Shown here one piece after another: positions 1 to 64,000 of a stretch of 64,000 bases of DNA. Origin of the DNA: Myxococcales bacterium. Lineage in GTDB: Bacteria; Myxococcota_A; Bradymonadia; REDH01. The stretch is taken from contig CANMDT010000001.1 of the NCBI GenBank assembly GCA_947496715.1, forward strand, positions 30,799 to 94,798. Reading direction: 5' to 3'. Position numbers and translations under genes: made by a program. Numbering within the stretch: position 1 is the stretch's first letter; the number at the start of each line of letters is the position of its first letter. The notes under the pieces were generated by a model, which worked only from the letters and a program-made list of their open reading frames with translations, was not told the DNA's origin and ran no database searches.

Positions 1-2166
1 CCGACCAGCATCACCAGCTGCGCCGCGGACGAGGCCTGTGCAGACGGTGCCTGCGTCACCACCATCTTCGCACCCGCAGCACGCGGAGACCTCTACTTTA
101 CCGAAATCATGGCCGCCTCTGGGAGCACGGCTGGCGCCGACGCCGGCGAGTGGTTCGAAATGCGCAACGCCACCGCAGCACCCCTTAACCTCGAAGGCTG
201 CGAGCTCAGCGATGCCGCCGCCACCACCCACATCATCGCCTCGACGCTGGTCGTCGGGGCGGGCCAGACCGCGCTCTTCGCACGCAACGCAGCAGAGGTT
301 GCTCTGCTCGGCGCAACCGCGAACTACGAGTACCGCGGCATCGCCCTCAACAACACGGGCGAGTCGCTCTATCTGCGCTGCGGAGGCCTCCTTATCGACG
401 AGGTGACCATCACGACGGCGCAGACGGTCCCCGGCACCGCCATCCAGCTCTCCCCTGCCGGCATTGGCGCCGATGCGAACGACACGGCGAGCAACTGGTG
501 CCTCGCCAGCACGCCCATCCCGAGCTCCACACTGCTCGCCACACCCGGCACAGGCAATGCCCTCTGCGGCAACGAGCCGCTCACCATCGGCTGGTGCCGC
601 CTGCAGTGGCCGCTCGACCCGACGGTTGCCGCCGGCACCTCCTTCACCACCTATGGCCGCCTCTACATCGCCGGCCTCACAGACCGCGACAACGGCAACA
701 ATCCGGACGCCCGTATCACCGCACAAGCGGGATTCGGAGACCCCGGAACGCTGCCCGACACCGCCTCCTGGAGCTGGACCGGCGCGACCCCCGAGCTCAC
801 CTACCCCGGCGCGAACGCCGAGGCTGCCAATGACGAGTACAGCACCTCGCTCAGCATCCCCGCAGACCGCGCCTCGAACGCCGACTTCGGCTTCCGCTTC
901 TCGGGCGATGGAGGCACCACCTGGACCTACTGCGATCGCAACGCCGGACCCGACGCAGACGGCGCGGAGGGCGGCTTCCAGCCCGCCAACGCAGGTCACG
1001 CTTCCGTCACGGGCGCCTGCGCTCCCAACCCCTGCCTGAGCGTCCCCGCCGACGGCTGCGCAGACGGCACCACCGTGCGCAACTACAGCCCGACCGGAAC
1101 CTGCTCCATCCTCTCGGGGAGCGCGAGCTGCGACTACACCTACCTCGACACCGCCTGTGGCTCAGGCCTTGTCTGCCTCGCCGGCGCCTGTTCCGCACCG
1201 CCCCCGCCCATCGCTGCGGGCGAGATTGTCTTCACCGAACTGCTCGCGCGCGGCTCCCAGATCGCCGACAACGCAGCGGACGACCTCGACGAGTTCATTG
1301 AACTCTACAACACGACCAGCCGCTCGATCGACCTCGCCGGCTGCACGCTGGATGCCACCGGTTCTGCGTCGGGTCTCACCCGCTTCACGCTCCCCGCAGG
1401 CACCGTTCTGCCGGCCGCAAGCTATCGCGCCCTCTTCCGCGCAAGCGCCACCGCCACGCGGCCTCCGGGTAGCCTCTCGGTCGTGGGGCTCTCGCTGCCC
1501 GATGATGTCACCACGCTCTCGCTCACCTGCGCCGCCACGGTCATCGATGGCGCCACCATCTCGGCATCGCTCGTCTGGGCAGGCGTCGCAGCGCAGCTCG
1601 ACCCCACCCGGCTCAACCTCGCCGCCTCCGACAGCGCCGCAGACTGGTGCGCCGCCTCCACCGGACTCGGCTCTCAGCTCCTCGGCACGCCAGGCACAGT
1701 AGGTGGCCCCTGCCCCACCGGCACCATCACAGGCGGCCAGTGGTGCAGGCTCCAATATCCGACAGACATCGATACCACGGCGGGCACCTCCGTCGCACTC
1801 TACGGCCGTATCTACCTTGACGGCATCTCCACCCGCTCCGACGCGGTGAATCCGGACCCGCGCCTCCGCCTGCGCTGGGGCTTCGGCCCCGCAGGATCAG
1901 ACCCGGCCGCCGGTGGCTGGACCTGGAAAGCCGCCGTCCCGAACGCCTTCTGGAACGCTGCCACCGCAGGCGAACCCAACAACGATGAGTACTGGGTCGA
2001 GAGCTCCATGCCCGCCGCCTCCGGCTCGCCCTACGCCCACGCCTTCAGCATGAGCCGCGATTCCGGCGCCACCTGGATCTACTGCGACCGCAATGCCGGT
2101 GGTGGCTCCGATGGATACGCCGACGGCTACCAGACCGCGAACGCCGGTTCGCTCCTCGTGCGATGA
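1..2166 (+). CDS. Secreted protein with two lamin-tail (LTD) type modules; 5' end truncated by window start
   Basis: Frame 1 is open from base 1 (PTSITSCAADEACADGACVTT...). Two repeated units: LYFTEIMAASGS..AGEWFEMRNATAAPLNLEGCELSD and IVFTELLARGS..DEFIELYNTTSRSIDLAGCTLDA, each followed by WCRLQ(W/Y)P...YCDRNAG. Confidence 0.75.
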   Translation, partial: PTSITSCAADEACADGACVTTIFAPAARGDLYFTEIMAASGSTAGADAGEWFEMRNATAAPLNLEGCELSDAAATTHIIASTLVVGAGQTALFARNAAEVALLGATANYEYRGIALNNTGESLYLRCGGLLIDEVTITTAQTVPGTAIQLSPAGIGADANDTASNWCLASTPIPSSTLLATPGTGNALCGNEPLTIGWCRLQWPLDPTVAAGTSFTTYGRLYIAGLTDRDNGNNPDARITAQAGFGDPGTLPDTASWSWTGATPELTYPGANAEAANDEYSTSLSIPADRASNADFGFRFSGDGGTTWTYCDRNAGPDADGAEGGFQPANAGHASVTGACAPNPCLSVPADGCADGTTVRNYSPTGTCSILSGSASCDYTYLDTACGSGLVCLAGACSAPPPPIAAGEIVFTELLARGSQIADNAADDLDEFIELYNTTSRSIDLAGCTLDATGSASGLTRFTLPAGTVLPAASYRALFRASATATRPPGSLSVVGLSLPDDVTTLSLTCAATVIDGATISASLVWAGVAAQLDPTRLNLAASDSAADWCAASTGLGSQLLGTPGTVGGPCPTGTITGGQWCRLQYPTDIDTTAGTSVALYGRIYLDGISTRSDAVNPDPRLRLRWGFGPAGSDPAAGGWTWKAAVPNAFWNAATAGEPNNDEYWVESSMPAASGSPYAHAFSMSRDSGATWIYCDRNAGGGSDGYADGYQTANAGSLLVR

Positions 2167-2407
2167 GCCAACAGGCAGCCGACGACGCTGCACTTGTCAC
2201 ACGCGGGTGACGCAAGCGGGAGGCAGCCCTAGAACACTCCGGGCTGCGACAGTCGGCGCGCAGACGGCGACAGAGACCGCGCCTATCTCGCCCGGCTCCG
2301 TTCCAGCGGGAGACCCTGCGATCGTGACAATTCGGAGACATCCGACGCCTCTGCTGCTACCTTCAGCGCTCCGGTAACTCCCTCCCTTGTACCCAGCAGC
2401 GGCACCC

Positions 2408-3928
2408 ATGCGCAGGCTCCTTCAGCACCCCCTCCTCCTCGCGGCCATGCTCAGCCTCTGCCTGGCTGGCTGCAGCAGCGACAAGAACGCCGCGGTCGGT
2501 AGCGATACCGCCACCGACGGCTCCGCTGCGGCGGATAGCGGCTCCGGCGAAGGGAGCGGCTCCGGCGACACCGGCAGCAGCGGCAGCGCAGACGACACCA
2601 CCGCAGACGCAGAGACCACGGCCCCCCTCTACGAGCGGCAATACCCGCTCACAGAGACCTTCCCCGCCCCCGCGGGCAAGGTCTGGCGCCGCTCCATCGT
2701 CCACCTCCACTCCACCCACTCGCACGACGCCTGCGACGGCAACCCGCGGGTCGACGGCCAGTACAACTTTGCCTGCCTCGCCAGCCTGCGCGCAGCGCTC
2801 TGCAAGACCCGCATCGACGTCGCCAACCTCACCGACCACCCCGACCTCTTCGCCGAGACCCCCTGGCCCGATACGCTCCTCTTCGACCCCGCCACCGACG
2901 AGCTCGTGACCGACGCCGACGGACGCCGCTACAACCAGATGCGCTGCCCGGACGGCTTCGTCGTCACCATCACCGCCGGCATGGAGTCGGCACTCATGCC
3001 CATCCAGTTCCGCGGCCCCCTCTCCGAGGATGCGGAGCAGAACAAGACGCTGCTCAGCGGCAGCGACGGCGTCGCCATGACGCGCTTCCGCGACGCAGGC
3101 GCCCTCGCCTGGGTTGCCCACACCGAGTCCAAGACACTCGAAGAGCTCGATGACCTCAACGTCGGCGGTCTCGAGATCTACAACCTCCACGCCAACATCG
3201 ACCCAAAAATCCGACCGCTCCTCGGCCTCGATCCCTTCGGCTTTGCAGGCTCCGTCTTCCCCTTCATCGGCGGCGGAACCCGCGCCAATGCCGACTTCGC
3301 CCTGCTCGGCTTTCTTGCCCCCAACCAGAACGCGCTCGACAAGTGGGCAACCGTCAACATGACCCGACTTGTCGTCGGTACAGGCGGCACCGACGCGCAC
3401 GAGAACACGCTCCCGCAGATTGCCACCGACGGTGAGCGCATGGACAGCTACCGCCGCATGATCGGCTGGTTTGCGAACTACGTTCTGGCGGAGGACGACT
3501 CCTTCGCCGCCTACCGCACCGCGCTCGCCACAGGCCGCAGCTTCGTAGGATTCGACACGCTCGGCAGCCCAGCCGGCTTTGATGCAGCCGCCTTCGACGC
3601 CGCAGGCAGCCGCTACGAGATGGGCTCCTCCTTCCTCCCGACGGAGGGCGCATACATCCAGGCAACGGTGCCGCAGATCAGCACGCCGGAAGGTGGCGAC
3701 GCAGCAATCCGCACCCTCCTCTTCCGCTCGACAGGAACCACCTGGGAACAGGTCGGCGAGGCCGGCGTCGGCGAGGTCCGGTTCCCCATCAGCGAGCCCG
3801 GTATCTACCGTGTCGAGGTCCGCATGACCCCCACGCACCTCCTCCCCTTCCTCGAGCGGCTCGGACGCCTCGCGAGCAACGAACTGCCCTGGATCTATGG
3901 CAACCCGTTCCGGCTCGTCGCGCCCTAG
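2408..3928 (+). CDS. PHP-domain-like metal-dependent phosphoesterase, predicted lipoprotein
   Basis: ATG at 2408 gives MRRLLQHPLLLAAMLSLCLAGC (lipobox), then a Ser/Gly/Asp linker, then SIVHLHSTHSHD...DVANLTDHPDLF (PHP-like His motifs). Confidence 0.7.
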   Translation: MRRLLQHPLLLAAMLSLCLAGCSSDKNAAVGSDTATDGSAAADSGSGEGSGSGDTGSSGSADDTTADAETTAPLYERQYPLTETFPAPAGKVWRRSIVHLHSTHSHDACDGNPRVDGQYNFACLASLRAALCKTRIDVANLTDHPDLFAETPWPDTLLFDPATDELVTDADGRRYNQMRCPDGFVVTITAGMESALMPIQFRGPLSEDAEQNKTLLSGSDGVAMTRFRDAGALAWVAHTESKTLEELDDLNVGGLEIYNLHANIDPKIRPLLGLDPFGFAGSVFPFIGGGTRANADFALLGFLAPNQNALDKWATVNMTRLVVGTGGTDAHENTLPQIATDGERMDSYRRMIGWFANYVLAEDDSFAAYRTALATGRSFVGFDTLGSPAGFDAAAFDAAGSRYEMGSSFLPTEGAYIQATVPQISTPEGGDAAIRTLLFRSTGTTWEQVGEAGVGEVRFPISEPGIYRVEVRMTPTHLLPFLERLGRLASNELPWIYGNPFRLVAP

Positions 3929-3931
3929 CCC

Positions 3932-5002
3932 CTACGCGTCTTTGATGAACTCCACGATCTGACGCAGCTCGGGCTCCGCGCGCATCGCTGCATCTATGAG
4001 TCGTGGGTCGAAGGCGGAGCCGGCCTCCAGGCGGAGTTGCGACATTGCCTCCCCCCACGCCAGACGAGCGCGGTAACTCCGCGGCGCCGTCATCGCGTCC
4101 AGCGCATCGGCGATCGCTGCCACGCGGCCCTCCAGCGGAATCGCCTCTCCCTGCAATCCGTGCGGATAGCCCCCACCATCCCATCGCTCGTGGTGAGACC
4201 GCGCCATGCGCACCGCCGAGTCATCGGCGAGCGCACCGCCACGCGCGAGCAGCCTGGCCCCCGCCTCGCAGTGACCGCGCATCCGCGAGACCTCCTCCGC
4301 GGTCCAGACCCCAGCCTCCAACCGGAGCGCACCGACCATCTCGATCATCCCGATGTCGTGCCACGGTGAAGCTCTGCGAATCCCCTCAACCTCCGTCGGT
4401 GTGCAGCCTGCCGACGCAGCGATGGTGACAGCATACCGTGCGAACCGATCGCCATGCATCGAGCCGCTCTCCACGCCGCCCTCTATGCCACTGGCCACCG
4501 AGAGGGCATGCGCCTCGTAGACCGTCCGCTGCGACTCCATCGCGCTGGCCAGCAGCTCCTCCTTGTTGCGCGACGCAAACCACTGGCCCGTACCGGTCGC
4601 GCCGCCGCTCCGAAGCGCCGACCGCAGCCCGCGCATCTCCGACGACTTCCGCATCGCGATCTCCACCGTGCAGATGAGCAGAGAGGGCTCGAACGGTTTG
4701 ATGACCAAGCCGTGGATACCGCCGCGGACAAGCTGTTCCAGCACCTCCAGCTCGCTCTCCGCGGTCATCATCACTACGGGCGGCGCATCGAGATCGTCCC
4801 GCAGCGCAGCCACCAGCACATCGCCGTCTTGCCCCTTCATGCGCAGGTCGCTCACCACAACATCCAGCAGGCTCGATCCGATGAAGGCCAGCGCGCTCGC
4901 CACATCGTTGCGAACCGTCACCGCGTGACCTCGACGCCGCAACAGCAGCGCCACAAGATCTGCAACCAGCGTGTCATTATCGACGACCAGTATTCTACCC
5001 AC
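3932..5002 (-). CDS. Response regulator with C-terminal HD-GYP domain
   Basis: Receiver RILVVDNDTLVADL..VVVSDLRMKGQDG..VIKPF; HD-GYP motifs WHDIGM and HHERWDGGGYPHGL. Likely GTG start at 5002 preceded by GGGAG; the ORF track extends to 5098. Confidence 0.8.
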   Translation of the reverse strand: MGRILVVDNDTLVADLVALLLRRRGHAVTVRNDVASALAFIGSSLLDVVVSDLRMKGQDGDVLVAALRDDLDAPPVVMMTAESELEVLEQLVRGGIHGLVIKPFEPSLLICTVEIAMRKSSEMRGLRSALRSGGATGTGQWFASRNKEELLASAMESQRTVYEAHALSVASGIEGGVESGSMHGDRFARYAVTIAASAGCTPTEVEGIRRASPWHDIGMIEMVGALRLEAGVWTAEEVSRMRGHCEAGARLLARGGALADDSAVRMARSHHERWDGGGYPHGLQGEAIPLEGRVAAIADALDAMTAPRSYRARLAWGEAMSQLRLEAGSAFDPRLIDAAMRAEPELRQIVEFIKDA

Positions 5003-5149
5003 GACTGCCGCTCCCTTGCTTGCTCGACTGCCTCTCTCGCCTGACGACTCTACCACCAGTTTTCCGATCGGCAAAACGCGGAACGCGCTCGTTGACACCC
5101 GAGCTTTTTTGTCGCAAGTCGGGATCGTTACGATCTTGGGAGCCTCTTC

Positions 5150-6370
5150 ATGCTCGACACCACCTCACTCCACGCATCGATGCGGGATCTCGGTCTCGAA
5201 CCGGTGATCTGCCGCCGCGTGCTGATCGTGGACGACGAACCGGCACTCGTCGAGACCCTCGAAGGGCTCCTCGAGGACCACTTCGACGTCATCACCGCCT
5301 CCGGCGGGCGAGACGCACTCCGCCAGCTCGAGGCCGGCGATATCGTCGACGTGATCGTCACAGACCAGCGCATGCCCGGCATGCTCGGTGTCGACTTCCT
5401 CGAAGAGGCCTCTAAGCGGCTCCCCGACACCATCCGCATGGTCGTCACCGCCTACGCCGACGTCGAGCCCATCATCGACGCCATCAACCGCGGAGCCGCC
5501 TACCGCTTTCTCTCCAAGCCCTACAACGCCGATGAGCTCCGCGCCGCCATCTCAGAGGGCATGCAGCTCAAAGCGGCGCGCACCTCGCTCGGCCACCTCA
5601 TGGCCGCCCTCGAGACCCGCCGCAACGACATCGAAACCGCGCTCGATGAGCTCCGCGCCGCCCAAGACCAGCTCGTCGCCGCAGAGCGGCTCACCACCTT
5701 GGGCAAGATGACCGCCGGCATCGCGCACGACATCCGCAACCAGCTCGCGGGCATGCGTGTCATGCTCTCGCTGCTGCAAGGCTCCGGCGCAGAGTCTTTC
5801 CTCCACGAACCCACCAAGCGAGCCGTCGCCTCGCTCGACCACCTCTCCAGACTCGTCAACGAGGCACAGGAATTCGCCAGGGCCGACAGTGGCGCGCTGC
5901 AGCGCCTCCGCGTCGACCCACGCGAACTCATCGCAGACACGCTCGTCCTCTGGCGCGCCGAAAACACCGCCGCCACGGAGCTGGAGGTCGAACTCGACGA
6001 CAGCCTTACCTGGCTCACCGTCGATCCACTGCGCGTCACCCAGGGCCTCCTCGTCCTGCTCCGCAACGCAGCGCGCGCCAATCGCGACGATGCCACCGTC
6101 GCCCTCCGTGTTGCCCGCAGCGGGGCCGCGCGTCACGGCGTCCTCTTCTCCGTCATCGACCGCGGCGACGGTATGGACGCAGATACCCTGGCACGCGCCT
6201 CCGAGCCCTTCTTCTCAGCCTTCGACCCGCCATCGCTCGGGCTCGGACTCGAGGTCGCACGACTCGTCGCCACCTCGCATGCCGGCAGCCTCGAAATCAC
6301 CTCATCGCCAGGCCTCGGTACCACCGCCTCGCTCCTGCTCGCCGATGCCGACGGAGGCACACATGGCTAG
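5150..6370 (+). CDS. Receiver domain fused to histidine kinase (PhcQ/PhcR-like architecture)
   Basis: RVLIVDDEPALVETL..VIVTDQRMPG..FLSKPY, then H-box AERLTTLGKMTAGIAHDIRNQLAGM and a C-terminal HATPase DRGDGMD..GLGLGLEVARL. Confidence 0.85.
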   Translation: MLDTTSLHASMRDLGLEPVICRRVLIVDDEPALVETLEGLLEDHFDVITASGGRDALRQLEAGDIVDVIVTDQRMPGMLGVDFLEEASKRLPDTIRMVVTAYADVEPIIDAINRGAAYRFLSKPYNADELRAAISEGMQLKAARTSLGHLMAALETRRNDIETALDELRAAQDQLVAAERLTTLGKMTAGIAHDIRNQLAGMRVMLSLLQGSGAESFLHEPTKRAVASLDHLSRLVNEAQEFARADSGALQRLRVDPRELIADTLVLWRAENTAATELEVELDDSLTWLTVDPLRVTQGLLVLLRNAARANRDDATVALRVARSGAARHGVLFSVIDRGDGMDADTLARASEPFFSAFDPPSLGLGLEVARLVATSHAGSLEITSSPGLGTTASLLLADADGGTHG

Positions 6371-7538
6371 CAGCTTCGCGTCGCAGTCCGGCCTGCTCGA
6401 CCGCTTCCGCGCACCGCTCCGCGTCTGGGTATCACGCGCCCTCTCCGCCCACCTCCCCTCCCTTTCTGCAGCGCTGGGCGACGATGCCGAGGTACACGCG
6501 CTGGTCGATGGCGCGCTGCCGCCCAGCATGGGTCCCGCCGTCCTCCTCGCCGCACCCTCCGACCTCGCCCCCTCCAACGAGCCGGTCCTGCGCGAGCTCG
6601 TTCAGGCCGCCGAGCCCGGACGCCTCGTGCTCTACGGCGGCGAGCAAGACAGAGCCGTCCTCCTCACCGCCATCAACCACTGGCGCGTCTTCCGGCTCAT
6701 CCCCTCCATCACAGGGCTCCCGGCCGTCGTCGACGCCATCCAGAAGGCCCACGAGACCACCGAAATGGAGCTCGCGCTCGATTTCGGCATCCGCGACCTC
6801 GCCCAGCAGAACGAACACCTCGGACGCACCCTCGAGCGCCTGCAGCGCACCCGCGGGCAGCTCCTCCACGCAGAGCGGCTCACCACCCTCGGCCGGCTCA
6901 CCACCGGCCTCGGCCAGGCCCTCGACTCCCACCGCGTCGCCACCGACGATCTCTCTGCTGCCAGCAAGCGCATCACGCTCGACGCCGAACTCCTCGATGT
7001 CGTCGAGCGAACCCTCGAAGGCGGTCGCGCACTCGATTCGCTCCTCAGCGATCTCCTCTACTTCGCCGAAAACCGCGAGCGCCCCCTCCACCTCGCACAC
7101 CACGACGCAGACGCCATCGCCGCTGCCGCGCTCAGGCTTGCCGAGGTCGACCCCGTCTCGCGCAAGCGAAACATCTCCATCTCGCTCCGTTCCGGCAGCT
7201 TCGTCTGCGTTGACCGATACGCCATCTACCAGGTCCTCATCAACCTCCTCCGCAACGCCATGCAGGCGACCGAGGACGGCGGCACCATCGAACTCAACGC
7301 TCGCCTCATCGACGGCGAAGTTGTCTTCGAGGTTATCGACAACGGCACTGGTATGTCGCCCGACACCCAGGCCCGCCTCTTCGAACCCTTCTTCACCACC
7401 AAAGGCCGTGACGGACTGGGGCTCGGACTCCGCGTCTCGCGCCTCACAGTCGAGCGCCACGGCGGACGCATGGAGTGCCAGTCCACCCCCGGAACTGGCT
7501 CCACCTTCCGCCTCTTCCTGCCCATCAGCGCCCACTGA
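6363..7538 (+). CDS. Degenerate receiver-histidine kinase paralogue (ATPase domain intact, phospho-acceptor His absent)
   Basis: ATG at 6363 overlaps the previous stop. H-box region reads AERLTTLGRLTTGLGQALDSHRVA; HATPase motifs NLLRNAMQA, DNGTGM, GLGLGLRVSRL are intact. Confidence 0.75.
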   Translation: MASSFASQSGLLDRFRAPLRVWVSRALSAHLPSLSAALGDDAEVHALVDGALPPSMGPAVLLAAPSDLAPSNEPVLRELVQAAEPGRLVLYGGEQDRAVLLTAINHWRVFRLIPSITGLPAVVDAIQKAHETTEMELALDFGIRDLAQQNEHLGRTLERLQRTRGQLLHAERLTTLGRLTTGLGQALDSHRVATDDLSAASKRITLDAELLDVVERTLEGGRALDSLLSDLLYFAENRERPLHLAHHDADAIAAAALRLAEVDPVSRKRNISISLRSGSFVCVDRYAIYQVLINLLRNAMQATEDGGTIELNARLIDGEVVFEVIDNGTGMSPDTQARLFEPFFTTKGRDGLGLGLRVSRLTVERHGGRMECQSTPGTGSTFRLFLPISAH

Positions 7539-7625
7539 CCAGCGGCCCGCGCCGAACGGTCAAAACTTGGGTTCCTCTGTCCGCATCGCCTAGTCTGCTG
7601 ACTCTCACACGCAAGGGGTCTGCAG

Positions 7626-9098
7626 ATGTCCAAGAAGAAGCAATACGACGACCTCTACGGTGGCGTTGGCCGAGCGATGAACTTTCGCGCCAAGCGCGTC
7701 CTCGCCCGAGAGGTAGCCGATCTGGACGGCTTCGACCTCACCGTCGACGGCAAGCCCGCACAGGTCCACGACCTCGCCATGAGCGGTCTCTCCTTTCACA
7801 CGCCGCCCGCCGACTCCTCGGCCGTCGGAGATGCCGTCGAACTCCGCGTCTGCTTCGCCGAACAGGTCATCTTCGAGGGCGCTGCACGCGTCGCACGCAT
7901 CGAAGACCTCGGCCGCAGCCGGCGCATCGCCGTTCAGCTCCTCACAGGCTTCCTCGACCTGCCGGCCATCCGCCGGGCCGACGAAGATCGCACCCTCCAA
8001 CTGCGGCTCGGCACCGGCGCAGACAAGGTCCGAGACAAGGTCCCTGCCGACTTCCGCGAGGTCAACGAGCACGCCGCTTTTTTCCTTGCCCACCACCGCC
8101 GCCTCCTCGACGAGACCGAAAACCGCTACCGCGAGCAGGGTGCCAACGGTCGCGAACTCATCGACAGGCTCGTCCAGCAGGCCTCCGATGCCATGCGACC
8201 CGAGTGGCTCGCCATCTCGAGCCGCGCCGGCGAGATCGCCCGCCCCTACCTTGAAGACACTGAGACCCGCGCCGCGATGAAGGCCTATGTAGAGACCCTC
8301 ATCACTTCGCAGCTCCTCGATGTTCCCATCGTCTCTCGCGCCTATACCAAGCCCCTCGGCTACGCTGGCGACTACCAGGTAATGAACCTCATCTTCCGCA
8401 ACGCCTACGAAGGCCGCACGGTCTTCTCACGCGTGATCAACAAGCTCTTCGTCGAGGAGTCCATCGCCGAAGGCGCCCGCGCGAGGCTCGAACTTCTCAA
8501 GAAAATCTATGCCGACGAGCTCGACCGGCGAACCGCCCTCGGAGCCACCGAGCCCTTCCGGATCATGAGCCTCGGCTGCGGCCCCGCCAAAGAGGTCTCC
8601 GACTTCGCCGACGGCCCCGATGCCTGGCCAACCCCCATCCACTGGACCCTCCTCGACCAGGACGAGCAGGTGCTCTCGCTCGCCTACAGCGAGTCCTTCA
8701 AGCGACTCACCGCACGCCGTGATGGAAGCTCCGTCCGCTGCCTCTACATGTCCTTCCAGCAGCTCATCGCAGACCCCGAAGGCTCGTTCACCGAAGAGTC
8801 CCACGACCTCGTCTACGCCTCCGGGCTCTACGACTACCTCCGCCAAAACCGGGCGAGGGAGCTCACCCGTGCCCTCTACGACAAGACCTCTCCTGGCGGT
8901 CTCTGCATCATCGCCAATGGAGCCGCCCCCTCCAAGTCGCTCTGGCCCACAGAGTTCATCCTCGACTGGACACTCATCTACCGCACCGAGGCAGAGATGC
9001 GCGACATCGCCGCAGCACTCCCCGCTGATGCAGAGGTCGAGTTCACTGCGGAGCGCGAAGGCGCCTTCTCCTTCCTCATCGCCCGCAAGCCTGGCTAG
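7626..9098 (+). CDS. PilZ domain - class I SAM-dependent methyltransferase fusion (PhcB/EF methyltransferase-like)
   Basis: N-terminal PilZ-like RVLAR...DLAMSGLSF; C-terminal YTKPLGYAGDYQVMNLIFRNAYEG...FRIMSLGCGPAKEVSDF resembling the extracellular-factor methyltransferase family. Confidence 0.7.
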   Translation: MSKKKQYDDLYGGVGRAMNFRAKRVLAREVADLDGFDLTVDGKPAQVHDLAMSGLSFHTPPADSSAVGDAVELRVCFAEQVIFEGAARVARIEDLGRSRRIAVQLLTGFLDLPAIRRADEDRTLQLRLGTGADKVRDKVPADFREVNEHAAFFLAHHRRLLDETENRYREQGANGRELIDRLVQQASDAMRPEWLAISSRAGEIARPYLEDTETRAAMKAYVETLITSQLLDVPIVSRAYTKPLGYAGDYQVMNLIFRNAYEGRTVFSRVINKLFVEESIAEGARARLELLKKIYADELDRRTALGATEPFRIMSLGCGPAKEVSDFADGPDAWPTPIHWTLLDQDEQVLSLAYSESFKRLTARRDGSSVRCLYMSFQQLIADPEGSFTEESHDLVYASGLYDYLRQNRARELTRALYDKTSPGGLCIIANGAAPSKSLWPTEFILDWTLIYRTEAEMRDIAAALPADAEVEFTAEREGAFSFLIARKPG

Positions 9099-9101
9099 CC
9101 C

Positions 9102-11792
9102 ATGCCGCAAGCCACCGCCTCCTACCTCGTCGTCCCTGCCCTCGCGGACGCACCCCTCAGTCTCACCGACGAGGAGCAGGAGGAGTTTCGGCGTCAATCA
9201 CGGGGCATCACCAAGGCTGCACTCCAGACCGAGGCCTGGCTCGCCTTCTTCCTCATTCCCTGCTTTGGCATCCTCGATTGGGTCGTGCTGCCCGACTACT
9301 TCGGCACCTTCATGCTGCTCAGGCTCGCAGCAAGCCTCGTCTCACTCGCCACCGCCATCGCATGCCGGTCGCAGAGCGACTTCGTGCTCCGACACATCGA
9401 AACCATCTCCATCGCCTTCCACGTGAGCATCACCTCCGCCATCGCCACCATGTGCTGGTTCGATGGCGGACTCGACTCGCCCTATTACGCTGGAATGGTC
9501 CTCGTCTACCTCGGCTTCGGCCACTTCCAGCTCATGCCGCTGGCCAAGGCCGTTCTTGTCCCGGTCCTCAGCTACATCATCTACATTGCACCCGCACTCT
9601 CGGGAACGACCCACATCGCTTCGCCCGCCTCGGCCATCAACAACCAGTTCTTCCTCGTCTCCTTCGGCTTCGTAACCGTCGTCTCCTGCAACCAGAAACT
9701 CCGACTCCAGATGCGGCAGTTCCTGACCAACCGCAGCCTCGACCTCGCACGCACCGAGGCCGAGCGCGCCAACGAGAAGCTCAAGCAGCTCGACAGGATG
9801 AAGTCCCAGTTCTTCGCCAACATCACCCACGAGCTACGTACCCCGCTCACCATGATCCTCGCACCCGTCGAGTCAGCGAACGACGGCGCGCGCGGCGTTG
9901 TCCCCGCCCACCTCGCACCCACGCTCAAGGATGTCTGGCGCAACGGACTCAAGCTCCTCAAACTCATCAACGACCTCCTCGACTTCTCCAAACTCGAAGA
10001 GGGCTTCGCACGCCTCCGCATCGACGAAACAGACCTCCCCGTCTTCGTCCGACAGATCACCGGCTACGCAGCAGACATGGCCGCCAGAAAGGAGATCACC
10101 CTCTCCTTCAACATCGCAGCGGACCCCGGCACGATGCACCTCGACCATGAGAAGCTCGAGCGAATCGTCGTCAACCTCGTAGACAACGCCCTCAAGTTCA
10201 CCCCCATCGCGGGCTCCGTCGAAGTCACCATCGACTGCTCTCCCACCCACGCCTTTGTCCGCGTCAAAGACAACGGCATCGGCATCGCACCCGAAGCACT
10301 CGACCGCGTCTTCGAGCGCTTCACACAGGCGGACGGCTCCATCCATCGCCAGTTCGGTGGCACGGGAATCGGACTCGCCTTCGCCCGTGAACTCGCCCGC
10401 CTCCACGGCGGAGACATCTCCGTTACGAGCGAACCTGGCCACGGCTCCGTCTTCACACTCAGCCTCCGGCGCGGGCGTGACCACTACGACCCCAATCTCA
10501 TGGACCGGCGCAAAAATGCCGCCCCTGCCGGAGCAGCCATCCGCGGCGACGACGCCGGACCCGCAGAGTGGGCACGCCACCTCACCGAGCGTTTCGACTA
10601 CAAGTTCCAAGGCATCGACGAGGCCACCGAACGCCGTGCCGTCCCCCGCTCCGACGACGAAGGAAAAACCAGCAAGGTCCTCATCGTCGAAGACAACCCC
10701 GACATCCTGCGACTCCTTAACCTCGAACTCTCCGTCGAGCACTCCGTCTACGTCGCCAAGGATGGGCGCCAGGGCATCGAACTCGCACTTCGCGAACAGC
10801 CTGATGTCATCCTCACAGACTTCATGATGCCCGAGGTTGACGGACTCACCCTCATCCGAACCCTGCGCGCCGAGAGCCGCACCGCAGACATCCCCATCAT
10901 CATGCTCACCGCCAAAGGCGATGTAGAAGACCGCCTCGCAGCCGCAGAGGCCGGCGCAGACCTCTACCTCTCAAAGCCCTTCAGCACCCGTGAAGTCCGC
11001 GCCGCCGTCAACGCCCAGCTCAAGCGCCGCGGACGCCAGGTCGGCAACATCATCCGCGCACAGGTTCAGAGCCTCGAGCTCATCTCGGCCAGCCTCGCGC
11101 ACGAGATCCACAACCCGCTCGCCTACATCAAAAACGCCAACACCATCGTCACCGAAAACATCGAAAAACTGCTGCGCATCATCGCAGATCCGGCCCTCTC
11201 CGACGAAGAGAAAACCAAGCGTATCGAAGCAATCCGAAACAGGCTCGGCCGCTCCACCACCATCGCCGATCAGGGCGTCGAACGCATCTCCCAGATCGTC
11301 GACCTCGTCCGCCGCTACGCACGCGCCGGCTACAGCCCCGACCCCATCTCCTTCTCCATCGACGACTCCCTCCAAGACGTCCTCAGGCTCATCCACAGGC
11401 CGCACGACAGCGTCCTACTCCACGCCGAGCTCGAAGCCGGCGATGCACTCATCCGCGTCCGACCCGAAGAGCTCCATCTCGTCTGCCGCAACCTCATCCA
11501 GAACGCCGTCGAAGCCATCGGCGAACGGGGCGACGTCTGGATTGTCGCCAAACGCGAAAATGACGACATCACCATTGCCATCCGCGACAACGGACCCGGC
11601 ATCAACCGCGAGCACATGGCCCGCATCTTCACCCCCTTCTTCTCCACCAAGGAGACGGGCAAGGGCATGGGAATCGGCCTCTCCATCGCCTTCCAGATCG
11701 TCAACAATGCCGGCGGCTCCATCGAGGTCGCCAGCACCCTCGGAGAGGGAGCCACCTTCACCGTACGCATCCCGCTGATCCGTCACGCCTAG
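9102..11792 (+). CDS. Multi-TM hybrid sensor: TM region - histidine kinase - receiver - second histidine kinase
   Basis: Hydrophobic N-terminus; H-box 1 FFANITHELRTPLTMI; receiver KVLIVEDNPDILRLL..ILTDFMMPEVDG..YLSKPFS; H-box 2 SASLAHEIHNPLAYIKN; two HATPase domains. Confidence 0.85.
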   Translation: MPQATASYLVVPALADAPLSLTDEEQEEFRRQSRGITKAALQTEAWLAFFLIPCFGILDWVVLPDYFGTFMLLRLAASLVSLATAIACRSQSDFVLRHIETISIAFHVSITSAIATMCWFDGGLDSPYYAGMVLVYLGFGHFQLMPLAKAVLVPVLSYIIYIAPALSGTTHIASPASAINNQFFLVSFGFVTVVSCNQKLRLQMRQFLTNRSLDLARTEAERANEKLKQLDRMKSQFFANITHELRTPLTMILAPVESANDGARGVVPAHLAPTLKDVWRNGLKLLKLINDLLDFSKLEEGFARLRIDETDLPVFVRQITGYAADMAARKEITLSFNIAADPGTMHLDHEKLERIVVNLVDNALKFTPIAGSVEVTIDCSPTHAFVRVKDNGIGIAPEALDRVFERFTQADGSIHRQFGGTGIGLAFARELARLHGGDISVTSEPGHGSVFTLSLRRGRDHYDPNLMDRRKNAAPAGAAIRGDDAGPAEWARHLTERFDYKFQGIDEATERRAVPRSDDEGKTSKVLIVEDNPDILRLLNLELSVEHSVYVAKDGRQGIELALREQPDVILTDFMMPEVDGLTLIRTLRAESRTADIPIIMLTAKGDVEDRLAAAEAGADLYLSKPFSTREVRAAVNAQLKRRGRQVGNIIRAQVQSLELISASLAHEIHNPLAYIKNANTIVTENIEKLLRIIADPALSDEEKTKRIEAIRNRLGRSTTIADQGVERISQIVDLVRRYARAGYSPDPISFSIDDSLQDVLRLIHRPHDSVLLHAELEAGDALIRVRPEELHLVCRNLIQNAVEAIGERGDVWIVAKRENDDITIAIRDNGPGINREHMARIFTPFFSTKETGKGMGIGLSIAFQIVNNAGGSIEVASTLGEGATFTVRIPLIRHA

Positions 11793-11854
11793 TTCGCTCT
11801 TGGCCTCACCGCGCCGAGTCTGGTAGCCCGCATGCGCTTCATCCTGAGGATTTC

Positions 11855-14371
11855 ATGCGCAATCTCACCATCCATAAGTTCGGCGGCACAAGCGTAGGCT
11901 CGGCAGAGCGACTCACCGCCGCCGCCGCCATCATCGCCGCCTCGCAGACCCCTGCGCTTGTCGTCACCTCTGCCATGAGCGGAACCACCGACGCCCTCCT
12001 GCGCGCCATCTTCGCCGCCGCCGACGGACGCGCAAATGAAGCCCGCGCCGAGGTGGGAAGCGTCACGCTCCGACACCTCGAAACGCTCACCGCCCTCAAC
12101 GACGCCAGCGGTCAAACGGGCACCCGCATCGGCCTCCTCTGCGACGAACTCACCCACCTCATCGAGGCCATCGTCGCCCTTGGTGAAGCGAGCCCCCGCT
12201 CCAAGGACCGCATCGTTTCCGTCGGCGAAAAGCTCGCCGCCGAGCTCCTCACACACGCGCTCCAAAGCGCCGGCCGACAGGCCCTCCCCCTCAGCGCAGA
12301 CACCTTCCTCGAAACCGACGCCCGCTTCACCCAGGCGAGCCCCATCCCCCACATCACCGCAGGCCGCATCCGCCGCGCCCTCACGCCCCACCTCGACGCA
12401 GGGCTCACCCCCGTCGTGACCGGCTTCATCGGCTGCTCCGCTGAGGGACACACCACCACGCTCGGACGCGGCGGCAGCGACTTCTCTGCCACCCTCATCG
12501 GTGCCGCGCTCGGAGCCGCCGACATCATCATCTGGACCGATGTCCCCGGCGTCTTCACCGCCAACCCCCGCATCGTCCCCGAAGCCCTCGCCATCCCCCA
12601 GCTCCACCACCGCGAGGCCGCCGAACTCTCCTTCTACGGCGCAAAAGTCCTCCACCAGCGCACCATCCAGCCCGTCAGCGGAACCGACGCCCGCGTCTGG
12701 ATCAAGAGCTCCTTCGAGCCCCACCTCGAGGGCACCCTTGTCGACCGCAACCAGCTCATCGGCTCACACCCCGTAAAGGCCATCAGCGCCGTGCCCGGTC
12801 AGGCCATCGTCAACGTCGAGGGCCGCGGCATGGCCGGCGTCCCCGGCATCGCCGCACGCATCTTCGGCGCCCTCGCCCGCCACGAAATCAGCGTTACTCT
12901 CATCTGCCAGTCGAGCTCCGAAGCCTCCATCTGCTTCGCCATCCCAAGCGCTGAAGTCGCCTCCGCCGAGGCTGCGCTCAAGCAGGAGTTCCGCCTCGAA
13001 CTCGCCGAAGGCTCTATCGACGACATCACCATCCTCCCCGACTGCGGCATCCTCGCCGTCGTCGGACTCGGCATGGCCCACACGACGGGCGTCGCGGCAC
13101 GCGTCATGACCGCGCTCGCCAAGCAGGGCGTCAGCCTCATCGCCATCGCCCAGGCCTCCTCGGAGCTCAACATCTCCGTCGTCATCCGCGAGTCCGAAAT
13201 CCCCGCCGCCACCCGCGCCCTCCACCGGGCCTTCGAACTCCACCGCCTCGACACCGGCAAAGACGCCGGCGGCCACCTCGACATCATCCTCTTCGGCGTC
13301 GGAAAAATCGCCCGCGCCCTCGTCGAGAACCTCGACCGCCACGCCCCCACCATCCGCGCTCGCTACGGCCTCATCCCCCGCCTCGTCGCCGTCGGCGACC
13401 GCTCCGGCTACCTCCTGCAGCCCTCCGGTCTCGACGCAACCAGCATCGCCGACCTCCTCCGCATCAAGGCAGCGGGCGGCCCCATCACCGACCTCGCCGG
13501 CGCCACCGCCTCCACCGACCCACGCGACCTCCTCCGCGCGGCGCTCCGCTACCGCCTCTCCCACCCCACCCTCGTCGACCTCTCCGACGCCGCGGTCGCC
13601 GCCGACCTCTACGACCTCGCCTTCGCCGAGGGCTGCGACGTCGTCACCGCCAACAAGAAGCCACTGGCCACACCGCCTGAGCGCTACAACGCCATGCGCC
13701 AGCTCCAGCAGACGGGTGCCCGCATCCTCCGCGCAGAGGCCACCGTCGGCGCAGGCCTCCCTGTCATCGACACCCTCGAGATGCTCATCGCCACCGGCGA
13801 CCGCATCCACCGCGTCGACGGCTCCCTCTCCGGAACCCTCGCCTTCCTCATGGAGCGCCTCGAGTCCGGCCAGCCCTTCTCCGAGGCCGTCCGCGACGCC
13901 GAGGCCGGCGGCTACACCGAACCCGACCCGGTCGCCGACCTCACAGGCGACGACGTGGTCCGCAAGGCCATCATCATCTCCCGCATCGGCGGCCTCTCAC
14001 CGGGCCACATCGAGATCGAGCAGGAGGGCTGGGTCGACGGCTCCCTCGCAGGCCTCCCCCTCCCCCTCCTCCTCGAACGCCTCAAGGAGTTCGACGCCCC
14101 CATCGCTGCCCGCCTCGCGGCCGCACGCGAACGCGGCGAAGTCATCCGCTTCGTCGCCAGCGTCGAGCCCGGCCGCATCCGCGTCGGCCCGCAGTCGCTC
14201 CCCCTCGACGCCCCGCTCGCCCGCCTCGCCCGCACCGACAACATGATCGTCATCTCCTCCGAGCGCTACGACCAGCGCCCGCTCGTCGTCACCGGTCCCG
14301 GCGCCGGCGTCCAGGTCACCGCCATGGGCGTCCTCAGCGACATCCTCCGCATCATCGCCGAGCGAGGCTGA
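11855..14371 (+). CDS. thrA: Bifunctional aspartate kinase / homoserine dehydrogenase
   Basis: N-terminal KFGGTSVGSAERL, ACT-like region, C-terminal homoserine dehydrogenase (VTANKKPLATP, EATVGAGLPVI, GGYTEPDPVADLTGDD). Confidence 0.93.
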   Translation: MRNLTIHKFGGTSVGSAERLTAAAAIIAASQTPALVVTSAMSGTTDALLRAIFAAADGRANEARAEVGSVTLRHLETLTALNDASGQTGTRIGLLCDELTHLIEAIVALGEASPRSKDRIVSVGEKLAAELLTHALQSAGRQALPLSADTFLETDARFTQASPIPHITAGRIRRALTPHLDAGLTPVVTGFIGCSAEGHTTTLGRGGSDFSATLIGAALGAADIIIWTDVPGVFTANPRIVPEALAIPQLHHREAAELSFYGAKVLHQRTIQPVSGTDARVWIKSSFEPHLEGTLVDRNQLIGSHPVKAISAVPGQAIVNVEGRGMAGVPGIAARIFGALARHEISVTLICQSSSEASICFAIPSAEVASAEAALKQEFRLELAEGSIDDITILPDCGILAVVGLGMAHTTGVAARVMTALAKQGVSLIAIAQASSELNISVVIRESEIPAATRALHRAFELHRLDTGKDAGGHLDIILFGVGKIARALVENLDRHAPTIRARYGLIPRLVAVGDRSGYLLQPSGLDATSIADLLRIKAAGGPITDLAGATASTDPRDLLRAALRYRLSHPTLVDLSDAAVAADLYDLAFAEGCDVVTANKKPLATPPERYNAMRQLQQTGARILRAEATVGAGLPVIDTLEMLIATGDRIHRVDGSLSGTLAFLMERLESGQPFSEAVRDAEAGGYTEPDPVADLTGDDVVRKAIIISRIGGLSPGHIEIEQEGWVDGSLAGLPLPLLLERLKEFDAPIAARLAAARERGEVIRFVASVEPGRIRVGPQSLPLDAPLARLARTDNMIVISSERYDQRPLVVTGPGAGVQVTAMGVLSDILRIIAERG

Positions 14372-14373
14372 CC

Positions 14374-15318
14374 ATGCGCGCCGCCGCCCGCACCTGCTTC
14401 GCACCCGCGACCGTCTCCAACCTCGGCCCCGGCTTCGACCTCCTCGGCCTCGCCATCGAGGGCATCGGCGATACCGTCACCGCCCGCCTCACCGCAGACC
14501 CCGGCGTCACCGTCGAGCGCATCTTCGGCGACAACGGACGCCTCTCGCTCCTGCCCGCCGAAAACACCGCCGCCATCGCGGCCACCAGCACCCTCCGGCT
14601 CGCACACCGCACCGAAGGCATCGCCCTCACCATCCACAAGGGCATGCCCCTCGGCTCCGGCCTCGGCTCCTCCGCAGCCAGCGCCGCGGCCGCCGCACTC
14701 GCGGTCAACCTGCTGCTCGGCTCCCCCCTCAAGCGCTCCGAACTCGTCGCAGCCGTCCTCGACGCAGAAGAGGCCGTCTCCGGTCGCCACGCCGACAACG
14801 CCGCCCCCGCCCTCCTCGGCGGCCTCGTCCTCGTCCGCTCCCTCGACCCCATCGACATCCTCCGACTCCCCATCCCCCCAGACCTCTTCGTCGCCGTCGT
14901 GACCCCGGACTGCGAGGTCTCCACCCGCGCCGCGCGCGAGCTCCTGCCCAAGCAGATCCCCCTCCGCGCCCGCACCGAGAACGCAGCCAACATCGCCTCC
15001 TTCGTCGCCGCCTGTTACACCCGCGACCTCGGCCTCCTCGCGGCCTCCATCGTCGACCCTGTCGTCACCACGCCGCGACTCGGCCTCATCCCCGGTGGCG
15101 CAGCCGCCCTCGACGCAGCGCAGGCCGCAGGCGCCCTCGCCAGCTCCATCAGCGGCTCAGGCCCCTCCCTCTTCGCCCTCTGCCACACCCGCGCCACCGC
15201 GCAGCGCGCCGCCGCCGCCATGGTCGCCGCCTTCGCTGCTCACAACCTCGCAGCAAAGCCCGTCATCTCTCCCGCCGACGGCCGCGGCGCGCGCGAAGTG
15301 CAGGACCCGCTCGCATGA
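14374..15318 (+). CDS. thrB: Homoserine kinase (GHMP family)
   Basis: FAPATVSNLGPGFDLLGLAI, MPLGSGLGSSAASAAAAALAVN; between thrA and thrC. Confidence 0.92.
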   Translation: MRAAARTCFAPATVSNLGPGFDLLGLAIEGIGDTVTARLTADPGVTVERIFGDNGRLSLLPAENTAAIAATSTLRLAHRTEGIALTIHKGMPLGSGLGSSAASAAAAALAVNLLLGSPLKRSELVAAVLDAEEAVSGRHADNAAPALLGGLVLVRSLDPIDILRLPIPPDLFVAVVTPDCEVSTRAARELLPKQIPLRARTENAANIASFVAACYTRDLGLLAASIVDPVVTTPRLGLIPGGAAALDAAQAAGALASSISGSGPSLFALCHTRATAQRAAAAMVAAFAAHNLAAKPVISPADGRGAREVQDPLA

Positions 15319-16652
15319 ACCAGCCCATCCCCGACGCCCCCTGGCTCCTCCGCTGTGTCGGCTGCGCTGCCACCTACCCCGCCCTCGAGGTCCGCTTCTT
15401 CTGTGGCTGCGGCTCCCTCCTCGAGGTCGAGCACACCCACACCCGCGAACTCCTCGACGAGGCCCTCGCGCCCCACCGCCACGCCCCCAACCGGCAGCCC
15501 ACCTCGGTCACAGACCTGTTCGATCTGCGCCGCGCCTCCAACGCTGCGATCGACCGCTCCGGCGTCTGGCGCTTCCGCGAACTCCTCCTCCCCCTCGCCG
15601 CCGAACACATCGTCACCAAGCCTGAGGGCAACACCAACCTCTACTGCGACGCCCGCCTCTCTGCCTACACTGGCGTCCACAACCTGGTCGTCAAACACGA
15701 GGGCGAAAACCCCACCGGCTCCTTCAAAGACCGCGGCATGACCGCCGGCATCTCCGTCGCCAAGCGGCTCGGCATGAAGGCCGTCGCCTGCGCCTCCACC
15801 GGCAACACCTCCGCCGCCATGGCCTCCTACGCCGCCCAGGCCGGCATGCGCGCCTTCGTCTTCATCCCCGCCGGCAAAATCGCCTTCGGAAAGCTGGCCC
15901 AAGCCCTCGCCTACGGCGCAACCACCCTCCAGATCGACGGCGACTTCGACGCCGCCATGGAGCTCGTCCAGCAGGTCTGCACCAGCGAGGGTATCTACCT
16001 CCTCAACTCCGCCAACCCCTTCCGCATCGAGGGCCAGAAGGCCATCGGCTTCGAGCTCCTCCAAGACCTCGGCTGGACCGTCCCCGACTGGGTCATCCTC
16101 CCCGGCGGAAACCTCGGCAACGCCAGCGCACTCTTCAAGGGCCTCTCCCAACTCAAGGCGCTCGGCCTCATCAGCCGGCTGCCCCGCATCGCGGTCATCC
16201 AGGCCGAAGGCGCCAGCCCCCTCGCCCGCTCCTTCCTCAACAAGACCCCCTACGCGCCCCAACCCAACGCCAATACCATCGCCACCGCCATCCGCATCGG
16301 CGCACCCGTCTCCATCCAGAAGTGCCAGCGCGCCATCGCAGAGACCGACGGCTGGGCCGACCTCGTCACCGACGCAGAAATCCTCGACGCCAAGGCCGTC
16401 CTCGACGCCTCCGGCATCGGCGCAGAACCTGCCTCCTGCGCCTCCATCGCCGGACTCCGCAAGCTCGTCGCAAAGGGCATCATCAAGCCCGGAGAGTCGG
16501 TCGCTGCCATCCTCACAGGACACCTCCTCAAAGACCCCGACGCAGTCGTCGACTACCACGCTGCAGAACCCTCCCCAGACCGCCCCAGAGCCAACCGCCC
16601 CATCCGCGTCCAAGGCTCCCTCGACGAGGTCATCGCACTCCTCCGCAAATAG
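15315..16652 (+). CDS. thrC: Threonine synthase
   Basis: PLP site HEGENPTGSFKDRGMTAGIS; overlaps thrB by 4 nt (ATGA). Confidence 0.92.
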   Translation: MNQPIPDAPWLLRCVGCAATYPALEVRFFCGCGSLLEVEHTHTRELLDEALAPHRHAPNRQPTSVTDLFDLRRASNAAIDRSGVWRFRELLLPLAAEHIVTKPEGNTNLYCDARLSAYTGVHNLVVKHEGENPTGSFKDRGMTAGISVAKRLGMKAVACASTGNTSAAMASYAAQAGMRAFVFIPAGKIAFGKLAQALAYGATTLQIDGDFDAAMELVQQVCTSEGIYLLNSANPFRIEGQKAIGFELLQDLGWTVPDWVILPGGNLGNASALFKGLSQLKALGLISRLPRIAVIQAEGASPLARSFLNKTPYAPQPNANTIATAIRIGAPVSIQKCQRAIAETDGWADLVTDAEILDAKAVLDASGIGAEPASCASIAGLRKLVAKGIIKPGESVAAILTGHLLKDPDAVVDYHAAEPSPDRPRANRPIRVQGSLDEVIALLRK

Positions 16653-16743
16653 CCCCCGTCGCCGCTCACCCGCTTGCGTCTCGCCCAAAATCCGTTAGGC
16701 AAGAGACCCTCAAATCGTACCGCCTTTCAACCGCAGGCAGACC

Positions 16744-16908
16744 ATGTCCGAGCAAGAATCCTCCGAGCGAAAGCCGGTCCTCAACGACTCCGCGCTCCTC
16801 TTCGCAGCCGTCTGGTTCGGACTCCCCACCGTCCTCCTCCTCGTCGGCGAATACTTCGGCGTCCCGGGCATGGTCAATCACTGGGTCAATCAGCTCATCG
16901 GCGGCTGA
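16744..16908 (+). CDS. Small membrane protein (54 aa)
   Basis: Not in the supplied ORF track. Reads MSEQESSERKPVLNDSALLFAAVWFGLPTVLLLVGEYFGVPGMVNHWVNQLIGG*; one clear hydrophobic segment, placed between thrC and ffh. Confidence 0.5.
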   Translation: MSEQESSERKPVLNDSALLFAAVWFGLPTVLLLVGEYFGVPGMVNHWVNQLIGG

Positions 16909-16965
16909 GTCGCGTCGCTCGCCACCTCCGCGAGCCGCCACACGATTTGAGTTAAGGCAACGCAA

Positions 16966-18660
16966 ATGGCCATGTTCGATGCCGTTCGAAAGGGTTTCAA
17001 GAACGCCGTCCATGTCTTCGAAGGAAAGCGAGAGCTGACCGAAGAGAACATCGAAGAGGCCCTCAAGGCCATTCGCCTCTCCCTCTTTGAAGCCGATGTG
17101 AACTTCCAGGTCGTCAAGCGATTCCTCGCTGCCGTCAAAGAGAAGGCCCTCGGCGAGATCGTTCAGATCCGCATCAAGGACGGCGGCAAGACCCTCCGCG
17201 CCTCGCCCGGCGACGTCTTCATCAAGATCTGCCACGATGAACTCGAGGCCCTCATGGGCCCCGTCGACACCGGCCTCACCTTTGTCCAAGGCCGCCTCGG
17301 ACCCACCGTCATCATGATGGTCGGACTCCAAGGCGCCGGCAAAACCACCACCGCCGGCAAGCTCGCCCGCTTCGTCGAACGCCACCACCAGAAGAAGCCC
17401 CTCCTCGTCGCCGCAGACGTCTACCGTCCCGCCGCCATCGAGCAGCTTCAGGTCCTCGGCAAACGCCTCAACATCCCCGTCTATGCCGAGCCAGGTGGCA
17501 ACCCGCCCGACATCGCCGAGCGCGCAGTCGCCCAAGCCAAGGCCGACGGCAACGACGTCGTCATCATCGACACCGCGGGCCGACTTGCCGTCGACGACCT
17601 CCTCATGTCCGAGCTCGAAGAGATCGTTGCACGCGTCAAGCCGCACAACATCCTCCTCGTCGTCGACGCCATGATCGGCCAGGACGCGGTCAACACCGCC
17701 AAGGAGTTCAACGACCGCATCGAACTCGACGGCTTCATCATGACCAAGCTCGATGGCGACGCACGCGGTGGCGCGGCGCTCTCCATCAAAGAGGTCACCA
17801 AAAAGCCCATCAAGTTCATCGGCCTCGGCGAGGGCATGGAGACCCTCCAGGAGTTCCAGCCCGCAGGCTTCGCCGACCGCATCCTCGGCATGGGCGACAT
17901 CCGTTCGCTCGTCAGCCGCATCGAGAATGTCGTCACCGAAGACGAGATGAAGTCTCGCGAGTCCGACGCCGCACGCATGATGTCCGGCCAGTTCGACCTC
18001 AACGACTTCCTCTCCCAGATCCGCATGATCAAGAAGATGGGCTCCCTCGGCGAGATCGTCGAGATGATGCCCTTCGCCAGCGCGCTCCCCGAAGGCTTCT
18101 CCGTCGACGACAACGAGCTCGTCCGCATCGAAGCGCTCATCCAGTCCATGACCCCCGACGAGCGCCGCAACCCCACCCTCGTAGGCAACCAGGTCACCCG
18201 CCAGCGACGCATCGCCAAGGGCTCCGGCCGCAAGCTCGAAGAGGTCACCGACCTCGTCCAGCGCTTCAACATGATGAAGCAGGTCATGGGCGCCCTCTCT
18301 GGAAATACCGGCGGCTTCCTCAGCCAGATCCCCGGCTTCAAGCAGCTCAGCGCTCTCAAGAACCTCAAGAACCTCGACATGGGCAGCCTCCTCGGCGGCA
18401 TGGGCGGAAAGGGCCCCGGCGGCTTCCCCGGCATGGGCGGCTTCCCCGGCATGGGCGGCGGCGGAATGCCAAACATGGCCAGCCTCGAACAGATGTTCGC
18501 TGGCATGCAGCAGCCCCAGCAGCCCAAACTCCCCAAGGGCTTCAACATGCCCGGCGTCCGTGCCGTCTCCGAGGCCGAGGCCAACCGCGGAAACGCCGAG
18601 TTCGAGCGCGAAAAGCGCCGCAAGCTCGCCGCCAAACTCGCCAAAAAGAAGAACCGCTAG
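16966..18660 (+). CDS. ffh: Signal recognition particle protein Ffh
   Basis: GLQGAGKTTTAGKLARF, DVYRPAAIEQL, DTAGRLAVDD, TKLDGDARGGAALS, Met-rich M domain; Gly/Met/Pro-rich C-terminal extension. Confidence 0.95.
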   Translation: MAMFDAVRKGFKNAVHVFEGKRELTEENIEEALKAIRLSLFEADVNFQVVKRFLAAVKEKALGEIVQIRIKDGGKTLRASPGDVFIKICHDELEALMGPVDTGLTFVQGRLGPTVIMMVGLQGAGKTTTAGKLARFVERHHQKKPLLVAADVYRPAAIEQLQVLGKRLNIPVYAEPGGNPPDIAERAVAQAKADGNDVVIIDTAGRLAVDDLLMSELEEIVARVKPHNILLVVDAMIGQDAVNTAKEFNDRIELDGFIMTKLDGDARGGAALSIKEVTKKPIKFIGLGEGMETLQEFQPAGFADRILGMGDIRSLVSRIENVVTEDEMKSRESDAARMMSGQFDLNDFLSQIRMIKKMGSLGEIVEMMPFASALPEGFSVDDNELVRIEALIQSMTPDERRNPTLVGNQVTRQRRIAKGSGRKLEEVTDLVQRFNMMKQVMGALSGNTGGFLSQIPGFKQLSALKNLKNLDMGSLLGGMGGKGPGGFPGMGGFPGMGGGGMPNMASLEQMFAGMQQPQQPKLPKGFNMPGVRAVSEAEANRGNAEFEREKRRKLAAKLAKKKNR

Positions 18661-19419
18661 ATGGAGCCCCACGCGCCGGCCGCAAACGCCTGGCCCGTGC
18701 ACTGCACCGTTCACCCCGGCCGCAGCGCTGCCGCCTTCTGCACCGTCTGCAAGCACTCCTTCGCAGGCCTCTTCCTCGCGGTCCGGCCCGACGGCCGCGC
18801 CATCTGCCACACTTGCGCCCGCGAGCAGGGGGGCATGCTCTACGCAGACGCCACCCGCACCAACCACGACCCCCTCGCCTCGCGAGGCATGATCTCGGTG
18901 CTGGGAGCCCTCCTCCTACGACCCTCCGACGCGCTCGTCTCCCGCTTCTCCGGCGCCGGCGCCCCCGCGCTCGGCATGAGCTTTGTCGCCTCCCTCATCG
19001 GATACGCCTCCTGGGTCTTCTGGATTCTCCTTCTCGTCCGGGAGCAGATCCTCACCCTCGCGCAGCAGCGACTCGGCACTGCGATCGAAGAAGACCTCCT
19101 CGTCACAGGGCTCTGGCTCAGCGTCCCCATCCTCGCATTCATCCGCACCGCGGTTGCGCCGATCCTCGTCCATATCGGCGCCCGCCTCGCAGGCGCCCCC
19201 GAGGACTCCCTCCGCGCCAACGTCCGCGCTACCGCCCTCTCCTCCGTCTCGCTCCTGCTCGTCGCCATCCCGGCCCTCGGCGCCTTCCTCGCGCTCATCG
19301 TCGGTGTCCGCGCGATGCTCCACTTCCTGCGCGCCAAGTATGACTTCTCCTACCCGCGCGCGATCCTCGCCCTGCTCCCCTTCCTGCTGCTCTACCTGCT
19401 CATCGGCCCGCTCGGCTGA
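18661..19419 (+). CDS. Membrane protein with N-terminal Cys/His cluster, Yip1-like
   Basis: N-terminus HCTVHPGRSAAAFCTVCKHSFAG..ICHTCAREQG followed by several hydrophobic segments. Confidence 0.55.
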   Translation: MEPHAPAANAWPVHCTVHPGRSAAAFCTVCKHSFAGLFLAVRPDGRAICHTCAREQGGMLYADATRTNHDPLASRGMISVLGALLLRPSDALVSRFSGAGAPALGMSFVASLIGYASWVFWILLLVREQILTLAQQRLGTAIEEDLLVTGLWLSVPILAFIRTAVAPILVHIGARLAGAPEDSLRANVRATALSSVSLLLVAIPALGAFLALIVGVRAMLHFLRAKYDFSYPRAILALLPFLLLYLLIGPLG

Positions 19420-19426
19420 CGAGAGG

Positions 19427-20641
19427 TTAGCGCACCCGGAAGAGTACCGCTGAGAGATACCGGCACTCCGGCATCGCAGCCACGTAGGGGTGATCGCCGG
19501 CATGGCCGCGCACGCCAACCACATCCACCCGACGCCCAAGCCGCACAGCCGCATCGCCGGCCGAGTTCAGGATGGAACCCTCGCCCAGCACCGAACTGCA
19601 GGAGCTGACAAGCACCAGCCCGTCGGGCGCTGCCACGCGGAAGGCCTCCACACAGAGCGAGGTCTGCTTCCCCTCGCCTGCCTCTGCGGAGTTCCGATCG
19701 GGCGCCAGCTTCGGCGGGTCGAGCGAGATCAGATCAAACCGATCGCCCTTGTCGAATGCGCGCCGCAGCCGGTTCTCCACCTTGTCGCTCACCCACTCTG
19801 TCCGCTCCGACAGGCCGTTCTCCGCCGCGTTCCGGCGCGCCGCAGCGACAGCACCCTCGGAGCTATCCACACCGAGCACAGACAAGGCCCCTGCGCGGGC
19901 CGCAGCGAGCCCGAACCCCCCCGAGAAGCAGAAGGCATCGAACACTCGAGCACCCTTCGCCAACTCGGCAAACCAGGCCCGGTTCTCCCGCTGATCGCAG
20001 TAGTGGCCCGTCTTCTGCTGGCTCCGCGGCGACCAGATGTAGCGAAGCCCGAGCTCGTGCACCCAGAGCTCCTCCGGCGCCTCACCAAAGGCCGCCTCGT
20101 CCACCGCCGCATAGCCCTCGCGCTCCGCAAAGGTCGCATCGTTCCGGTGCCAGAGCCATGCCAGCCCGGCCTCCTTTCGGAGCGCCTCCACGATGCAACC
20201 CAGGTAGGGCGTCAGCACCGCGCTCGACAGATGCATGAGCGCCCCGTCGCCGTAGCGATCCACCGACAACCCCGGCAGCCCATCGCCGTCAGCATTCACC
20301 AGCCGGTAGCTATCCGTCGCAGCCGACGGCAGCCCGAGCCTCCGCCGCAGCGCAACGGCCGATGCCACCCGCTCCTGCCAGAAGGCATCGGGCAGCGTCG
20401 CTTCCTCAAAGGGCCACACGGGCCCGATCCCCAGGAGCCGAATCCGCAGCGCCGATCGCGGACTCCAGAGACCAAAGTCGAGCACCTGGTCCCGCGAGTC
20501 GCGGAGCTCGACCACGCTGCCGGCCGCCAGCCCCTCGAGCTGATGCGCGAGCGCGCCGGAGAAGACCCAACGGTGGCCTGCCCAGAAGGGGCGAGCCTTG
20601 CGATCTGCCAGAACGGCAACGGGACCCGAGAACTGTGCCAT
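19427..20641 (-). CDS. Class I SAM-dependent 23S rRNA methyltransferase, RlmI-like
   Basis: N-terminal PUA-like region, FDAFCFSGGFGLAAARAGA, LISLDPPKLAP. Confidence 0.85.
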   Translation of the reverse strand: MAQFSGPVAVLADRKARPFWAGHRWVFSGALAHQLEGLAAGSVVELRDSRDQVLDFGLWSPRSALRIRLLGIGPVWPFEEATLPDAFWQERVASAVALRRRLGLPSAATDSYRLVNADGDGLPGLSVDRYGDGALMHLSSAVLTPYLGCIVEALRKEAGLAWLWHRNDATFAEREGYAAVDEAAFGEAPEELWVHELGLRYIWSPRSQQKTGHYCDQRENRAWFAELAKGARVFDAFCFSGGFGLAAARAGALSVLGVDSSEGAVAAARRNAAENGLSERTEWVSDKVENRLRRAFDKGDRFDLISLDPPKLAPDRNSAEAGEGKQTSLCVEAFRVAAPDGLVLVSSCSSVLGEGSILNSAGDAAVRLGRRVDVVGVRGHAGDHPYVAAMPECRYLSAVLFRVR

Positions 20642-20655
20642 GCGTGAGGCTCCAA

Positions 20656-20688
20656 CGAAAAAGGCGGCCCCCGAAAGAGGTCCGCCTT
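20656..20688 (-). terminator. Rho-independent terminator of rplM-rpsI
   Basis: Minus strand reads AAGGCGGACCTCTTTCGGGGGCCGCCTTTTT: GC-rich stem followed by a T run, downstream of rpsI. Confidence 0.7.
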
Positions 20689-20728
20689 GACGATCCAGAC
20701 CTCCAGAAGAGGTCGATGGAAGAGGTGA

Positions 20729-21124
20729 TTAGCGCTTCGAGTACTGGAAGCGACGACGAGCAGCCATGCGACCGTACTTCTTACGCTCCTTGCCACGGGA
20801 GTCGCGGGTGAGGCAACCGGTCGGCTTGAGGGTGGCGCGAAGCTCAGCGTCGAACTCGAGGAGAGCGCGCGAGATGCCGTGACGGATGGCGCCGGCCTGA
20901 CCCGACTTTCCACCGCCAACAACCTTGGCGAAAACATCGAACTTGCCGAGCATGTCGACGAACTCGAGGGGCTGCTTGAGCAGCATCACAGAGGTCGGAC
21001 GACGGAAGTAGTCGTCAACGGACTCACGGTTGACAACGATCACGCCCGTGCCGGGCTTGAGGGTGACGCGAGCGGATGCGGTCTTGCGGCGGCCAACGGC
21101 GCGCCATGAAGTCGAAGCTGCCAT
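20729..21124 (-). CDS. rpsI: 30S ribosomal protein S9
   Basis: [25 protein letters not shown]-terminal [25 protein letters not shown]. Confidence 0.96.
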
Positions 21125-21150
21125 CAAGGGCTCCAGGTCAGATTGCTCTA

Positions 21151-21591
21151 TTAAGCGTTGGTAGAAAGTTGGAACGGCGTCGGGTTCTGCGCCTGATGCG
21201 GATGATCAGGGCCAGCATAGACCTTGAGCTTGCCAAGCACCTGACGACCCAGCGGGTTCTTCGGGAGCATGCCCTGAACCGCGTTCTGGAAGATCCGCTC
21301 AGGGTGCTTGATAAGAAGATCGCGTGCAGCAACCTCACGAAGACCGCCCGGGTACTGCGTGTGGTGACGGTACAGCTTGTCCTTCCACTTCGCGCCGGTC
21401 AGAACCACCTTGTCGGCGTTGATCGCCACGACAAAATCGCCCGTGTCTGCGTTCGGCGTGAAAGACGGCTTCGTCTTGCCACGCAGAATCATCGCAACCT
21501 GCGCCGCTGCGCGACCAACCGTCGCTCCGGCCAGATCAACCAGAATCCACTGGCGATCCGCTTCCTCTCGAGTGATGTACAGAGTTCTCAT
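21151..21591 (-). CDS. rplM: 50S ribosomal protein L13
   Basis: [75 protein letters not shown]. Confidence 0.96.
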
Positions 21592-21709
21592 CGTGCGCCC
21601 ATACCTTCGATGGTCAGTCCCGCACCGAACGACTTCAAGACCGAAGTTCGGGGTGTGGGGGGAGGCGAACTAGGCGATTTGACCGCTCGATGTCAAGTCC
21701 CCAACGCCC

Positions 21710-22492
21710 TCAACCACGGTACTTTCGGAGGTAGGCTGCTGCCTGAGCACCCCACTCCGATCCGCCGTCCTCAGACACAAGGCGCTCCAACTCCGATACC
21801 GCAGCTGCCCCATCCCCCAGCAACAGGTAGCTCCGAGCCAACAAGTATCGGCCCTCCGAACGCAACCCCGACGTCGGGTATCGCGTCAACATCTCCGAAA
21901 GCCGACGCGCCGCTGCCAGCGCATTCGATCGATCCAGGTAGAACTTCCCAACGTACAACTCGTGCGCCGCCAAACGATCCGTCACAACGCCCAGCATCCG
22001 ATCCGCCTCGGGAAGAAGCGTCGAATCGGGACGCCCCTTCACAAACCGCGTCAGCGCACCATAGGCCTCCTTCGCCGACACAAGCTCACGCTCATGCGCC
22101 GGTGGCATCACAAACCACTCGCCCGGCATCTGCTGGTAGGCGCATCGCGCTGCCGCAAGCTCTGCCTCCTCTGCCTTGGCATGGGTCGGACGCTTCTGCG
22201 CAAACCGCCGGTAGGCGTCGGCCGCCATCAGATAGCTCCCCTCCTCAAAATACAGATCTCCCAGCCGGTACTCAGCGAGCGCTCCATACGGAGACATCGC
22301 GAACTGCTCCGAGATCTCCGTCAGCAGGTTCCGCGCCCCCTCATACTCGCCACGCTCCAGCGCACGCTCCGCGCGCTCATAGGCAGCCTGGGCCTCCTCT
22401 CCGTAGTTCGCCGGCTTCACCGGCGCCCCTCCGCAGCCCACCATCAACATGCTCACCGCTAGAACGACGACCGACATCCAACGCATTCGCAT
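21710..22492 (-). CDS. bamD: Outer membrane protein assembly factor BamD (lipoprotein)
   Basis: Lipobox SMLMVGC; TPR-like repeats (YERAERALERGEYEGARNLL). Confidence 0.8.
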   Translation of the reverse strand: MRMRWMSVVVLAVSMLMVGCGGAPVKPANYGEEAQAAYERAERALERGEYEGARNLLTEISEQFAMSPYGALAEYRLGDLYFEEGSYLMAADAYRRFAQKRPTHAKAEEAELAAARCAYQQMPGEWFVMPPAHERELVSAKEAYGALTRFVKGRPDSTLLPEADRMLGVVTDRLAAHELYVGKFYLDRSNALAAARRLSEMLTRYPTSGLRSEGRYLLARSYLLLGDGAAAVSELERLVSEDGGSEWGAQAAAYLRKYRG

Positions 22493-22503
22493 CGCAACTT
22501 GCC

Positions 22504-22719
22504 TTACGGGTCCGACTGCAACAGCAGCTGCCTGCCGTTCCTCTCGACCAACGAGGCCACCATACTCCGCATCACATCAATGTCGAACGGCTTGTCGAGG
22601 TAGCCATTCGTTGCCTCCAGTCAGCCGCAGGACTACCCTCGGAACAACTCCCAAAGCAGCTCGCGATCGCTCGCCGAATCGTCGGCCACCAGTATCTTCG
22701 GAAGGCTCGTGTCGCCCAT
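22504..22719 (-). pseudogene. Relic of a response-regulator receiver domain with core deleted
   Basis: One frame reads MGDTSLPKILVADDSASDRELLWELFRG * SCG * LEATNGYLDKPFDIDVMRSMVASLVERNGRQLLLQSDP*. The two flanks of a receiver are recognisable; the phospho-acceptor region is missing. Confidence 0.75.
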
Positions 22720-23451
22720 GTTGAACACCTCGCATCTCGCGCCGTTTCTGCTCCTCACGACACGACGTCTCCACGTTTCGCTCGCCCTCCTCCTCGCCCT
22801 CACAGCCTGCGAACCCGACGAGCCCGACCCCTGCACCATCGACGCCTTCGGCTGTGTCTCCAACTTCGAGACCCTGCCTACGGATCAGAGCTGCACCACC
22901 ATCGAGCCCCTCTCCGTGGAGGTCGGCTGGGGCGACTCCAGCTTCCACACCTTCGCGGACGGCACACCCGAGGTCCACAACGGCATTCAGGGCGGCCAGC
23001 ACATCTTCGCCTCCTTCCGCGCCTCCGGCGCAGAGCTAGACGACGTCCCCATGGTCGAACTCCGCCTCTTCAGCTTCGGCCCCGTCGACCCGCAGGCCTG
23101 CACCGACGAGGTCCTCTCACGCCGCCAGTGGGACCCAGCCTCCCTCCCGGCCGACGCCCTCACCGGCGACTTCGACCCCTCGGCCGCCGGCTCGCCCATC
23201 ATCCTCGGCTACACGCCACTCAACCTCGAGGGGCTCCCCGCCTTCGGACCCAGCCGCTGCCTCACCATCGGCTCCGAGCGCCAACTCCTCGTCGACGCCA
23301 CCTCCGAGCAGGCCGCCAGTGGCAGCCTGGAGACAAACTCCATCCTCCTCCAGCTCCCCTTCTCGAGCAGCCCCGACGTCCTCGTCGTGGCTACCCTGCG
23401 CGACCCCTGCGGAGAGACCGCGCAGGCCGCCCTCCCGGTCATCCTGCCGCG

Positions 23452-23455
<4 letters not shown>
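22718..23455 (+). CDS. Hypothetical lipoprotein
   Basis: MLNTSHLAPFLLLTTRRLHVSLALLLALTACEPDEPDPC (lipobox LTAC); no family recognised. Confidence 0.65.
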
Positions 23456-26958
<3,503 letters not shown>

Positions 26959-27180
26959 ACGGCGGCCCCTTAGGTTGCGAGCCCATGCTGTAGGCCCGGC
27001 CCCCCGCCGTCAACCGCAACCGTCGCTCTCGTTGTGCAGCCTGGCGCCCTCCCCACGCGCATCTTGTCTCCCGTTTGGAAACCTACTACGACCCCGATCT
27101 TGAAAGGTTCCGCTGCGGGTGGAATTGCGCTCGAACTCAACAACGCTGAGACTGTCTCGGCAATTTGGAGGAATGTCCCG

Positions 27181-28377
27181 ATGAAGAAGCTCTCTCTGTT
27201 GATGGCACTTGGACTTGGACTTGGCGTGGTTGGCTGTGGTGACGACACCGCAGAGTCCGCGACGACGGACACGGGCACCGCCGACACCGCCACCGACACG
27301 GGCTCGGGCTCGACAGACACCGGCACCGCCGACACCGCCACCGAGGACACCGCCACCGAGGACACCGCCACCGAGGACACCACGCCCGTCCCCACCGACG
27401 AGCAGTTCTCCGGCCCCTTCTCCTACGTCTGGCGCATTCAGATTCCGCAGTCGGGTACCGACGCGGAGTGCTGCTTTGACTTCACCGCCGACGGCGTGAC
27501 CGACAACGGCCTCGGCACCCTGATTGGCGCCCTCGGCGCCATCTCGACCGACATTGACATCCAGGCGACGCTCGACGGCGCCGTGGCCGATGGCAGCATC
27601 GCCCTCCTCCTCGAGTACGCTGGCCTAGCCGAGATCACCAAGACGGGCCCGACCCAGCTCTGGTTCTACCTCGCAACCAACGACATCGACGGCGACGGCT
27701 CGGGCGACCAGGACTGGGCTACCGCCCTCAAGGCCGGCGAAGGCATCTTCCAGGTGCAGCCCACCTCGCTTGACGCCGACGGCAGCCCGCTCATCAAGTT
27801 TGAGTCGGCAAGGATCAGCAGCGACGTGCTCAGCGCCGGCCCCGGCGACTTCCCCCTCACCATCCCGATTCCGGGCCTCCTCACGCTTGATGTCACCATC
27901 AAGCAGGCCCAGATCGAAGCCGACGTTCGCCCCGAGGCTTCGGGCATCTTCACCAACGATGCCGACATCGACTCCGATGGCGACGGCACCCCCGAAGTCT
28001 GGGGCGGCGGCAAGCTTGGCGGCGTCATCCCCGTCGACCAGGTCATCGGCATCCTCAACGACCTCGCCAACGACTGCGCCTGCGCTGGCATCGCGCCCGA
28101 CGCCGCCGTCATCATCGCCGGTGAGGGCACCGACCAGTACGACGTCGCTTGCGACCCCAACATCACCATCAACGACGGCGCTTGCACCGACGCCGATGGC
28201 GTGATCTGCGGCAACCTCTCGACCGTCTGCGGCTTCGCTCCCGCCCTGCCCACGCTCGGCCTCATCGACGTCGACACCAACGGCAACACGATCCCCGACG
28301 CCATCTCCGTCGGTCTCCGCCTCTCGATGTCGGGCGCGACCCTTGAGAATCCGCCCGTCGCTCCTGCTGCCCCCTAA
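27181..28377 (+). CDS. Hypothetical lipoprotein with Thr/Asp-rich linker
   Basis: MKKLSLLMALGLGLGVVGCGDDTAES; linker TADTATEDTATEDTATEDT; C-terminal part of unknown family. Confidence 0.7.
   Translation: MKKLSLLMALGLGLGVVGCGDDTAESATTDTGTADTATDTGSGSTDTGTADTATEDTATEDTATEDTTPVPTDEQFSGPFSYVWRIQIPQSGTDAECCFDFTADGVTDNGLGTLIGALGAISTDIDIQATLDGAVADGSIALLLEYAGLAEITKTGPTQLWFYLATNDIDGDGSGDQDWATALKAGEGIFQVQPTSLDADGSPLIKFESARISSDVLSAGPGDFPLTIPIPGLLTLDVTIKQAQIEADVRPEASGIFTNDADIDSDGDGTPEVWGGGKLGGVIPVDQVIGILNDLANDCACAGIAPDAAVIIAGEGTDQYDVACDPNITINDGACTDADGVICGNLSTVCGFAPALPTLGLIDVDTNGNTIPDAISVGLRLSMSGATLENPPVAPAAP
27331..27375 (+). repeat. Three perfect 15-nt in-frame tandem repeats
   Basis: gacaccgccaccgag x3, encoding DTATE x3. 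Confidence 0.9.
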
Positions 28378-28384
28378 CGGGTGA

Positions 28385-28446
28385 CTGTCACGCTTCGGCG
28401 TGACAGAAGCTGCGGCGAGGGAGACCTCGCCGTTTGGCGTTTTTGG
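28385..28446 (+). terminator. Tandem hairpins ending in a T-rich tract (rho-independent terminator)
   Basis: ctgtcacgc-ttcg-gcgtgacag (28385-28406) then cggcgagg-gaga-cctcgccg (28413-28432), followed by tttggcgttttt. Confidence 0.8.
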
Positions 28447-28520
28447 CCCCTGCATCTCTCGCGGATTCCGCGTCAAGGGTGTAGATACTTCATACTTCCA
28501 ACCCTGACCCGGTGCGGCTC

Positions 28521-31055
28521 ATGAAGACGAATGCCCTCCTCGCCCTGACCCTCTCGCTCCTCTCCGCCTGCGCACCATTCTCGGATCCGGATGCCATCGA
28601 CCTGCCAGACGCTGTAGCAGGGTCTGGCGCAGGCCCCGGCGGAACCGACACAGGCACCGACGCCGGCGGAACCCTGCCGAACGGCACACCTGTCGGACCC
28701 GACGGACGCCCCGTTGTCGGCGCCCTCCTCGGAGACAGCTGCATCGCCAGCGCCGAGTGCCGCTCCAACCTCTCCTGCATCGGTAACGTCTGCCTGCCCA
28801 CGGCCAGCCGCCAGCTCGGCGAGAGCTGCATCATCAGCGGAGAGTGCGCAGACGGCCTCGTCTGCGGCACCACCAGCCAGTGTTTCGAGGCCGGGCCCGG
28901 CGTCGACGGCTCACCCTGCACACAGGCCCAAGACTGCGGCGAAGGCCTGCGCTGCTCCTACCGAGGCCTTGGCGGCTTCTGTGAGACGCCAGGAACCCTC
29001 GACATCGGCGAGGCCTGCGCCACCTCCTCGGACTGCGCCGCTCCCCTGCTCTGCGGCGTGGAGGGGCTCTGTCTGCTGCCCGCCTCCGGCTTCCCCTTCC
29101 TGCCCGACACCGAGTGCGCCAACCCCGCCGACGAGACGGGACCCTTCCGCATCTTCTTCGAGGTCCCGAAGGCCGGCGAGCCGCTCGCCGACTTCTTCCG
29201 CCTCCCCTTCCCCAACGACATCCGCCGCACCGAGACGGGCATGAACCTCGATGGCTTCCCCGACCCCGGCGTCCGCTTCCTCGGCGGCGATGTGCTCGGC
29301 AGCTACCTTCGCACCCTGCGCGGCAGCAACGAGGGCTTCTCGACCAACCCCACCATCTACTTCCGCTTCTCGAAGGCCCCCAAATTCGACACGATCCAGG
29401 GTGGCACAGGCGGCTCGCTCCGCATCGTCAACATCACACCCACCTCGCCCAGCTTCGGTCGCGGCGCCTCGATCGGCTGGAATGTCACCAACGGCCGGAG
29501 CAAGTTCATCTGCCACAACTATGTGGCCATCCACCCCTCCTTCCGCTCGCCGCTTGAGCCCAACACCACCTACGCCGTCTACCTGACCGACGCTGTGATC
29601 ACTGACGATAACGACCGGCTCGTACAGGACGCAGACTTCGCCGCGGTCATCGGTTCGTCAGCCCCCACGGAGCCTGAACTCCTCGACGGTTGGAACAAGT
29701 ATGCTCCGCTCCGAGCCTTCCTTGCCGCGGAGGGCACCGCCACTTCGAGCATCATGGGCGCCGTGGTCTTCACCACCATGGACCCGATCGCGCCGGCGCG
29801 CGCGCTCCGTCCCGCGGTGCGGGAGCTGCCCACGCCGGCGCTCGCCAACCTCCCACCCTGTTCGGCCGACGCCGGCGCCTCCGATGACGACCGCTGCTCC
29901 GCCGGTAGCGGCGACTTCACCGAACTGCATGCCACCGTCGCGGCCCCCATCTTCCAGGCCGGTACCCGCCCCTACTTCGAAGAGGCGCAGGGCGGCGACG
30001 TCGAGATCGCCGCCGGGAAAGCCATCGTTCAGGGCAGCGAGCAGCTTCGGCTGAGCCTCACCATCCCCTCGGGCGAAATGCCCGCCGATGGCTGGCCCGT
30101 TGTCCTCTACGCGCACGGCACCGGCGGAAGCTTCCGCAGCGGCATCGACGACGGCACCGCCGGTCGCATGAGCTCGATCATCGTCGATGGTCAGCCCGTG
30201 AAGGCCGCACTCATCGGCTACGACGGCGTGCAGCATGGGCCGCGGCGCGGGCCCTCCGAGCGCGACCCTGCAACCCTCTTCTTCAACTTTGCCAACCCCA
30301 AGGCGGCCCGCGGCAATACCCTCCAGGGGGCAGCGGATCTCCACCTGCTTACCTACCTCGCCGAGAACATCGCGGTCGACGCAGCCGCCTCGCCCACAGG
30401 CCAGGCCATCGCCTTCAATCCGGCAAAGATCTTCCTCTTCGGCCACTCGCAGGGCGCCTCCGTCGCCTCGCTCTTCGCCGCGCTTGAGCCCAATGTGAAG
30501 TCGGCCATCTTCTCGGGCCTCGGCGGATCGCTCATCCTCTCGCTCCTCAACAAGACACAGCCCGTCGACATCGCCCGCGGCGTCCGGATCGCGCTGTCGG
30601 GGTCGCTCACCAACTTCAGCAGCGTGAACGAACTCAACCCTGTCCTCTCCATCCTGCAGTGGTACACAGACCCCGTCGACCCAGTGAACTTCGCGCCCCT
30701 TCTCTATCGCCGGATCCCGGAAGGACGGAACCCGCTCCAAGTGCTCCAGACGCTCGGCCAAGGCGACAGCTTCACGCCCGAGCCCTGCATGAAGGCCTTC
30801 GCCGAAGCCGCAGGACTCCCTGCGGGGACGCCCGCCGGCTACACCCTCGCCGACTTCACAGACACCAGGGCCTTCCCTGTCTCGCGCAACAAGCAGTCGA
30901 GCCTCAGCGTGCCGGTCACAGCCCTCATGATCCCCTACCTCGCAGATGGCTTCGACGGCCACTTCGTTGCGCAGCGCAATGCCTCCGCGCAGCGTCAGTG
31001 CCAAGAGTTCATCGGGACCAGCATCACCGCCGGCACACCGACCGTCACGCAGTAG
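28521..31055 (+). CDS. Lipoprotein with N-terminal Cys-rich repeats and C-terminal alpha/beta-hydrolase domain
   Basis: MKTNALLALTLSLLSAC lipobox; four Cys-rich units (GDSCIASAECRSNLSCIGNVCLP...); nucleophile elbow FLFGHSQGASVAS. Confidence 0.75.
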   Translation: MKTNALLALTLSLLSACAPFSDPDAIDLPDAVAGSGAGPGGTDTGTDAGGTLPNGTPVGPDGRPVVGALLGDSCIASAECRSNLSCIGNVCLPTASRQLGESCIISGECADGLVCGTTSQCFEAGPGVDGSPCTQAQDCGEGLRCSYRGLGGFCETPGTLDIGEACATSSDCAAPLLCGVEGLCLLPASGFPFLPDTECANPADETGPFRIFFEVPKAGEPLADFFRLPFPNDIRRTETGMNLDGFPDPGVRFLGGDVLGSYLRTLRGSNEGFSTNPTIYFRFSKAPKFDTIQGGTGGSLRIVNITPTSPSFGRGASIGWNVTNGRSKFICHNYVAIHPSFRSPLEPNTTYAVYLTDAVITDDNDRLVQDADFAAVIGSSAPTEPELLDGWNKYAPLRAFLAAEGTATSSIMGAVVFTTMDPIAPARALRPAVRELPTPALANLPPCSADAGASDDDRCSAGSGDFTELHATVAAPIFQAGTRPYFEEAQGGDVEIAAGKAIVQGSEQLRLSLTIPSGEMPADGWPVVLYAHGTGGSFRSGIDDGTAGRMSSIIVDGQPVKAALIGYDGVQHGPRRGPSERDPATLFFNFANPKAARGNTLQGAADLHLLTYLAENIAVDAAASPTGQAIAFNPAKIFLFGHSQGASVASLFAALEPNVKSAIFSGLGGSLILSLLNKTQPVDIARGVRIALSGSLTNFSSVNELNPVLSILQWYTDPVDPVNFAPLLYRRIPEGRNPLQVLQTLGQGDSFTPEPCMKAFAEAAGLPAGTPAGYTLADFTDTRAFPVSRNKQSSLSVPVTALMIPYLADGFDGHFVAQRNASAQRQCQEFIGTSITAGTPTVTQ

Positions 31056-32220
31056 TCGCAGCGCTCGTCCGCCCGAAGTAGCGGCCCCGCAGCAGCCAGA
31101 CGCCCAAGGCGCACACATCGGCCACCGCTGCCAGCCAGAAGGCCCAGGAAGAGTCCTCTGCGCCCACCAGGCGGCCGCCGATGAGCCCTGCCGCGAGCCC
31201 GCCACAGCCGAGAACCACAGAGGCAAAGACGCTCTGCAACAGCGGACGAGGCGTATGCTCCGCGTAGTGGTCGAGCTCGCGCAACAGCCCTGCATACCAG
31301 AGCCCGAAGCCGGCAAAGTGGAGGATCTGCAGGAGCACCAGCCACCAGGCCGACACAGCCATCGCCGTCGCGATCCAGCGCACGATGCTCAGCAGGAGTG
31401 ACCAGGCGACCACGCCGCTGGCACCGCGGCGGGCAAACAGGCGCGGGGCAAGTGCGAGCGCGGCTACCTCGCCCACGATCGCAACACCAACTGCGTAGCC
31501 CGGGACAGCCGACGAGAAGCCGTGGTCAATGCAGAAGATGGCCAGGAAGAGGTTGTAGCTCATCACCGCCACCCAGTGGCACCAGCCTGAAAGCAGAAAG
31601 AGCCACCAGTCCGCGCCCCGCGGGAGCCGCCCGCCGACCGACGAGGCAGCCTCGGCCAGCGGCGTCTCACTGACCCGAAACACGAAGATTGCGGCGAGCA
31701 TGTAGAGCACCGGCGTGTAGTCCACCGCAATCTCGCCTGCCGCGCCCCCCTCCATGCCCGAGACGGCCCACCCGAAGAGCGCCACCGCAACTCCGTAGCC
31801 CAGGCTCCCCCACAGGCGGAACGAACCGAAGCGCACCGAGCCGTAGCGACCGACGATCGTCGTATCGAGCATCGGCACCGTGCCGGCCTCCGGGAAGGCC
31901 TGGAGCCACATCAGCAGGCAGACCGCAACAAGCCCCGTCGAAAGATTCATCAACAGCGACAGCAGCGCGCCAAGCCAGAGGGTTACCCGCAGGATGCCGG
32001 TCGGCCGCCCATACTTCACCGCAAGATAGCCGAGGGCCGGCTGCATCAGCACGCTGATGACCGAACGACCACTGAAGACCAGCCCAATCTCCGCCGGCGA
32101 CATCCCGATGGACCGAAAGTAGAGCGGCCAATAGGTGACGATGAGACCGATTGCACCGAGGTAGAGGAAGTAGGTGGCGCGAATCGCCGTCGTTTCCTTC
32201 ACTGCTGGCGTCCCGTGCAT
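31045..32220 (-). CDS. MFS transporter (MFS_1_like / HcaT-like)
   Basis: FLYLGAIGLIVTYWPLYFRSIGMSPAEIGLVFSGRSVISVLMQPALGYLAVKYGR; repeated hydrophobic helices. Confidence 0.75.
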   Translation of the reverse strand: MHGTPAVKETTAIRATYFLYLGAIGLIVTYWPLYFRSIGMSPAEIGLVFSGRSVISVLMQPALGYLAVKYGRPTGILRVTLWLGALLSLLMNLSTGLVAVCLLMWLQAFPEAGTVPMLDTTIVGRYGSVRFGSFRLWGSLGYGVAVALFGWAVSGMEGGAAGEIAVDYTPVLYMLAAIFVFRVSETPLAEAASSVGGRLPRGADWWLFLLSGWCHWVAVMSYNLFLAIFCIDHGFSSAVPGYAVGVAIVGEVAALALAPRLFARRGASGVVAWSLLLSIVRWIATAMAVSAWWLVLLQILHFAGFGLWYAGLLRELDHYAEHTPRPLLQSVFASVVLGCGGLAAGLIGGRLVGAEDSSWAFWLAAVADVCALGVWLLRGRYFGRTSAATTA

Positions 32221-32326
32221 CTGCGCGCAGCCGAGCCCGCGCAGCGCTCCCCTACCGCATCGCAGGCGGTCTTGCTACGCTGCAAAGCCGCGATTCGCGC
32301 CACTCCTCCTGTGCCCCGGCCTCGGC

Positions 32327-34048
32327 TTGTCAGACGCGCTCCAGCCTCCCTCCCGCAGCATCACCTACCTGACCACCGCGAAGACGGCGGCCCGCAAGAT
32401 CGATGCGCTCCTCAACCTGTCCCGCCCCATGAAGGCCGTGCAGGCGCTCGACGCCCGCGAGTTCCACGCGCTCATCCAGACGGCCGGACTCGACCAGTCG
32501 ATCGAGCTCATCGAACTGGCCTCCGGAGAGCAGATCCAGGCGCTCATCGACTTCGACGGATGGAACCGCGATCGGCTCGAGCACAAGCGGTTCGCAGACT
32601 GGATGATGATCCTGCTGGGCTGCCCCGACGAGTCCCTCCATCGCTGGTTCGCCAAGCTCGACCTCGAACCCATCATCGTCTGGATGCGGGAGCACGCGCA
32701 GGTCTTTCTCTGGGAAGAGGACCGCGATCTCCTCGACTGCGTCGACGCCCCCGTGCTGACCTCGCCCGACGGAACCTATGCCATCATGGTGCCCGACGAC
32801 GGAGAGCCGGCCGACATCGTCCGCATGCTCCTCGACCGCGCCTATGCCTACGACCTCGACTACGGCCGCCGCCTGCTCGAAGCCGCCCGCTGGGAGCTCA
32901 GCGCCCAGATGGAGGAGGAGGGCTACCGCTTCCGCAACGCCCGGCTCGAAGACCTCGGCTTCGTCGGCCTCGACGATGCCGCTGCTGTCTACGCCCGCAT
33001 CGACCTACCTGCCTGGGCCGCAGCACAGCGGCGCAAGCTCGACGCCGGCGGAGAGCTCGTCCCCACACCCGTCGGAGACATCACCGCCCTCGATCTCGAG
33101 ACACGCTGGTATGAGGTGGGACCGGCCGGCACGCAGGCCAGCGTCACACGCAGCGCCCTCGAGCTGGTTCGCAAGCAGAGCGGAGCACTCCCCGATGCCG
33201 CCGCGCGCGGCCTCGTCGCCCAGTATGGCGCGCTTCTGCAGCGGGTCTCCGTCGCCGATGGCGGGTCACCCAACCATATCTCCCATCTCAGAAAGGCAGC
33301 CGAGCAGGCCGACGCCCGCATCGAACTCGGCCTCGCCTTCCTCACCGGCGAAGACCCCGAGAAGGCGGCACGGGCGCTGCTGACCGTGCCCGTACGCGAC
33401 CTGCACCGCGCCGGCCACGCCATCCCCACACGCCTCGCCTACCAGGCCCGAACCATGCTCGATCGCGGCAACATGTCGCTCACCGACGAGCCCATGTCGC
33501 TGCTCAGCGCACAGGAGGTGGACCTCTTCGAGGGGCTCCTCTCCGACCGTCCGCTCCGCTCAGTGCAGGAGGCTGCACCCTTCCGCACCATGCGTGAGGT
33601 AGAGGCCGCATCGCTGGTGCTTGCCGACCTCGCCTTCTTCGAACTCTGGTTCATGGGCCGGCTTCGCTGGACGCGGGCTGAGCTCATCGAACTGCTCTTC
33701 AACATCGAGAAGAACCGCACCCCTGTGGAGCTCCTCGGCTTCCGCAGCCTGCTCGCAACGGTCCTCGTCGCCGAGAGCATCGAAGTCGGCGCCGGCCTGC
33801 GCCCCGTCACACCGGCCGAGGCAACGGCCTGGCTCGACAGCCTCGTCGCGAGCGGCAAGCCCGACGAGAGCGTCGCCAATCAGGCGGTGGCGGTGCTATC
33901 GCGCCGCATGCCGGAGGAGTCCAAGATGGAGGCCGTGGTGGAGCGGATCGCGCTCCGGGTCGCCACCTTCGTGACCGAGCAGATCCTCTCGACGACCGAC
34001 AACACCAACCTCGGTGTGCTGCTTCAGGGGTTTGTGCTCAGGAGTTGA
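32327..34048 (+). CDS. DUF6178-like protein
   Basis: KIDALLNLSRPMKAVQALDAREFHALIQTAGLDQSIELIELASGEQIQALIDFDGW; start ambiguous (TTG at 32327 or ATG at 32429). Confidence 0.6.
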   Translation: MSDALQPPSRSITYLTTAKTAARKIDALLNLSRPMKAVQALDAREFHALIQTAGLDQSIELIELASGEQIQALIDFDGWNRDRLEHKRFADWMMILLGCPDESLHRWFAKLDLEPIIVWMREHAQVFLWEEDRDLLDCVDAPVLTSPDGTYAIMVPDDGEPADIVRMLLDRAYAYDLDYGRRLLEAARWELSAQMEEEGYRFRNARLEDLGFVGLDDAAAVYARIDLPAWAAAQRRKLDAGGELVPTPVGDITALDLETRWYEVGPAGTQASVTRSALELVRKQSGALPDAAARGLVAQYGALLQRVSVADGGSPNHISHLRKAAEQADARIELGLAFLTGEDPEKAARALLTVPVRDLHRAGHAIPTRLAYQARTMLDRGNMSLTDEPMSLLSAQEVDLFEGLLSDRPLRSVQEAAPFRTMREVEAASLVLADLAFFELWFMGRLRWTRAELIELLFNIEKNRTPVELLGFRSLLATVLVAESIEVGAGLRPVTPAEATAWLDSLVASGKPDESVANQAVAVLSRRMPEESKMEAVVERIALRVATFVTEQILSTTDNTNLGVLLQGFVLRS

Positions 34049-34068
34049 GCGGGCCCCGGAAGCGGCGC

Positions 34069-34866
34069 TTAGTTGGCGCCGTTGCAGGCCTTGTCGAAGT
34101 CTTCGGGGCGGCCCGAGAAGATGCTCGGATCGCTACAGACCAGGCGGCAGTCGGTGTAGAGGTCTTGGCCAAGGTTGCAACGGTTGCCTGCAAAGGCAGA
34201 CGAGTCCGAAACGCCATCGAGGTTCGAACAGTTGGGCACGCCCGACTGAGCCGTGTTGGCCTCCGGCGGATAGACGATGCCACATCCACGGCAGAGTGAA
34301 ATGGGGAAGTTGAAGGAGTTCGACTCCACCTCGTTGCCCGAGATGGTCACGCCGAAGAACTTCACCTGCACGCCGATTTCGATGGCATCGCCCGACGCGA
34401 AGGCCGGGTTCAGCTGCAGGTTGCTACCCACATTCGACGGGATCACGGTGAGATCGAGCGCGAACTCGTCCCCAGGCATGGCGGAGCCCGAGAGCGGGAT
34501 GGTGCGGTTCTTGGCCACACCCGAAAGCGTCGAGGGAAGGTCGAGGGTTACCTCTGCCTTTGTCAGCGTGATGGTGTTCATCTCCGACTCGGCGCCATTG
34601 AGCCCGCCGCCGCCGGCAGGCCGGGCGAAGGAGACAGACTCGGACGGGACCAGATTGTTCTGGAGCACGGGATACATCACGTAGCTGGTGCCGATCAGCA
34701 GATCGAGCGTTCCCGAGGTCTTGTAGCTGTCACCGCTCGGATCGGGCGCGCAGTTGTCGTCCGGCAGGCCGTTATACTTCACGAAAATCGCGGGGGCATC
34801 GTCGGCGCAGGCAGCGAGCATCGGCAGCGCCAGGCAGACCAAACAAACAGAGCGTAGGATTCGCAT
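34069..34866 (-). CDS. Hypothetical lipoprotein
   Basis: MRILRSVCLVCLALPMLAACADDAP lipobox; start at 34866 rather than ORF-track 34932. Confidence 0.7.
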   Translation of the reverse strand: MRILRSVCLVCLALPMLAACADDAPAIFVKYNGLPDDNCAPDPSGDSYKTSGTLDLLIGTSYVMYPVLQNNLVPSESVSFARPAGGGGLNGAESEMNTITLTKAEVTLDLPSTLSGVAKNRTIPLSGSAMPGDEFALDLTVIPSNVGSNLQLNPAFASGDAIEIGVQVKFFGVTISGNEVESNSFNFPISLCRGCGIVYPPEANTAQSGVPNCSNLDGVSDSSAFAGNRCNLGQDLYTDCRLVCSDPSIFSGRPEDFDKACNGAN

Positions 34867-34885
34867 CTTAACCTCCAAACCAGTT

Positions 34886-36472
34886 TCACACATCGTCCAT
34901 GCTGCCAGAAAATGAGCGCCGAATCCACGCATCTACGCGATCAAGTGCCACAATCTTCAACGCACACTGACCTGCTCTGCGGCACAGCACAAACCGCACT
35001 GCATCGCCCGCTCGCTTCTTATCCCGACGGAGCCTCTCTCGCCAAATTTCGGGAGGCAGATCGGGAAGTTCCGTTGGCAGGCCGAGCCGCGCGAGCAGCG
35101 CAGCGACCCGATCGGCCATGCCCGGCTCTGTTTCTCCAAGCTCGCTGCCAAACCGCAGCGCGGCCACCAGGCCGATCGCCACCGCCTCGCCATGCAGATA
35201 GCGCCCATAACCGGTCGCTGCTTCGAGCGCGTGGCCTACTGTGTGCCCGAGGTTCAACAGCGCCCGATCGCCGCGCTCGAGCGGATCACGGGCAACCAGC
35301 GCCATCTTGGTCTGCGTTGCGAGCGCCACGGCACGCCCTACGGCTGCGCCCTCCCGTGCGCACAACGCCAGTGCGTCGGCTTCGAGCTGAGCCAGCGCCC
35401 GCTCGCCCGAGAGCAACGCGCACTTCACCACTTCGGCGAGACCAGACGCAAAGTCTCGGTCGGGCAGCGTGGCAAGGCTCGCCCCCCACTGAATCACAGC
35501 GGTCGGCAGATGAAAGGCCCCGACCAGGTTCTTGCCTTCCGGAAGATCGAGGCCTGTCTTTCCGCCAAGCGCCGCGTCGACCATGCCCATCAGCGTCGTT
35601 GCCACATGCACAACTGGCAGCCCGCGCATGAGGGTCGCAGCAGCAAAGCCGCCGAGGTCTGAGACCACGCCGCCACCGACCGTCACCACGGTGTCGCCGC
35701 GGTCGAGCGGACCGGCGAAGGCCTCCGTCCAGATCCCGCTCAGCGCCGATACGGTCTTCGCCGCTTCGCCACCCTCGACCCAGACGACGCGTGCCACGCG
35801 CCCACGCGCCGCAAGCTCCGCAACCGTTGCCTCGACCGCGCCCAGGAGCTTTCGATCGGCCACAACCAGGAGCCGCCCAGATGGCACGACCTCACGCAAC
35901 ATCTCGGCCAACGCAGAGGGTCCGCCCTCCAGCCAGGCGACGGGATGTGGCGCAGGCTCGGCGCCGAGCGCGATGACCATACCGTCGACCACCTTCGAAG
36001 GACTGAGTCCGTCGCAGTCGAGCACCAGATCGGCCGTTGCGTAGACCGCGTCGCGCGCCGCAAAGCGGCTATCCAGCAGCGCGAGCGTAACATCGGGCCC
36101 ATCACAACCGGGCCGTGCGACGGGATCGGCCAAAACCCGCGCGGCGGCCTCTACAGGTTGCAGGCGAAGATAGACGGCAACCCAGCCCTGCTCCTTGGCA
36201 GCAGCGCGCACGGCGGGTGATGCAAAGGCGCCGCCGCCAAGCGCGAGGACCCCATCTCGCTCCGCAAGCAGGCGTATGACGAGCTCCGCCTCGCGCGCCC
36301 GAACAGCCTCTTCGCCCAGCTGCCCAAAGGCCAGATTCAGCGCCATGCCGAGCTCCTGCTCCAGGAGCAGGTCAGCATCGGCGAAGGGCAGCGCACATCG
36401 CGCAGCAAGCGTGCGCCCCGAAGTCGACTTGCCCGACGCCGTAGACCCGACGATGAGCCAGCGCGGTGCCAC
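34886..36472 (-). CDS. aroKB: Shikimate kinase - 3-dehydroquinate synthase fusion
   Basis: Walker A VGSTASGKSTSGRTLA and ALGGGAFAS (shikimate kinase), then GGGVVSDLGGFAAATLMRGLPVVHVATTLMGMVDAALGGKTGLDLPEGKNLVGAFHLP and LNLGHTVGHALE (DHQ synthase); GTG start. Confidence 0.92.
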   Translation of the reverse strand: MAPRWLIVGSTASGKSTSGRTLAARCALPFADADLLLEQELGMALNLAFGQLGEEAVRAREAELVIRLLAERDGVLALGGGAFASPAVRAAAKEQGWVAVYLRLQPVEAAARVLADPVARPGCDGPDVTLALLDSRFAARDAVYATADLVLDCDGLSPSKVVDGMVIALGAEPAPHPVAWLEGGPSALAEMLREVVPSGRLLVVADRKLLGAVEATVAELAARGRVARVVWVEGGEAAKTVSALSGIWTEAFAGPLDRGDTVVTVGGGVVSDLGGFAAATLMRGLPVVHVATTLMGMVDAALGGKTGLDLPEGKNLVGAFHLPTAVIQWGASLATLPDRDFASGLAEVVKCALLSGERALAQLEADALALCAREGAAVGRAVALATQTKMALVARDPLERGDRALLNLGHTVGHALEAATGYGRYLHGEAVAIGLVAALRFGSELGETEPGMADRVAALLARLGLPTELPDLPPEIWRERLRRDKKRAGDAVRFVLCRRAGQCALKIVALDRVDAWIRRSFSGSMDDV

Positions 36473-38712
36473 TATTCCCGCGGAGGCAGGATGTCGGGCG
36501 TGTTCCCGTCGCGATCGATGGAGAGGTCGCGATTCACGATGCGGGGCGTCAGGAAGACGAGCAGCTCGTTGCGCACGTCGGTGTGCGACGCGTTACGGAA
36601 GAGGGGTCCGATGAGCGGCAGCGCGCCGAGGAAGGGGATCCGGACATTCGACGAGCCGGTATTGCGCTGGAAGATGCCGCCGATGACGGTCGTATCTCCA
36701 TCGCGGATCAGCAGCTTGGTGGTAGCCTCACGCCGGATGATGGAGGGGTCACCTCGGGAGCCGGTGTTCTCAAAGTCGGGCTCGTTCTTGTTCACGTTCA
36801 CTTCGACGATAATGTTGCCGTCGGGGGTCACACGCGGGGTGACCGTGAGGGTCAGCGAGGCGTCGAAGAAGACGGTCTGAGCGCCGGCCGCCGAGACGAC
36901 GCTGACGGGGATCGAGACGCCGCTGGTGATGGTCGCCTCCTCGTTGTCGAGCGTGGTGATGCGCGGTGCGGAGACGATCTTCACGGAGCCTTGCGACTCA
37001 GCAGCGCTCAGGCGGAGGTTCAGGTTGAAGGCGCCGGAGAGGCTGCCGAAGGTGAAGCCGACCGCGCCACCGCTACCGGGGCCCGCGGGCGCGGGAAGGT
37101 TGATGGCGTAGTTGGGGGTCGAGCTACCGCCGCCCGTGGGTGTGTCGCCCGAGGAGGCGCCGCCGGCGATGCCGACCGTCGAGGGGAAGAGCAGACCGGT
37201 GGCGTTGCCAATGGAGGGATCGGCGAGGAAGTCGCCGCCCCACTGGATGCCCAGGTCCCGCTTGAACTGGTCGTTCGACTCAACGATGCGCGCCTCGATG
37301 AGGATCTGCGGTGTCTGCGTATCGAGCTGACGGACCAGAGCCTCCGCCGTGTCGAGGTTCGCCAGCACATCAGTCACAACGAGAGCGTTCTTGCGGTCGT
37401 CCACCTTCACCTTGCCGCGCGCGCTCAGCAATCCGCCAAGGATCTCACCCAACTTGCTGGCCTCCGCGTAGTTGACGGCAATGAGCCGAACCTGCAGCGG
37501 CTCGAGCCCCTGGCTCTGTACATAGGCGTCAATCCGAGCCTTGCTCTCGGCTTCGAAGACCGTCATCGGCGCCACGCGGATGATGTTCCCCTGCTGCTCC
37601 CAGCCGAGCCCGTTGCTGCGCAGGATGATGGCGAGCGCCTCGTCGAGCGGCACGCTGCGGAGCCGGAGGGTCACGCTGCCCGCCACCAGCTGGTTGGTGA
37701 CAATGTTCACATTGCCCTCATCGGCGATGAGGCGGAGGATGTTGTGAATGTCTGCGTCGCGGAGGTCGATGGTGATCCGCTTCCGGTTCATCCGCGGGCG
37801 GCGCTGGTAGGGGTTATCGCTCACCGAGGTTGGGAGCGTCGCCTCGCCCTTTGCGCTGGTGATGGGCGGCGGGAGCTGTGCCTGTTCGGGCGAGCTCTCC
37901 TCGACGCGCGCCGGGGTGAACTCCCAGATGAGGTCGCGGCCGCTCATCCGTATCAGCTCGCTGCCGGCACCGACGAGGTCGGCGACGATGCGCACGCGGC
38001 CCTGCGGATCGACGAACGAGGAGACAGCACGAACCGTGCCCTTGAACTTCGCGGTATCGAGCTGACGCTGAAGTTCTGCCGGGAGCACGGCATTCTCGAT
38101 GAGCAACGTGGCCCGGTTATCGGTCCAGGGGAGCGACAGGTAGGTCGCGCCCTCCGGGAGGGTCACCTTGATGCGGTCAACATGGCCGTCGTGCTGGTAG
38201 GCCACATTGCCCACCTCATTGGCCGCCGGGCCGGAGCTCGCGGCGGGTGCGGCATCGCTGGCCATCGCTTCCGCGGGCGCTGCCTGCGCCATGAGCCTGT
38301 CGGTCGGCTCGCCTGCGATACGAATCTCAACGGTACCTTCGTGGCTGCTCACCTGGAAGCGTGCGCCCTCGGCAAGCTCCAACGCGACCCGCGACGAGCG
38401 GCGGCCCTCGTCATCCATCGAGACGGAGAGGATGTCGCCAACCTGCCCGTTGTCGACAGAGATCGAGCCTGCCGGACCTACGAGGGTGGCGTCGGCAAGC
38501 TCGAGGAGCAGCCGGTGCGGCCCCTGATGCTCCGAGACCGCGTAACGAATGGCACCATCGGCCACCACGCGCACGACGGTCTCTTCCGGCGACTGCTCCA
38601 CGAGGATCTCGCGGACAACCCGCTCGTCTGACAGAGCCGCTTGGACCGAGGCACCTGCGATGAGGGCCAAGACCAAGGCACCGACAACCGATGTCTGGCG
38701 GATACGCTTCAT
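36472..38712 (-). CDS. pilQ: Type IV pilus secretin PilQ
   Basis: AMIN-like N-terminus, secretin/TonB short domain (ITIDLRDADIHNILRLIADEGNVNIV), secretin domain (VTPRVTPDGNIIVEVNVNKNEPDF..LLIRDGDTTVIGGIFQ). Confidence 0.93.
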   Translation of the reverse strand: MKRIRQTSVVGALVLALIAGASVQAALSDERVVREILVEQSPEETVVRVVADGAIRYAVSEHQGPHRLLLELADATLVGPAGSISVDNGQVGDILSVSMDDEGRRSSRVALELAEGARFQVSSHEGTVEIRIAGEPTDRLMAQAAPAEAMASDAAPAASSGPAANEVGNVAYQHDGHVDRIKVTLPEGATYLSLPWTDNRATLLIENAVLPAELQRQLDTAKFKGTVRAVSSFVDPQGRVRIVADLVGAGSELIRMSGRDLIWEFTPARVEESSPEQAQLPPPITSAKGEATLPTSVSDNPYQRRPRMNRKRITIDLRDADIHNILRLIADEGNVNIVTNQLVAGSVTLRLRSVPLDEALAIILRSNGLGWEQQGNIIRVAPMTVFEAESKARIDAYVQSQGLEPLQVRLIAVNYAEASKLGEILGGLLSARGKVKVDDRKNALVVTDVLANLDTAEALVRQLDTQTPQILIEARIVESNDQFKRDLGIQWGGDFLADPSIGNATGLLFPSTVGIAGGASSGDTPTGGGSSTPNYAINLPAPAGPGSGGAVGFTFGSLSGAFNLNLRLSAAESQGSVKIVSAPRITTLDNEEATITSGVSIPVSVVSAAGAQTVFFDASLTLTVTPRVTPDGNIIVEVNVNKNEPDFENTGSRGDPSIIRREATTKLLIRDGDTTVIGGIFQRNTGSSNVRIPFLGALPLIGPLFRNASHTDVRNELLVFLTPRIVNRDLSIDRDGNTPDILPPRE

Positions 38713-38794
38713 GATTCACTCCCCTCTGGGCAGCACGGTCGAAGGAGCTGCCGCCGAACCTGACGGGTTTCAAAATGCGTTGCAACGGAGGTCA

Positions 38795-39373
38795 TTACTT
38801 GTCCTCCTCAATCTGGACCTGGTCGATCGCTTCGTCGGTCAAGACGATCACGGTCTCGATCTGCTCGCCGGGAAGGGTCCCGTCTTGCAGGATCACCACC
38901 TCGTTGTCCCGGATGGCAGAGATAACGGCCGTGCATTGCGGGCCAATTTTTGCCCCTTCTCGCACGATGATTCCCTGCCCCTCACCGAAGGCCCTGAACA
39001 TGGCGCGCGGTGCGGCGGTACCGGTCACGAGTCCGATAAGCGACAGCCGCTCCACAGGCGTGCCACCGAGCGGCTCACGAATGAGATCGCAGTCGGCCAC
39101 ATTGTTTGCGCCGGCTGTCAGGAGCACCTTCTTTTGCGGAGGCGTAAAGGGATCGCGCGAAAGATCGGTAAAGACGTGACGATCGATGTCGTTCATGAGC
39201 TTGGAGGCCGCAGGCGCAGCGGCCTTGGCATCGGCCTTCTTGTCGGCAGGCTTCGCCGCGGCTGCCTCTTCTGGAGGCGCATTCGACGCGTCATCTCCGC
39301 AGCCGACTAGGACCGGGAGCAGCAGCGCGAGCAGCGCAAGGCGACGAAGGGAGGTTACTGTGCTTTCGCGCAT
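38795..39373 (-). CDS. pilP: Type IV pilus assembly lipoprotein PilP
   Basis: Lipobox LLPVLVGCGDD; RDPFTPP; position between pilO and pilQ. Confidence 0.85.
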   Translation of the reverse strand: MRESTVTSLRRLALLALLLPVLVGCGDDASNAPPEEAAAAKPADKKADAKAAAPAASKLMNDIDRHVFTDLSRDPFTPPQKKVLLTAGANNVADCDLIREPLGGTPVERLSLIGLVTGTAAPRAMFRAFGEGQGIIVREGAKIGPQCTAVISAIRDNEVVILQDGTLPGEQIETVIVLTDEAIDQVQIEEDK

Positions 39374-40092
39374 GCCTTGCCCCCCGTCTGCGTGCTGATG
39401 TCGGCGAAGTAGGTCTGGACCTCAAACGAGACCGCAAGCCGCGGCACCCGCGGGTTGGCGTTCTGCGCCGGTGCGCCAGCAGGAGGCAAAGCCGCGTTCA
39501 ACGCCGCGTTCGTCCGGCCGACCGACGCAGCAGGGCCTAGCCCCACGCTAGCCGCGACCGGAACGCCGTCGATGGTAGCGGTGCTGCCACCCTTGTCTGC
39601 CGTCAGGCTGATGTTCTTCACATTCACAATCCGCTGTTGCCGACCGATGAAGTAGTAGAAGTCAGCGATCTGGTCGTAGGTCCCGCGGATGTTCATCTTC
39701 ACCGGGATGGTCGTGTAGTTCGCGGAGGGAACCTCATCGTCATTCTCAAACCGCTCGATCTGAAGCCCCACCAGCTGCGCCTGCTGGTGGATCGACTGCA
39801 GGAGCGTGCCGACCTCGGCGCGCGGAGGAAGCTTCTCGAGGAAGGTGCTCTGCCTCTCGCAGAGAACCTTGATCTCGCCCTTCAGACGGCTGATGTCGTT
39901 GGACTGAGCCTTCATCTCTGCGCGCTGATCCTGCGTCTGCGAGATGCGCTGCTGGGTCTGCGCGATGGTGTCCTCCAACGCGCTGTAGACCAGTAGGTAG
40001 AAGGCCACGACGACGCCCGCTGATAGCAGCAGGAGCAGCAGAATCTTCTGGCTCGTCGGTATCCGGTCGAGTTGTTCGAGGAACTCTCCCAT
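39355..40092 (-). CDS. pilO: Type IV pilus assembly protein PilO
   Basis: Single N-terminal TM, coiled coil, YTTIPVKMNIRGTYDQIADFYYFIGRQQRIVNVKNI; synteny. Confidence 0.88.
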   Translation of the reverse strand: MGEFLEQLDRIPTSQKILLLLLLSAGVVVAFYLLVYSALEDTIAQTQQRISQTQDQRAEMKAQSNDISRLKGEIKVLCERQSTFLEKLPPRAEVGTLLQSIHQQAQLVGLQIERFENDDEVPSANYTTIPVKMNIRGTYDQIADFYYFIGRQQRIVNVKNISLTADKGGSTATIDGVPVAASVGLGPAASVGRTNAALNAALPPAGAPAQNANPRVPRLAVSFEVQTYFADISTQTGGKACAKAQ

Positions 40093-40095
40093 GGC

Positions 40096-40779
40096 TTAAC
40101 CCGGCTCCTTGGTAGGCGGCTTCGGCTTTGGAGCCGGCGGCGCGGCCGCAGGCTTCTCTTCTTCTGCCAAACCGTAATTCACTTGTGCCGAGATGCTGAA
40201 GGCATAGGACTGACCACCCTGCGTGAGCTTCTCGAGGGCCGTGAAGTTGAGACGGACCTTCTTGAAGTAGACCGAGCTCGCCAGCCGAGCATTGAACTCA
40301 GCGATGTCTTCGTTCGTGGTCGCGTAGCCTGAGATCGACAGCTCGCCGTCGTCCTCCTTGAAGGTCGAAAGCCAGACCTGCGACGGATCCCAGCTGGTCG
40401 TCCAGCCTCGTCGTTCCTGCGACACCTTCTCCAGGTCGTTCGCAGGCGGATTGAGCATCACCTTGAGATCGTCGAGCACCTGCACCGGGCCAGCCCTGTT
40501 GGCCTCGAGCTCTTCGAGAACCTTCGACAGCTCCTGCAGGTTCTTCCTCTGATCGCTCAAGTCTTTGATGACCGCGTTGTCCTTCTGCAGTTTGGCCACC
40601 TCGGCATCTACGCCTGTGGCCGTTGCCTCGAACTCCTCCAACTCCGTCTGCTTCGCCGCATAGACGTAGTAGAGCACCGTAACTTCCAGCAGCAGGAAGA
40701 CCGCCGCAAAGACGATCTGCTGCTTACCAAACTTACGCTGCTTGGCCTGCCGTATCGGGAGTAGGTTGATCTGGATCAT
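40096..40779 (-). CDS. pilN: Type IV pilus assembly protein PilN
   Basis: MIQINLLPIRQAKQRK start typical of PilN; N-terminal TM; synteny. Confidence 0.9.
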   Translation of the reverse strand: MIQINLLPIRQAKQRKFGKQQIVFAAVFLLLEVTVLYYVYAAKQTELEEFEATATGVDAEVAKLQKDNAVIKDLSDQRKNLQELSKVLEELEANRAGPVQVLDDLKVMLNPPANDLEKVSQERRGWTTSWDPSQVWLSTFKEDDGELSISGYATTNEDIAEFNARLASSVYFKKVRLNFTALEKLTQGGQSYAFSISAQVNYGLAEEEKPAAAPPAPKPKPPTKEPG

Positions 40780-40785
40780 GGCTCG

Positions 40786-41835
40786 TTAGTTCTTACGAAG
40801 CGCGAGCCCGAACGCCACGCCGGCACTCGGAGCAATCTGCTCAAGATACTCCGCCGTGAAGGTCTTGGCGTCGTACTGAATGTTCTGGAACGGATTGATG
40901 AGCTCCACCGGCACGCCGCAAGCGTTCTGGATCATGATGCCGAGCGCCGGAATCCGAGCACTGCCGCCGCCAAGGTAGATGCCTGCGAAGAAGGAGTCCG
41001 ACGCGGTCGCCGCGTAGAAATCCAGCGACCGCTGTACCTCGCCGGCAATCGCCTCTGCCACCTGCTCGCAGACCCGCTCGACCTCTTCCGGGATGACCAA
41101 CTCGCCAGCGTCATCAACACCGCCACGCTTGTAGGCCTCTGCCTCTTCGTAGGTGATGCCGAGCTGGCGCTGGATCTCTTCCGTAAAGAGGTTCCCCGCC
41201 ATCGCGATGTCGCGGGTGAAGGTCGTAACACCATCCGAAAGCACATTGATGTTCGTTACGGCTGCGCCCACATCGATGAGCACCACTGTCTTGCCCTCTT
41301 CGATGCCGTAGCTCGCCTCGTACATGTTCTGCAGGCAACAGGCCTGCACATCCATCACCACCGGCTCGAGCCCGGCGTCGCGCGCGACCGCCGTGTAATC
41401 GTTCACCGTCTCCTTCTTCGCCGCCACAAGCAGCACGTCCATCTGCCCCTGCGCCGAGCGAGAGGCCAGGATCTCCACCGCCAGATAGACGTCGTTGATA
41501 TCAAACGGAATGTACTGCTCCGCCTCCCACTGGATCGACTCGTCGAGCTCCTCGCGGGTCATCAGCGGCAGCGTGATCTTCTTGATGATGACCGAGTAGC
41601 CCGCCACCGCGAGCGCGCACTCCTTGATCTTGATCTTGTTCCGCAGCACGATCTCACGCACGGCGTCCACAAGTGCGCCCGAGTTCATCACTGCACCCTC
41701 GACGATGGCCTCCGCAGGGATTTCCACCTGATCGAAGGACTGCAGCTGCAGCCCACGCTTGGTCTCTTTCAACAGGCACGCCTTGATGCTGCTCGCGCCA
41801 ATGTCGATGCCAAGAAGGTTCTTTCCCTGTGCCAT
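40786..41835 (-). CDS. pilM: Type IV pilus assembly protein PilM
   Basis: LLGIDIGASSIKACLLKETKRG; VLIDVGAAVTNINVLSDGVTTFTRDIAMAGN; IYLGGGSARIPAL. Confidence 0.93.
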   Translation of the reverse strand: MAQGKNLLGIDIGASSIKACLLKETKRGLQLQSFDQVEIPAEAIVEGAVMNSGALVDAVREIVLRNKIKIKECALAVAGYSVIIKKITLPLMTREELDESIQWEAEQYIPFDINDVYLAVEILASRSAQGQMDVLLVAAKKETVNDYTAVARDAGLEPVVMDVQACCLQNMYEASYGIEEGKTVVLIDVGAAVTNINVLSDGVTTFTRDIAMAGNLFTEEIQRQLGITYEEAEAYKRGGVDDAGELVIPEEVERVCEQVAEAIAGEVQRSLDFYAATASDSFFAGIYLGGGSARIPALGIMIQNACGVPVELINPFQNIQYDAKTFTAEYLEQIAPSAGVAFGLALRKN

Positions 41836-41937
41836 CTAGACTCCAAAATCCGACCTTATGGCCGACGATGGACTTTACGGGGGCAAAACGGAGTGTCAAG
41901 AAAGTGGCCCTCTTTTCGGGCGATCTGAGCATACTTC

Positions 41938-43362
41938 ATGCGGGCGCCACACACACGCACGGTTGCCATGCCTGACGCCCGCATCCTGGTCGTGGACGAC
42001 GAGGAAAATGTTCGGCACATGCTCGAACTTACGCTGCGACGAGAGGGCTACCGGGTGACCCTCTGCGTAGACGGTGCCGCCGCACTCGACCGCCTCAGGA
42101 CTACCCCCTTCGACCTCCTGCTCTGCGACATCAACATGCCCGGGCTTGATGGAATGGCCCTTTTGCGGGCCCTGCGCCCCCTCGCACGCAACACCGGCAT
42201 CGTCATGATGAGCGCCTACGCCGACCTTGATGGCGCCATGGAGACCATCAGGGCAGGCGCCCATGACTACGTCGCCAAGCCCTTCCGCAGGGCCGAGCTC
42301 CTCTTCACCCTCCGCAAGGTCGAGGAGCGACGCCGGCTCCAACTCGAGGTCGATACCCTCCGCGCGGCGGCCCTCAGCGCCGATGCGTTCCACGGCCTGC
42401 TCTCCCGCTCGCCCGCGATGCGAAAGATCTTTGAACAGGTCCGGCGCGTCGCTCCCTTCCGCAGCACCGTCCTCATCTCTGGCGAAAGCGGCACCGGCAA
42501 GGAGTTGGTCGCACGCGCCATCCACGACACATCCGGCCGCCAATCGCACCCCTTCATCGCGCTCAACTGTGGCGCACTTCCCGAGGCACTCGCCGAGTCG
42601 GAGCTCTTTGGCCACGCCAAGGGCGCCTTTTCCGACGCAGCCTCCGCCAAGGTCGGACTCTTCGAGGCAGCCCACCTCGGCACGCTCTTCCTCGACGAGG
42701 TCTCCGACCTCACTCCTGCACTGCAGGTCAAGCTCTTACGGCTGCTGCAGGAGGGAGAGGTGCGCCGACTTGGCGAGAGCGAGAGCCGTGTTGTCGATGT
42801 GCGTGTGGTTGCAGCATCACGCCGCCCGCTCGACGAACTGGTCCGAGAAGGGGCCTTCCGCGAAGACCTCTACTACCGACTCAGCGTCGTCGCGCTCCAC
42901 CTCCCTCCGCTACGCGAACGGAGCGAAGACATCCCGCTGCTGCTCGAGCACTTCCTCACTTCCCTTGCTGCAAAGCTGGGCCGGCGCCCGCCGACCATCG
43001 CGCCCGAGGCGATGCAGAAGTTCAATGGCTATGCGTGGCCTGGGAATGTTCGCGAGCTCGAGCATGCCATCGAGCGGGCCATCCTGCTCTGCGACGGCGA
43101 CGAGCTGCGCGTGGACGACCTGCCCGATGCCCTCGTCTCCTCGGCCATTCGAGGGCCAGTCTGGGTTGCGAGCGATGAGCCCTCCATCAAGCGCGCAACC
43201 GAGCAGCTCGAACGGCTGCTCATCCAGCGGGCGCTCGAACAGACGGGCGGCAACCGGACCGCCGCCGCCAAGCTGCTCGAAATCTCGCACCGGGCCCTGC
43301 TCTACAAAATCCGCGCCTACTTCCCAGAAGCGACCGACGAACCCGAAACAGACGAGGCGTGA
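41938..43362 (+). CDS. NtrC-family sigma-54-dependent response regulator
   Basis: Receiver RILVVDDEENVRHML; AAA+ ISGESGTGKELVARAIHD, ELFGHAKGAFSDA; Fis-type HTH GGNRTAAAKLLEISHRALLYKI. Confidence 0.92.
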   Translation: MRAPHTRTVAMPDARILVVDDEENVRHMLELTLRREGYRVTLCVDGAAALDRLRTTPFDLLLCDINMPGLDGMALLRALRPLARNTGIVMMSAYADLDGAMETIRAGAHDYVAKPFRRAELLFTLRKVEERRRLQLEVDTLRAAALSADAFHGLLSRSPAMRKIFEQVRRVAPFRSTVLISGESGTGKELVARAIHDTSGRQSHPFIALNCGALPEALAESELFGHAKGAFSDAASAKVGLFEAAHLGTLFLDEVSDLTPALQVKLLRLLQEGEVRRLGESESRVVDVRVVAASRRPLDELVREGAFREDLYYRLSVVALHLPPLRERSEDIPLLLEHFLTSLAAKLGRRPPTIAPEAMQKFNGYAWPGNVRELEHAIERAILLCDGDELRVDDLPDALVSSAIRGPVWVASDEPSIKRATEQLERLLIQRALEQTGGNRTAAAKLLEISHRALLYKIRAYFPEATDEPETDEA

Positions 43363-44837
43363 CCCTGCATCGGGAGCCAGATGGCTGCCTCGGCGCCACC
43401 GCCGGCACGATCGCCGAGCGTCAATCGTCCGCCTAGCTCCGCCGCGATGCGCTCGCAGATGGAGAGCCCGAGCCCCGTACCTGCTCCGGCCGCCTTCGTT
43501 GTGACGAAGGGATGGGTCGCGCGGCCGCGCACCTCCTCTGCCCAGCCAGGCCCGCGGTCCGAGACAGCAATCTGGCACCAGTGCTCGCCGGTCGCATTGA
43601 GGCTCTCCTGCCACGCGACCTCTACCTCGCCCTCACCCTGCATCGCATCGCTCGCGTTCAGAACAAGATTGAGCAGCACCTGAACGAGCCGGCTCTCGTC
43701 GAGCGCGAAGCAGACGGGCGCTGCGGGAGGCCGCAGGCTCAGCCGCATCTGTCGGACCCTCGGGTGGTGTGAGAGCAGCGAGACCGCCGCGGCTACGACT
43801 ACAGCAACATCGTGCTCCACGCGTCGCACCTCGCCGCCGCGCGCGTAGTCGAGCAGCGTCTGGATGATCGCGTGGATCCGGTCGAGCTCACGCCCCACAC
43901 GCAGGCCCACATCAGCACGCTCTGCAGCGCTGAGGCCATCGCTATCGCGGAGCAGCTCCACCAGTCCCATCACCGCCGCGAGCGGATTTCCGATCTCGTG
44001 CGCGACGCCGGCTGAGAGCTGGCCTAGCGTCGATAACCGCTCGCTCCGCACCAGCTCTTCGCTGGCCAACTGGAGCTGGCGCAGCCGCTCATCCAGGGCG
44101 CTCTGGTCGCTTCGGATGCGGGCGACCATGAGGTTGAAGTCCCTACCCAGCGCACCCACCTCATCCTGCTGCGAGCCATCGACCTGCACGGAGAGGTCGC
44201 CCGCTGTCACCCGCCCTGCCGCCTCCGACAGCGCCGAGATGGGTCGCAAGACGGAGCGGGTGAGCAGCAGGTAGCCGACCAGCCCTACGAGGAGGGTCTC
44301 GAGCACGATGTAGAGCAGCGCGACGGCGGCGGTCACGGCCGCGGCGCCGCTCTCATCCGCATGGCGGCGGACGAGCAGCGCGCCAAGCAGGGTGCGGTCA
44401 CCTGCAAGCACTGGAACACAGGCCACGACCTCGTGTCCGCCCGTCGCCTCGTCGGGCTCTGCGATCCGCGCGCCCGTCTGACGAATGCGAAGCAGCCGAA
44501 GGCGATCGCCCTCCGACAACGATGCGCCCGGAAGCGTAAGTTCGGCCAGACCATCTACCGATGCGAAGACCACCGCCGTGGCCCGCCATTCCAGCGAGGC
44601 CACCTCCATGACCGCCATCGCAGCCGCCTGGTTTTGGGGATGTCGCAGGTCGAGCCGCAGGTCGAGACGGTCTGCGACGAGCCGCGCCATGGTTGCCGCA
44701 ACCCGCGCCGTCTCTGCCACCGCCTGCTCCTCGGCGCTCCGCCGAACAAGCGGCAGTGTCACGCCAGCCACCAGCCCCACGAGCACCAGCATCAGCAGCG
44801 CGGCCGCGAGCAGCAGTTTGGCGCGTAGTCCTCGCAC
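43317..44837 (-). CDS. Membrane sensor histidine kinase with HAMP
   Basis: Two TM segments, HAMP region LRPISALSEAAGRVTAGDLSVQV, H-box LSTLGQLSAGVAHEIGNPLAAVMG, HATPase GTGLGLSICERI. Confidence 0.9.
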   Translation of the reverse strand: MRGLRAKLLLAAALLMLVLVGLVAGVTLPLVRRSAEEQAVAETARVAATMARLVADRLDLRLDLRHPQNQAAAMAVMEVASLEWRATAVVFASVDGLAELTLPGASLSEGDRLRLLRIRQTGARIAEPDEATGGHEVVACVPVLAGDRTLLGALLVRRHADESGAAAVTAAVALLYIVLETLLVGLVGYLLLTRSVLRPISALSEAAGRVTAGDLSVQVDGSQQDEVGALGRDFNLMVARIRSDQSALDERLRQLQLASEELVRSERLSTLGQLSAGVAHEIGNPLAAVMGLVELLRDSDGLSAAERADVGLRVGRELDRIHAIIQTLLDYARGGEVRRVEHDVAVVVAAAVSLLSHHPRVRQMRLSLRPPAAPVCFALDESRLVQVLLNLVLNASDAMQGEGEVEVAWQESLNATGEHWCQIAVSDRGPGWAEEVRGRATHPFVTTKAAGAGTGLGLSICERIAAELGGRLTLGDRAGGGAEAAIWLPMQGHASSVSGSSVASGK

Positions 44838-44843
44838 CCGAAG

Positions 44844-45836
44844 CTACGGGTAGACGCCGGCCGTCAGCCAGCGCAGCAGCCCTTCGCCCCAGAACATGTA
44901 CTCAATCGCGGCCAGCGCGAGGAAGGGACCGAAGGGCAGCGCCAAGCGCAGAAAGTCGCCGTCAGCCTCCTCCAACGCAGGCCCATCGGCACCCGCCTCG
45001 CTGCCGGGAACGATGCGCCGGCCCTCCTCATCCCAGAACTCGGGCCGGTGCGCGCCGCGCATCAGACCACCCGGCTGGCCATCGGTCGAACGCCCGGAGA
45101 ACTTCTCATACCCCACCAGCGCCACCGCTGCGACGAGCCCCTGAAGGCTTGCGAACATCAGGACGAAGATGAGGCTCGGCCAACCAAGGTTGGCACCGAT
45201 GGCGGCAAGCATCGTGGCATCTCCGCCGCCCAGCCCTTCGCGCCCTGTCGCCAGTTTGTAGCCAACGAAGACGGCATAAATGACACCACCTCCAGCCACC
45301 AGACCGATGACCGCGGTGAGCAGATCCGGCGCGGGAAAGAACTGCTCCCAGCCGCCTGTCTTAGGCCGCACCAGCGCCCCGAGCAGGCCCCACGCCATCA
45401 TGGGAAAGGTGAGACTGTGCGGGATGATCGTCAGGTCAAAATCGATGAAGGCGATGGCCACCATCGCGAGCGCAAAAAAGAAGAGGAAGAGGAAGACCAT
45501 CGCGGTCACCTGCAGGGGCTGACCTTCGACCGAAGAGGCCAATTGCCAGAGCGACCAGCCGAGCAGCGCGCCGATCAACTCCACCGCAGGGTAGCGCGCC
45601 GAGATGGGGCTCTTGCAACCGCGGCAGCGGCCGCGCAGCAGGAGCCAACTCAGCACCGGAACGTTGTCGTACCAGACAATCTCCTTCTCACAGGTGGGGC
45701 AGCGGCTCGGCGGGTGGGCCAGGTTCTGTCCGCGCGGAAGCCGCCAGATGACCACATTCAAGAAACTGCCCCACAACGCCCCCCAGATGGTAGCGTAGGC
45801 AGCGTAGATGAGGATGAGCGGATCGGTGGTCTCCAT
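44844..45836 (-). CDS. pilD: Prepilin peptidase (A24 family)
   Basis: WGSFLNVVIWRLPRGQ, CxxC pairs (CPTCEKEI...CRGCKSP), ISARYPAVELIGALLG, GLGGGDATMLAAIGA. Confidence 0.9.
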   Translation of the reverse strand: METTDPLILIYAAYATIWGALWGSFLNVVIWRLPRGQNLAHPPSRCPTCEKEIVWYDNVPVLSWLLLRGRCRGCKSPISARYPAVELIGALLGWSLWQLASSVEGQPLQVTAMVFLFLFFFALAMVAIAFIDFDLTIIPHSLTFPMMAWGLLGALVRPKTGGWEQFFPAPDLLTAVIGLVAGGGVIYAVFVGYKLATGREGLGGGDATMLAAIGANLGWPSLIFVLMFASLQGLVAAVALVGYEKFSGRSTDGQPGGLMRGAHRPEFWDEEGRRIVPGSEAGADGPALEEADGDFLRLALPFGPFLALAAIEYMFWGEGLLRWLTAGVYP

Positions 45837-45912
45837 GTTGCCAACGCTCTAGCCAACTTCGGTGCCGCTCGGCAAACTCCGCAACGCCAACTTGCTTCCC
45901 TTCGGCTGACCT

Positions 45913-46755
45913 GTGCGCCACAACCAGACTCTCCAGATCATGCTCACGCGCGAGCCGTCGGGCGGCTTCGCAACGGCGGTTCCGGGGCGCTTTCCCGGCC
46001 GCTGGATCGGCTACCCCTTCGCCGCGCTGACGGTGGTCGCAATCGGCATCGCGATCACCGTGGAGTGGCAGCGCACGGGCGGCGCACCTTGGAACTGCAT
46101 CTTCTTCTACGGCTGCACCTGGTTCTTCGCCCTCCTCTACTCCGTCGCCTGGCGGACGGGCACGGTGGTGCGGCGACTCGCAGCGATGCTCCTCACGATC
46201 GGAATGCTGCTCTTTCTCGCCTGGTATCACGGTGATCAGTCGGGGGTTCGGCAGGACTACAGCGCACCGCCCGGGGTGGCGACCTCGGCGGCCCTCCCGG
46301 GCACCAACCAACTCATCCTGATTCATCATCCACCCTCGCCGTGGCTGGCCATCAGCGTTGCGGCCGACCTGCTCGCAGCGACCTCGCTGCTGGCGCACGG
46401 CCTCTACATGGGCTGGGGCTACCGCGCCCGCAAGCTGGCCAAGGGTGAAGACAGCCCCATCCTGCCGCGCTCGACCGTCCGCTTCACGCAGGGCATCCGA
46501 ATCTTCGAGTCTGACGGCACCGAAGAGGCGATTGGCGACGAGGAGCTGCTCAGCTCTCCGCCATCGGCCGCCGAACTCGAAGAGGCCTTGCTGGAGCGGA
46601 TGCGCTCAGACATCCTGAAGCTGCGGGCACAAACCGACGAGCAGGCCGCAGAGCCCGCCGAAGAGCTGCCATCCAGTGAAGGATGGGCAGAGGTGCTGCC
46701 GCCAGACGATGCGCGGGCGGAACCGACGACGGACGAAGGCAGCGAGAAGAGCTAG
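45913..46755 (+). CDS. Hypothetical membrane protein
   Basis: Several hydrophobic segments then an acidic C-terminal tail; no family recognised. Confidence 0.55.
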
Positions 46756-48044
46756 GGGACCAGCTTCTCGAGCATGCGCGGGTAGGGGATCGTCTCACGC
46801 ACATGCGGCAGCCCGCAGATCCAGGCCACGGTGCGCTCCACGCCAAGGCCAAAGCCGGCGTGGGGAACGGAGCCGTAACGGCGGAGGTCGAGATACCAGT
46901 CCATCGACTCCTGCGGCAGCCCATGCGCATGCACGGCTGCGAGCAGCGTCGCAAAGTCGTCTTGGCGCTGACCGCCGCCGATGATCTCGCCGTAACCTTC
47001 GGGTGCGAGCATATCGACGCAGAGGGCGCGGTCGGTCGCGGCCGGATCTCCCTTCATGTAGAAGGCCTTGATTGCCGCGGGGTAGCGGTTGACGAGGATG
47101 GGCGTCTCATACTGCTTGGTGAGCATGGTCTCGTCGTCGGCACCAAAGTCGTCGCCGTAGACGATGTCGCTGCCGAGGGCGTGAAGCTGCCGAACCGCCT
47201 CGCCGTAGTCGAGCCGCGGGAAGGGCTGCGTGATCTTCTCGAGCTGTGTCGTGTCGCGCTCGATCTCCTTGAGCTCGGTCTGTCGGTTCTGGAGCACGCG
47301 GGTGACGATGTAGCGCACGAACGACTCGGTGAGGTCCATCAGTCCGTCGAGTTCGAGGAAGGCGACCTCGGGCTCCACCATCCAGAACTCGGTCAGGTGG
47401 CGGCGGGTCTTCGACTTCTCGGCGCGGAAGGTGGGGCCGAAGCAGTAGACCTTGCCGAAGGCCATCGCGTTGGCCTCGTTGTAGAGCTGGCCCGACTGGG
47501 TGAGGTAGGCCTTCTGGCTGAAGTAGGCCGTCTCGAAGAGGGTGCTGGTCCCCTCGCAGGCTGCGGGCGTGAAGATGGGCGAGTCGACGAGCAGGAAGTC
47601 GTTGTCGTCGAGGTAGTCGCGAATCGCACGGATGATCTCGGCGCGGATGCGGAGGATGGCATGCTGACGGCGCGACCGGATCCAGAGATGGCGGTGATCC
47701 ATCAGGAAGGCGGTGCCATGCTCCTTCGGCGTGATGGGATACTCCTCGGAGATGTGGAGGATCTTGAGGCCGGTGGCGTGGAGTTCGTAGCCAAGCGCAG
47801 AGCGGGTGTCTTTGCGGACCACGCCCGTGACCTCGACGCTGCTCTCCTGGGTGAGCCGCTTCGCGCTCTCGAAGATCTCCTCGGAGACGTCGTTCTTGCC
47901 CATGACGCACTGGATGATGGCGGTGCCGTCGCGGAGCTGCAGGAAGTGGATCTTGCCGCTCGAGCGGATGTTGTAGATCCAGCCCTTGAGCGTGACGGTC
48001 TGGTCTTCGTGGGCAGAAATCTTCTCGATGTAGACGTGAGACAT
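46752..48044 (-). CDS. asnS: Asparagine--tRNA ligase
   Basis: [88 protein letters not shown]. Confidence 0.94.
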
Positions 48045-48190
48045 GGCAGCGCTGGGGCAGAGGAGGGATCGACGCAGTGCGCCGTTTCTAACAGAGCGAG
48101 ATCCGCTGGCAAGTCTGCAGCGCAGGCGCAACTCATGCTTGGCAGCGGCGGCAGCGCCCGATAGTCGGAAGGCAACGAAGAGGTTCAGGG

Positions 48191-49261
48191 ATGGCAACAC
48201 GCGCGAAGTCGAGCAGCGCCTACGGCAAGAGCGCCGAGAAGGTGGACGGAACCCGGAACTTCTTCAAGCGGGTCTCGGCGGAGGGGGCCTTCTCGGGCAT
48301 CTTCATCCTCGAGGGCGAAGAGGTCTACCTGCGCGACCTCGCGCTGCAGCGGCTCGAGGCTGCGGTCTTTCCGGAGGGGCGCGACAGCCTCAACTTCGAG
48401 CGGCTGACGGCGGGCGATGTGCGGGGTGGCGAGGTCTGCAACACCGCACAGACGCTGCCCATGTTTGCAACCCGTCGCATGATCATCGTGAGCCGTGCGC
48501 AGGCCTTTTCGGCGGCCGACTGGGCAGCCCTCGCGACCTACGTCGACAACCCCGAGCCGGCGACCGTGCTGGTGCTCTGCGCCGACAGCCTCGACAAGCG
48601 GCTCAAGCCCATCAAGGCGCTTATCGACGCGGCCGGGGCTGGCCATGTGGTGCTCGAGGCACCGCCCTCGCACGAGCTCGCGGGCTGGATCGAGAAGCGG
48701 GCGGCAGCCAAGGGGATGGCGGTGGGCCGCGACATCGCCGCGGAGATCTCGGCCTCCATCGGTGGGTCGCTCCAGCAGCTCGATAACACACTGGAGCGGG
48801 TGGCCCTCTATGTGGGCGCAAAGCCTGGAGACCGGGTGCCGGTGCGCAGCGCCGATGTGCGCGAAGTGGTGCCCGATGTGCGGGTGCGGTCGGTCTTTGA
48901 ACTGGTGGACCAGATCATGCGGCGCGATGCTTCCGGTGCGCTGCTAACGGCGCGGCTGCTCATGGAAGAGGGCGAGAGCCCCATCGGCATCAACGCGATG
49001 CTGGCACGCCAGGCGCGGCAGCTCCTCGGACTCTCCGATGTGGGTTCTGACGGAGAGGCGGCGCGGGAGGCAGCACGGCTGGTGGGCGTGCCGCCCTTCA
49101 AGGTTGCCGAGGTGTCGCGCACCGCGCGCGGCTTCACGGTGCGCCGACTGCGTCACCTGCTTTCGCGGGTGGCGCAGACCGATGCGAAGTTGAAGTCTTC
49201 GCGACTCGACGAGTCGGTCTGGATGGAGAGCCTGATCTTCGATCTCTGCCGCAGCCGATAA
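48191..49261 (+). CDS. holA: DNA polymerase III subunit delta
   Basis: [61 protein letters not shown]. Confidence 0.85.
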
Positions 49262-49326
49262 AGGGGCCGCTCGAGAGACCGAGGAAGAGGTTGCAGGGCG
49301 ACAGGGTCGCGCTGCGGCAGCACAGC

Positions 49327-49593
49327 CTACTTGGCGATGGCTGCGACGGCCTTCATGAGGCGCGAGATGCGGCGCTGGGCCTGCTTCTTATGGATAACAC
49401 CCTTGCTGGCGACCTTGCCGGTCGTCTTGACGGCGACCTTGAGGAGCTCGGCAGCGGCGGTGGCGTCGCCACCCTGAATGGCGGCGCGAACCTTCTTGGC
49501 GGCCGTACGCATCGTGCTCCGCCAGTAGCGGTTGCGCTCGGTGCGGGCTTCGGTCTGGAGGATGCGCTTCTCGGACTGCTTCTTGTTGGCCAC
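49327..49593 (-). CDS. rpsT: 30S ribosomal protein S20
   Basis: MANKKQSEKRILQTEARTERNRYWRSTMRTAAKKV; VIHKKQAQRRISRLMKAV. Confidence 0.93.
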   Translation of the reverse strand: MANKKQSEKRILQTEARTERNRYWRSTMRTAAKKVRAAIQGGDATAAAELLKVAVKTTGKVASKGVIHKKQAQRRISRLMKAVAAIAK

Positions 49594-49730
49594 TGTGAAC
49601 TCCGACGCTGAGCGTCTCTTGGGAAATCACGCCTGCAAAGGCGTCATTTGGCCCCCGAACCGGGGATAAGGGAGGGGAAGCCTTTAGCAGAAAGAGGGTC
49701 GAAGTCAACCTCCCACGCCTGCCCGCTCGG

Positions 49731-51233
49731 CTAACCGAGGTAGCGCCGGCCGAGGTGACGTAGGAGCGCGTCGGCACCGAGGGGGGCGCCCGTGGCCGAC
49801 TTCACCAGCGCGTCGGTGGTAAGGAGCGAGCCCTTCTCGTGCACCGCAACCTTCATCCAGTCGCGGATCTCCTGCAGTTCGCCGCGGCCGAGCCGGCCGT
49901 CAAAGTCGGCCATCTGGCTGCGGAGCGCCTCTGCGAGCTGCGCCGCGATCATCGCGCCCAGCGTGTAGGAGGGGAAGTAGCCGAAGGAGCCGTCGGTCCA
50001 GTGCACATCCTGCATGCAGCCGTTCTGATCGGAGTCGGGGCGGATGCCGAGCAGCCGCTCCATGCCATCATTCCATGCGTCAGGAAGATCGCGCACCTCG
50101 AGCGTGCCGGCGATGAGCGCCTGCTCGAGCTCGAAGCGGAGGATGACATGCAGCGGGTAGGTGACCTCGTCTGCATCGACTCGGATGAGGCTCCGCTTCA
50201 CGCGGGTGAAACGGGAGAAGAGATCGTCGCCGGTCCACGCCTTGCTGCCGTTCGGGCCGAGGTGCTGGTTGACCAGCTGTGCCACCTTCTCCATCAGCGG
50301 CTTGCTGCGGAAGAGCTGCATCTCGACGAAGAGCGACTGCGACTCGTGCACCGCCATGCCGCGCGCCGTGCCGGCGGGGAGGCCGCGCCAGGCCGCAGGC
50401 CGGTTGAGTTCGTAGAGAGCGTGGCCCGTCTCGTGGGCAACACCCATCATGGCCGAGGCGAAGTCGTCTTCGCGGTAGCGCGTGGTGATCCGAACATCGT
50501 CGGTCGCGCCGCCGCAGAAGGGATGGGGACTGACATCGAGGCGGCCACGGTCAAAGTCGAATCCGAGGAGCTTCATCACGTCGAGGCCGAGCTCGCGCTG
50601 CGCATCGATAGGGAAGGGACCCGACGACTGCTCACGGGCAGGCTCCGCGGCCTGGCGCTCGATGACCTTGCCGATCATCGGCGGCAGATGCTCGCGAAGA
50701 GGCGCGAAGATCTCGGCGATACGGGCTGCCCGCATGCTCGGCTCGAACTGGTCGATCAGGGCGTCGTAGGGGGTGAGGCCGAGGGCCTCGGACTTCGCGG
50801 CGGCGACCTGCCGGACGAGGCCAAGGACCTCGGTAAGCGCAGGGGCGAAGAGATCGAAACGGTTCTCCGGGCGGGCCTCCGTCCAGACCTGGTAGCAGCG
50901 GGAGCCTGCGCGGGAGAGCGCCTCGACCAAGGCGGGCTCGACGGCGGAGGCGTGGGCGTAGAGCCGACGCATCTCGGCCAGGTTCACCTGGTGGTCCGGG
51001 TCGGCGGGCGGGTTCCCCTCGGCCTCGTTCAGCCAGTCGCCGACGCGGGGGTCGGTGAGGGCCTCGTGCGAAATCGCGTCGAGCGTGGCGACCGCCTCTC
51101 CGCGGGCCTCGGAAGCCCCTTTCGGCATGATGGTGAGCATGTCCCAGCCGAGGATGCCGCGGGCATCGCCAATGGCTGAGATCTTCTTGAAGCGGGTGTT
51201 GAGCTGTTCGTAGGCGGCGTTTGCAGTGGTCAT
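49731..51233 (-). CDS. M32 family carboxypeptidase
   Basis: GVAHETGHALYELNRP (HEXXH); DVRITTRYREDDF; ATG at 51233. Confidence 0.9.
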   Translation of the reverse strand: MTTANAAYEQLNTRFKKISAIGDARGILGWDMLTIMPKGASEARGEAVATLDAISHEALTDPRVGDWLNEAEGNPPADPDHQVNLAEMRRLYAHASAVEPALVEALSRAGSRCYQVWTEARPENRFDLFAPALTEVLGLVRQVAAAKSEALGLTPYDALIDQFEPSMRAARIAEIFAPLREHLPPMIGKVIERQAAEPAREQSSGPFPIDAQRELGLDVMKLLGFDFDRGRLDVSPHPFCGGATDDVRITTRYREDDFASAMMGVAHETGHALYELNRPAAWRGLPAGTARGMAVHESQSLFVEMQLFRSKPLMEKVAQLVNQHLGPNGSKAWTGDDLFSRFTRVKRSLIRVDADEVTYPLHVILRFELEQALIAGTLEVRDLPDAWNDGMERLLGIRPDSDQNGCMQDVHWTDGSFGYFPSYTLGAMIAAQLAEALRSQMADFDGRLGRGELQEIRDWMKVAVHEKGSLLTTDALVKSATGAPLGADALLRHLGRRYLG

Positions 51234-51400
51234 GATTCCCCTAGGGTCGAACATCGAAGGCGGGCGATGGATAACCCTTCGAGAGGCAAAAGGGAACGAG
51301 ATGAGACGGGAGCGCAAAATCCCGATGAACCTCCCGCGCATCGTTGACAAGCCAACGCCGCAGATGCAGTTCGCCTGTTGTCTCTAGCCAACGGAAACCG

Positions 51401-52744
51401 ATGCAACTCACGCGACGCAGGCTGCTTATCCTCTCGGCCCTCTCGGTTGGTCTCATTCCCTTCGCTGGCTGCGCGGAGCAGAGCGACGACGCCAACGCAG
51501 GAGCGGGCTCAGGCAGCGGCGATGGCTCCGGAAGCGGCGAGGGCTCAGGCAGCGGCGATGGTTCAGGCAGCGGCGAGGGTTCGGGCAGCCCGGCTGCCAC
51601 CCATCTGCGGGTGAAGGGCCCCTGGGTCATGGTGACGGGCGCAACACAGGTGCGGCTTCGCTGCGAGACCAACACCGATGCGCCGCTCACGGTGACGTTG
51701 CGCGCGCCGGACGGGACAGAGGTGGTCGGTATCACGGAGCAGGAGACCCGGGAGCTGTCGCCCGACTGGCCGCGGCCTGGCCTCCGCTCGGACTTCCCTG
51801 ACCACGCAGGCGCTTCTACGCTGCACGATATCACGCTCTCCGACCTCACGCCCGGGCTGCAGTATAGCTACACGTTAACCGCGGCGCAGTTCGAGACCGC
51901 GTCGGGGACCTTCCGGGCGCCACCGGCCGCCGGCGAAGAGGTCCGCGTCCTCTTTGTCGCCGACACCATGTGGCCGGGCAGCGAACAGGTGGGGCCGGCT
52001 GTCGCGGCGCTCGGTGGCGACCTCTTCCTGCACGGCGGCGACATCCAGTACTACGAGAACCCGGTCGACACCTGGAACGGCTACTTCGCCTACTTCGGCG
52101 GCGTGATGGCCTCGATGGCCGCCCACCACGCGATCGGCAACCACGAGTACGAGGCCTTCGGCGAGTTTGAGAGCCACTTCGAGCGGCTGTTCGGCGGCCA
52201 GGGCGAGCCCACCGGGACCCTTCACTACCACGCCTTTACCTTCGGCAGCGCTCGGTTCGTCTTCCTGAACTCGGAGGCAGACTTTGGGCCCACCGGGACC
52301 ACGCAGATGGCCTGGTTTGAGGAGGAGCTGCGCGCGGCTGACGGCGACCCCGCCATCCGCACAGTCATCGTGGTCTTCCACCGGCCCGTCTACACCTTCG
52401 GCAAGAGCAATCCCGACTTCACGGTGCGCGACTACTTCCACCCCCGCTTCCTCGCGAGCAAGGTCCGGCTGGTGCTCACGGGCCACAACCACGGCTACGA
52501 ACGTTTTCTCGTAGATGGAATCCACTACGTGGTGGATGCAGGCGGCGGCGCCCTCCTCACCAACATCAACGATACGCGCGCAGAGGTACTGGCGGTCTAC
52601 CCCGATGAGGAGGCGAAGCGGCTGGTCGCCTCGTCGAGCTACGGCGCCTCTGCGATCACCATCGCGGGCGACGGCAGCATCCGTGTGGAGCGGGTGACCG
52701 AACGCGGGGTGGTCACAGACAGCTACACGGTGAGCGCACCATGA
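51401..52744 (+). CDS. Metallophosphoesterase (purple acid phosphatase-like) with TAT/lipoprotein-type signal
   Basis: MQLTRRRLLILSALSVGLIPFAGC; GDIQYYENP, AIGNHEYEAF, VFHRPVYTFG, LTGHNHGYERF. Confidence 0.85.
   Translation: MQLTRRRLLILSALSVGLIPFAGCAEQSDDANAGAGSGSGDGSGSGEGSGSGDGSGSGEGSGSPAATHLRVKGPWVMVTGATQVRLRCETNTDAPLTVTLRAPDGTEVVGITEQETRELSPDWPRPGLRSDFPDHAGASTLHDITLSDLTPGLQYSYTLTAAQFETASGTFRAPPAAGEEVRVLFVADTMWPGSEQVGPAVAALGGDLFLHGGDIQYYENPVDTWNGYFAYFGGVMASMAAHHAIGNHEYEAFGEFESHFERLFGGQGEPTGTLHYHAFTFGSARFVFLNSEADFGPTGTTQMAWFEEELRAADGDPAIRTVIVVFHRPVYTFGKSNPDFTVRDYFHPRFLASKVRLVLTGHNHGYERFLVDGIHYVVDAGGGALLTNINDTRAEVLAVYPDEEAKRLVASSSYGASAITIAGDGSIRVERVTERGVVTDSYTVSAP
51506..51589 (+). repeat. 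18-nt in-frame minisatellite, about 4.7 units
   Basis: ggctcaggcagcggcgat/gag and variants; encodes GSGSG(D/E) units. Confidence 0.85.
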
Positions 52745-53466
52745 CGCGACCGCTGGCGCTCGTCACCGGCGCGGGCCAGCGTGTTGGCGCCGCGATCGCA
52801 CGCCAGCTTGCGGTCGAGGGTTGGTCGCTGCTGCTTCACGCCTTCCGCTCCGGCGGGCCAGCCTCCGAGCTCGCTCAACAGCTGGAGCGGTCGACCGGGG
52901 TCTGTTGCGATGTCGTGACGGCCGATCTTCGCTCCCGTGAGGGCCGCGCCGCTCTCTGCGACCTGGTTCGAGAGCAGGCACCCGAGGGATTCGTCCACTG
53001 TGCGTCGCCCTACCCTGCCGGCCCTCTCGGCGAGAGCAGTTCGGCGATGGTTGAGGCCTTTGAGATCGGCCCGATCGCGGCGTCTGAACTGCTCCGCGCC
53101 GCCTACGATGCTGGCAACCTGCAGAGCGCCGTGATGATGCTCGATGCCCGCTCCGCTCGGGGCTGGGCAGGTCGCAGCGCCTACCTGGCCGCGAAGGCGG
53201 CGCTCGAGAGCGTGACCCTCACGGCCGCGATCGAGTTGGCGCCCCACACCCGGGTCAACGGGCTGGCGCTCGGCGCGGTCGAGCCGACCCCGTGGGACGA
53301 GGCGTGGGGGGAGCGGCTGCCCGAAGCGGCGCTGGCGCAGACGCTCACCGGGCGGGCGGTGAGCCCGGACGAGGTTGCGCGCCTCACCGCGCTCCTTCTG
53401 TCGTCGAGTACGGCCGGCGTGACGGGGAGCATCTGGCGGGTGGATGGCGGAAGAATGGTGCGGTGA
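52741..53466 (+). CDS. SDR-family oxidoreductase (pteridine reductase-like)
   Basis: LALVTGAGQRVGAAIARQLA; AYLAAKAALESVT; overlaps upstream gene by 4 nt. Confidence 0.8.
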   Translation: MTRPLALVTGAGQRVGAAIARQLAVEGWSLLLHAFRSGGPASELAQQLERSTGVCCDVVTADLRSREGRAALCDLVREQAPEGFVHCASPYPAGPLGESSSAMVEAFEIGPIAASELLRAAYDAGNLQSAVMMLDARSARGWAGRSAYLAAKAALESVTLTAAIELAPHTRVNGLALGAVEPTPWDEAWGERLPEAALAQTLTGRAVSPDEVARLTALLLSSSTAGVTGSIWRVDGGRMVR

Positions 53467-53532
53467 GGGGGACTTGCGGGCAGCAAGTTCCCGACTAGTT
53501 TGGTCAAGAATCACCTCGCTGGGAGCCACGCC

Positions 53533-54693
53533 ATGTCGGATTTCAAAACACTCATCGCCAAGGTCAAGAGCACCATCACCGAAGTCTCCGTCGAGGCCGC
53601 CAAAGCGGAGCTCGGTGGCAGCATCTTCCTCGACGTGCGCGAGCCTTCGGAGACGGCAGATGGCCATGTGAAGGGGGCGCTGCTCATCCCACGTGGCCTT
53701 CTGGAGCTTCGGGTCGAGGATCGCATCACCGACAAGGCGCGGCCCATCGTCGCCTACTGCGCGGGCGGAAACCGTTCCGCCTTTGCCGCCGCGAGCCTCC
53801 GTGAGCTGGGCTACACGAATGTGACCTCGATGATTGGCGGCTTCGCGGCCTGGAAGCAGGCGGGCCTCGACTTCGCGGTGCCGGTGACCCTCACCGCGGA
53901 ACAGTCGGTTCGGTACAGCCGCCACCTGCTCATGCCCGAGGTGGGCGAGGCCGGTCAGATCAAGCTGATGCAGAGCAAGGTGCTGCTTCTTGGCGCGGGC
54001 GGACTCGGCTCGCCGTCGGCCTACTACCTTGCGGCGGCAGGTGTTGGCACGCTGGGCATCATCGACAGCGACGTGGTGGACCGGAGCAACCTGCAGCGGC
54101 AGATCATCCACAACGAGAGCCGCATCGGCATGCCCAAGGTGGAGAGCGCTGCCAAGACCATCGCGGAGCTCAACCCCGACGTGAAGGTGAAGGCCTACAA
54201 CACGCGGCTGACGGCCGAGAATGTGCTGGAGATTTTCTCAGACTACGATGTCATCGTGGACGGCGGCGATAACTTCCCGACCCGCTACCTCGTGAACGAC
54301 GCCTGCGTGCACCTCGGCAAGCCGAATGTGACGGGCTCGGTCTTCCGCTTTGAGGGGCAGATCACGGTCATCCAGCCTGGCGTGGGCCCCTGCTACCGCT
54401 GCCTCTATCCCGAGCCGCCTCCGCCGGAGTTCGCGCCGTCGTGTCAGGAGGCCGGCGTGCTGGGCGTTCTGCCCGGGACGATGGGGCTGCTGCAGGCCAC
54501 CGAGGTCATCAAGCTGCTGCTCGGTCTGGGCTCACCGCTTGTGGGCCGCCTGATGCTCTACGACGCGCTGGAGCAGAAGTTCCGGGAGCTTAAGATTCGT
54601 CGCGACCCGGGGTGCAAGATGTGTGGCGACCATGCTACCTTCACGGGGTTCACGGAGTATGAGCAGTTCTGCCGACTGGAGCCTGCAACTTGA
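53533..54693 (+). CDS. Rhodanese - ThiF/MoeB-type adenylyltransferase fusion
   Basis: N-terminal rhodanese DVREPSETADGH..AYCAGGNRSAFAAASL; then RYSRHLLMPEVGEAGQIKLMQSKVLLLGAGGLGSPSAYYLAAAGVG; CYRC and CKMC zinc pairs. Confidence 0.9.
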   Translation: MSDFKTLIAKVKSTITEVSVEAAKAELGGSIFLDVREPSETADGHVKGALLIPRGLLELRVEDRITDKARPIVAYCAGGNRSAFAAASLRELGYTNVTSMIGGFAAWKQAGLDFAVPVTLTAEQSVRYSRHLLMPEVGEAGQIKLMQSKVLLLGAGGLGSPSAYYLAAAGVGTLGIIDSDVVDRSNLQRQIIHNESRIGMPKVESAAKTIAELNPDVKVKAYNTRLTAENVLEIFSDYDVIVDGGDNFPTRYLVNDACVHLGKPNVTGSVFRFEGQITVIQPGVGPCYRCLYPEPPPPEFAPSCQEAGVLGVLPGTMGLLQATEVIKLLLGLGSPLVGRLMLYDALEQKFRELKIRRDPGCKMCGDHATFTGFTEYEQFCRLEPAT

Positions 54694-55577
54694 GACCGCC
54701 GCGCCGCAACGAACCGAACCGGAGACCCGCTCCACGCCCTGCCGGAGCACCCTCCCCGACCGGTTCCTACGATGCGGCGAAGGGCTGGGACCATGTCTCG
54801 ACCTGGTACGATGGATTGGTGGGCGAAGGTCAGCACGACCACTTCTCCGAGACCATCCTGCCGGGGCTGTTGCGGATGCTGCCTACGCCGCTTCCGAAGC
54901 GGGTCTTCGACCTCGCCTGCGGGCAGGGCTATGTGAGCGAGGCGCTCGCACAGCGGGGGTGCGAGGTCGTGGGGCTGGATGCAGCAGCCGGGCTGATTTC
55001 GGCGGCTGAGGCGCGGCTGCGCACACGGGGCGAGGCGGGTCGCCGGAGCCGCTTTGTGACGGGCGACGCCCGGTCGTTGGAGTCGGTGCTGACGAACGCC
55101 AAGGTGAGCGGAAGCTTCGACGCGGCGCTCTGCATCATGGCGGTCATGAACATCGACCCCATCGACGGAATGTTTGCGCAGCTCGCGGGGCGCATCGAGG
55201 CGGGCGGAACGCTGCTGTTGGTCATGCTCCACCCTGCCTTTCGCGCGCCGGCGAAGAGCGGCTGGATGTGGCGCGACTCCATCGCGCAGGGGTCGGTCCA
55301 GCTCCGGACCATCGAGAGCTATCTCACTCCGTTCGGGAGCGAGATCGTGATGAACCCGGGCCAAGTGGCGCGGGGCGCAAAGGCGGTGGTGACGAAGACC
55401 TATCACCGGCCGCTGGGATTCTATGTCGCGGCGCTGGCACGGGCCGGATTCGCGGTGGATGGCCTCGAAGAGTGGGCCAGCAACCGCCGCAGCACGAGCG
55501 GTCCGCGCTCAACCGAAGAGAACCGCTCGCGCGCAGAGATCCCGCTCTTTCTCGCAGTCAGAGCCAGGCGGCTCTGA
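54690..55577 (+). CDS. Class I SAM-dependent methyltransferase
   Basis: VFDLACGQGYVSEALAQRGCEVVGLDAAAGLI; TTG start overlapping upstream stop. Confidence 0.8.
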   Translation: MRPPRRNEPNRRPAPRPAGAPSPTGSYDAAKGWDHVSTWYDGLVGEGQHDHFSETILPGLLRMLPTPLPKRVFDLACGQGYVSEALAQRGCEVVGLDAAAGLISAAEARLRTRGEAGRRSRFVTGDARSLESVLTNAKVSGSFDAALCIMAVMNIDPIDGMFAQLAGRIEAGGTLLLVMLHPAFRAPAKSGWMWRDSIAQGSVQLRTIESYLTPFGSEIVMNPGQVARGAKAVVTKTYHRPLGFYVAALARAGFAVDGLEEWASNRRSTSGPRSTEENRSRAEIPLFLAVRARRL

Positions 55578-55592
55578 CGCTCGAGCGCTGCC

Positions 55593-57128
55593 TTAGAGGC
55601 AGGGCCCGAGGTAGTTGTAGAAGTTCCACGGGTCGATGCCGGAGCTCCACGCATCATAGATGATGTAGTAGGTGGTCCCCGCGACGGCGGTGAATCCTAC
55701 GACGGGATCGAGGCCGATGCTGTCGTCGTCGCAGGCCAGCGCCGAAGATGCACGGTTGCAGGTGGTCCGAACCTCGATAGCGATGTCGTCGAAAGTGTCG
55801 TACGCCGTGATGCAGACTGGGCCGCTTACGGGCGAGGTGAATGCGATAATCCACTCCTGTCCAAGCGTCGAGCCGCAGCCAGGATCCTGTCGATCGACAA
55901 TACTTGGCTCAAGCGAGTAGTGGCCGAAGCCGCCGAGCGCGAAGGGGTCGCCGCAGGTACCGGCAGAGCCCGTCGGGAGGCAGTTGGCAGCGGCCTGGCA
56001 GTCGAGGTCATCGCAATCGATGGCCACATCACCGTCGTCATCGACTCCGTTCGCGCAGTTTTCGCCTGGAGAATTGGTCGGAGGCGGGCATCTTGCATCA
56101 AAGATGCAGTCACCGTCGAGGCAATCGGTGAGGCCGTCTCCATCGTCGTCGAGGCGGTCACTGCAGGCCGTCTCGAATCCGAAGGGACCGCCGCCTATCC
56201 CCCCGCCGCCGCCGAAACAGGCGATGTCGAAGTCGCAGTCGTCGTCGATGCAGTCGGTAAGGAAGTCGCCGTCGTCATCAAGGCGGTTTGTGCAGCTGGT
56301 CTCGAAGCCGCCGCCACCGCCGAAGCAGACGGGGTCGAACTCGCAATCGAAGTCGATGCAGTCCACATCGAAGTCGCCGTCGTCGTCGACACCGTTGGTG
56401 CAGCTGGTCTCGAAGCCGCCCGTGCCGGAGCAGGCGGGTTCGAAGATGCAGTCGAAATCGAGACAATCGGTGTCTAGGTCGCCATCGTTGTCGCGGCCAT
56501 CCGAGCAGTTTGTCTCGGTACCTGTGCCGCTGGTGCAGATGGCGAGCGAGGCGCACTCGGTGTCGATGCAGTCGGTGGCGCCGTCGCGGTCGTTGTCGAG
56601 GTTGTCGTCGCAGACCTCGGTGGCGGAGTCGCAGCCATCGGGGATGCCGTTGCCGTTGCGATCGAGGTTGTCGTCGAAGCCGGCGCAGATGTCGTCCGCG
56701 TTGCAGACGCCGTCGAAGTCGTTGTCGTTGCCGGTGCCGCACTCGATGGTGCAGTTGAAGGAGCAGCCGTCTCCTGCGCGGCGGTTGCCGTCATCGCACT
56801 CTTCGCCCGCATCGAGGATGCTGTCACCGCAGATGGCGGTGCTGGTGTCCGCGGCGGTCGTGGTGTCGGTGCCGGTCGTGGTGTCGGTGCCGGTCGTGGT
56901 GTCGGTGCCGGTCGTGGTGTCGGTGCCGGTCGTGGTGTCGCCGCCAGCACCTGTGTCGGAAACGCCCGAGCCCGAGGTTCCGGAGTCGGTCACATCACCA
57001 TCGGAGATGGCGGGCCGGCTCGTGTCTTCGGTGCTTTCTCCCTCGTTGCGACCGCTGGCGACAGTCTCAGAGCCGGCGCAGGCCGTGAGAAACAGTGCAG
57101 AGAGAATGACTGGGGCAGTGAACTTCAT
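55593..57128 (-). CDS. MopE-like Cys/Asp-rich repeat lipoprotein
   Basis: MKFTAPVILSALFLTAC; repeats ETSC(T/S)NGVDDDGDFDVDCIDFDCEFDPVC; ATG at 57128. Confidence 0.8.
   Translation of the reverse strand: MKFTAPVILSALFLTACAGSETVASGRNEGESTEDTSRPAISDGDVTDSGTSGSGVSDTGAGGDTTTGTDTTTGTDTTTGTDTTTGTDTTTAADTSTAICGDSILDAGEECDDGNRRAGDGCSFNCTIECGTGNDNDFDGVCNADDICAGFDDNLDRNGNGIPDGCDSATEVCDDNLDNDRDGATDCIDTECASLAICTSGTGTETNCSDGRDNDGDLDTDCLDFDCIFEPACSGTGGFETSCTNGVDDDGDFDVDCIDFDCEFDPVCFGGGGGFETSCTNRLDDDGDFLTDCIDDDCDFDIACFGGGGGIGGGPFGFETACSDRLDDDGDGLTDCLDGDCIFDARCPPPTNSPGENCANGVDDDGDVAIDCDDLDCQAAANCLPTGSAGTCGDPFALGGFGHYSLEPSIVDRQDPGCGSTLGQEWIIAFTSPVSGPVCITAYDTFDDIAIEVRTTCNRASSALACDDDSIGLDPVVGFTAVAGTTYYIIYDAWSSGIDPWNFYNYLGPCL
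56857..56940 (-). repeat. 18-nt in-frame minisatellite, about 4.7 units
   Basis: Forward unit gtcgtggtgtcggtgccg; encodes GTDTTT units on the minus strand. Confidence 0.9.
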
Positions 57129-57219
57129 GGCAGGCTCCACCAACGACGCTCCGTGTCGAACCACGGGGGAGACAGTGTAACAGAGCCGACTGCGTTGCCA
57201 AGTGGCAGGCCGCTCGGCG

Positions 57220-60192
57220 CTAAGGACAGGCCGGGTCGGTGGCGCAGTCGGGGTCGGCACAGTCGACGAAGGTATCGGTATCGTTGTCGAGGCCGTCGAT
57301 GCAGGAGGCCTCGGAGCCGTAGACCTCTGCGCAGGTACCGCGTGAGATGGTGAGGTTCCAGGTCCCGCTGTCGCCAGCGCCAAAGGTGTCGGCGAAGAGG
57401 AAGTAGGAGCTCGCGTTGGTCACAGCGAGGTCGATGCGGGCACCGTAGGAGGTCTCCGAGAAGTCGTCGCTGCAGGCGAGTTCGGAGGTGTCGTTCGAGC
57501 AGCTGGTCCGAGCATAGAGCACGGCATCGAAGTTGGCGCGTCCCTCAAGCTGCACGCAGATGTTGCCCGTCAGCGGCGAGCGCCAGCGGATGGCCTCCTC
57601 TTCGCCAAGACCGCCGCAGCCGCCCTCGCGGTTGGAATAGCTGGTCGTGCCGGTGAAGGTTCCGAAGCTGCCGATAGCGGTCGGCGTGGAGCAGCTGCCG
57701 TTGCCCGTCGGGGTGCAATCAGTGGAGGTGCACTGCGAGTCGTCGCAGTCGATGTCGCCGTCGAGGTCGTTGTCGAGGCCGTCATTGCAGACCTCGGGGG
57801 AGGCGATACAGACGAGCTGTGCAGCGCAGTCGGGGTCGGAGCAATCAACGAAGGTGTCTAGGTCGTTGTCGCGGCCGTCGGTGCAGACCTCGGGGAAGGG
57901 GATGCAGTTGAGGGCATCCACGCAGTCGGTGTCCGAGCAGTCCTCAAGACCGTCGAGGTCGTTGTCGAAGGTATCATCGCAGATCTCAGGCTGCGAACCG
58001 CAGGCCGGGCTGCCCGTGCAGGAGCTGTCTGCGCAGTCAATTGCCCCATCGGCATCGTCATCCACGCGGTTGTCGCAATACTCGGGCAGGGTGGCTGGGC
58101 AGGCGCCCGACTGGACCAGCAGGCGGTAGGTTCCGAAGGCGCTCGCGGTGTTGCCGTCGACCGACAGAAAGACAGTCCGGCCGGCTGTGAGCGAGGCCTC
58201 CGCCATCGACCAGGTGGAGGGGCCGTCGTTGGAGTCGCAGGTGATGAGGCTGCTCGTCGTGAGGCAGGCGCTGGTGAGGTAGACGGTGGTGTCGAAGGTG
58301 GCCTCGGTGATGATGAAGCACCAGTTGCCCGTGGTAGGTACGGTGACAGACCAGACGTCGTCGAGGCCGCCTGCGCCGGTCGAGCAGCCGGTGCGGCCCA
58401 GGTCAGAGGCACCGGTGGTGTCACCAGCATAGGTACCTGCGCCCGTGATGAGGTTGGGCGCCGTGCAGGTGCCGTCGGTGGGGGGCAGGCAGGCGGGCGC
58501 GGTGGAGCAGAGCGGGTCGAGGCAATCTACGAGACCATCGCGGTTGTTGTCTGCGGCGTCCGTGCAGTTCTCTGCGCAGAGGGGCGAGGCGGTGCAGAGC
58601 GGGTCGAGACAATCGACGAGGCTGTTGCGGTTGTTGTCGGTGCCATCGTCACAGACCTCTGCGCAGAGGGGCGAGGCGGCGCAGTCTGCGTCGGCACAGT
58701 CGGTGGCGCGGTCTCGGTCGTTGTCGAGGCTGTCGTCGCAGACCTCGGGAAGGACGATGCAGTTCGCATCGAGCGCGCAGTCGGCCGTGTCGGCACAATC
58801 GGTGAGGCCGTCGCGGTCGTTGTCGCGGCTGTCGTTACAGACCTCGGGCAGGACGATGCAGTCAACATCCGTCGCGCAATCCGCCGCGTCGGCGCAATCG
58901 GTGAGGCCGTCGCGATCGTTGTCGCGGCTGTCGTTACAGACCTCGGGAAGGCTGACGCAATAAGCATCGGTAGCGCAGCTCGTGTCGGCGCAATCCACCA
59001 GGCCGTCGGCATCGTCATCGAGGCTGTTGTTGCAGGTCTCGGTCAGCGTTGCGGGGCAAGAACCCGGGCGCACAAAGAGGCGGTAGTCGCCAAAGTCTTC
59101 AAGGCGGGAGCCGGTGACGAAGACGAAGTAGTCGGTCGTCGTGTTGAGGTTTGGCTCGGTTCGCGAGAGAATGCGCCCGGTGGGCGAAATGTCATCGTTG
59201 CAGGCGACCTCCGCACCGGCGTTGGTGCAGCCACGGCGGATGTCGATGACGGTATCGAAGTTGCCCTCCGTCACCCAGAAGCACCAGGTCCCCGCGCTCG
59301 TCGCGCGAAAGGTGAAGACCTCGTCGGGGCTGTCGGGGTCGAGGGCACAGATCGGGCTGATTGCGTCGGAGAGGCCGATGGTGGAGCCGTCGTAGATGCC
59401 GGGACCGGCAATGACGCGGGGGGCAAGGCAGGTGCCGGCGCCGTCCGCGGGGCCGCAGGCTGTGTCACCGATACAGTCGAGGTCGATACAGTCGGTGTAG
59501 CGGTCTAGGTCGTTGTCGATACCGTCGTCGCAGATTTCCGAAGTAGCGCCCCCCGTACAAACGGGAAGTGCGGAGCATTGGGCATCGGCACAATCGGTGG
59601 CGCCATCGAGGTCGTTGTCGATGCGGTCGTCGCAAATCTCGGCGGAGGCCTCGCAACCGTCTGGGATGCCGTTGGCGTTGGTGTCGAGGTTGTCGTCGAA
59701 GCCGGGGCAGACATCGCTGCCATTGCAGACGCCGTCGAAATCGGTGTCGTTGCCGGCGCCGCACTCCAGCGTGCAGTTGAACGAGCAGCCGTCGCCCGCG
59801 AGACGGTTGCCGTCGTCGCAGGCCTCTCCGGCCTCGATCGTGCCGTTGCCGCAGATGGGGGGGCCACTGGTGTCTACCGTGGTGTCTACCGTGGTGTCGC
59901 CTGCCGTGTCGGCGGCGGTGTCACCGGGGTCTGTGTCTGCGCTGGAGTCGGGGTCGGTATCAGCCGCAGTGTCTGCTGCGGTATCGGTTGGGTCGATGTC
60001 GGCCGTGGAGTCTGCAGCCGTATCCGCCGTCGTCGTGTCCTCAGCGGTGCTGCCGGTATCTGCCGTGTCGGCGCCAAAGATATCCGGACGACCTGCATCT
60101 GCCTCGGAGGTTTCGCCGCCCGTGCAGGCTGCGACAGTAAGCGACAGGAGCGAGGCGCCGAGAAGGTGAGCGGAGCGGCCGAGCAGATTCAT
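57220..60192 (-). CDS. Large MopE-like Cys/Asp-rich repeat lipoprotein, paralogue of neighbour
   Basis: MNLLGRSAHLLGASLLSLTVAACTGG; repeats EVCNDSRDNDRDGLTDCADAADCATD; interspersed beta-type domains. Confidence 0.8.
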   Translation of the reverse strand: MNLLGRSAHLLGASLLSLTVAACTGGETSEADAGRPDIFGADTADTGSTAEDTTTADTAADSTADIDPTDTAADTAADTDPDSSADTDPGDTAADTAGDTTVDTTVDTSGPPICGNGTIEAGEACDDGNRLAGDGCSFNCTLECGAGNDTDFDGVCNGSDVCPGFDDNLDTNANGIPDGCEASAEICDDRIDNDLDGATDCADAQCSALPVCTGGATSEICDDGIDNDLDRYTDCIDLDCIGDTACGPADGAGTCLAPRVIAGPGIYDGSTIGLSDAISPICALDPDSPDEVFTFRATSAGTWCFWVTEGNFDTVIDIRRGCTNAGAEVACNDDISPTGRILSRTEPNLNTTTDYFVFVTGSRLEDFGDYRLFVRPGSCPATLTETCNNSLDDDADGLVDCADTSCATDAYCVSLPEVCNDSRDNDRDGLTDCADAADCATDVDCIVLPEVCNDSRDNDRDGLTDCADTADCALDANCIVLPEVCDDSLDNDRDRATDCADADCAASPLCAEVCDDGTDNNRNSLVDCLDPLCTASPLCAENCTDAADNNRDGLVDCLDPLCSTAPACLPPTDGTCTAPNLITGAGTYAGDTTGASDLGRTGCSTGAGGLDDVWSVTVPTTGNWCFIITEATFDTTVYLTSACLTTSSLITCDSNDGPSTWSMAEASLTAGRTVFLSVDGNTASAFGTYRLLVQSGACPATLPEYCDNRVDDDADGAIDCADSSCTGSPACGSQPEICDDTFDNDLDGLEDCSDTDCVDALNCIPFPEVCTDGRDNDLDTFVDCSDPDCAAQLVCIASPEVCNDGLDNDLDGDIDCDDSQCTSTDCTPTGNGSCSTPTAIGSFGTFTGTTSYSNREGGCGGLGEEEAIRWRSPLTGNICVQLEGRANFDAVLYARTSCSNDTSELACSDDFSETSYGARIDLAVTNASSYFLFADTFGAGDSGTWNLTISRGTCAEVYGSEASCIDGLDNDTDTFVDCADPDCATDPACP

Positions 60193-60351
60193 GGAGAGAT
60201 ACCGAGTTGGGACGGCTTTCGCCGCCGTCAGTTGCCGAGGCCTCTAGCCACCGAGTTGATTCAGAGACAAGTGGCTGCTCCGCCGCACAGCCGCCTAACC
60301 TCAGTTCGCAGACTCCTAGGTCTGTCTTGCAACAGGGGCGAGACTTCAGGG

Positions 60352-61701
60352 TCACCCGAAGAAGTCGAGCAGCCCCTGCGAGCCCGGTTCGAAGAGGCGG
60401 CGGTAGAGCCGGAGCGCCCCCTCATCGGAGAGGCTGGCGACATGATCGCAGATGAGTCGGAGCTTCTCGTCGCCCTGATAGTCGTCGGAGCGGACCCGTT
60501 CACTGACGCCACGCGGCAGCAGTTCGGCGTCGTTGGCGAAGGCCTCGAAGAGTCGCCGGACGACCCTGCGGGCCGCAGCATCGAGGGTGGTCAGACGAGG
60601 GTCTTTGAGGATCTGTGTACGGGTGACCGCCTTGAGGACAGCCACCTTGGCAAGCGAGTCGGCCGGGAGGTTCGGGAGTTCGCCCTCAGCCGCGGTCACC
60701 GCGTGCACGAGCTCGCGGTGGAGTTTGCTGGCGAGCTCCTTGCTGGAGGCGAGCCGAAGGAACTGGCGGCTGGTACCCGGCAGTCGCCTCGCCTCACCCT
60801 TGGCGAGTAGATCATCGAGGAGCGCAACGACGGAGCCGACGATGGCCTGCACCTGCGACGGCTGCCAGGAGGGGTCGGTCTGCCGGAGGAAACGGACCAC
60901 ATCGTCGATGAAGCCGCCGCCATGCGCCGTCTGGCGGAGGTCGCTGACGGCGAGGAAGCCCATGCGGAGCCCATCCTGAAGGTCAGCGACGCAGTAGGCG
61001 ATGTCGTCGGCGAGGTTGAGGATGCGGCACTCGTAGCTCTCGCGCCCCTCTGTGCCGCGCGCCGCTGCGACCCGCTGGGCGAAGGCCCAATCCGCATCGT
61101 AGACACACTTGGGGGCGTGAGCCGGAGCGAGGAGGTCTGCGCTCTCTTGCGAGGCAAAGCGCGGCTGAAGCACAGCCTCGTGTGGCATGCGGCTGCGGGC
61201 CTCGGCGTAGGGGACCTTGTACTTGAGCACGCCGTCGAGGGTTGCGTAGGTGAGGTTGAGCCCTTCGTAGCGGAAGCCTTTGACCTCGACGCGACGGACA
61301 ATGCGGAGGGTCTGGGCATTTCCTTCGAAGCCTCCATAGTCGCGCATGCAGTCGTTGAGCACTGCCTCGCCGTTGTGGCCAAAGGGAGGGTGGCCGAGAT
61401 CGTGGCAGAGGGCGATGGCCTCGCAGAGGTCGGTGTTGGCGCCGAGTTTGCTGGCAATGGCCTTGGCGATCAGCGCCACCTCCATCGAGTGGGTGAGGCG
61501 GGTACGGTAGCTGGCACCTTTGGCCCCGTAGAAGACCTGTGTCTTCTCCTGCAGCCGACGGAAGGATTCGGCGTGGAGCACCCGAGAACGGTCGCGCTCG
61601 AACTCTGTGCGGGTGTCGTGGTCCTTTTGCGGGTCGGCATACTCGTGGAGAATGTCTTCAACGCAGGAGAGTCGAGCGGGTCGTGCAGGTAGCTGTCTCA
61701 T
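60352..61701 (-). CDS. dgt: dGTPase-like HD-domain triphosphohydrolase
   Basis: YRTRLTHSMEVALIAKAIASKLGANTDLCEAIALCHDLGHPPFGHNGE; NLADDIAYCVADLQDGL. Confidence 0.9.
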   Translation of the reverse strand: MRQLPARPARLSCVEDILHEYADPQKDHDTRTEFERDRSRVLHAESFRRLQEKTQVFYGAKGASYRTRLTHSMEVALIAKAIASKLGANTDLCEAIALCHDLGHPPFGHNGEAVLNDCMRDYGGFEGNAQTLRIVRRVEVKGFRYEGLNLTYATLDGVLKYKVPYAEARSRMPHEAVLQPRFASQESADLLAPAHAPKCVYDADWAFAQRVAAARGTEGRESYECRILNLADDIAYCVADLQDGLRMGFLAVSDLRQTAHGGGFIDDVVRFLRQTDPSWQPSQVQAIVGSVVALLDDLLAKGEARRLPGTSRQFLRLASSKELASKLHRELVHAVTAAEGELPNLPADSLAKVAVLKAVTRTQILKDPRLTTLDAAARRVVRRLFEAFANDAELLPRGVSERVRSDDYQGDEKLRLICDHVASLSDEGALRLYRRLFEPGSQGLLDFFG

Positions 61702-61710
61702 GGCCCGCTC

Positions 61711-62985
61711 CTAGCCGTTTTGCGACCTGGGATCGAGAACGTCGCGCAGCGCCTCGCCGACCACATTGAGCGCAAACAGCGTGAGGGTGAGGATGGAGCC
61801 AGGGAAGAGCAGCAGCCAGGGATAGGTCACCATGACGCCGGCGCGGGCGCCGTCGTTGGCGAGTGCTCCCCACGAGGTGTAGGGCGCCTGCACGCCGAGT
61901 CCGAGGAAGGAGAGGAAGGACTCCGTAAGCATCGTTTCGGGCACGGTCAGCGTGGCATAGACGAGGATGGGACCGAGCGCATTGGGGAGCAGGTGCTTGA
62001 AGAGGATGGAGGTGGTGGAGGCGCCAACGGCGCGGGCCGCCTGAACATACTCGAGGTTGCGGAGCGCAAGCACCTGGCCGCGGACGATACGGGCCATGGT
62101 GAGCCAGCTCATGGCGCCGATGGCGATGTAGAGCAGCCGGATGTCGCGGCCGAAGACGACCATCAGCAGGATGACGAGGAACATGAAGGGCAGCCCGTAG
62201 AGCACATCGACAGTGCGCATCATGAGGGCGTCGATACGGCCGCCATTCCAGCCGGCGACTGCGCCCCAGATGAGGCCGATGACGAGCGAGACGAGGGTGG
62301 CAAGCAGGCCGACCATAAGACTGACGCGGGCGCCGTAGACGAGTCGGATGGTGAGGTCGCGGCCGAGGCTGTCGGTACCGGCCCAGAAGGTGGCAGGGCG
62401 CGGGAGGCCAGGGAACTCGGTGGCGGAGAGGCGGCCATCGGCATCGGTGTCGAAGCGGCGGGTCCAGGCGGTGGCCTCACCGATGGGGAAGAGGTCGATG
62501 AGGGCACGGGCCTCCTCGAAGTTGAGCGTGCCGCTGCCATCCTTGTCGAGGCTCTTGAGGATGGCGGCGGCAGGTGCCGAGAGCGCTCGCGGCGCAGCGT
62601 CGAGTTCGGCCGGGTTGAGGGCGCCGTCGCCGTCGCTGTCGAGCATAGCTAGCTCTTCGTGGGCAAGCGCCTCCGAGAGTTCAAGCGCGGTCCACTGCCC
62701 ATCGCGGTTGAGGTCGGCGCGGGCGGAGGCCGCATCGGCGACGGGCGCGAGGAGGAAGTTGTCGCGCGGGATGCCACGCGCGCCGGGCGGCAGGTAGCGG
62801 TGGCAGGGGTGGTTCTCGACCACGGTGAAGCGGGTGAAGTGGCGTTCGACCAGCGGCTGCATGATGGCGAGAAGACTCACGAGCAGCAGGAAGACCAGAC
62901 TGGCCATGGCCAGCCGGTTCCTCTTGAAGCCGCGCCAGGCGCGTGCCGAGGGCGACTCGGGCTGTGACTGCACGGTGCCGCTCAT
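61711..62985 (-). CDS. Peptide ABC transporter permease (OppC/DppC family) with inserted EF-hand region
   Basis: N-terminal FKRNRLAMASLVFLLLV, GTDSLGRDLTIRLVYGARVSLMVG, EYVQAARAVGASTTSILFKHLLPNALGPILVY; four EF-hand loops at 62416-62715. Confidence 0.9.
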   Translation of the reverse strand: MSGTVQSQPESPSARAWRGFKRNRLAMASLVFLLLVSLLAIMQPLVERHFTRFTVVENHPCHRYLPPGARGIPRDNFLLAPVADAASARADLNRDGQWTALELSEALAHEELAMLDSDGDGALNPAELDAAPRALSAPAAAILKSLDKDGSGTLNFEEARALIDLFPIGEATAWTRRFDTDADGRLSATEFPGLPRPATFWAGTDSLGRDLTIRLVYGARVSLMVGLLATLVSLVIGLIWGAVAGWNGGRIDALMMRTVDVLYGLPFMFLVILLMVVFGRDIRLLYIAIGAMSWLTMARIVRGQVLALRNLEYVQAARAVGASTTSILFKHLLPNALGPILVYATLTVPETMLTESFLSFLGLGVQAPYTSWGALANDGARAGVMVTYPWLLLFPGSILTLTLFALNVVGEALRDVLDPRSQNG

Positions 62986-63908
62986 GCCTGCTTGCCGTCG
63001 AGGGTGATGCGGGGGTCGATGACTGAATAGACGAGGTCGACCGCAAGGTTCAGCATGACCAGGAGCACCGAGTAGACGAGGATGGCGCCGAGGACGAGGA
63101 AGTAGTCGCGGTTGAAGGCCGCATCGACAAAGAAGGTGCCAATGCCCGGCACATTGAAGACCCGCTCCACGACGACCGAGCCGGTCAGTACGGCGGCGAA
63201 GGCGGGGCCGAGAAAGCTAACGACCGGGAGCAGTCCGGCGCGCAGGATGTGGACGAGCACAACACGCGTTTCGCTCGCTCCCTTGGCACGGGCGGTGCGG
63301 ACATGGTCGAGTCGCGAGACTTCGAGCATGCCCGAGCGCGCAAGCCTTGAGACGTAGGCCATGTAGAAGCAGCCGAGGCTGATGCTCGGCAGGATGGAGT
63401 CGCTCCAGCCAGCCCAGCCGCCGGTGCGGGTCCATCCGAGTCCGAGGGCGAAGACGAGGATGAGTAGCGGTCCGAGCACGAAGTTGGGCACCGAGATGGC
63501 GAGGGTGGAGATGGCCATTGTCGCGTGGTCCCAGAAGGTCCGCGGGCGCATGGCGGCGAGGATGCCGAGCGGGATGCCGACGAGCAGCGCGAAGGCCATG
63601 GCCTGCAGCCCGGTGATGAGCGAGTAGGGGAGCGCGGCGAGGAGGATGTCGGCGACCGGCGCCTCCTGCTTAATGGAGGGGCCGAGGTCGCCGTGGGCGA
63701 GACGGCCGATGTAGTCGAAGTACTGCGCGGCGAGGGGCTTGTTGAGGCCATACTGCTCCTCGAGCATGGCCTCAATCTCGGGGGGCAGGTCGCGGTCTTT
63801 GGAGAGCGGGCTTCCGGGCGCCAGCTTCATGACCAGGAAGGAGAGCGAGAGGACCACGAACAGGACTGCGAGGTTCTGCAGGAGGCGTGCGCCAAGGGAG
63901 CGGAGCAT
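62982..63908 (-). CDS. Peptide ABC transporter permease (OppB/DppB family)
   Basis: FLVMKLAPGSPLSKDRDLPPEIEAMLEEQYGLNKPL; RLARSGMLEVSRLDHVRTARAKGASETRVVLVHILRAGLLPVVSFLGPAFAAVLTGSVVVERVFNVPGIG. Confidence 0.92.
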   Translation of the reverse strand: MLRSLGARLLQNLAVLFVVLSLSFLVMKLAPGSPLSKDRDLPPEIEAMLEEQYGLNKPLAAQYFDYIGRLAHGDLGPSIKQEAPVADILLAALPYSLITGLQAMAFALLVGIPLGILAAMRPRTFWDHATMAISTLAISVPNFVLGPLLILVFALGLGWTRTGGWAGWSDSILPSISLGCFYMAYVSRLARSGMLEVSRLDHVRTARAKGASETRVVLVHILRAGLLPVVSFLGPAFAAVLTGSVVVERVFNVPGIGTFFVDAAFNRDYFLVLGAILVYSVLLVMLNLAVDLVYSVIDPRITLDGKQA

Positions 63909-63909
63909 G

Positions 63910-63993
63910 TTAGCGCCCTGCTCCGGCCTGCGGCCGTTTGCGGATGTGGCGTGCGAGGTGGACATCCCGCAGGTTGGCGTGCCAGCCGTCGAT
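63910..63993 (-). other. Possible C-terminal end of an ABC substrate-binding protein, cut by window edge
   Basis: Minus frame reads IDGWHANLRDVHLARHIRKRPQAGAGR*, like the GWxANxxDxH terminus of OppA/DppA proteins; preceded by an in-frame TAG at 63996-63994. Confidence 0.35.
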
Positions 63994-64000
63994 CTAGACT

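Follow-up and report, generated by a model that had tools for sequence, protein, structure and literature searches.

A candidate Phc-type cell-cell signalling cassette with a PilZ-headed methyltransferase in a Myxococcales genome

Does a tightly packed set of histidine kinase genes surrounding a methyltransferase (MT) gene encode a signalling system related to the Phc quorum sensing system of Ralstonia and Cupriavidus, and is it wired to cyclic di-GMP (c-di-GMP)? The question is raised by positions 3932-11792 of the window, the 64,000-nucleotide stretch of DNA from a Myxococcales bacterium analysed here, which a sequence-only reading had interpreted as a rearranged Phc island with c-di-GMP input. 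On balance, positions 5150-11792 probably encode a Phc-type cell-cell signalling cassette made up of a c-di-GMP-responsive fatty-acid methyl-ester synthase, a receptor and a relay, and the cassette looks to be an ancient and widely distributed relative of the Phc system of the bacterial-wilt pathogen.

Organisation of the locus

All five open reading frames, named here by their lowest coordinate, were confirmed between 3932 and 11792. The divergent HD-GYP gene, receiver-kinase 5150, PilZ-methyltransferase 7626, TM-HK-REC-HK protein 9102 and tight packing described previously agree with the reading frames and with Pfam, the PilZ match of 7626 being sub-threshold. The features are as follows.

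3932..5098, minus strand: REC-HD-GYP response regulator, predicted c-di-GMP phosphodiesterase (Pfam PF00072, 2.7e-18; PF13487, 7.4e-25; HD-GYP residues HxxR, HD, HHE and GYP intact in the translation)
5150..6370, plus strand: soluble REC-HisKA-HATPase protein, putative PhcR/PhcQ-like relay (Pfam; D72, H193, N306; profile matches)
6363..7538, plus strand: degenerate paralogue, a pseudo-receiver without Asp and a kinase with Q in place of the phospho-acceptor His (Pfam HATPase only; residues)
7626..9098, plus strand: PilZ-type domain, helical linker and class I SAM methyltransferase of the PhcB family, candidate signal synthase (profiles, model)
7686..7940, plus strand: PilZ-type N-domain of 7626, residues 21-105 (Pfam, 0.0058; motif; six strands in the model)
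8325..9095, plus strand: methyltransferase domain of 7626, residues 234-490, with the signature KPLGYAGDY at residues 242-250 (hhalign, fold match)
9102..11792, plus strand: 6TM-HK1-REC-HK2 hybrid kinase of 896 amino acids, putative PhcS-type receptor (Pfam HisKA-HATPase-REC-HisKA-HATPase and N-terminal membrane helices)
9174..9728, plus strand: 6TM receptor domain of 9102, residues 25-209, with a GGLDSPYYAG motif (hhalign against PhcS)
10677..11009, plus strand: receiver domain of 9102, phospho-acceptor D573 (Pfam; residues)
11049..11786, plus strand: second kinase module HK2 of 9102, H667 (Pfam; residues)

The reading frames of 5150 and 6363 share 8 bp, and the gaps that follow are 87 bp (6363 to 7626) and 3 bp (7626 to 9102). 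The overlap and short gaps suggest that 5150-11792 is a single operon, from which 3932 diverges across 51 bp upstream of 5150. A set of thr genes encoding an aspartokinase-homoserine dehydrogenase, a GHMP kinase and a PALP enzyme starts 62 bp downstream of 9102. Kinase models from myxobacteria rank among the best NCBIfam matches, which suggests Myxococcota as the phylum. No DNA-binding output was found among the operon proteins, and their Pfam architectures, in the order REC-HK, HK, MT and sensor, include no separate PhcQ-type gene.

Relationship to the Phc operon

An initial tblastn search led to a Paraburkholderia plasmid operon encoding MT, TM-HK, REC and REC proteins, and 80 betaproteobacterial loci came from a genome scan that used alignment A1. 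Locus L142 of Ralstonia pickettii, with an MT of 470, a TM-HK of 442, a REC-HK of 368 and a REC of 335 amino acids, was taken as the Phc reference. Published lengths are 464-468 amino acids for PhcB, 368-374 for PhcR and 336-337 for PhcQ (PMC8578825). Residue R22 of PhcB, where an adaptive R22C change delays quorum sensing (PMC6989110), is R in 77 of the 80 betaproteobacterial loci, and H230 of PhcS (PMC11960443) was found in the L142 protein. L142 is a sound phcBSRQ reference because the PhcB, PhcR and PhcQ lengths and both residues agree with the publications.

The earlier description of 7626 as PhcB-like is borne out. In profile-profile comparisons (hhalign) the 7626 family matched PhcB along its full length (429 columns, E=7e-65), and the suggested search of the C-terminus against the PhcB family gave E=6.1e-64 for the last 362 residues. 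Invariant residues, including KPLGYxGD, are common to the alignments of the window family and PhcB (A1, A2 and A4). By homology, 7626 is a PhcB-family methyltransferase, and the literature assigns signal synthesis to PhcB (PMC8578825, PMC6989110). Pfam gave a weak methyltransferase match besides PilZ, and no sequence relatives of 7626 were found in NCBIfam and PDB. Foldseek/VIA returned Rossmann methyltransferases only, with coverage of residues 233-490 that barely tests the N-domain, and the lack of PilZ rows in this search carries no weight; the nearest solved fold is 3ocj (Z 19.8, rmsd 3.2, 252 aligned).

In the family tree, which is unrooted and is read for grouping only, with no direction of transfer between phyla claimed, betaproteobacterial PhcB groups with locus L180 of genome G387 (support 100/100) within an 18-row set at 97/89. 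The L180 MT gene, which is nearest to PhcB in the sample, is truncated at a contig end, and this affects its N-domain. The window MT falls in a different branch of the sampled family, nearest to L191 at 44% identity. The L180 cassette was also the best profile match for PhcS and PhcQ. Branches in the tree are long and the window MT is just ~21-25% identical to PhcB, as would fit a Phc-like synthase-receptor pair whose signal is some other methylated lipid or acid, not a 3-hydroxy fatty acid methyl ester. We hold such a signal to be less likely than not; the residues invariant throughout the MT family speak against it, as do hydrolase-MT variants with MMPL neighbours (see below), which point to lipids.

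The 6TM domain of 9102 matched PhcS with E=9e-21 over 182 columns, and reversed or shuffled controls gave 0.024-0.58. By this comparison, which the sequence-only reading had proposed, the membrane domain is homologous to the PhcS receptor domain. The same reading took 9102 for PhcS fused to PhcR. Its PhcS part stands for the 6TM domain; the PhcR part was set aside, as PhcR fits the separate REC-HK family better (E=2.6e-60, compared with 1.1e-45 for the sensor C-terminus). The best match of the PhcS kinase core, at 163 bits, is HK2 of the L180 sensor, a match running from the TM part of PhcS to HK1 and beyond scored 131 bits, and the HK1-REC part of 9102 is additional relative to PhcS. With its TM-HK-REC-HK form, 9102 departs from the simple TM-HK architecture of PhcS (~442 amino acids). 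Both kinase-module phospho-acceptor His residues and the receiver Asp are retained in the sensors examined, two of which have no second kinase.

Genes 5150 and 6363 had been likened to PhcQ and PhcR, which holds for the first of them only. The 5150 family matched the PhcR profile with the E value given above and the PhcQ profile with E=3.5e-39, and Pfam shows 5150 to be a soluble receiver-kinase without a DNA-binding domain, as PhcR is. Judged from the profiles, PhcR corresponds to 5150, which is PhcR/PhcQ-like. Gene 6363 is not PhcQ. Pfam recognised its HATPase alone, with no recognisable receiver or HisKA. In the 6363-type paralogues of the window's genus (including G001-G003), L191 and L194 Q, G or S stands in place of the His and there is no receiver Asp, and the N and G boxes for ATP binding are retained. 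On these residues 6363 is a conserved kinase paralogue lacking both phosphorylatable His and Asp, in keeping with its earlier description as degenerate.

Conservation and diversity of the cassette

Matches to the 7626 protein were found in 34 of 142 genomes of relatives, and 99 of the 378 genomes in a phylum sample matched the profile at 1e-10. A 6TM-sensor gene adjoins or lies near the MT gene in 55 of 60 PilZ-MT loci, and a pair that recurs so often is not a chance arrangement. The exact TM-HK-REC-HK architecture is found on the MT strand in 43 of the 55 sensor-bearing loci (16 families), and 35 loci carry, in addition, a REC-HK gene in the same orientation. Three of the five loci without a sensor are at contig ends and two (L184, L195) are complete and have no recognised sensor. 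The strongest sensor matches adjoin an MT in 42 of 44 cases, a figure that is partly circular because MT-linked sensors were the basis of the sensor model (A3). Distribution of the cassette is patchy, as the MT is missing from two members of the family to which the window belongs.

The neighbourhood survey put forward by the sequence-only reading thus finds the MT-sensor pairing conserved, and its recurrence overturns the idea of a rearranged Phc island. From these gene neighbourhoods the cassette is phylum-wide, and the split operon of Betaproteobacteria forms one branch of its diversity. Histidine kinases and methyltransferases are both common, and an ordinary two-component cluster could lie beside an unrelated methyltransferase with a superficial likeness to Phc. 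This we consider very improbable, given that sensor domain and synthase are both profile-homologous to one known operon and that the cassette is co-conserved in 16 families.

The MT and the 6TM domain remain together despite differing outputs. At L200 a 6TM domain with Ser/Thr kinase and GGDEF lies beside or is fused to MT-family genes, at L203 the 6TM domain carries a SpoIIE phosphatase, and at L185, L201 and L202 a Ser/Thr kinase has a divergent TM domain (26-30 bits). Three loci (L060, L061, L206) encode 6TM, class III cyclase, cNMP-binding and diverged MT domains in one polypeptide. Sensors located away from a PhcB-type gene often adjoin a different protein, in which PilZ is followed by a region resembling alpha/beta-hydrolases and then by a UbiE-like MT (L213, L218, L219, L225, L229, L230 and others); MMPL genes lie close by at L213 and L217. 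The protein of this type at L216 has a weak match (E=0.0022) to Acyl_transf_2, which we take to be the LuxD thioesterase family.

The near-constant company of MT and sensor, the fusion of an MT-family domain to the 6TM-cyclase protein and weak CheR Pfam matches in some MT family members would also suit an adaptation enzyme that methylates the sensor or relay protein by a CheR-like logic under c-di-GMP control, the cue of the sensor being unrelated. We judge this unlikely, in view of the close relation of the MT to PhcB, to which the literature assigns signal synthesis, and of the receptor domain shared with PhcS. Pfam recognised no MCP-like methylation domain in the cassette, and small-molecule synthesis is the better fit to the second, PilZ-hydrolase-MT type found next to sensors of this family.

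The PilZ-type domain and a proposed mechanism

The Pfam PilZ match to 7626 (E=0.0058, 17.4 bits) is below the gathering score of 22.5. The family of PilZ c-di-GMP receptors (PF07238) is matched by the N-domain in 40 of 56 MT family members, with a best E value of 1.7e-9. All 51 phylum members in alignment A2 have R21, R24, G54 and either D or N at position 49, and 46 have S at position 51. The window protein has Ala at position 51, so that its motif D49LAMSG54 is a variant of [D/N]xSxxG. It also has R24VLAR28 with the RxxxR spacing of PilZ receptors, from which the family-invariant pair R21/R24 (RxxR) differs as non-canonical; the c-di-GMP site is putative.

The sequence-only reading regarded PilZ as a c-di-GMP addition not known to it from classical Phc systems, and here it did not hold. 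The N-domain of the 7626 family matched the PhcB N-terminus with E=6.9e-6 and a probability of 84.5% (reversed or shuffled controls, 0.18-0.43), and six strands occur in identical order in the AlphaFold models of 7626 (pLDDT 91) and L142 PhcB (pLDDT 85; N-domain ~75-83). None of the 80 betaproteobacterial PhcB proteins has [D/N]xSxxG in its first 110 residues. By profile and predicted structure, the PilZ-type N-domain is common to classical PhcB, minus the ligand motif, and is no add-on in 7626.

The proposed wiring to c-di-GMP is suggestive only, because the HD-GYP gene adjoins the cassette just in the window's genus (G000-G003 among the 60 PilZ-MT loci). This genus-level restriction, the degenerate window motif and the motif-free fold of classical PhcB would all fit a PilZ-type domain that is structural only, as it apparently is in classical PhcB, with no c-di-GMP role and an incidental HD-GYP neighbour. 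We regard that as a real possibility. Weighing against it, all 51 phylum members retain both arginines and the D/N and G residues, other candidate synthases next to sensors of this family carry PilZ as well, and the sensor is repeatedly accompanied by GGDEF or HD-GYP, as output or as neighbour (L200, L223, L225). Tentatively, the phylum may possess a range of PilZ-headed, c-di-GMP-responsive synthases (PhcB-type, hydrolase-MT and possibly GNAT-like) served by one output-swapping 6TM receptor, with betaproteobacterial Phc as a simplified side branch from which the c-di-GMP site has been lost.

Building on the homology demonstrated by the profiles, we infer the signal chemistry, the quorum sensing function and c-di-GMP binding of the favoured Phc-type cassette as follows. 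7626 would O-methylate a (3-hydroxy) fatty acid to give a diffusible methyl-ester signal, and would do so in response to c-di-GMP through its PilZ-type domain. In the membrane, the signal would be detected by the 6TM domain of 9102, which would alter HK1/HK2 activity, and phosphate from these kinases would pass to the receiver of 9102 and to 5150. In the window's genus it may also reach the REC-HD-GYP protein 3932, which would lower c-di-GMP. 6363, not phosphorylatable and with its ATP site kept, may tune or scaffold the kinases.

Comparison with known signalling systems

According to a published account, the distribution of the phc cluster in Betaproteobacteria is restricted (PMC10653808), and methyl-ester signalling would be much wider than this if the cassette works as proposed. 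It would also make the role of PhcB's unexplained N-domain, the site of R22C (PMC6989110), testable. The open-access literature yielded no earlier description of a Phc-type cassette in this phylum, and no reports of PhcB with PilZ or of PilZ-methyltransferase quorum sensing in myxobacteria. A cassette working in this way would, moreover, mean that a form coupling signal production to c-di-GMP exists, and would supply a series of cognate synthases and receptors that differ in output.

The alpha-hydroxyketone systems CqsA/CqsS and LqsA/LqsS resemble the window cassette in pairing a signal synthase gene with a neighbouring gene for a multi-TM sensor kinase. The CqsA and LqsA synthases are PLP enzymes, in contrast to the methyltransferase of the window. 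Lqs differs from Phc in genes and signal (PMC10653808). Compared with phcBSRQ, which controls the LysR regulator PhcA, the window has its MT and sensor genes after the kinases in place of the B-S-R-Q order, no separate PhcQ gene, a sensor of TM-HK1-REC-HK2 form and a retained variant of the PilZ ligand motif, and it adds a degenerate kinase and an HD-GYP neighbour, all at the low identity noted above. It shares with Phc a PhcB-family MT with a six-stranded N-domain, the PhcS 6TM receptor domain, a soluble REC-kinase without a DNA-binding domain, and tight gene linkage.

Sensors joined to cyclases, methyltransferases and c-di-GMP enzymes

Among the loci from the genome and profile scans (L-handles), three encode a single protein carrying the 6TM sensor domain, a class III nucleotide cyclase, a cNMP-binding domain and a diverged PhcB-family methyltransferase, possibly uniting synthase and receptor on one polypeptide:

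L060:6194-9052, 6TM-cyclase-cNMP-methyltransferase protein
L206:6744-9752, the same architecture
L061, the same architecture

At three further loci the sensor is tied to c-di-GMP enzymes:

L223:4830-7580, 6TM-HK-REC-HD-GYP, one protein
L225:7583-8713, REC-HD-GYP gene directly downstream
L200:2855-5188, Ser/Thr kinase-6TM-GGDEF protein

Another 6TM-domain protein (L222:3951-7940, genome G344) is adjoined by an AMP-binding (acyl-activating) enzyme in place of the methyltransferase.

Neighbouring PilZ proteins and upstream genes

PhcS-type hybrid kinases are also adjoined by large proteins that combine a hydrolase-like central region with a UbiE-like methyltransferase (L213, L215-L219, L221, L225, L229, L230), most of which have a PilZ match; MMPL exporter genes lie beside L213 and L217. 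Another PilZ protein has sensor and REC-HK genes close by, as in the PilZ-methyltransferase cassette:

L220:4695-7151, (-), PilZ protein of 818 aa, C-terminus GNAT-like by eye

Upstream of the window cassette lie:

109-2166, product bearing a pair of lamin-tail domains (LTD)
2387-3928, product without a match in the Pfam search

A cyanobacterial set

A Pseudanabaena plasmid carries a cyanobacterial Phc-like set, whose multi-TM kinase matches the sensor profile at 53.7 bits in profile comparison:

L003:5983-8602, PhcB-family methyltransferase opposite the multi-TM kinase, with a receiver gene

Follow-up and report, generated by a model that had tools for sequence, protein, structure and literature searches.

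The window analysed here is a stretch of 64,000 nucleotides, and our interest lies in a gene for a 490-residue protein and in the kinase and regulator genes that surround it. The features of this locus are as follows.

3932-5098, minus strand: divergent response regulator with an HD-GYP domain, a candidate c-di-GMP phosphodiesterase (Pfam HD_5 and Response_reg; HDIG...HHERWDGGGYPHGLQG)
5150-6370, plus strand: receiver-histidine kinase protein, RR-HK (Pfam)
6363-7538, plus strand: HATPase protein with a Pfam HATPase match only and no Pfam HisKA match (H-box region LTTGLGQALDSHR)
7626-9098, plus strand: PilZ-methyltransferase fusion protein, 490 aa (ORF and translation, full-length relatives)
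7686-7955, plus strand: PilZ domain, residues 21-110, with a six-stranded barrel at ~36-105 (AF2 domain model, Foldseek against the PDB, Pfam across the family, profile against the PDB)
7695-7709, plus strand: RxxxR motif RVLAR, R24-R28 (census of 43 relatives); the R21 codon is 7686-7688
7770-7787, plus strand: DLAMSG, residues 49-54, at the DxSxxG position, with Ser51 replaced by Ala (same census)
7959-8315, plus strand: helical linker between PilZ and methyltransferase, residues 112-230 (AF2 secondary structure)
8316-9095, plus strand: class I SAM-dependent methyltransferase domain of a PhcB-like family (invariant columns, Foldseek with a low-confidence model, tree with a Paraburkholderia methyltransferase)
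8349-8384, plus strand: methyltransferase-domain motif KPLGYAGDYQVM
8568-8594, plus strand: SAM motif SLGCGPAKE
8814-8840, plus strand: methyltransferase-domain motif YASGLYDYL
9102-11792, plus strand: membrane hybrid histidine kinase, HK-receiver-HK, with a multi-TM sensor at residues ~20-215 (Pfam, sensor homology, adjacency in relatives)

All of the motifs on which an earlier note had based its reading of a PilZ-methyltransferase fusion, namely RVLAR, DLAMSGLSF (residues 49-57), LGYAGDYQVMNLIFRNAYEG and SLGCGPAKEV, lie within the 490-residue ORF, which occurs in one copy in the source genome (a 3.56 Mb draft). Its closest relatives come from deltaproteobacterial metagenome assemblies, of which two bear the labels ErkenSummer and Ki3-D3; we found no NCBIfam family assignment for the protein. 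Taken alone it matches Pfam PilZ below the gathering score (17.4 bits versus 22.5, E=0.0058), and a phmmer search of the PDB with the single sequence as query gave no useful match. Across the family, 27 of 43 relatives matched PF07238 at E<=0.01 (the best at 5.9e-7), and L053 and L120 score over the cut-off of that model. AF2 folded residues 1-125 into a six-stranded barrel with a pLDDT of 90+ across most of residues 41-110, the top Foldseek matches of the predicted domain in the PDB included VCA0042 with c-di-GMP, MotI/DgrA, BcsA, YcgR, Alg44 and MapZ, and a profile built from 41 N-terminal domains matched PilZ proteins exclusively (14/14 PDB matches at E<=1). As the Pfam matches of the family, the predicted fold and the PDB profile agree, the N-terminal domain is a PilZ domain, and its recognition from the letters was not due to chance. 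Values of dN/dS within the genus indicate that the barrel is under purifying selection: they lie at 0.04-0.07 in five of six genome pairs, similar to the methyltransferase, the closest pair giving 0.34 on six changes in all, and the N-terminal arm that bears the arginines has no amino-acid change within the genus.

The census of ligand residues in the 43 relatives found R21 in 42 of the 42 with a residue at that position, R24, D/N49 and G54 in 43 of 43, and at position 51 Ser in 36, Ala in six and Gly in one. Since R21 and R24 are kept throughout, the usual arginine pair of the family is RxxR, and the RxxxR motif claimed earlier holds in part: RVLAR (R24-R28) is there, but most of the family has the invariant FRxxR pair (R21, R24) instead, and R24xxxR28 is nearly confined to the clade of the 490-residue protein. 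The other half of that claim, a DxSxxG match except for Ser to Ala, describes the protein accurately, as it has D49 and G54 (together with R21, R24 and R28) and Ala at residue 51. DLAMSG with Ala51 is common to all members of the genus, every one of which carries the fusion, and within the clade the replacement is limited to this genus; because the sister members, from Acidobacteriota and from genomes G130, G179 and G255 (clade support 99/94), read SMNG or SLNG, the loss of Ser51 is probably derived. Loss of the Ser does not by itself exclude ligand binding, since PixB of Myxococcus xanthus, described as having two PilZ domains with RxxxR present and Ser absent, binds c-di-GMP in vitro, although it is not known which of the two domains does so (PMC8316039). 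Binding of c-di-GMP by the 490-residue protein is, as judged from its residues, plausible, with Ala51 and the RxxR pair of most of the family counting against it; the source genome has 10 GGDEF genes and four further PilZ genes.

The C-terminal half of the protein combines the SAM motifs of class I with a K-P-x-G-Y-x-G-D motif that is invariant. Its Pfam matches are generic, with a CheR-type SAM-binding domain matched weakly in 15 of 43 members, and the full-length AF2 model, in which the methyltransferase part is of low confidence (mean pLDDT 63), returned from Foldseek class I methyltransferases only, among the matches listed. By tree and by sequence the domain is homologous to a methyltransferase on a Paraburkholderia graminis plasmid, where the order methyltransferase, sensor kinase, receiver, and receiver with an extra region follows phcBSRQ in gene order and in domain content, PhcQ being described as a receiver with an uncharacterized C-terminal part (PMC6989110). 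Our comparison with PhcB runs through this methyltransferase at the phcB position, which belongs to the only Burkholderiaceae phc-type cluster found in the plasmid collection. Its N-terminus also matches the PilZ profile of our family (4.5e-5, versus 0.054 for the best of 5,000 shuffles) and is PilZ-like with both ligand motifs lost, so the barrel can evidently persist without c-di-GMP. In Ralstonia, a phcB R22C mutation outside the methyltransferase domain is described as reducing signal output (PMC6989110), which is consistent with a regulatory N-terminus on PhcB. Residue 22 of the P. graminis protein is an Arg five residues ahead of the DxSxxG position, and R22 of Ralstonia PhcB might likewise lie inside the barrel, a placement that is only suggestive as the numbering is provisional.

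A survey of PilZ fusions in this methyltransferase family revealed that the fusion is a family trait, both in a phylum-wide sample, in which the full-length form was present in at least 42 of 284 genomes, and in Acidobacteriota, where it is rare (2 of 297 genomes by near-full-length profile match, plus a locus in G285 and a tandem form in G414). The fusion of PilZ and class I methyltransferase domains is thus real and conserved among relatives, which bears out the central claim of the earlier note. On the methyltransferase tree the PilZ label changes three times, versus 16.7 times for shuffled labels. A deep relative, L120 (4926-6638), has the order PilZ-PilZ-methyltransferase, its first PilZ domain having canonical motifs and the whole protein scoring 37 bits against Pfam. 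In L007 (by Pfam) and in L098 and L100 (by sequence) a cyclic-nucleotide-binding domain stands N-terminal to the same methyltransferase family, a likeness to the PilZ fusions in that a second-messenger-type domain occupies this position and a difference in that the domain is of the cNMP-binding type. As both kinds of fusion occur, the family has acquired second-messenger domains of more than one kind. L007 additionally carries a guanylate/adenylate cyclase in the same protein, and L008 is alike over the part seen. On a Pseudanabaena plasmid (L086, 6983-7825), a methyltransferase of the same family without PilZ has a HAMP kinase and a receiver as neighbours, with a Tn3 transposase close by, and is nested among PilZ-bearing rows in the methyltransferase tree.

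The strongest evidence is the operon context, which the earlier note had not covered. The hybrid kinase gene begins 3 bases past the methyltransferase stop, and among 42 relatives an adjacent same-strand histidine kinase gene, mostly of the HK-RR-HK build, was found in 36, an adjacent RR or RR-HK gene in 27, and at least one of the two in 38. We found no Pfam family for the transmembrane sensor of the hybrid kinase; a profile of this sensor identified the kinase of the Paraburkholderia cluster at 3.6e-23, where 2,000 shuffles reached 0.018 at best, as well as the kinase of the same sensor type that adjoins the L120 methyltransferase gene. Upstream of the fusion gene, the protein encoded at 6363-7538 is probably a degenerate receiver-HK paralogue of the adjoining RR-HK, and it may be a pseudokinase as the usual His is absent from its H-box region. 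The HD-GYP signature of the divergent gene at 3932-5098 looks intact and the gene has this position in all four genomes of the genus; we rejected HD-GYP as a general partner of the operon, a motif search having found it nearby in this genus only.

The locus therefore resembles the Ralstonia Phc system in several respects: the methyltransferase is of one family with that at the Paraburkholderia phcB position, its gene adjoins that of a multi-TM kinase with a homologous, PhcS-type sensor, receiver proteins are encoded in the operon, and the N-terminus of the methyltransferase is PilZ-like here and in Paraburkholderia. It differs in that the PilZ domain keeps ligand residues, that separate PhcS, PhcR and PhcQ are replaced by an HK-RR-HK hybrid in which kinase and receiver are joined, as if a sensor kinase and its regulator had been fused, and that a separate RR-HK precedes the methyltransferase. 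Because methyltransferase family and adjoining sensor both match the Paraburkholderia cluster, the methylated signal that the earlier note had assigned to this enzyme is plausible, the likeness to PhcB being drawn by way of P. graminis only. PhcB is described as making 3-OH MAME or 3-OH PAME, and homology and context suggest that the product of the PilZ-methyltransferase would likewise be a methyl ester.

In the mechanism that we propose, the C-terminal domain would transfer a methyl group from SAM to a small molecule, most likely to the carboxyl of a (3-hydroxy) fatty acid as in PhcB, and the resulting methyl ester would be a diffusible signal; the hybrid kinase in the membrane would sense this signal via its PhcS-type transmembrane domain and pass phosphate on, both to the receiver that it contains and to the RR-HK protein; and the PilZ domain would bind c-di-GMP and adjust methyltransferase output, so that the motile or sessile state of the cell would determine the amount of signal made. 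The ORF, the PilZ fold, the methyltransferase family, the conserved operon and the sensor homology are observed parts of this scheme, whereas we infer the substrate, the binding of c-di-GMP by a copy that lacks the Ser, and how and in which direction gating would work. The most parsimonious reading is a synthase-receptor operon of the Phc type whose synthase takes c-di-GMP as an input, and we would put the chance that the whole module works in this way (methyl-ester synthesis, sensing by the hybrid kinase, and output set by c-di-GMP) at about even. With somewhat less confidence than that, we speculate that PhcB-type synthases were ancestrally gated by c-di-GMP in cis through their own PilZ domain, and that PhcB of Burkholderiaceae kept the barrel and lost ligand binding.

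A competing explanation accepts the same Phc-like operon and holds that the PilZ domain of this genus has ceased to bind c-di-GMP and serves only as a structural or protein-docking element, e.g., for the kinases. This would accommodate the genus-wide Ala51 in a clade that otherwise reads SMNG or SLNG, the six other departures from Ser within the family, and the Paraburkholderia homologue, with its barrel retained and its ligand motifs gone; however, R21, R24 and R28 are kept and the N-terminal arm is unchanged within the genus, Ser-less PixB with its RxxxR is described as binding c-di-GMP in vitro (PMC8316039), and an HD-GYP gene adjoins the operon, and we regard such a loss of binding as a possibility with rather less than an even chance. 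We think it unlikely that the methyltransferase acts in the manner of CheR on a protein, such as a kinase or receiver of the operon, in an intracellular adaptation circuit rather than in signalling between cells. The gene is nearly always accompanied by kinases, the CheR SAM-binding domain is matched in 15 of 43 members, and a PilZ-methyltransferase pair acting in trans is known in MapZ and CheR1 of Pseudomonas aeruginosa (PDB 5xly; PMC6370697), but the CheR matches are weak and other class I methyltransferase models match as well, the enzyme belongs to a clade-level family with the methyltransferase at the Paraburkholderia phcB position, and the multi-TM sensor of the kinase suits a hydrophobic ligand. 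MapZ and CheR1 are a parallel in that a PilZ protein that responds to c-di-GMP controls a methyltransferase, a control that is predicted in the present case; MapZ works in trans on a chemoreceptor methyltransferase, whereas the PilZ domain described here is fused to a PhcB-like one.

Least probable of the explanations considered is that the product of the enzyme is a methylated membrane lipid or secondary metabolite with no part in signalling, the kinases only regulating expression of the enzyme. Some relatives of the methyltransferase stand alone or are fused to other domains, which would suit such a role, but the fixed pairing of synthase and sensor genes, which spans two phyla and recurs in a cluster of the phcBSRQ type, is better explained by the making and sensing of a signal. 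Among known systems the PilZ-methyltransferase also has a counterpart in PixB, a PilZ-PilZ-GNAT protein and thus likewise a PilZ-enzyme fusion in a myxobacterium, with RxxxR present and Ser absent; its output is an acetyltransferase, and no such signal-kinase operon is reported in the accessible part of that paper (PMC8316039).

Searches of the open-access literature, in which the four papers naming both PhcB and PilZ were covered at the level of titles and abstracts, found no prior description of the PilZ-methyltransferase/kinase arrangement; one of these papers, covered by passages as well, treats pilZ as a pilus gene. Among the papers found, none reports fatty-acid methyl ester signalling in the myxobacterial and soil bacteria concerned. 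The usual connection between quorum sensing and c-di-GMP runs via gene expression or via separate enzymes. If our reading is correct, c-di-GMP and autoinducer synthesis would be linked directly, on one polypeptide, in Myxococcota-type bacteria and Acidobacteriota, and with a c-di-GMP receptor on the synthase the choice of lifestyle would govern signal output without an intermediary. The PilZ-like N-terminus suggests a reason why a PhcB mutation outside the methyltransferase domain alters signal output, and the operon is a candidate signal/receptor pair for myxobacterial and soil bacteria.
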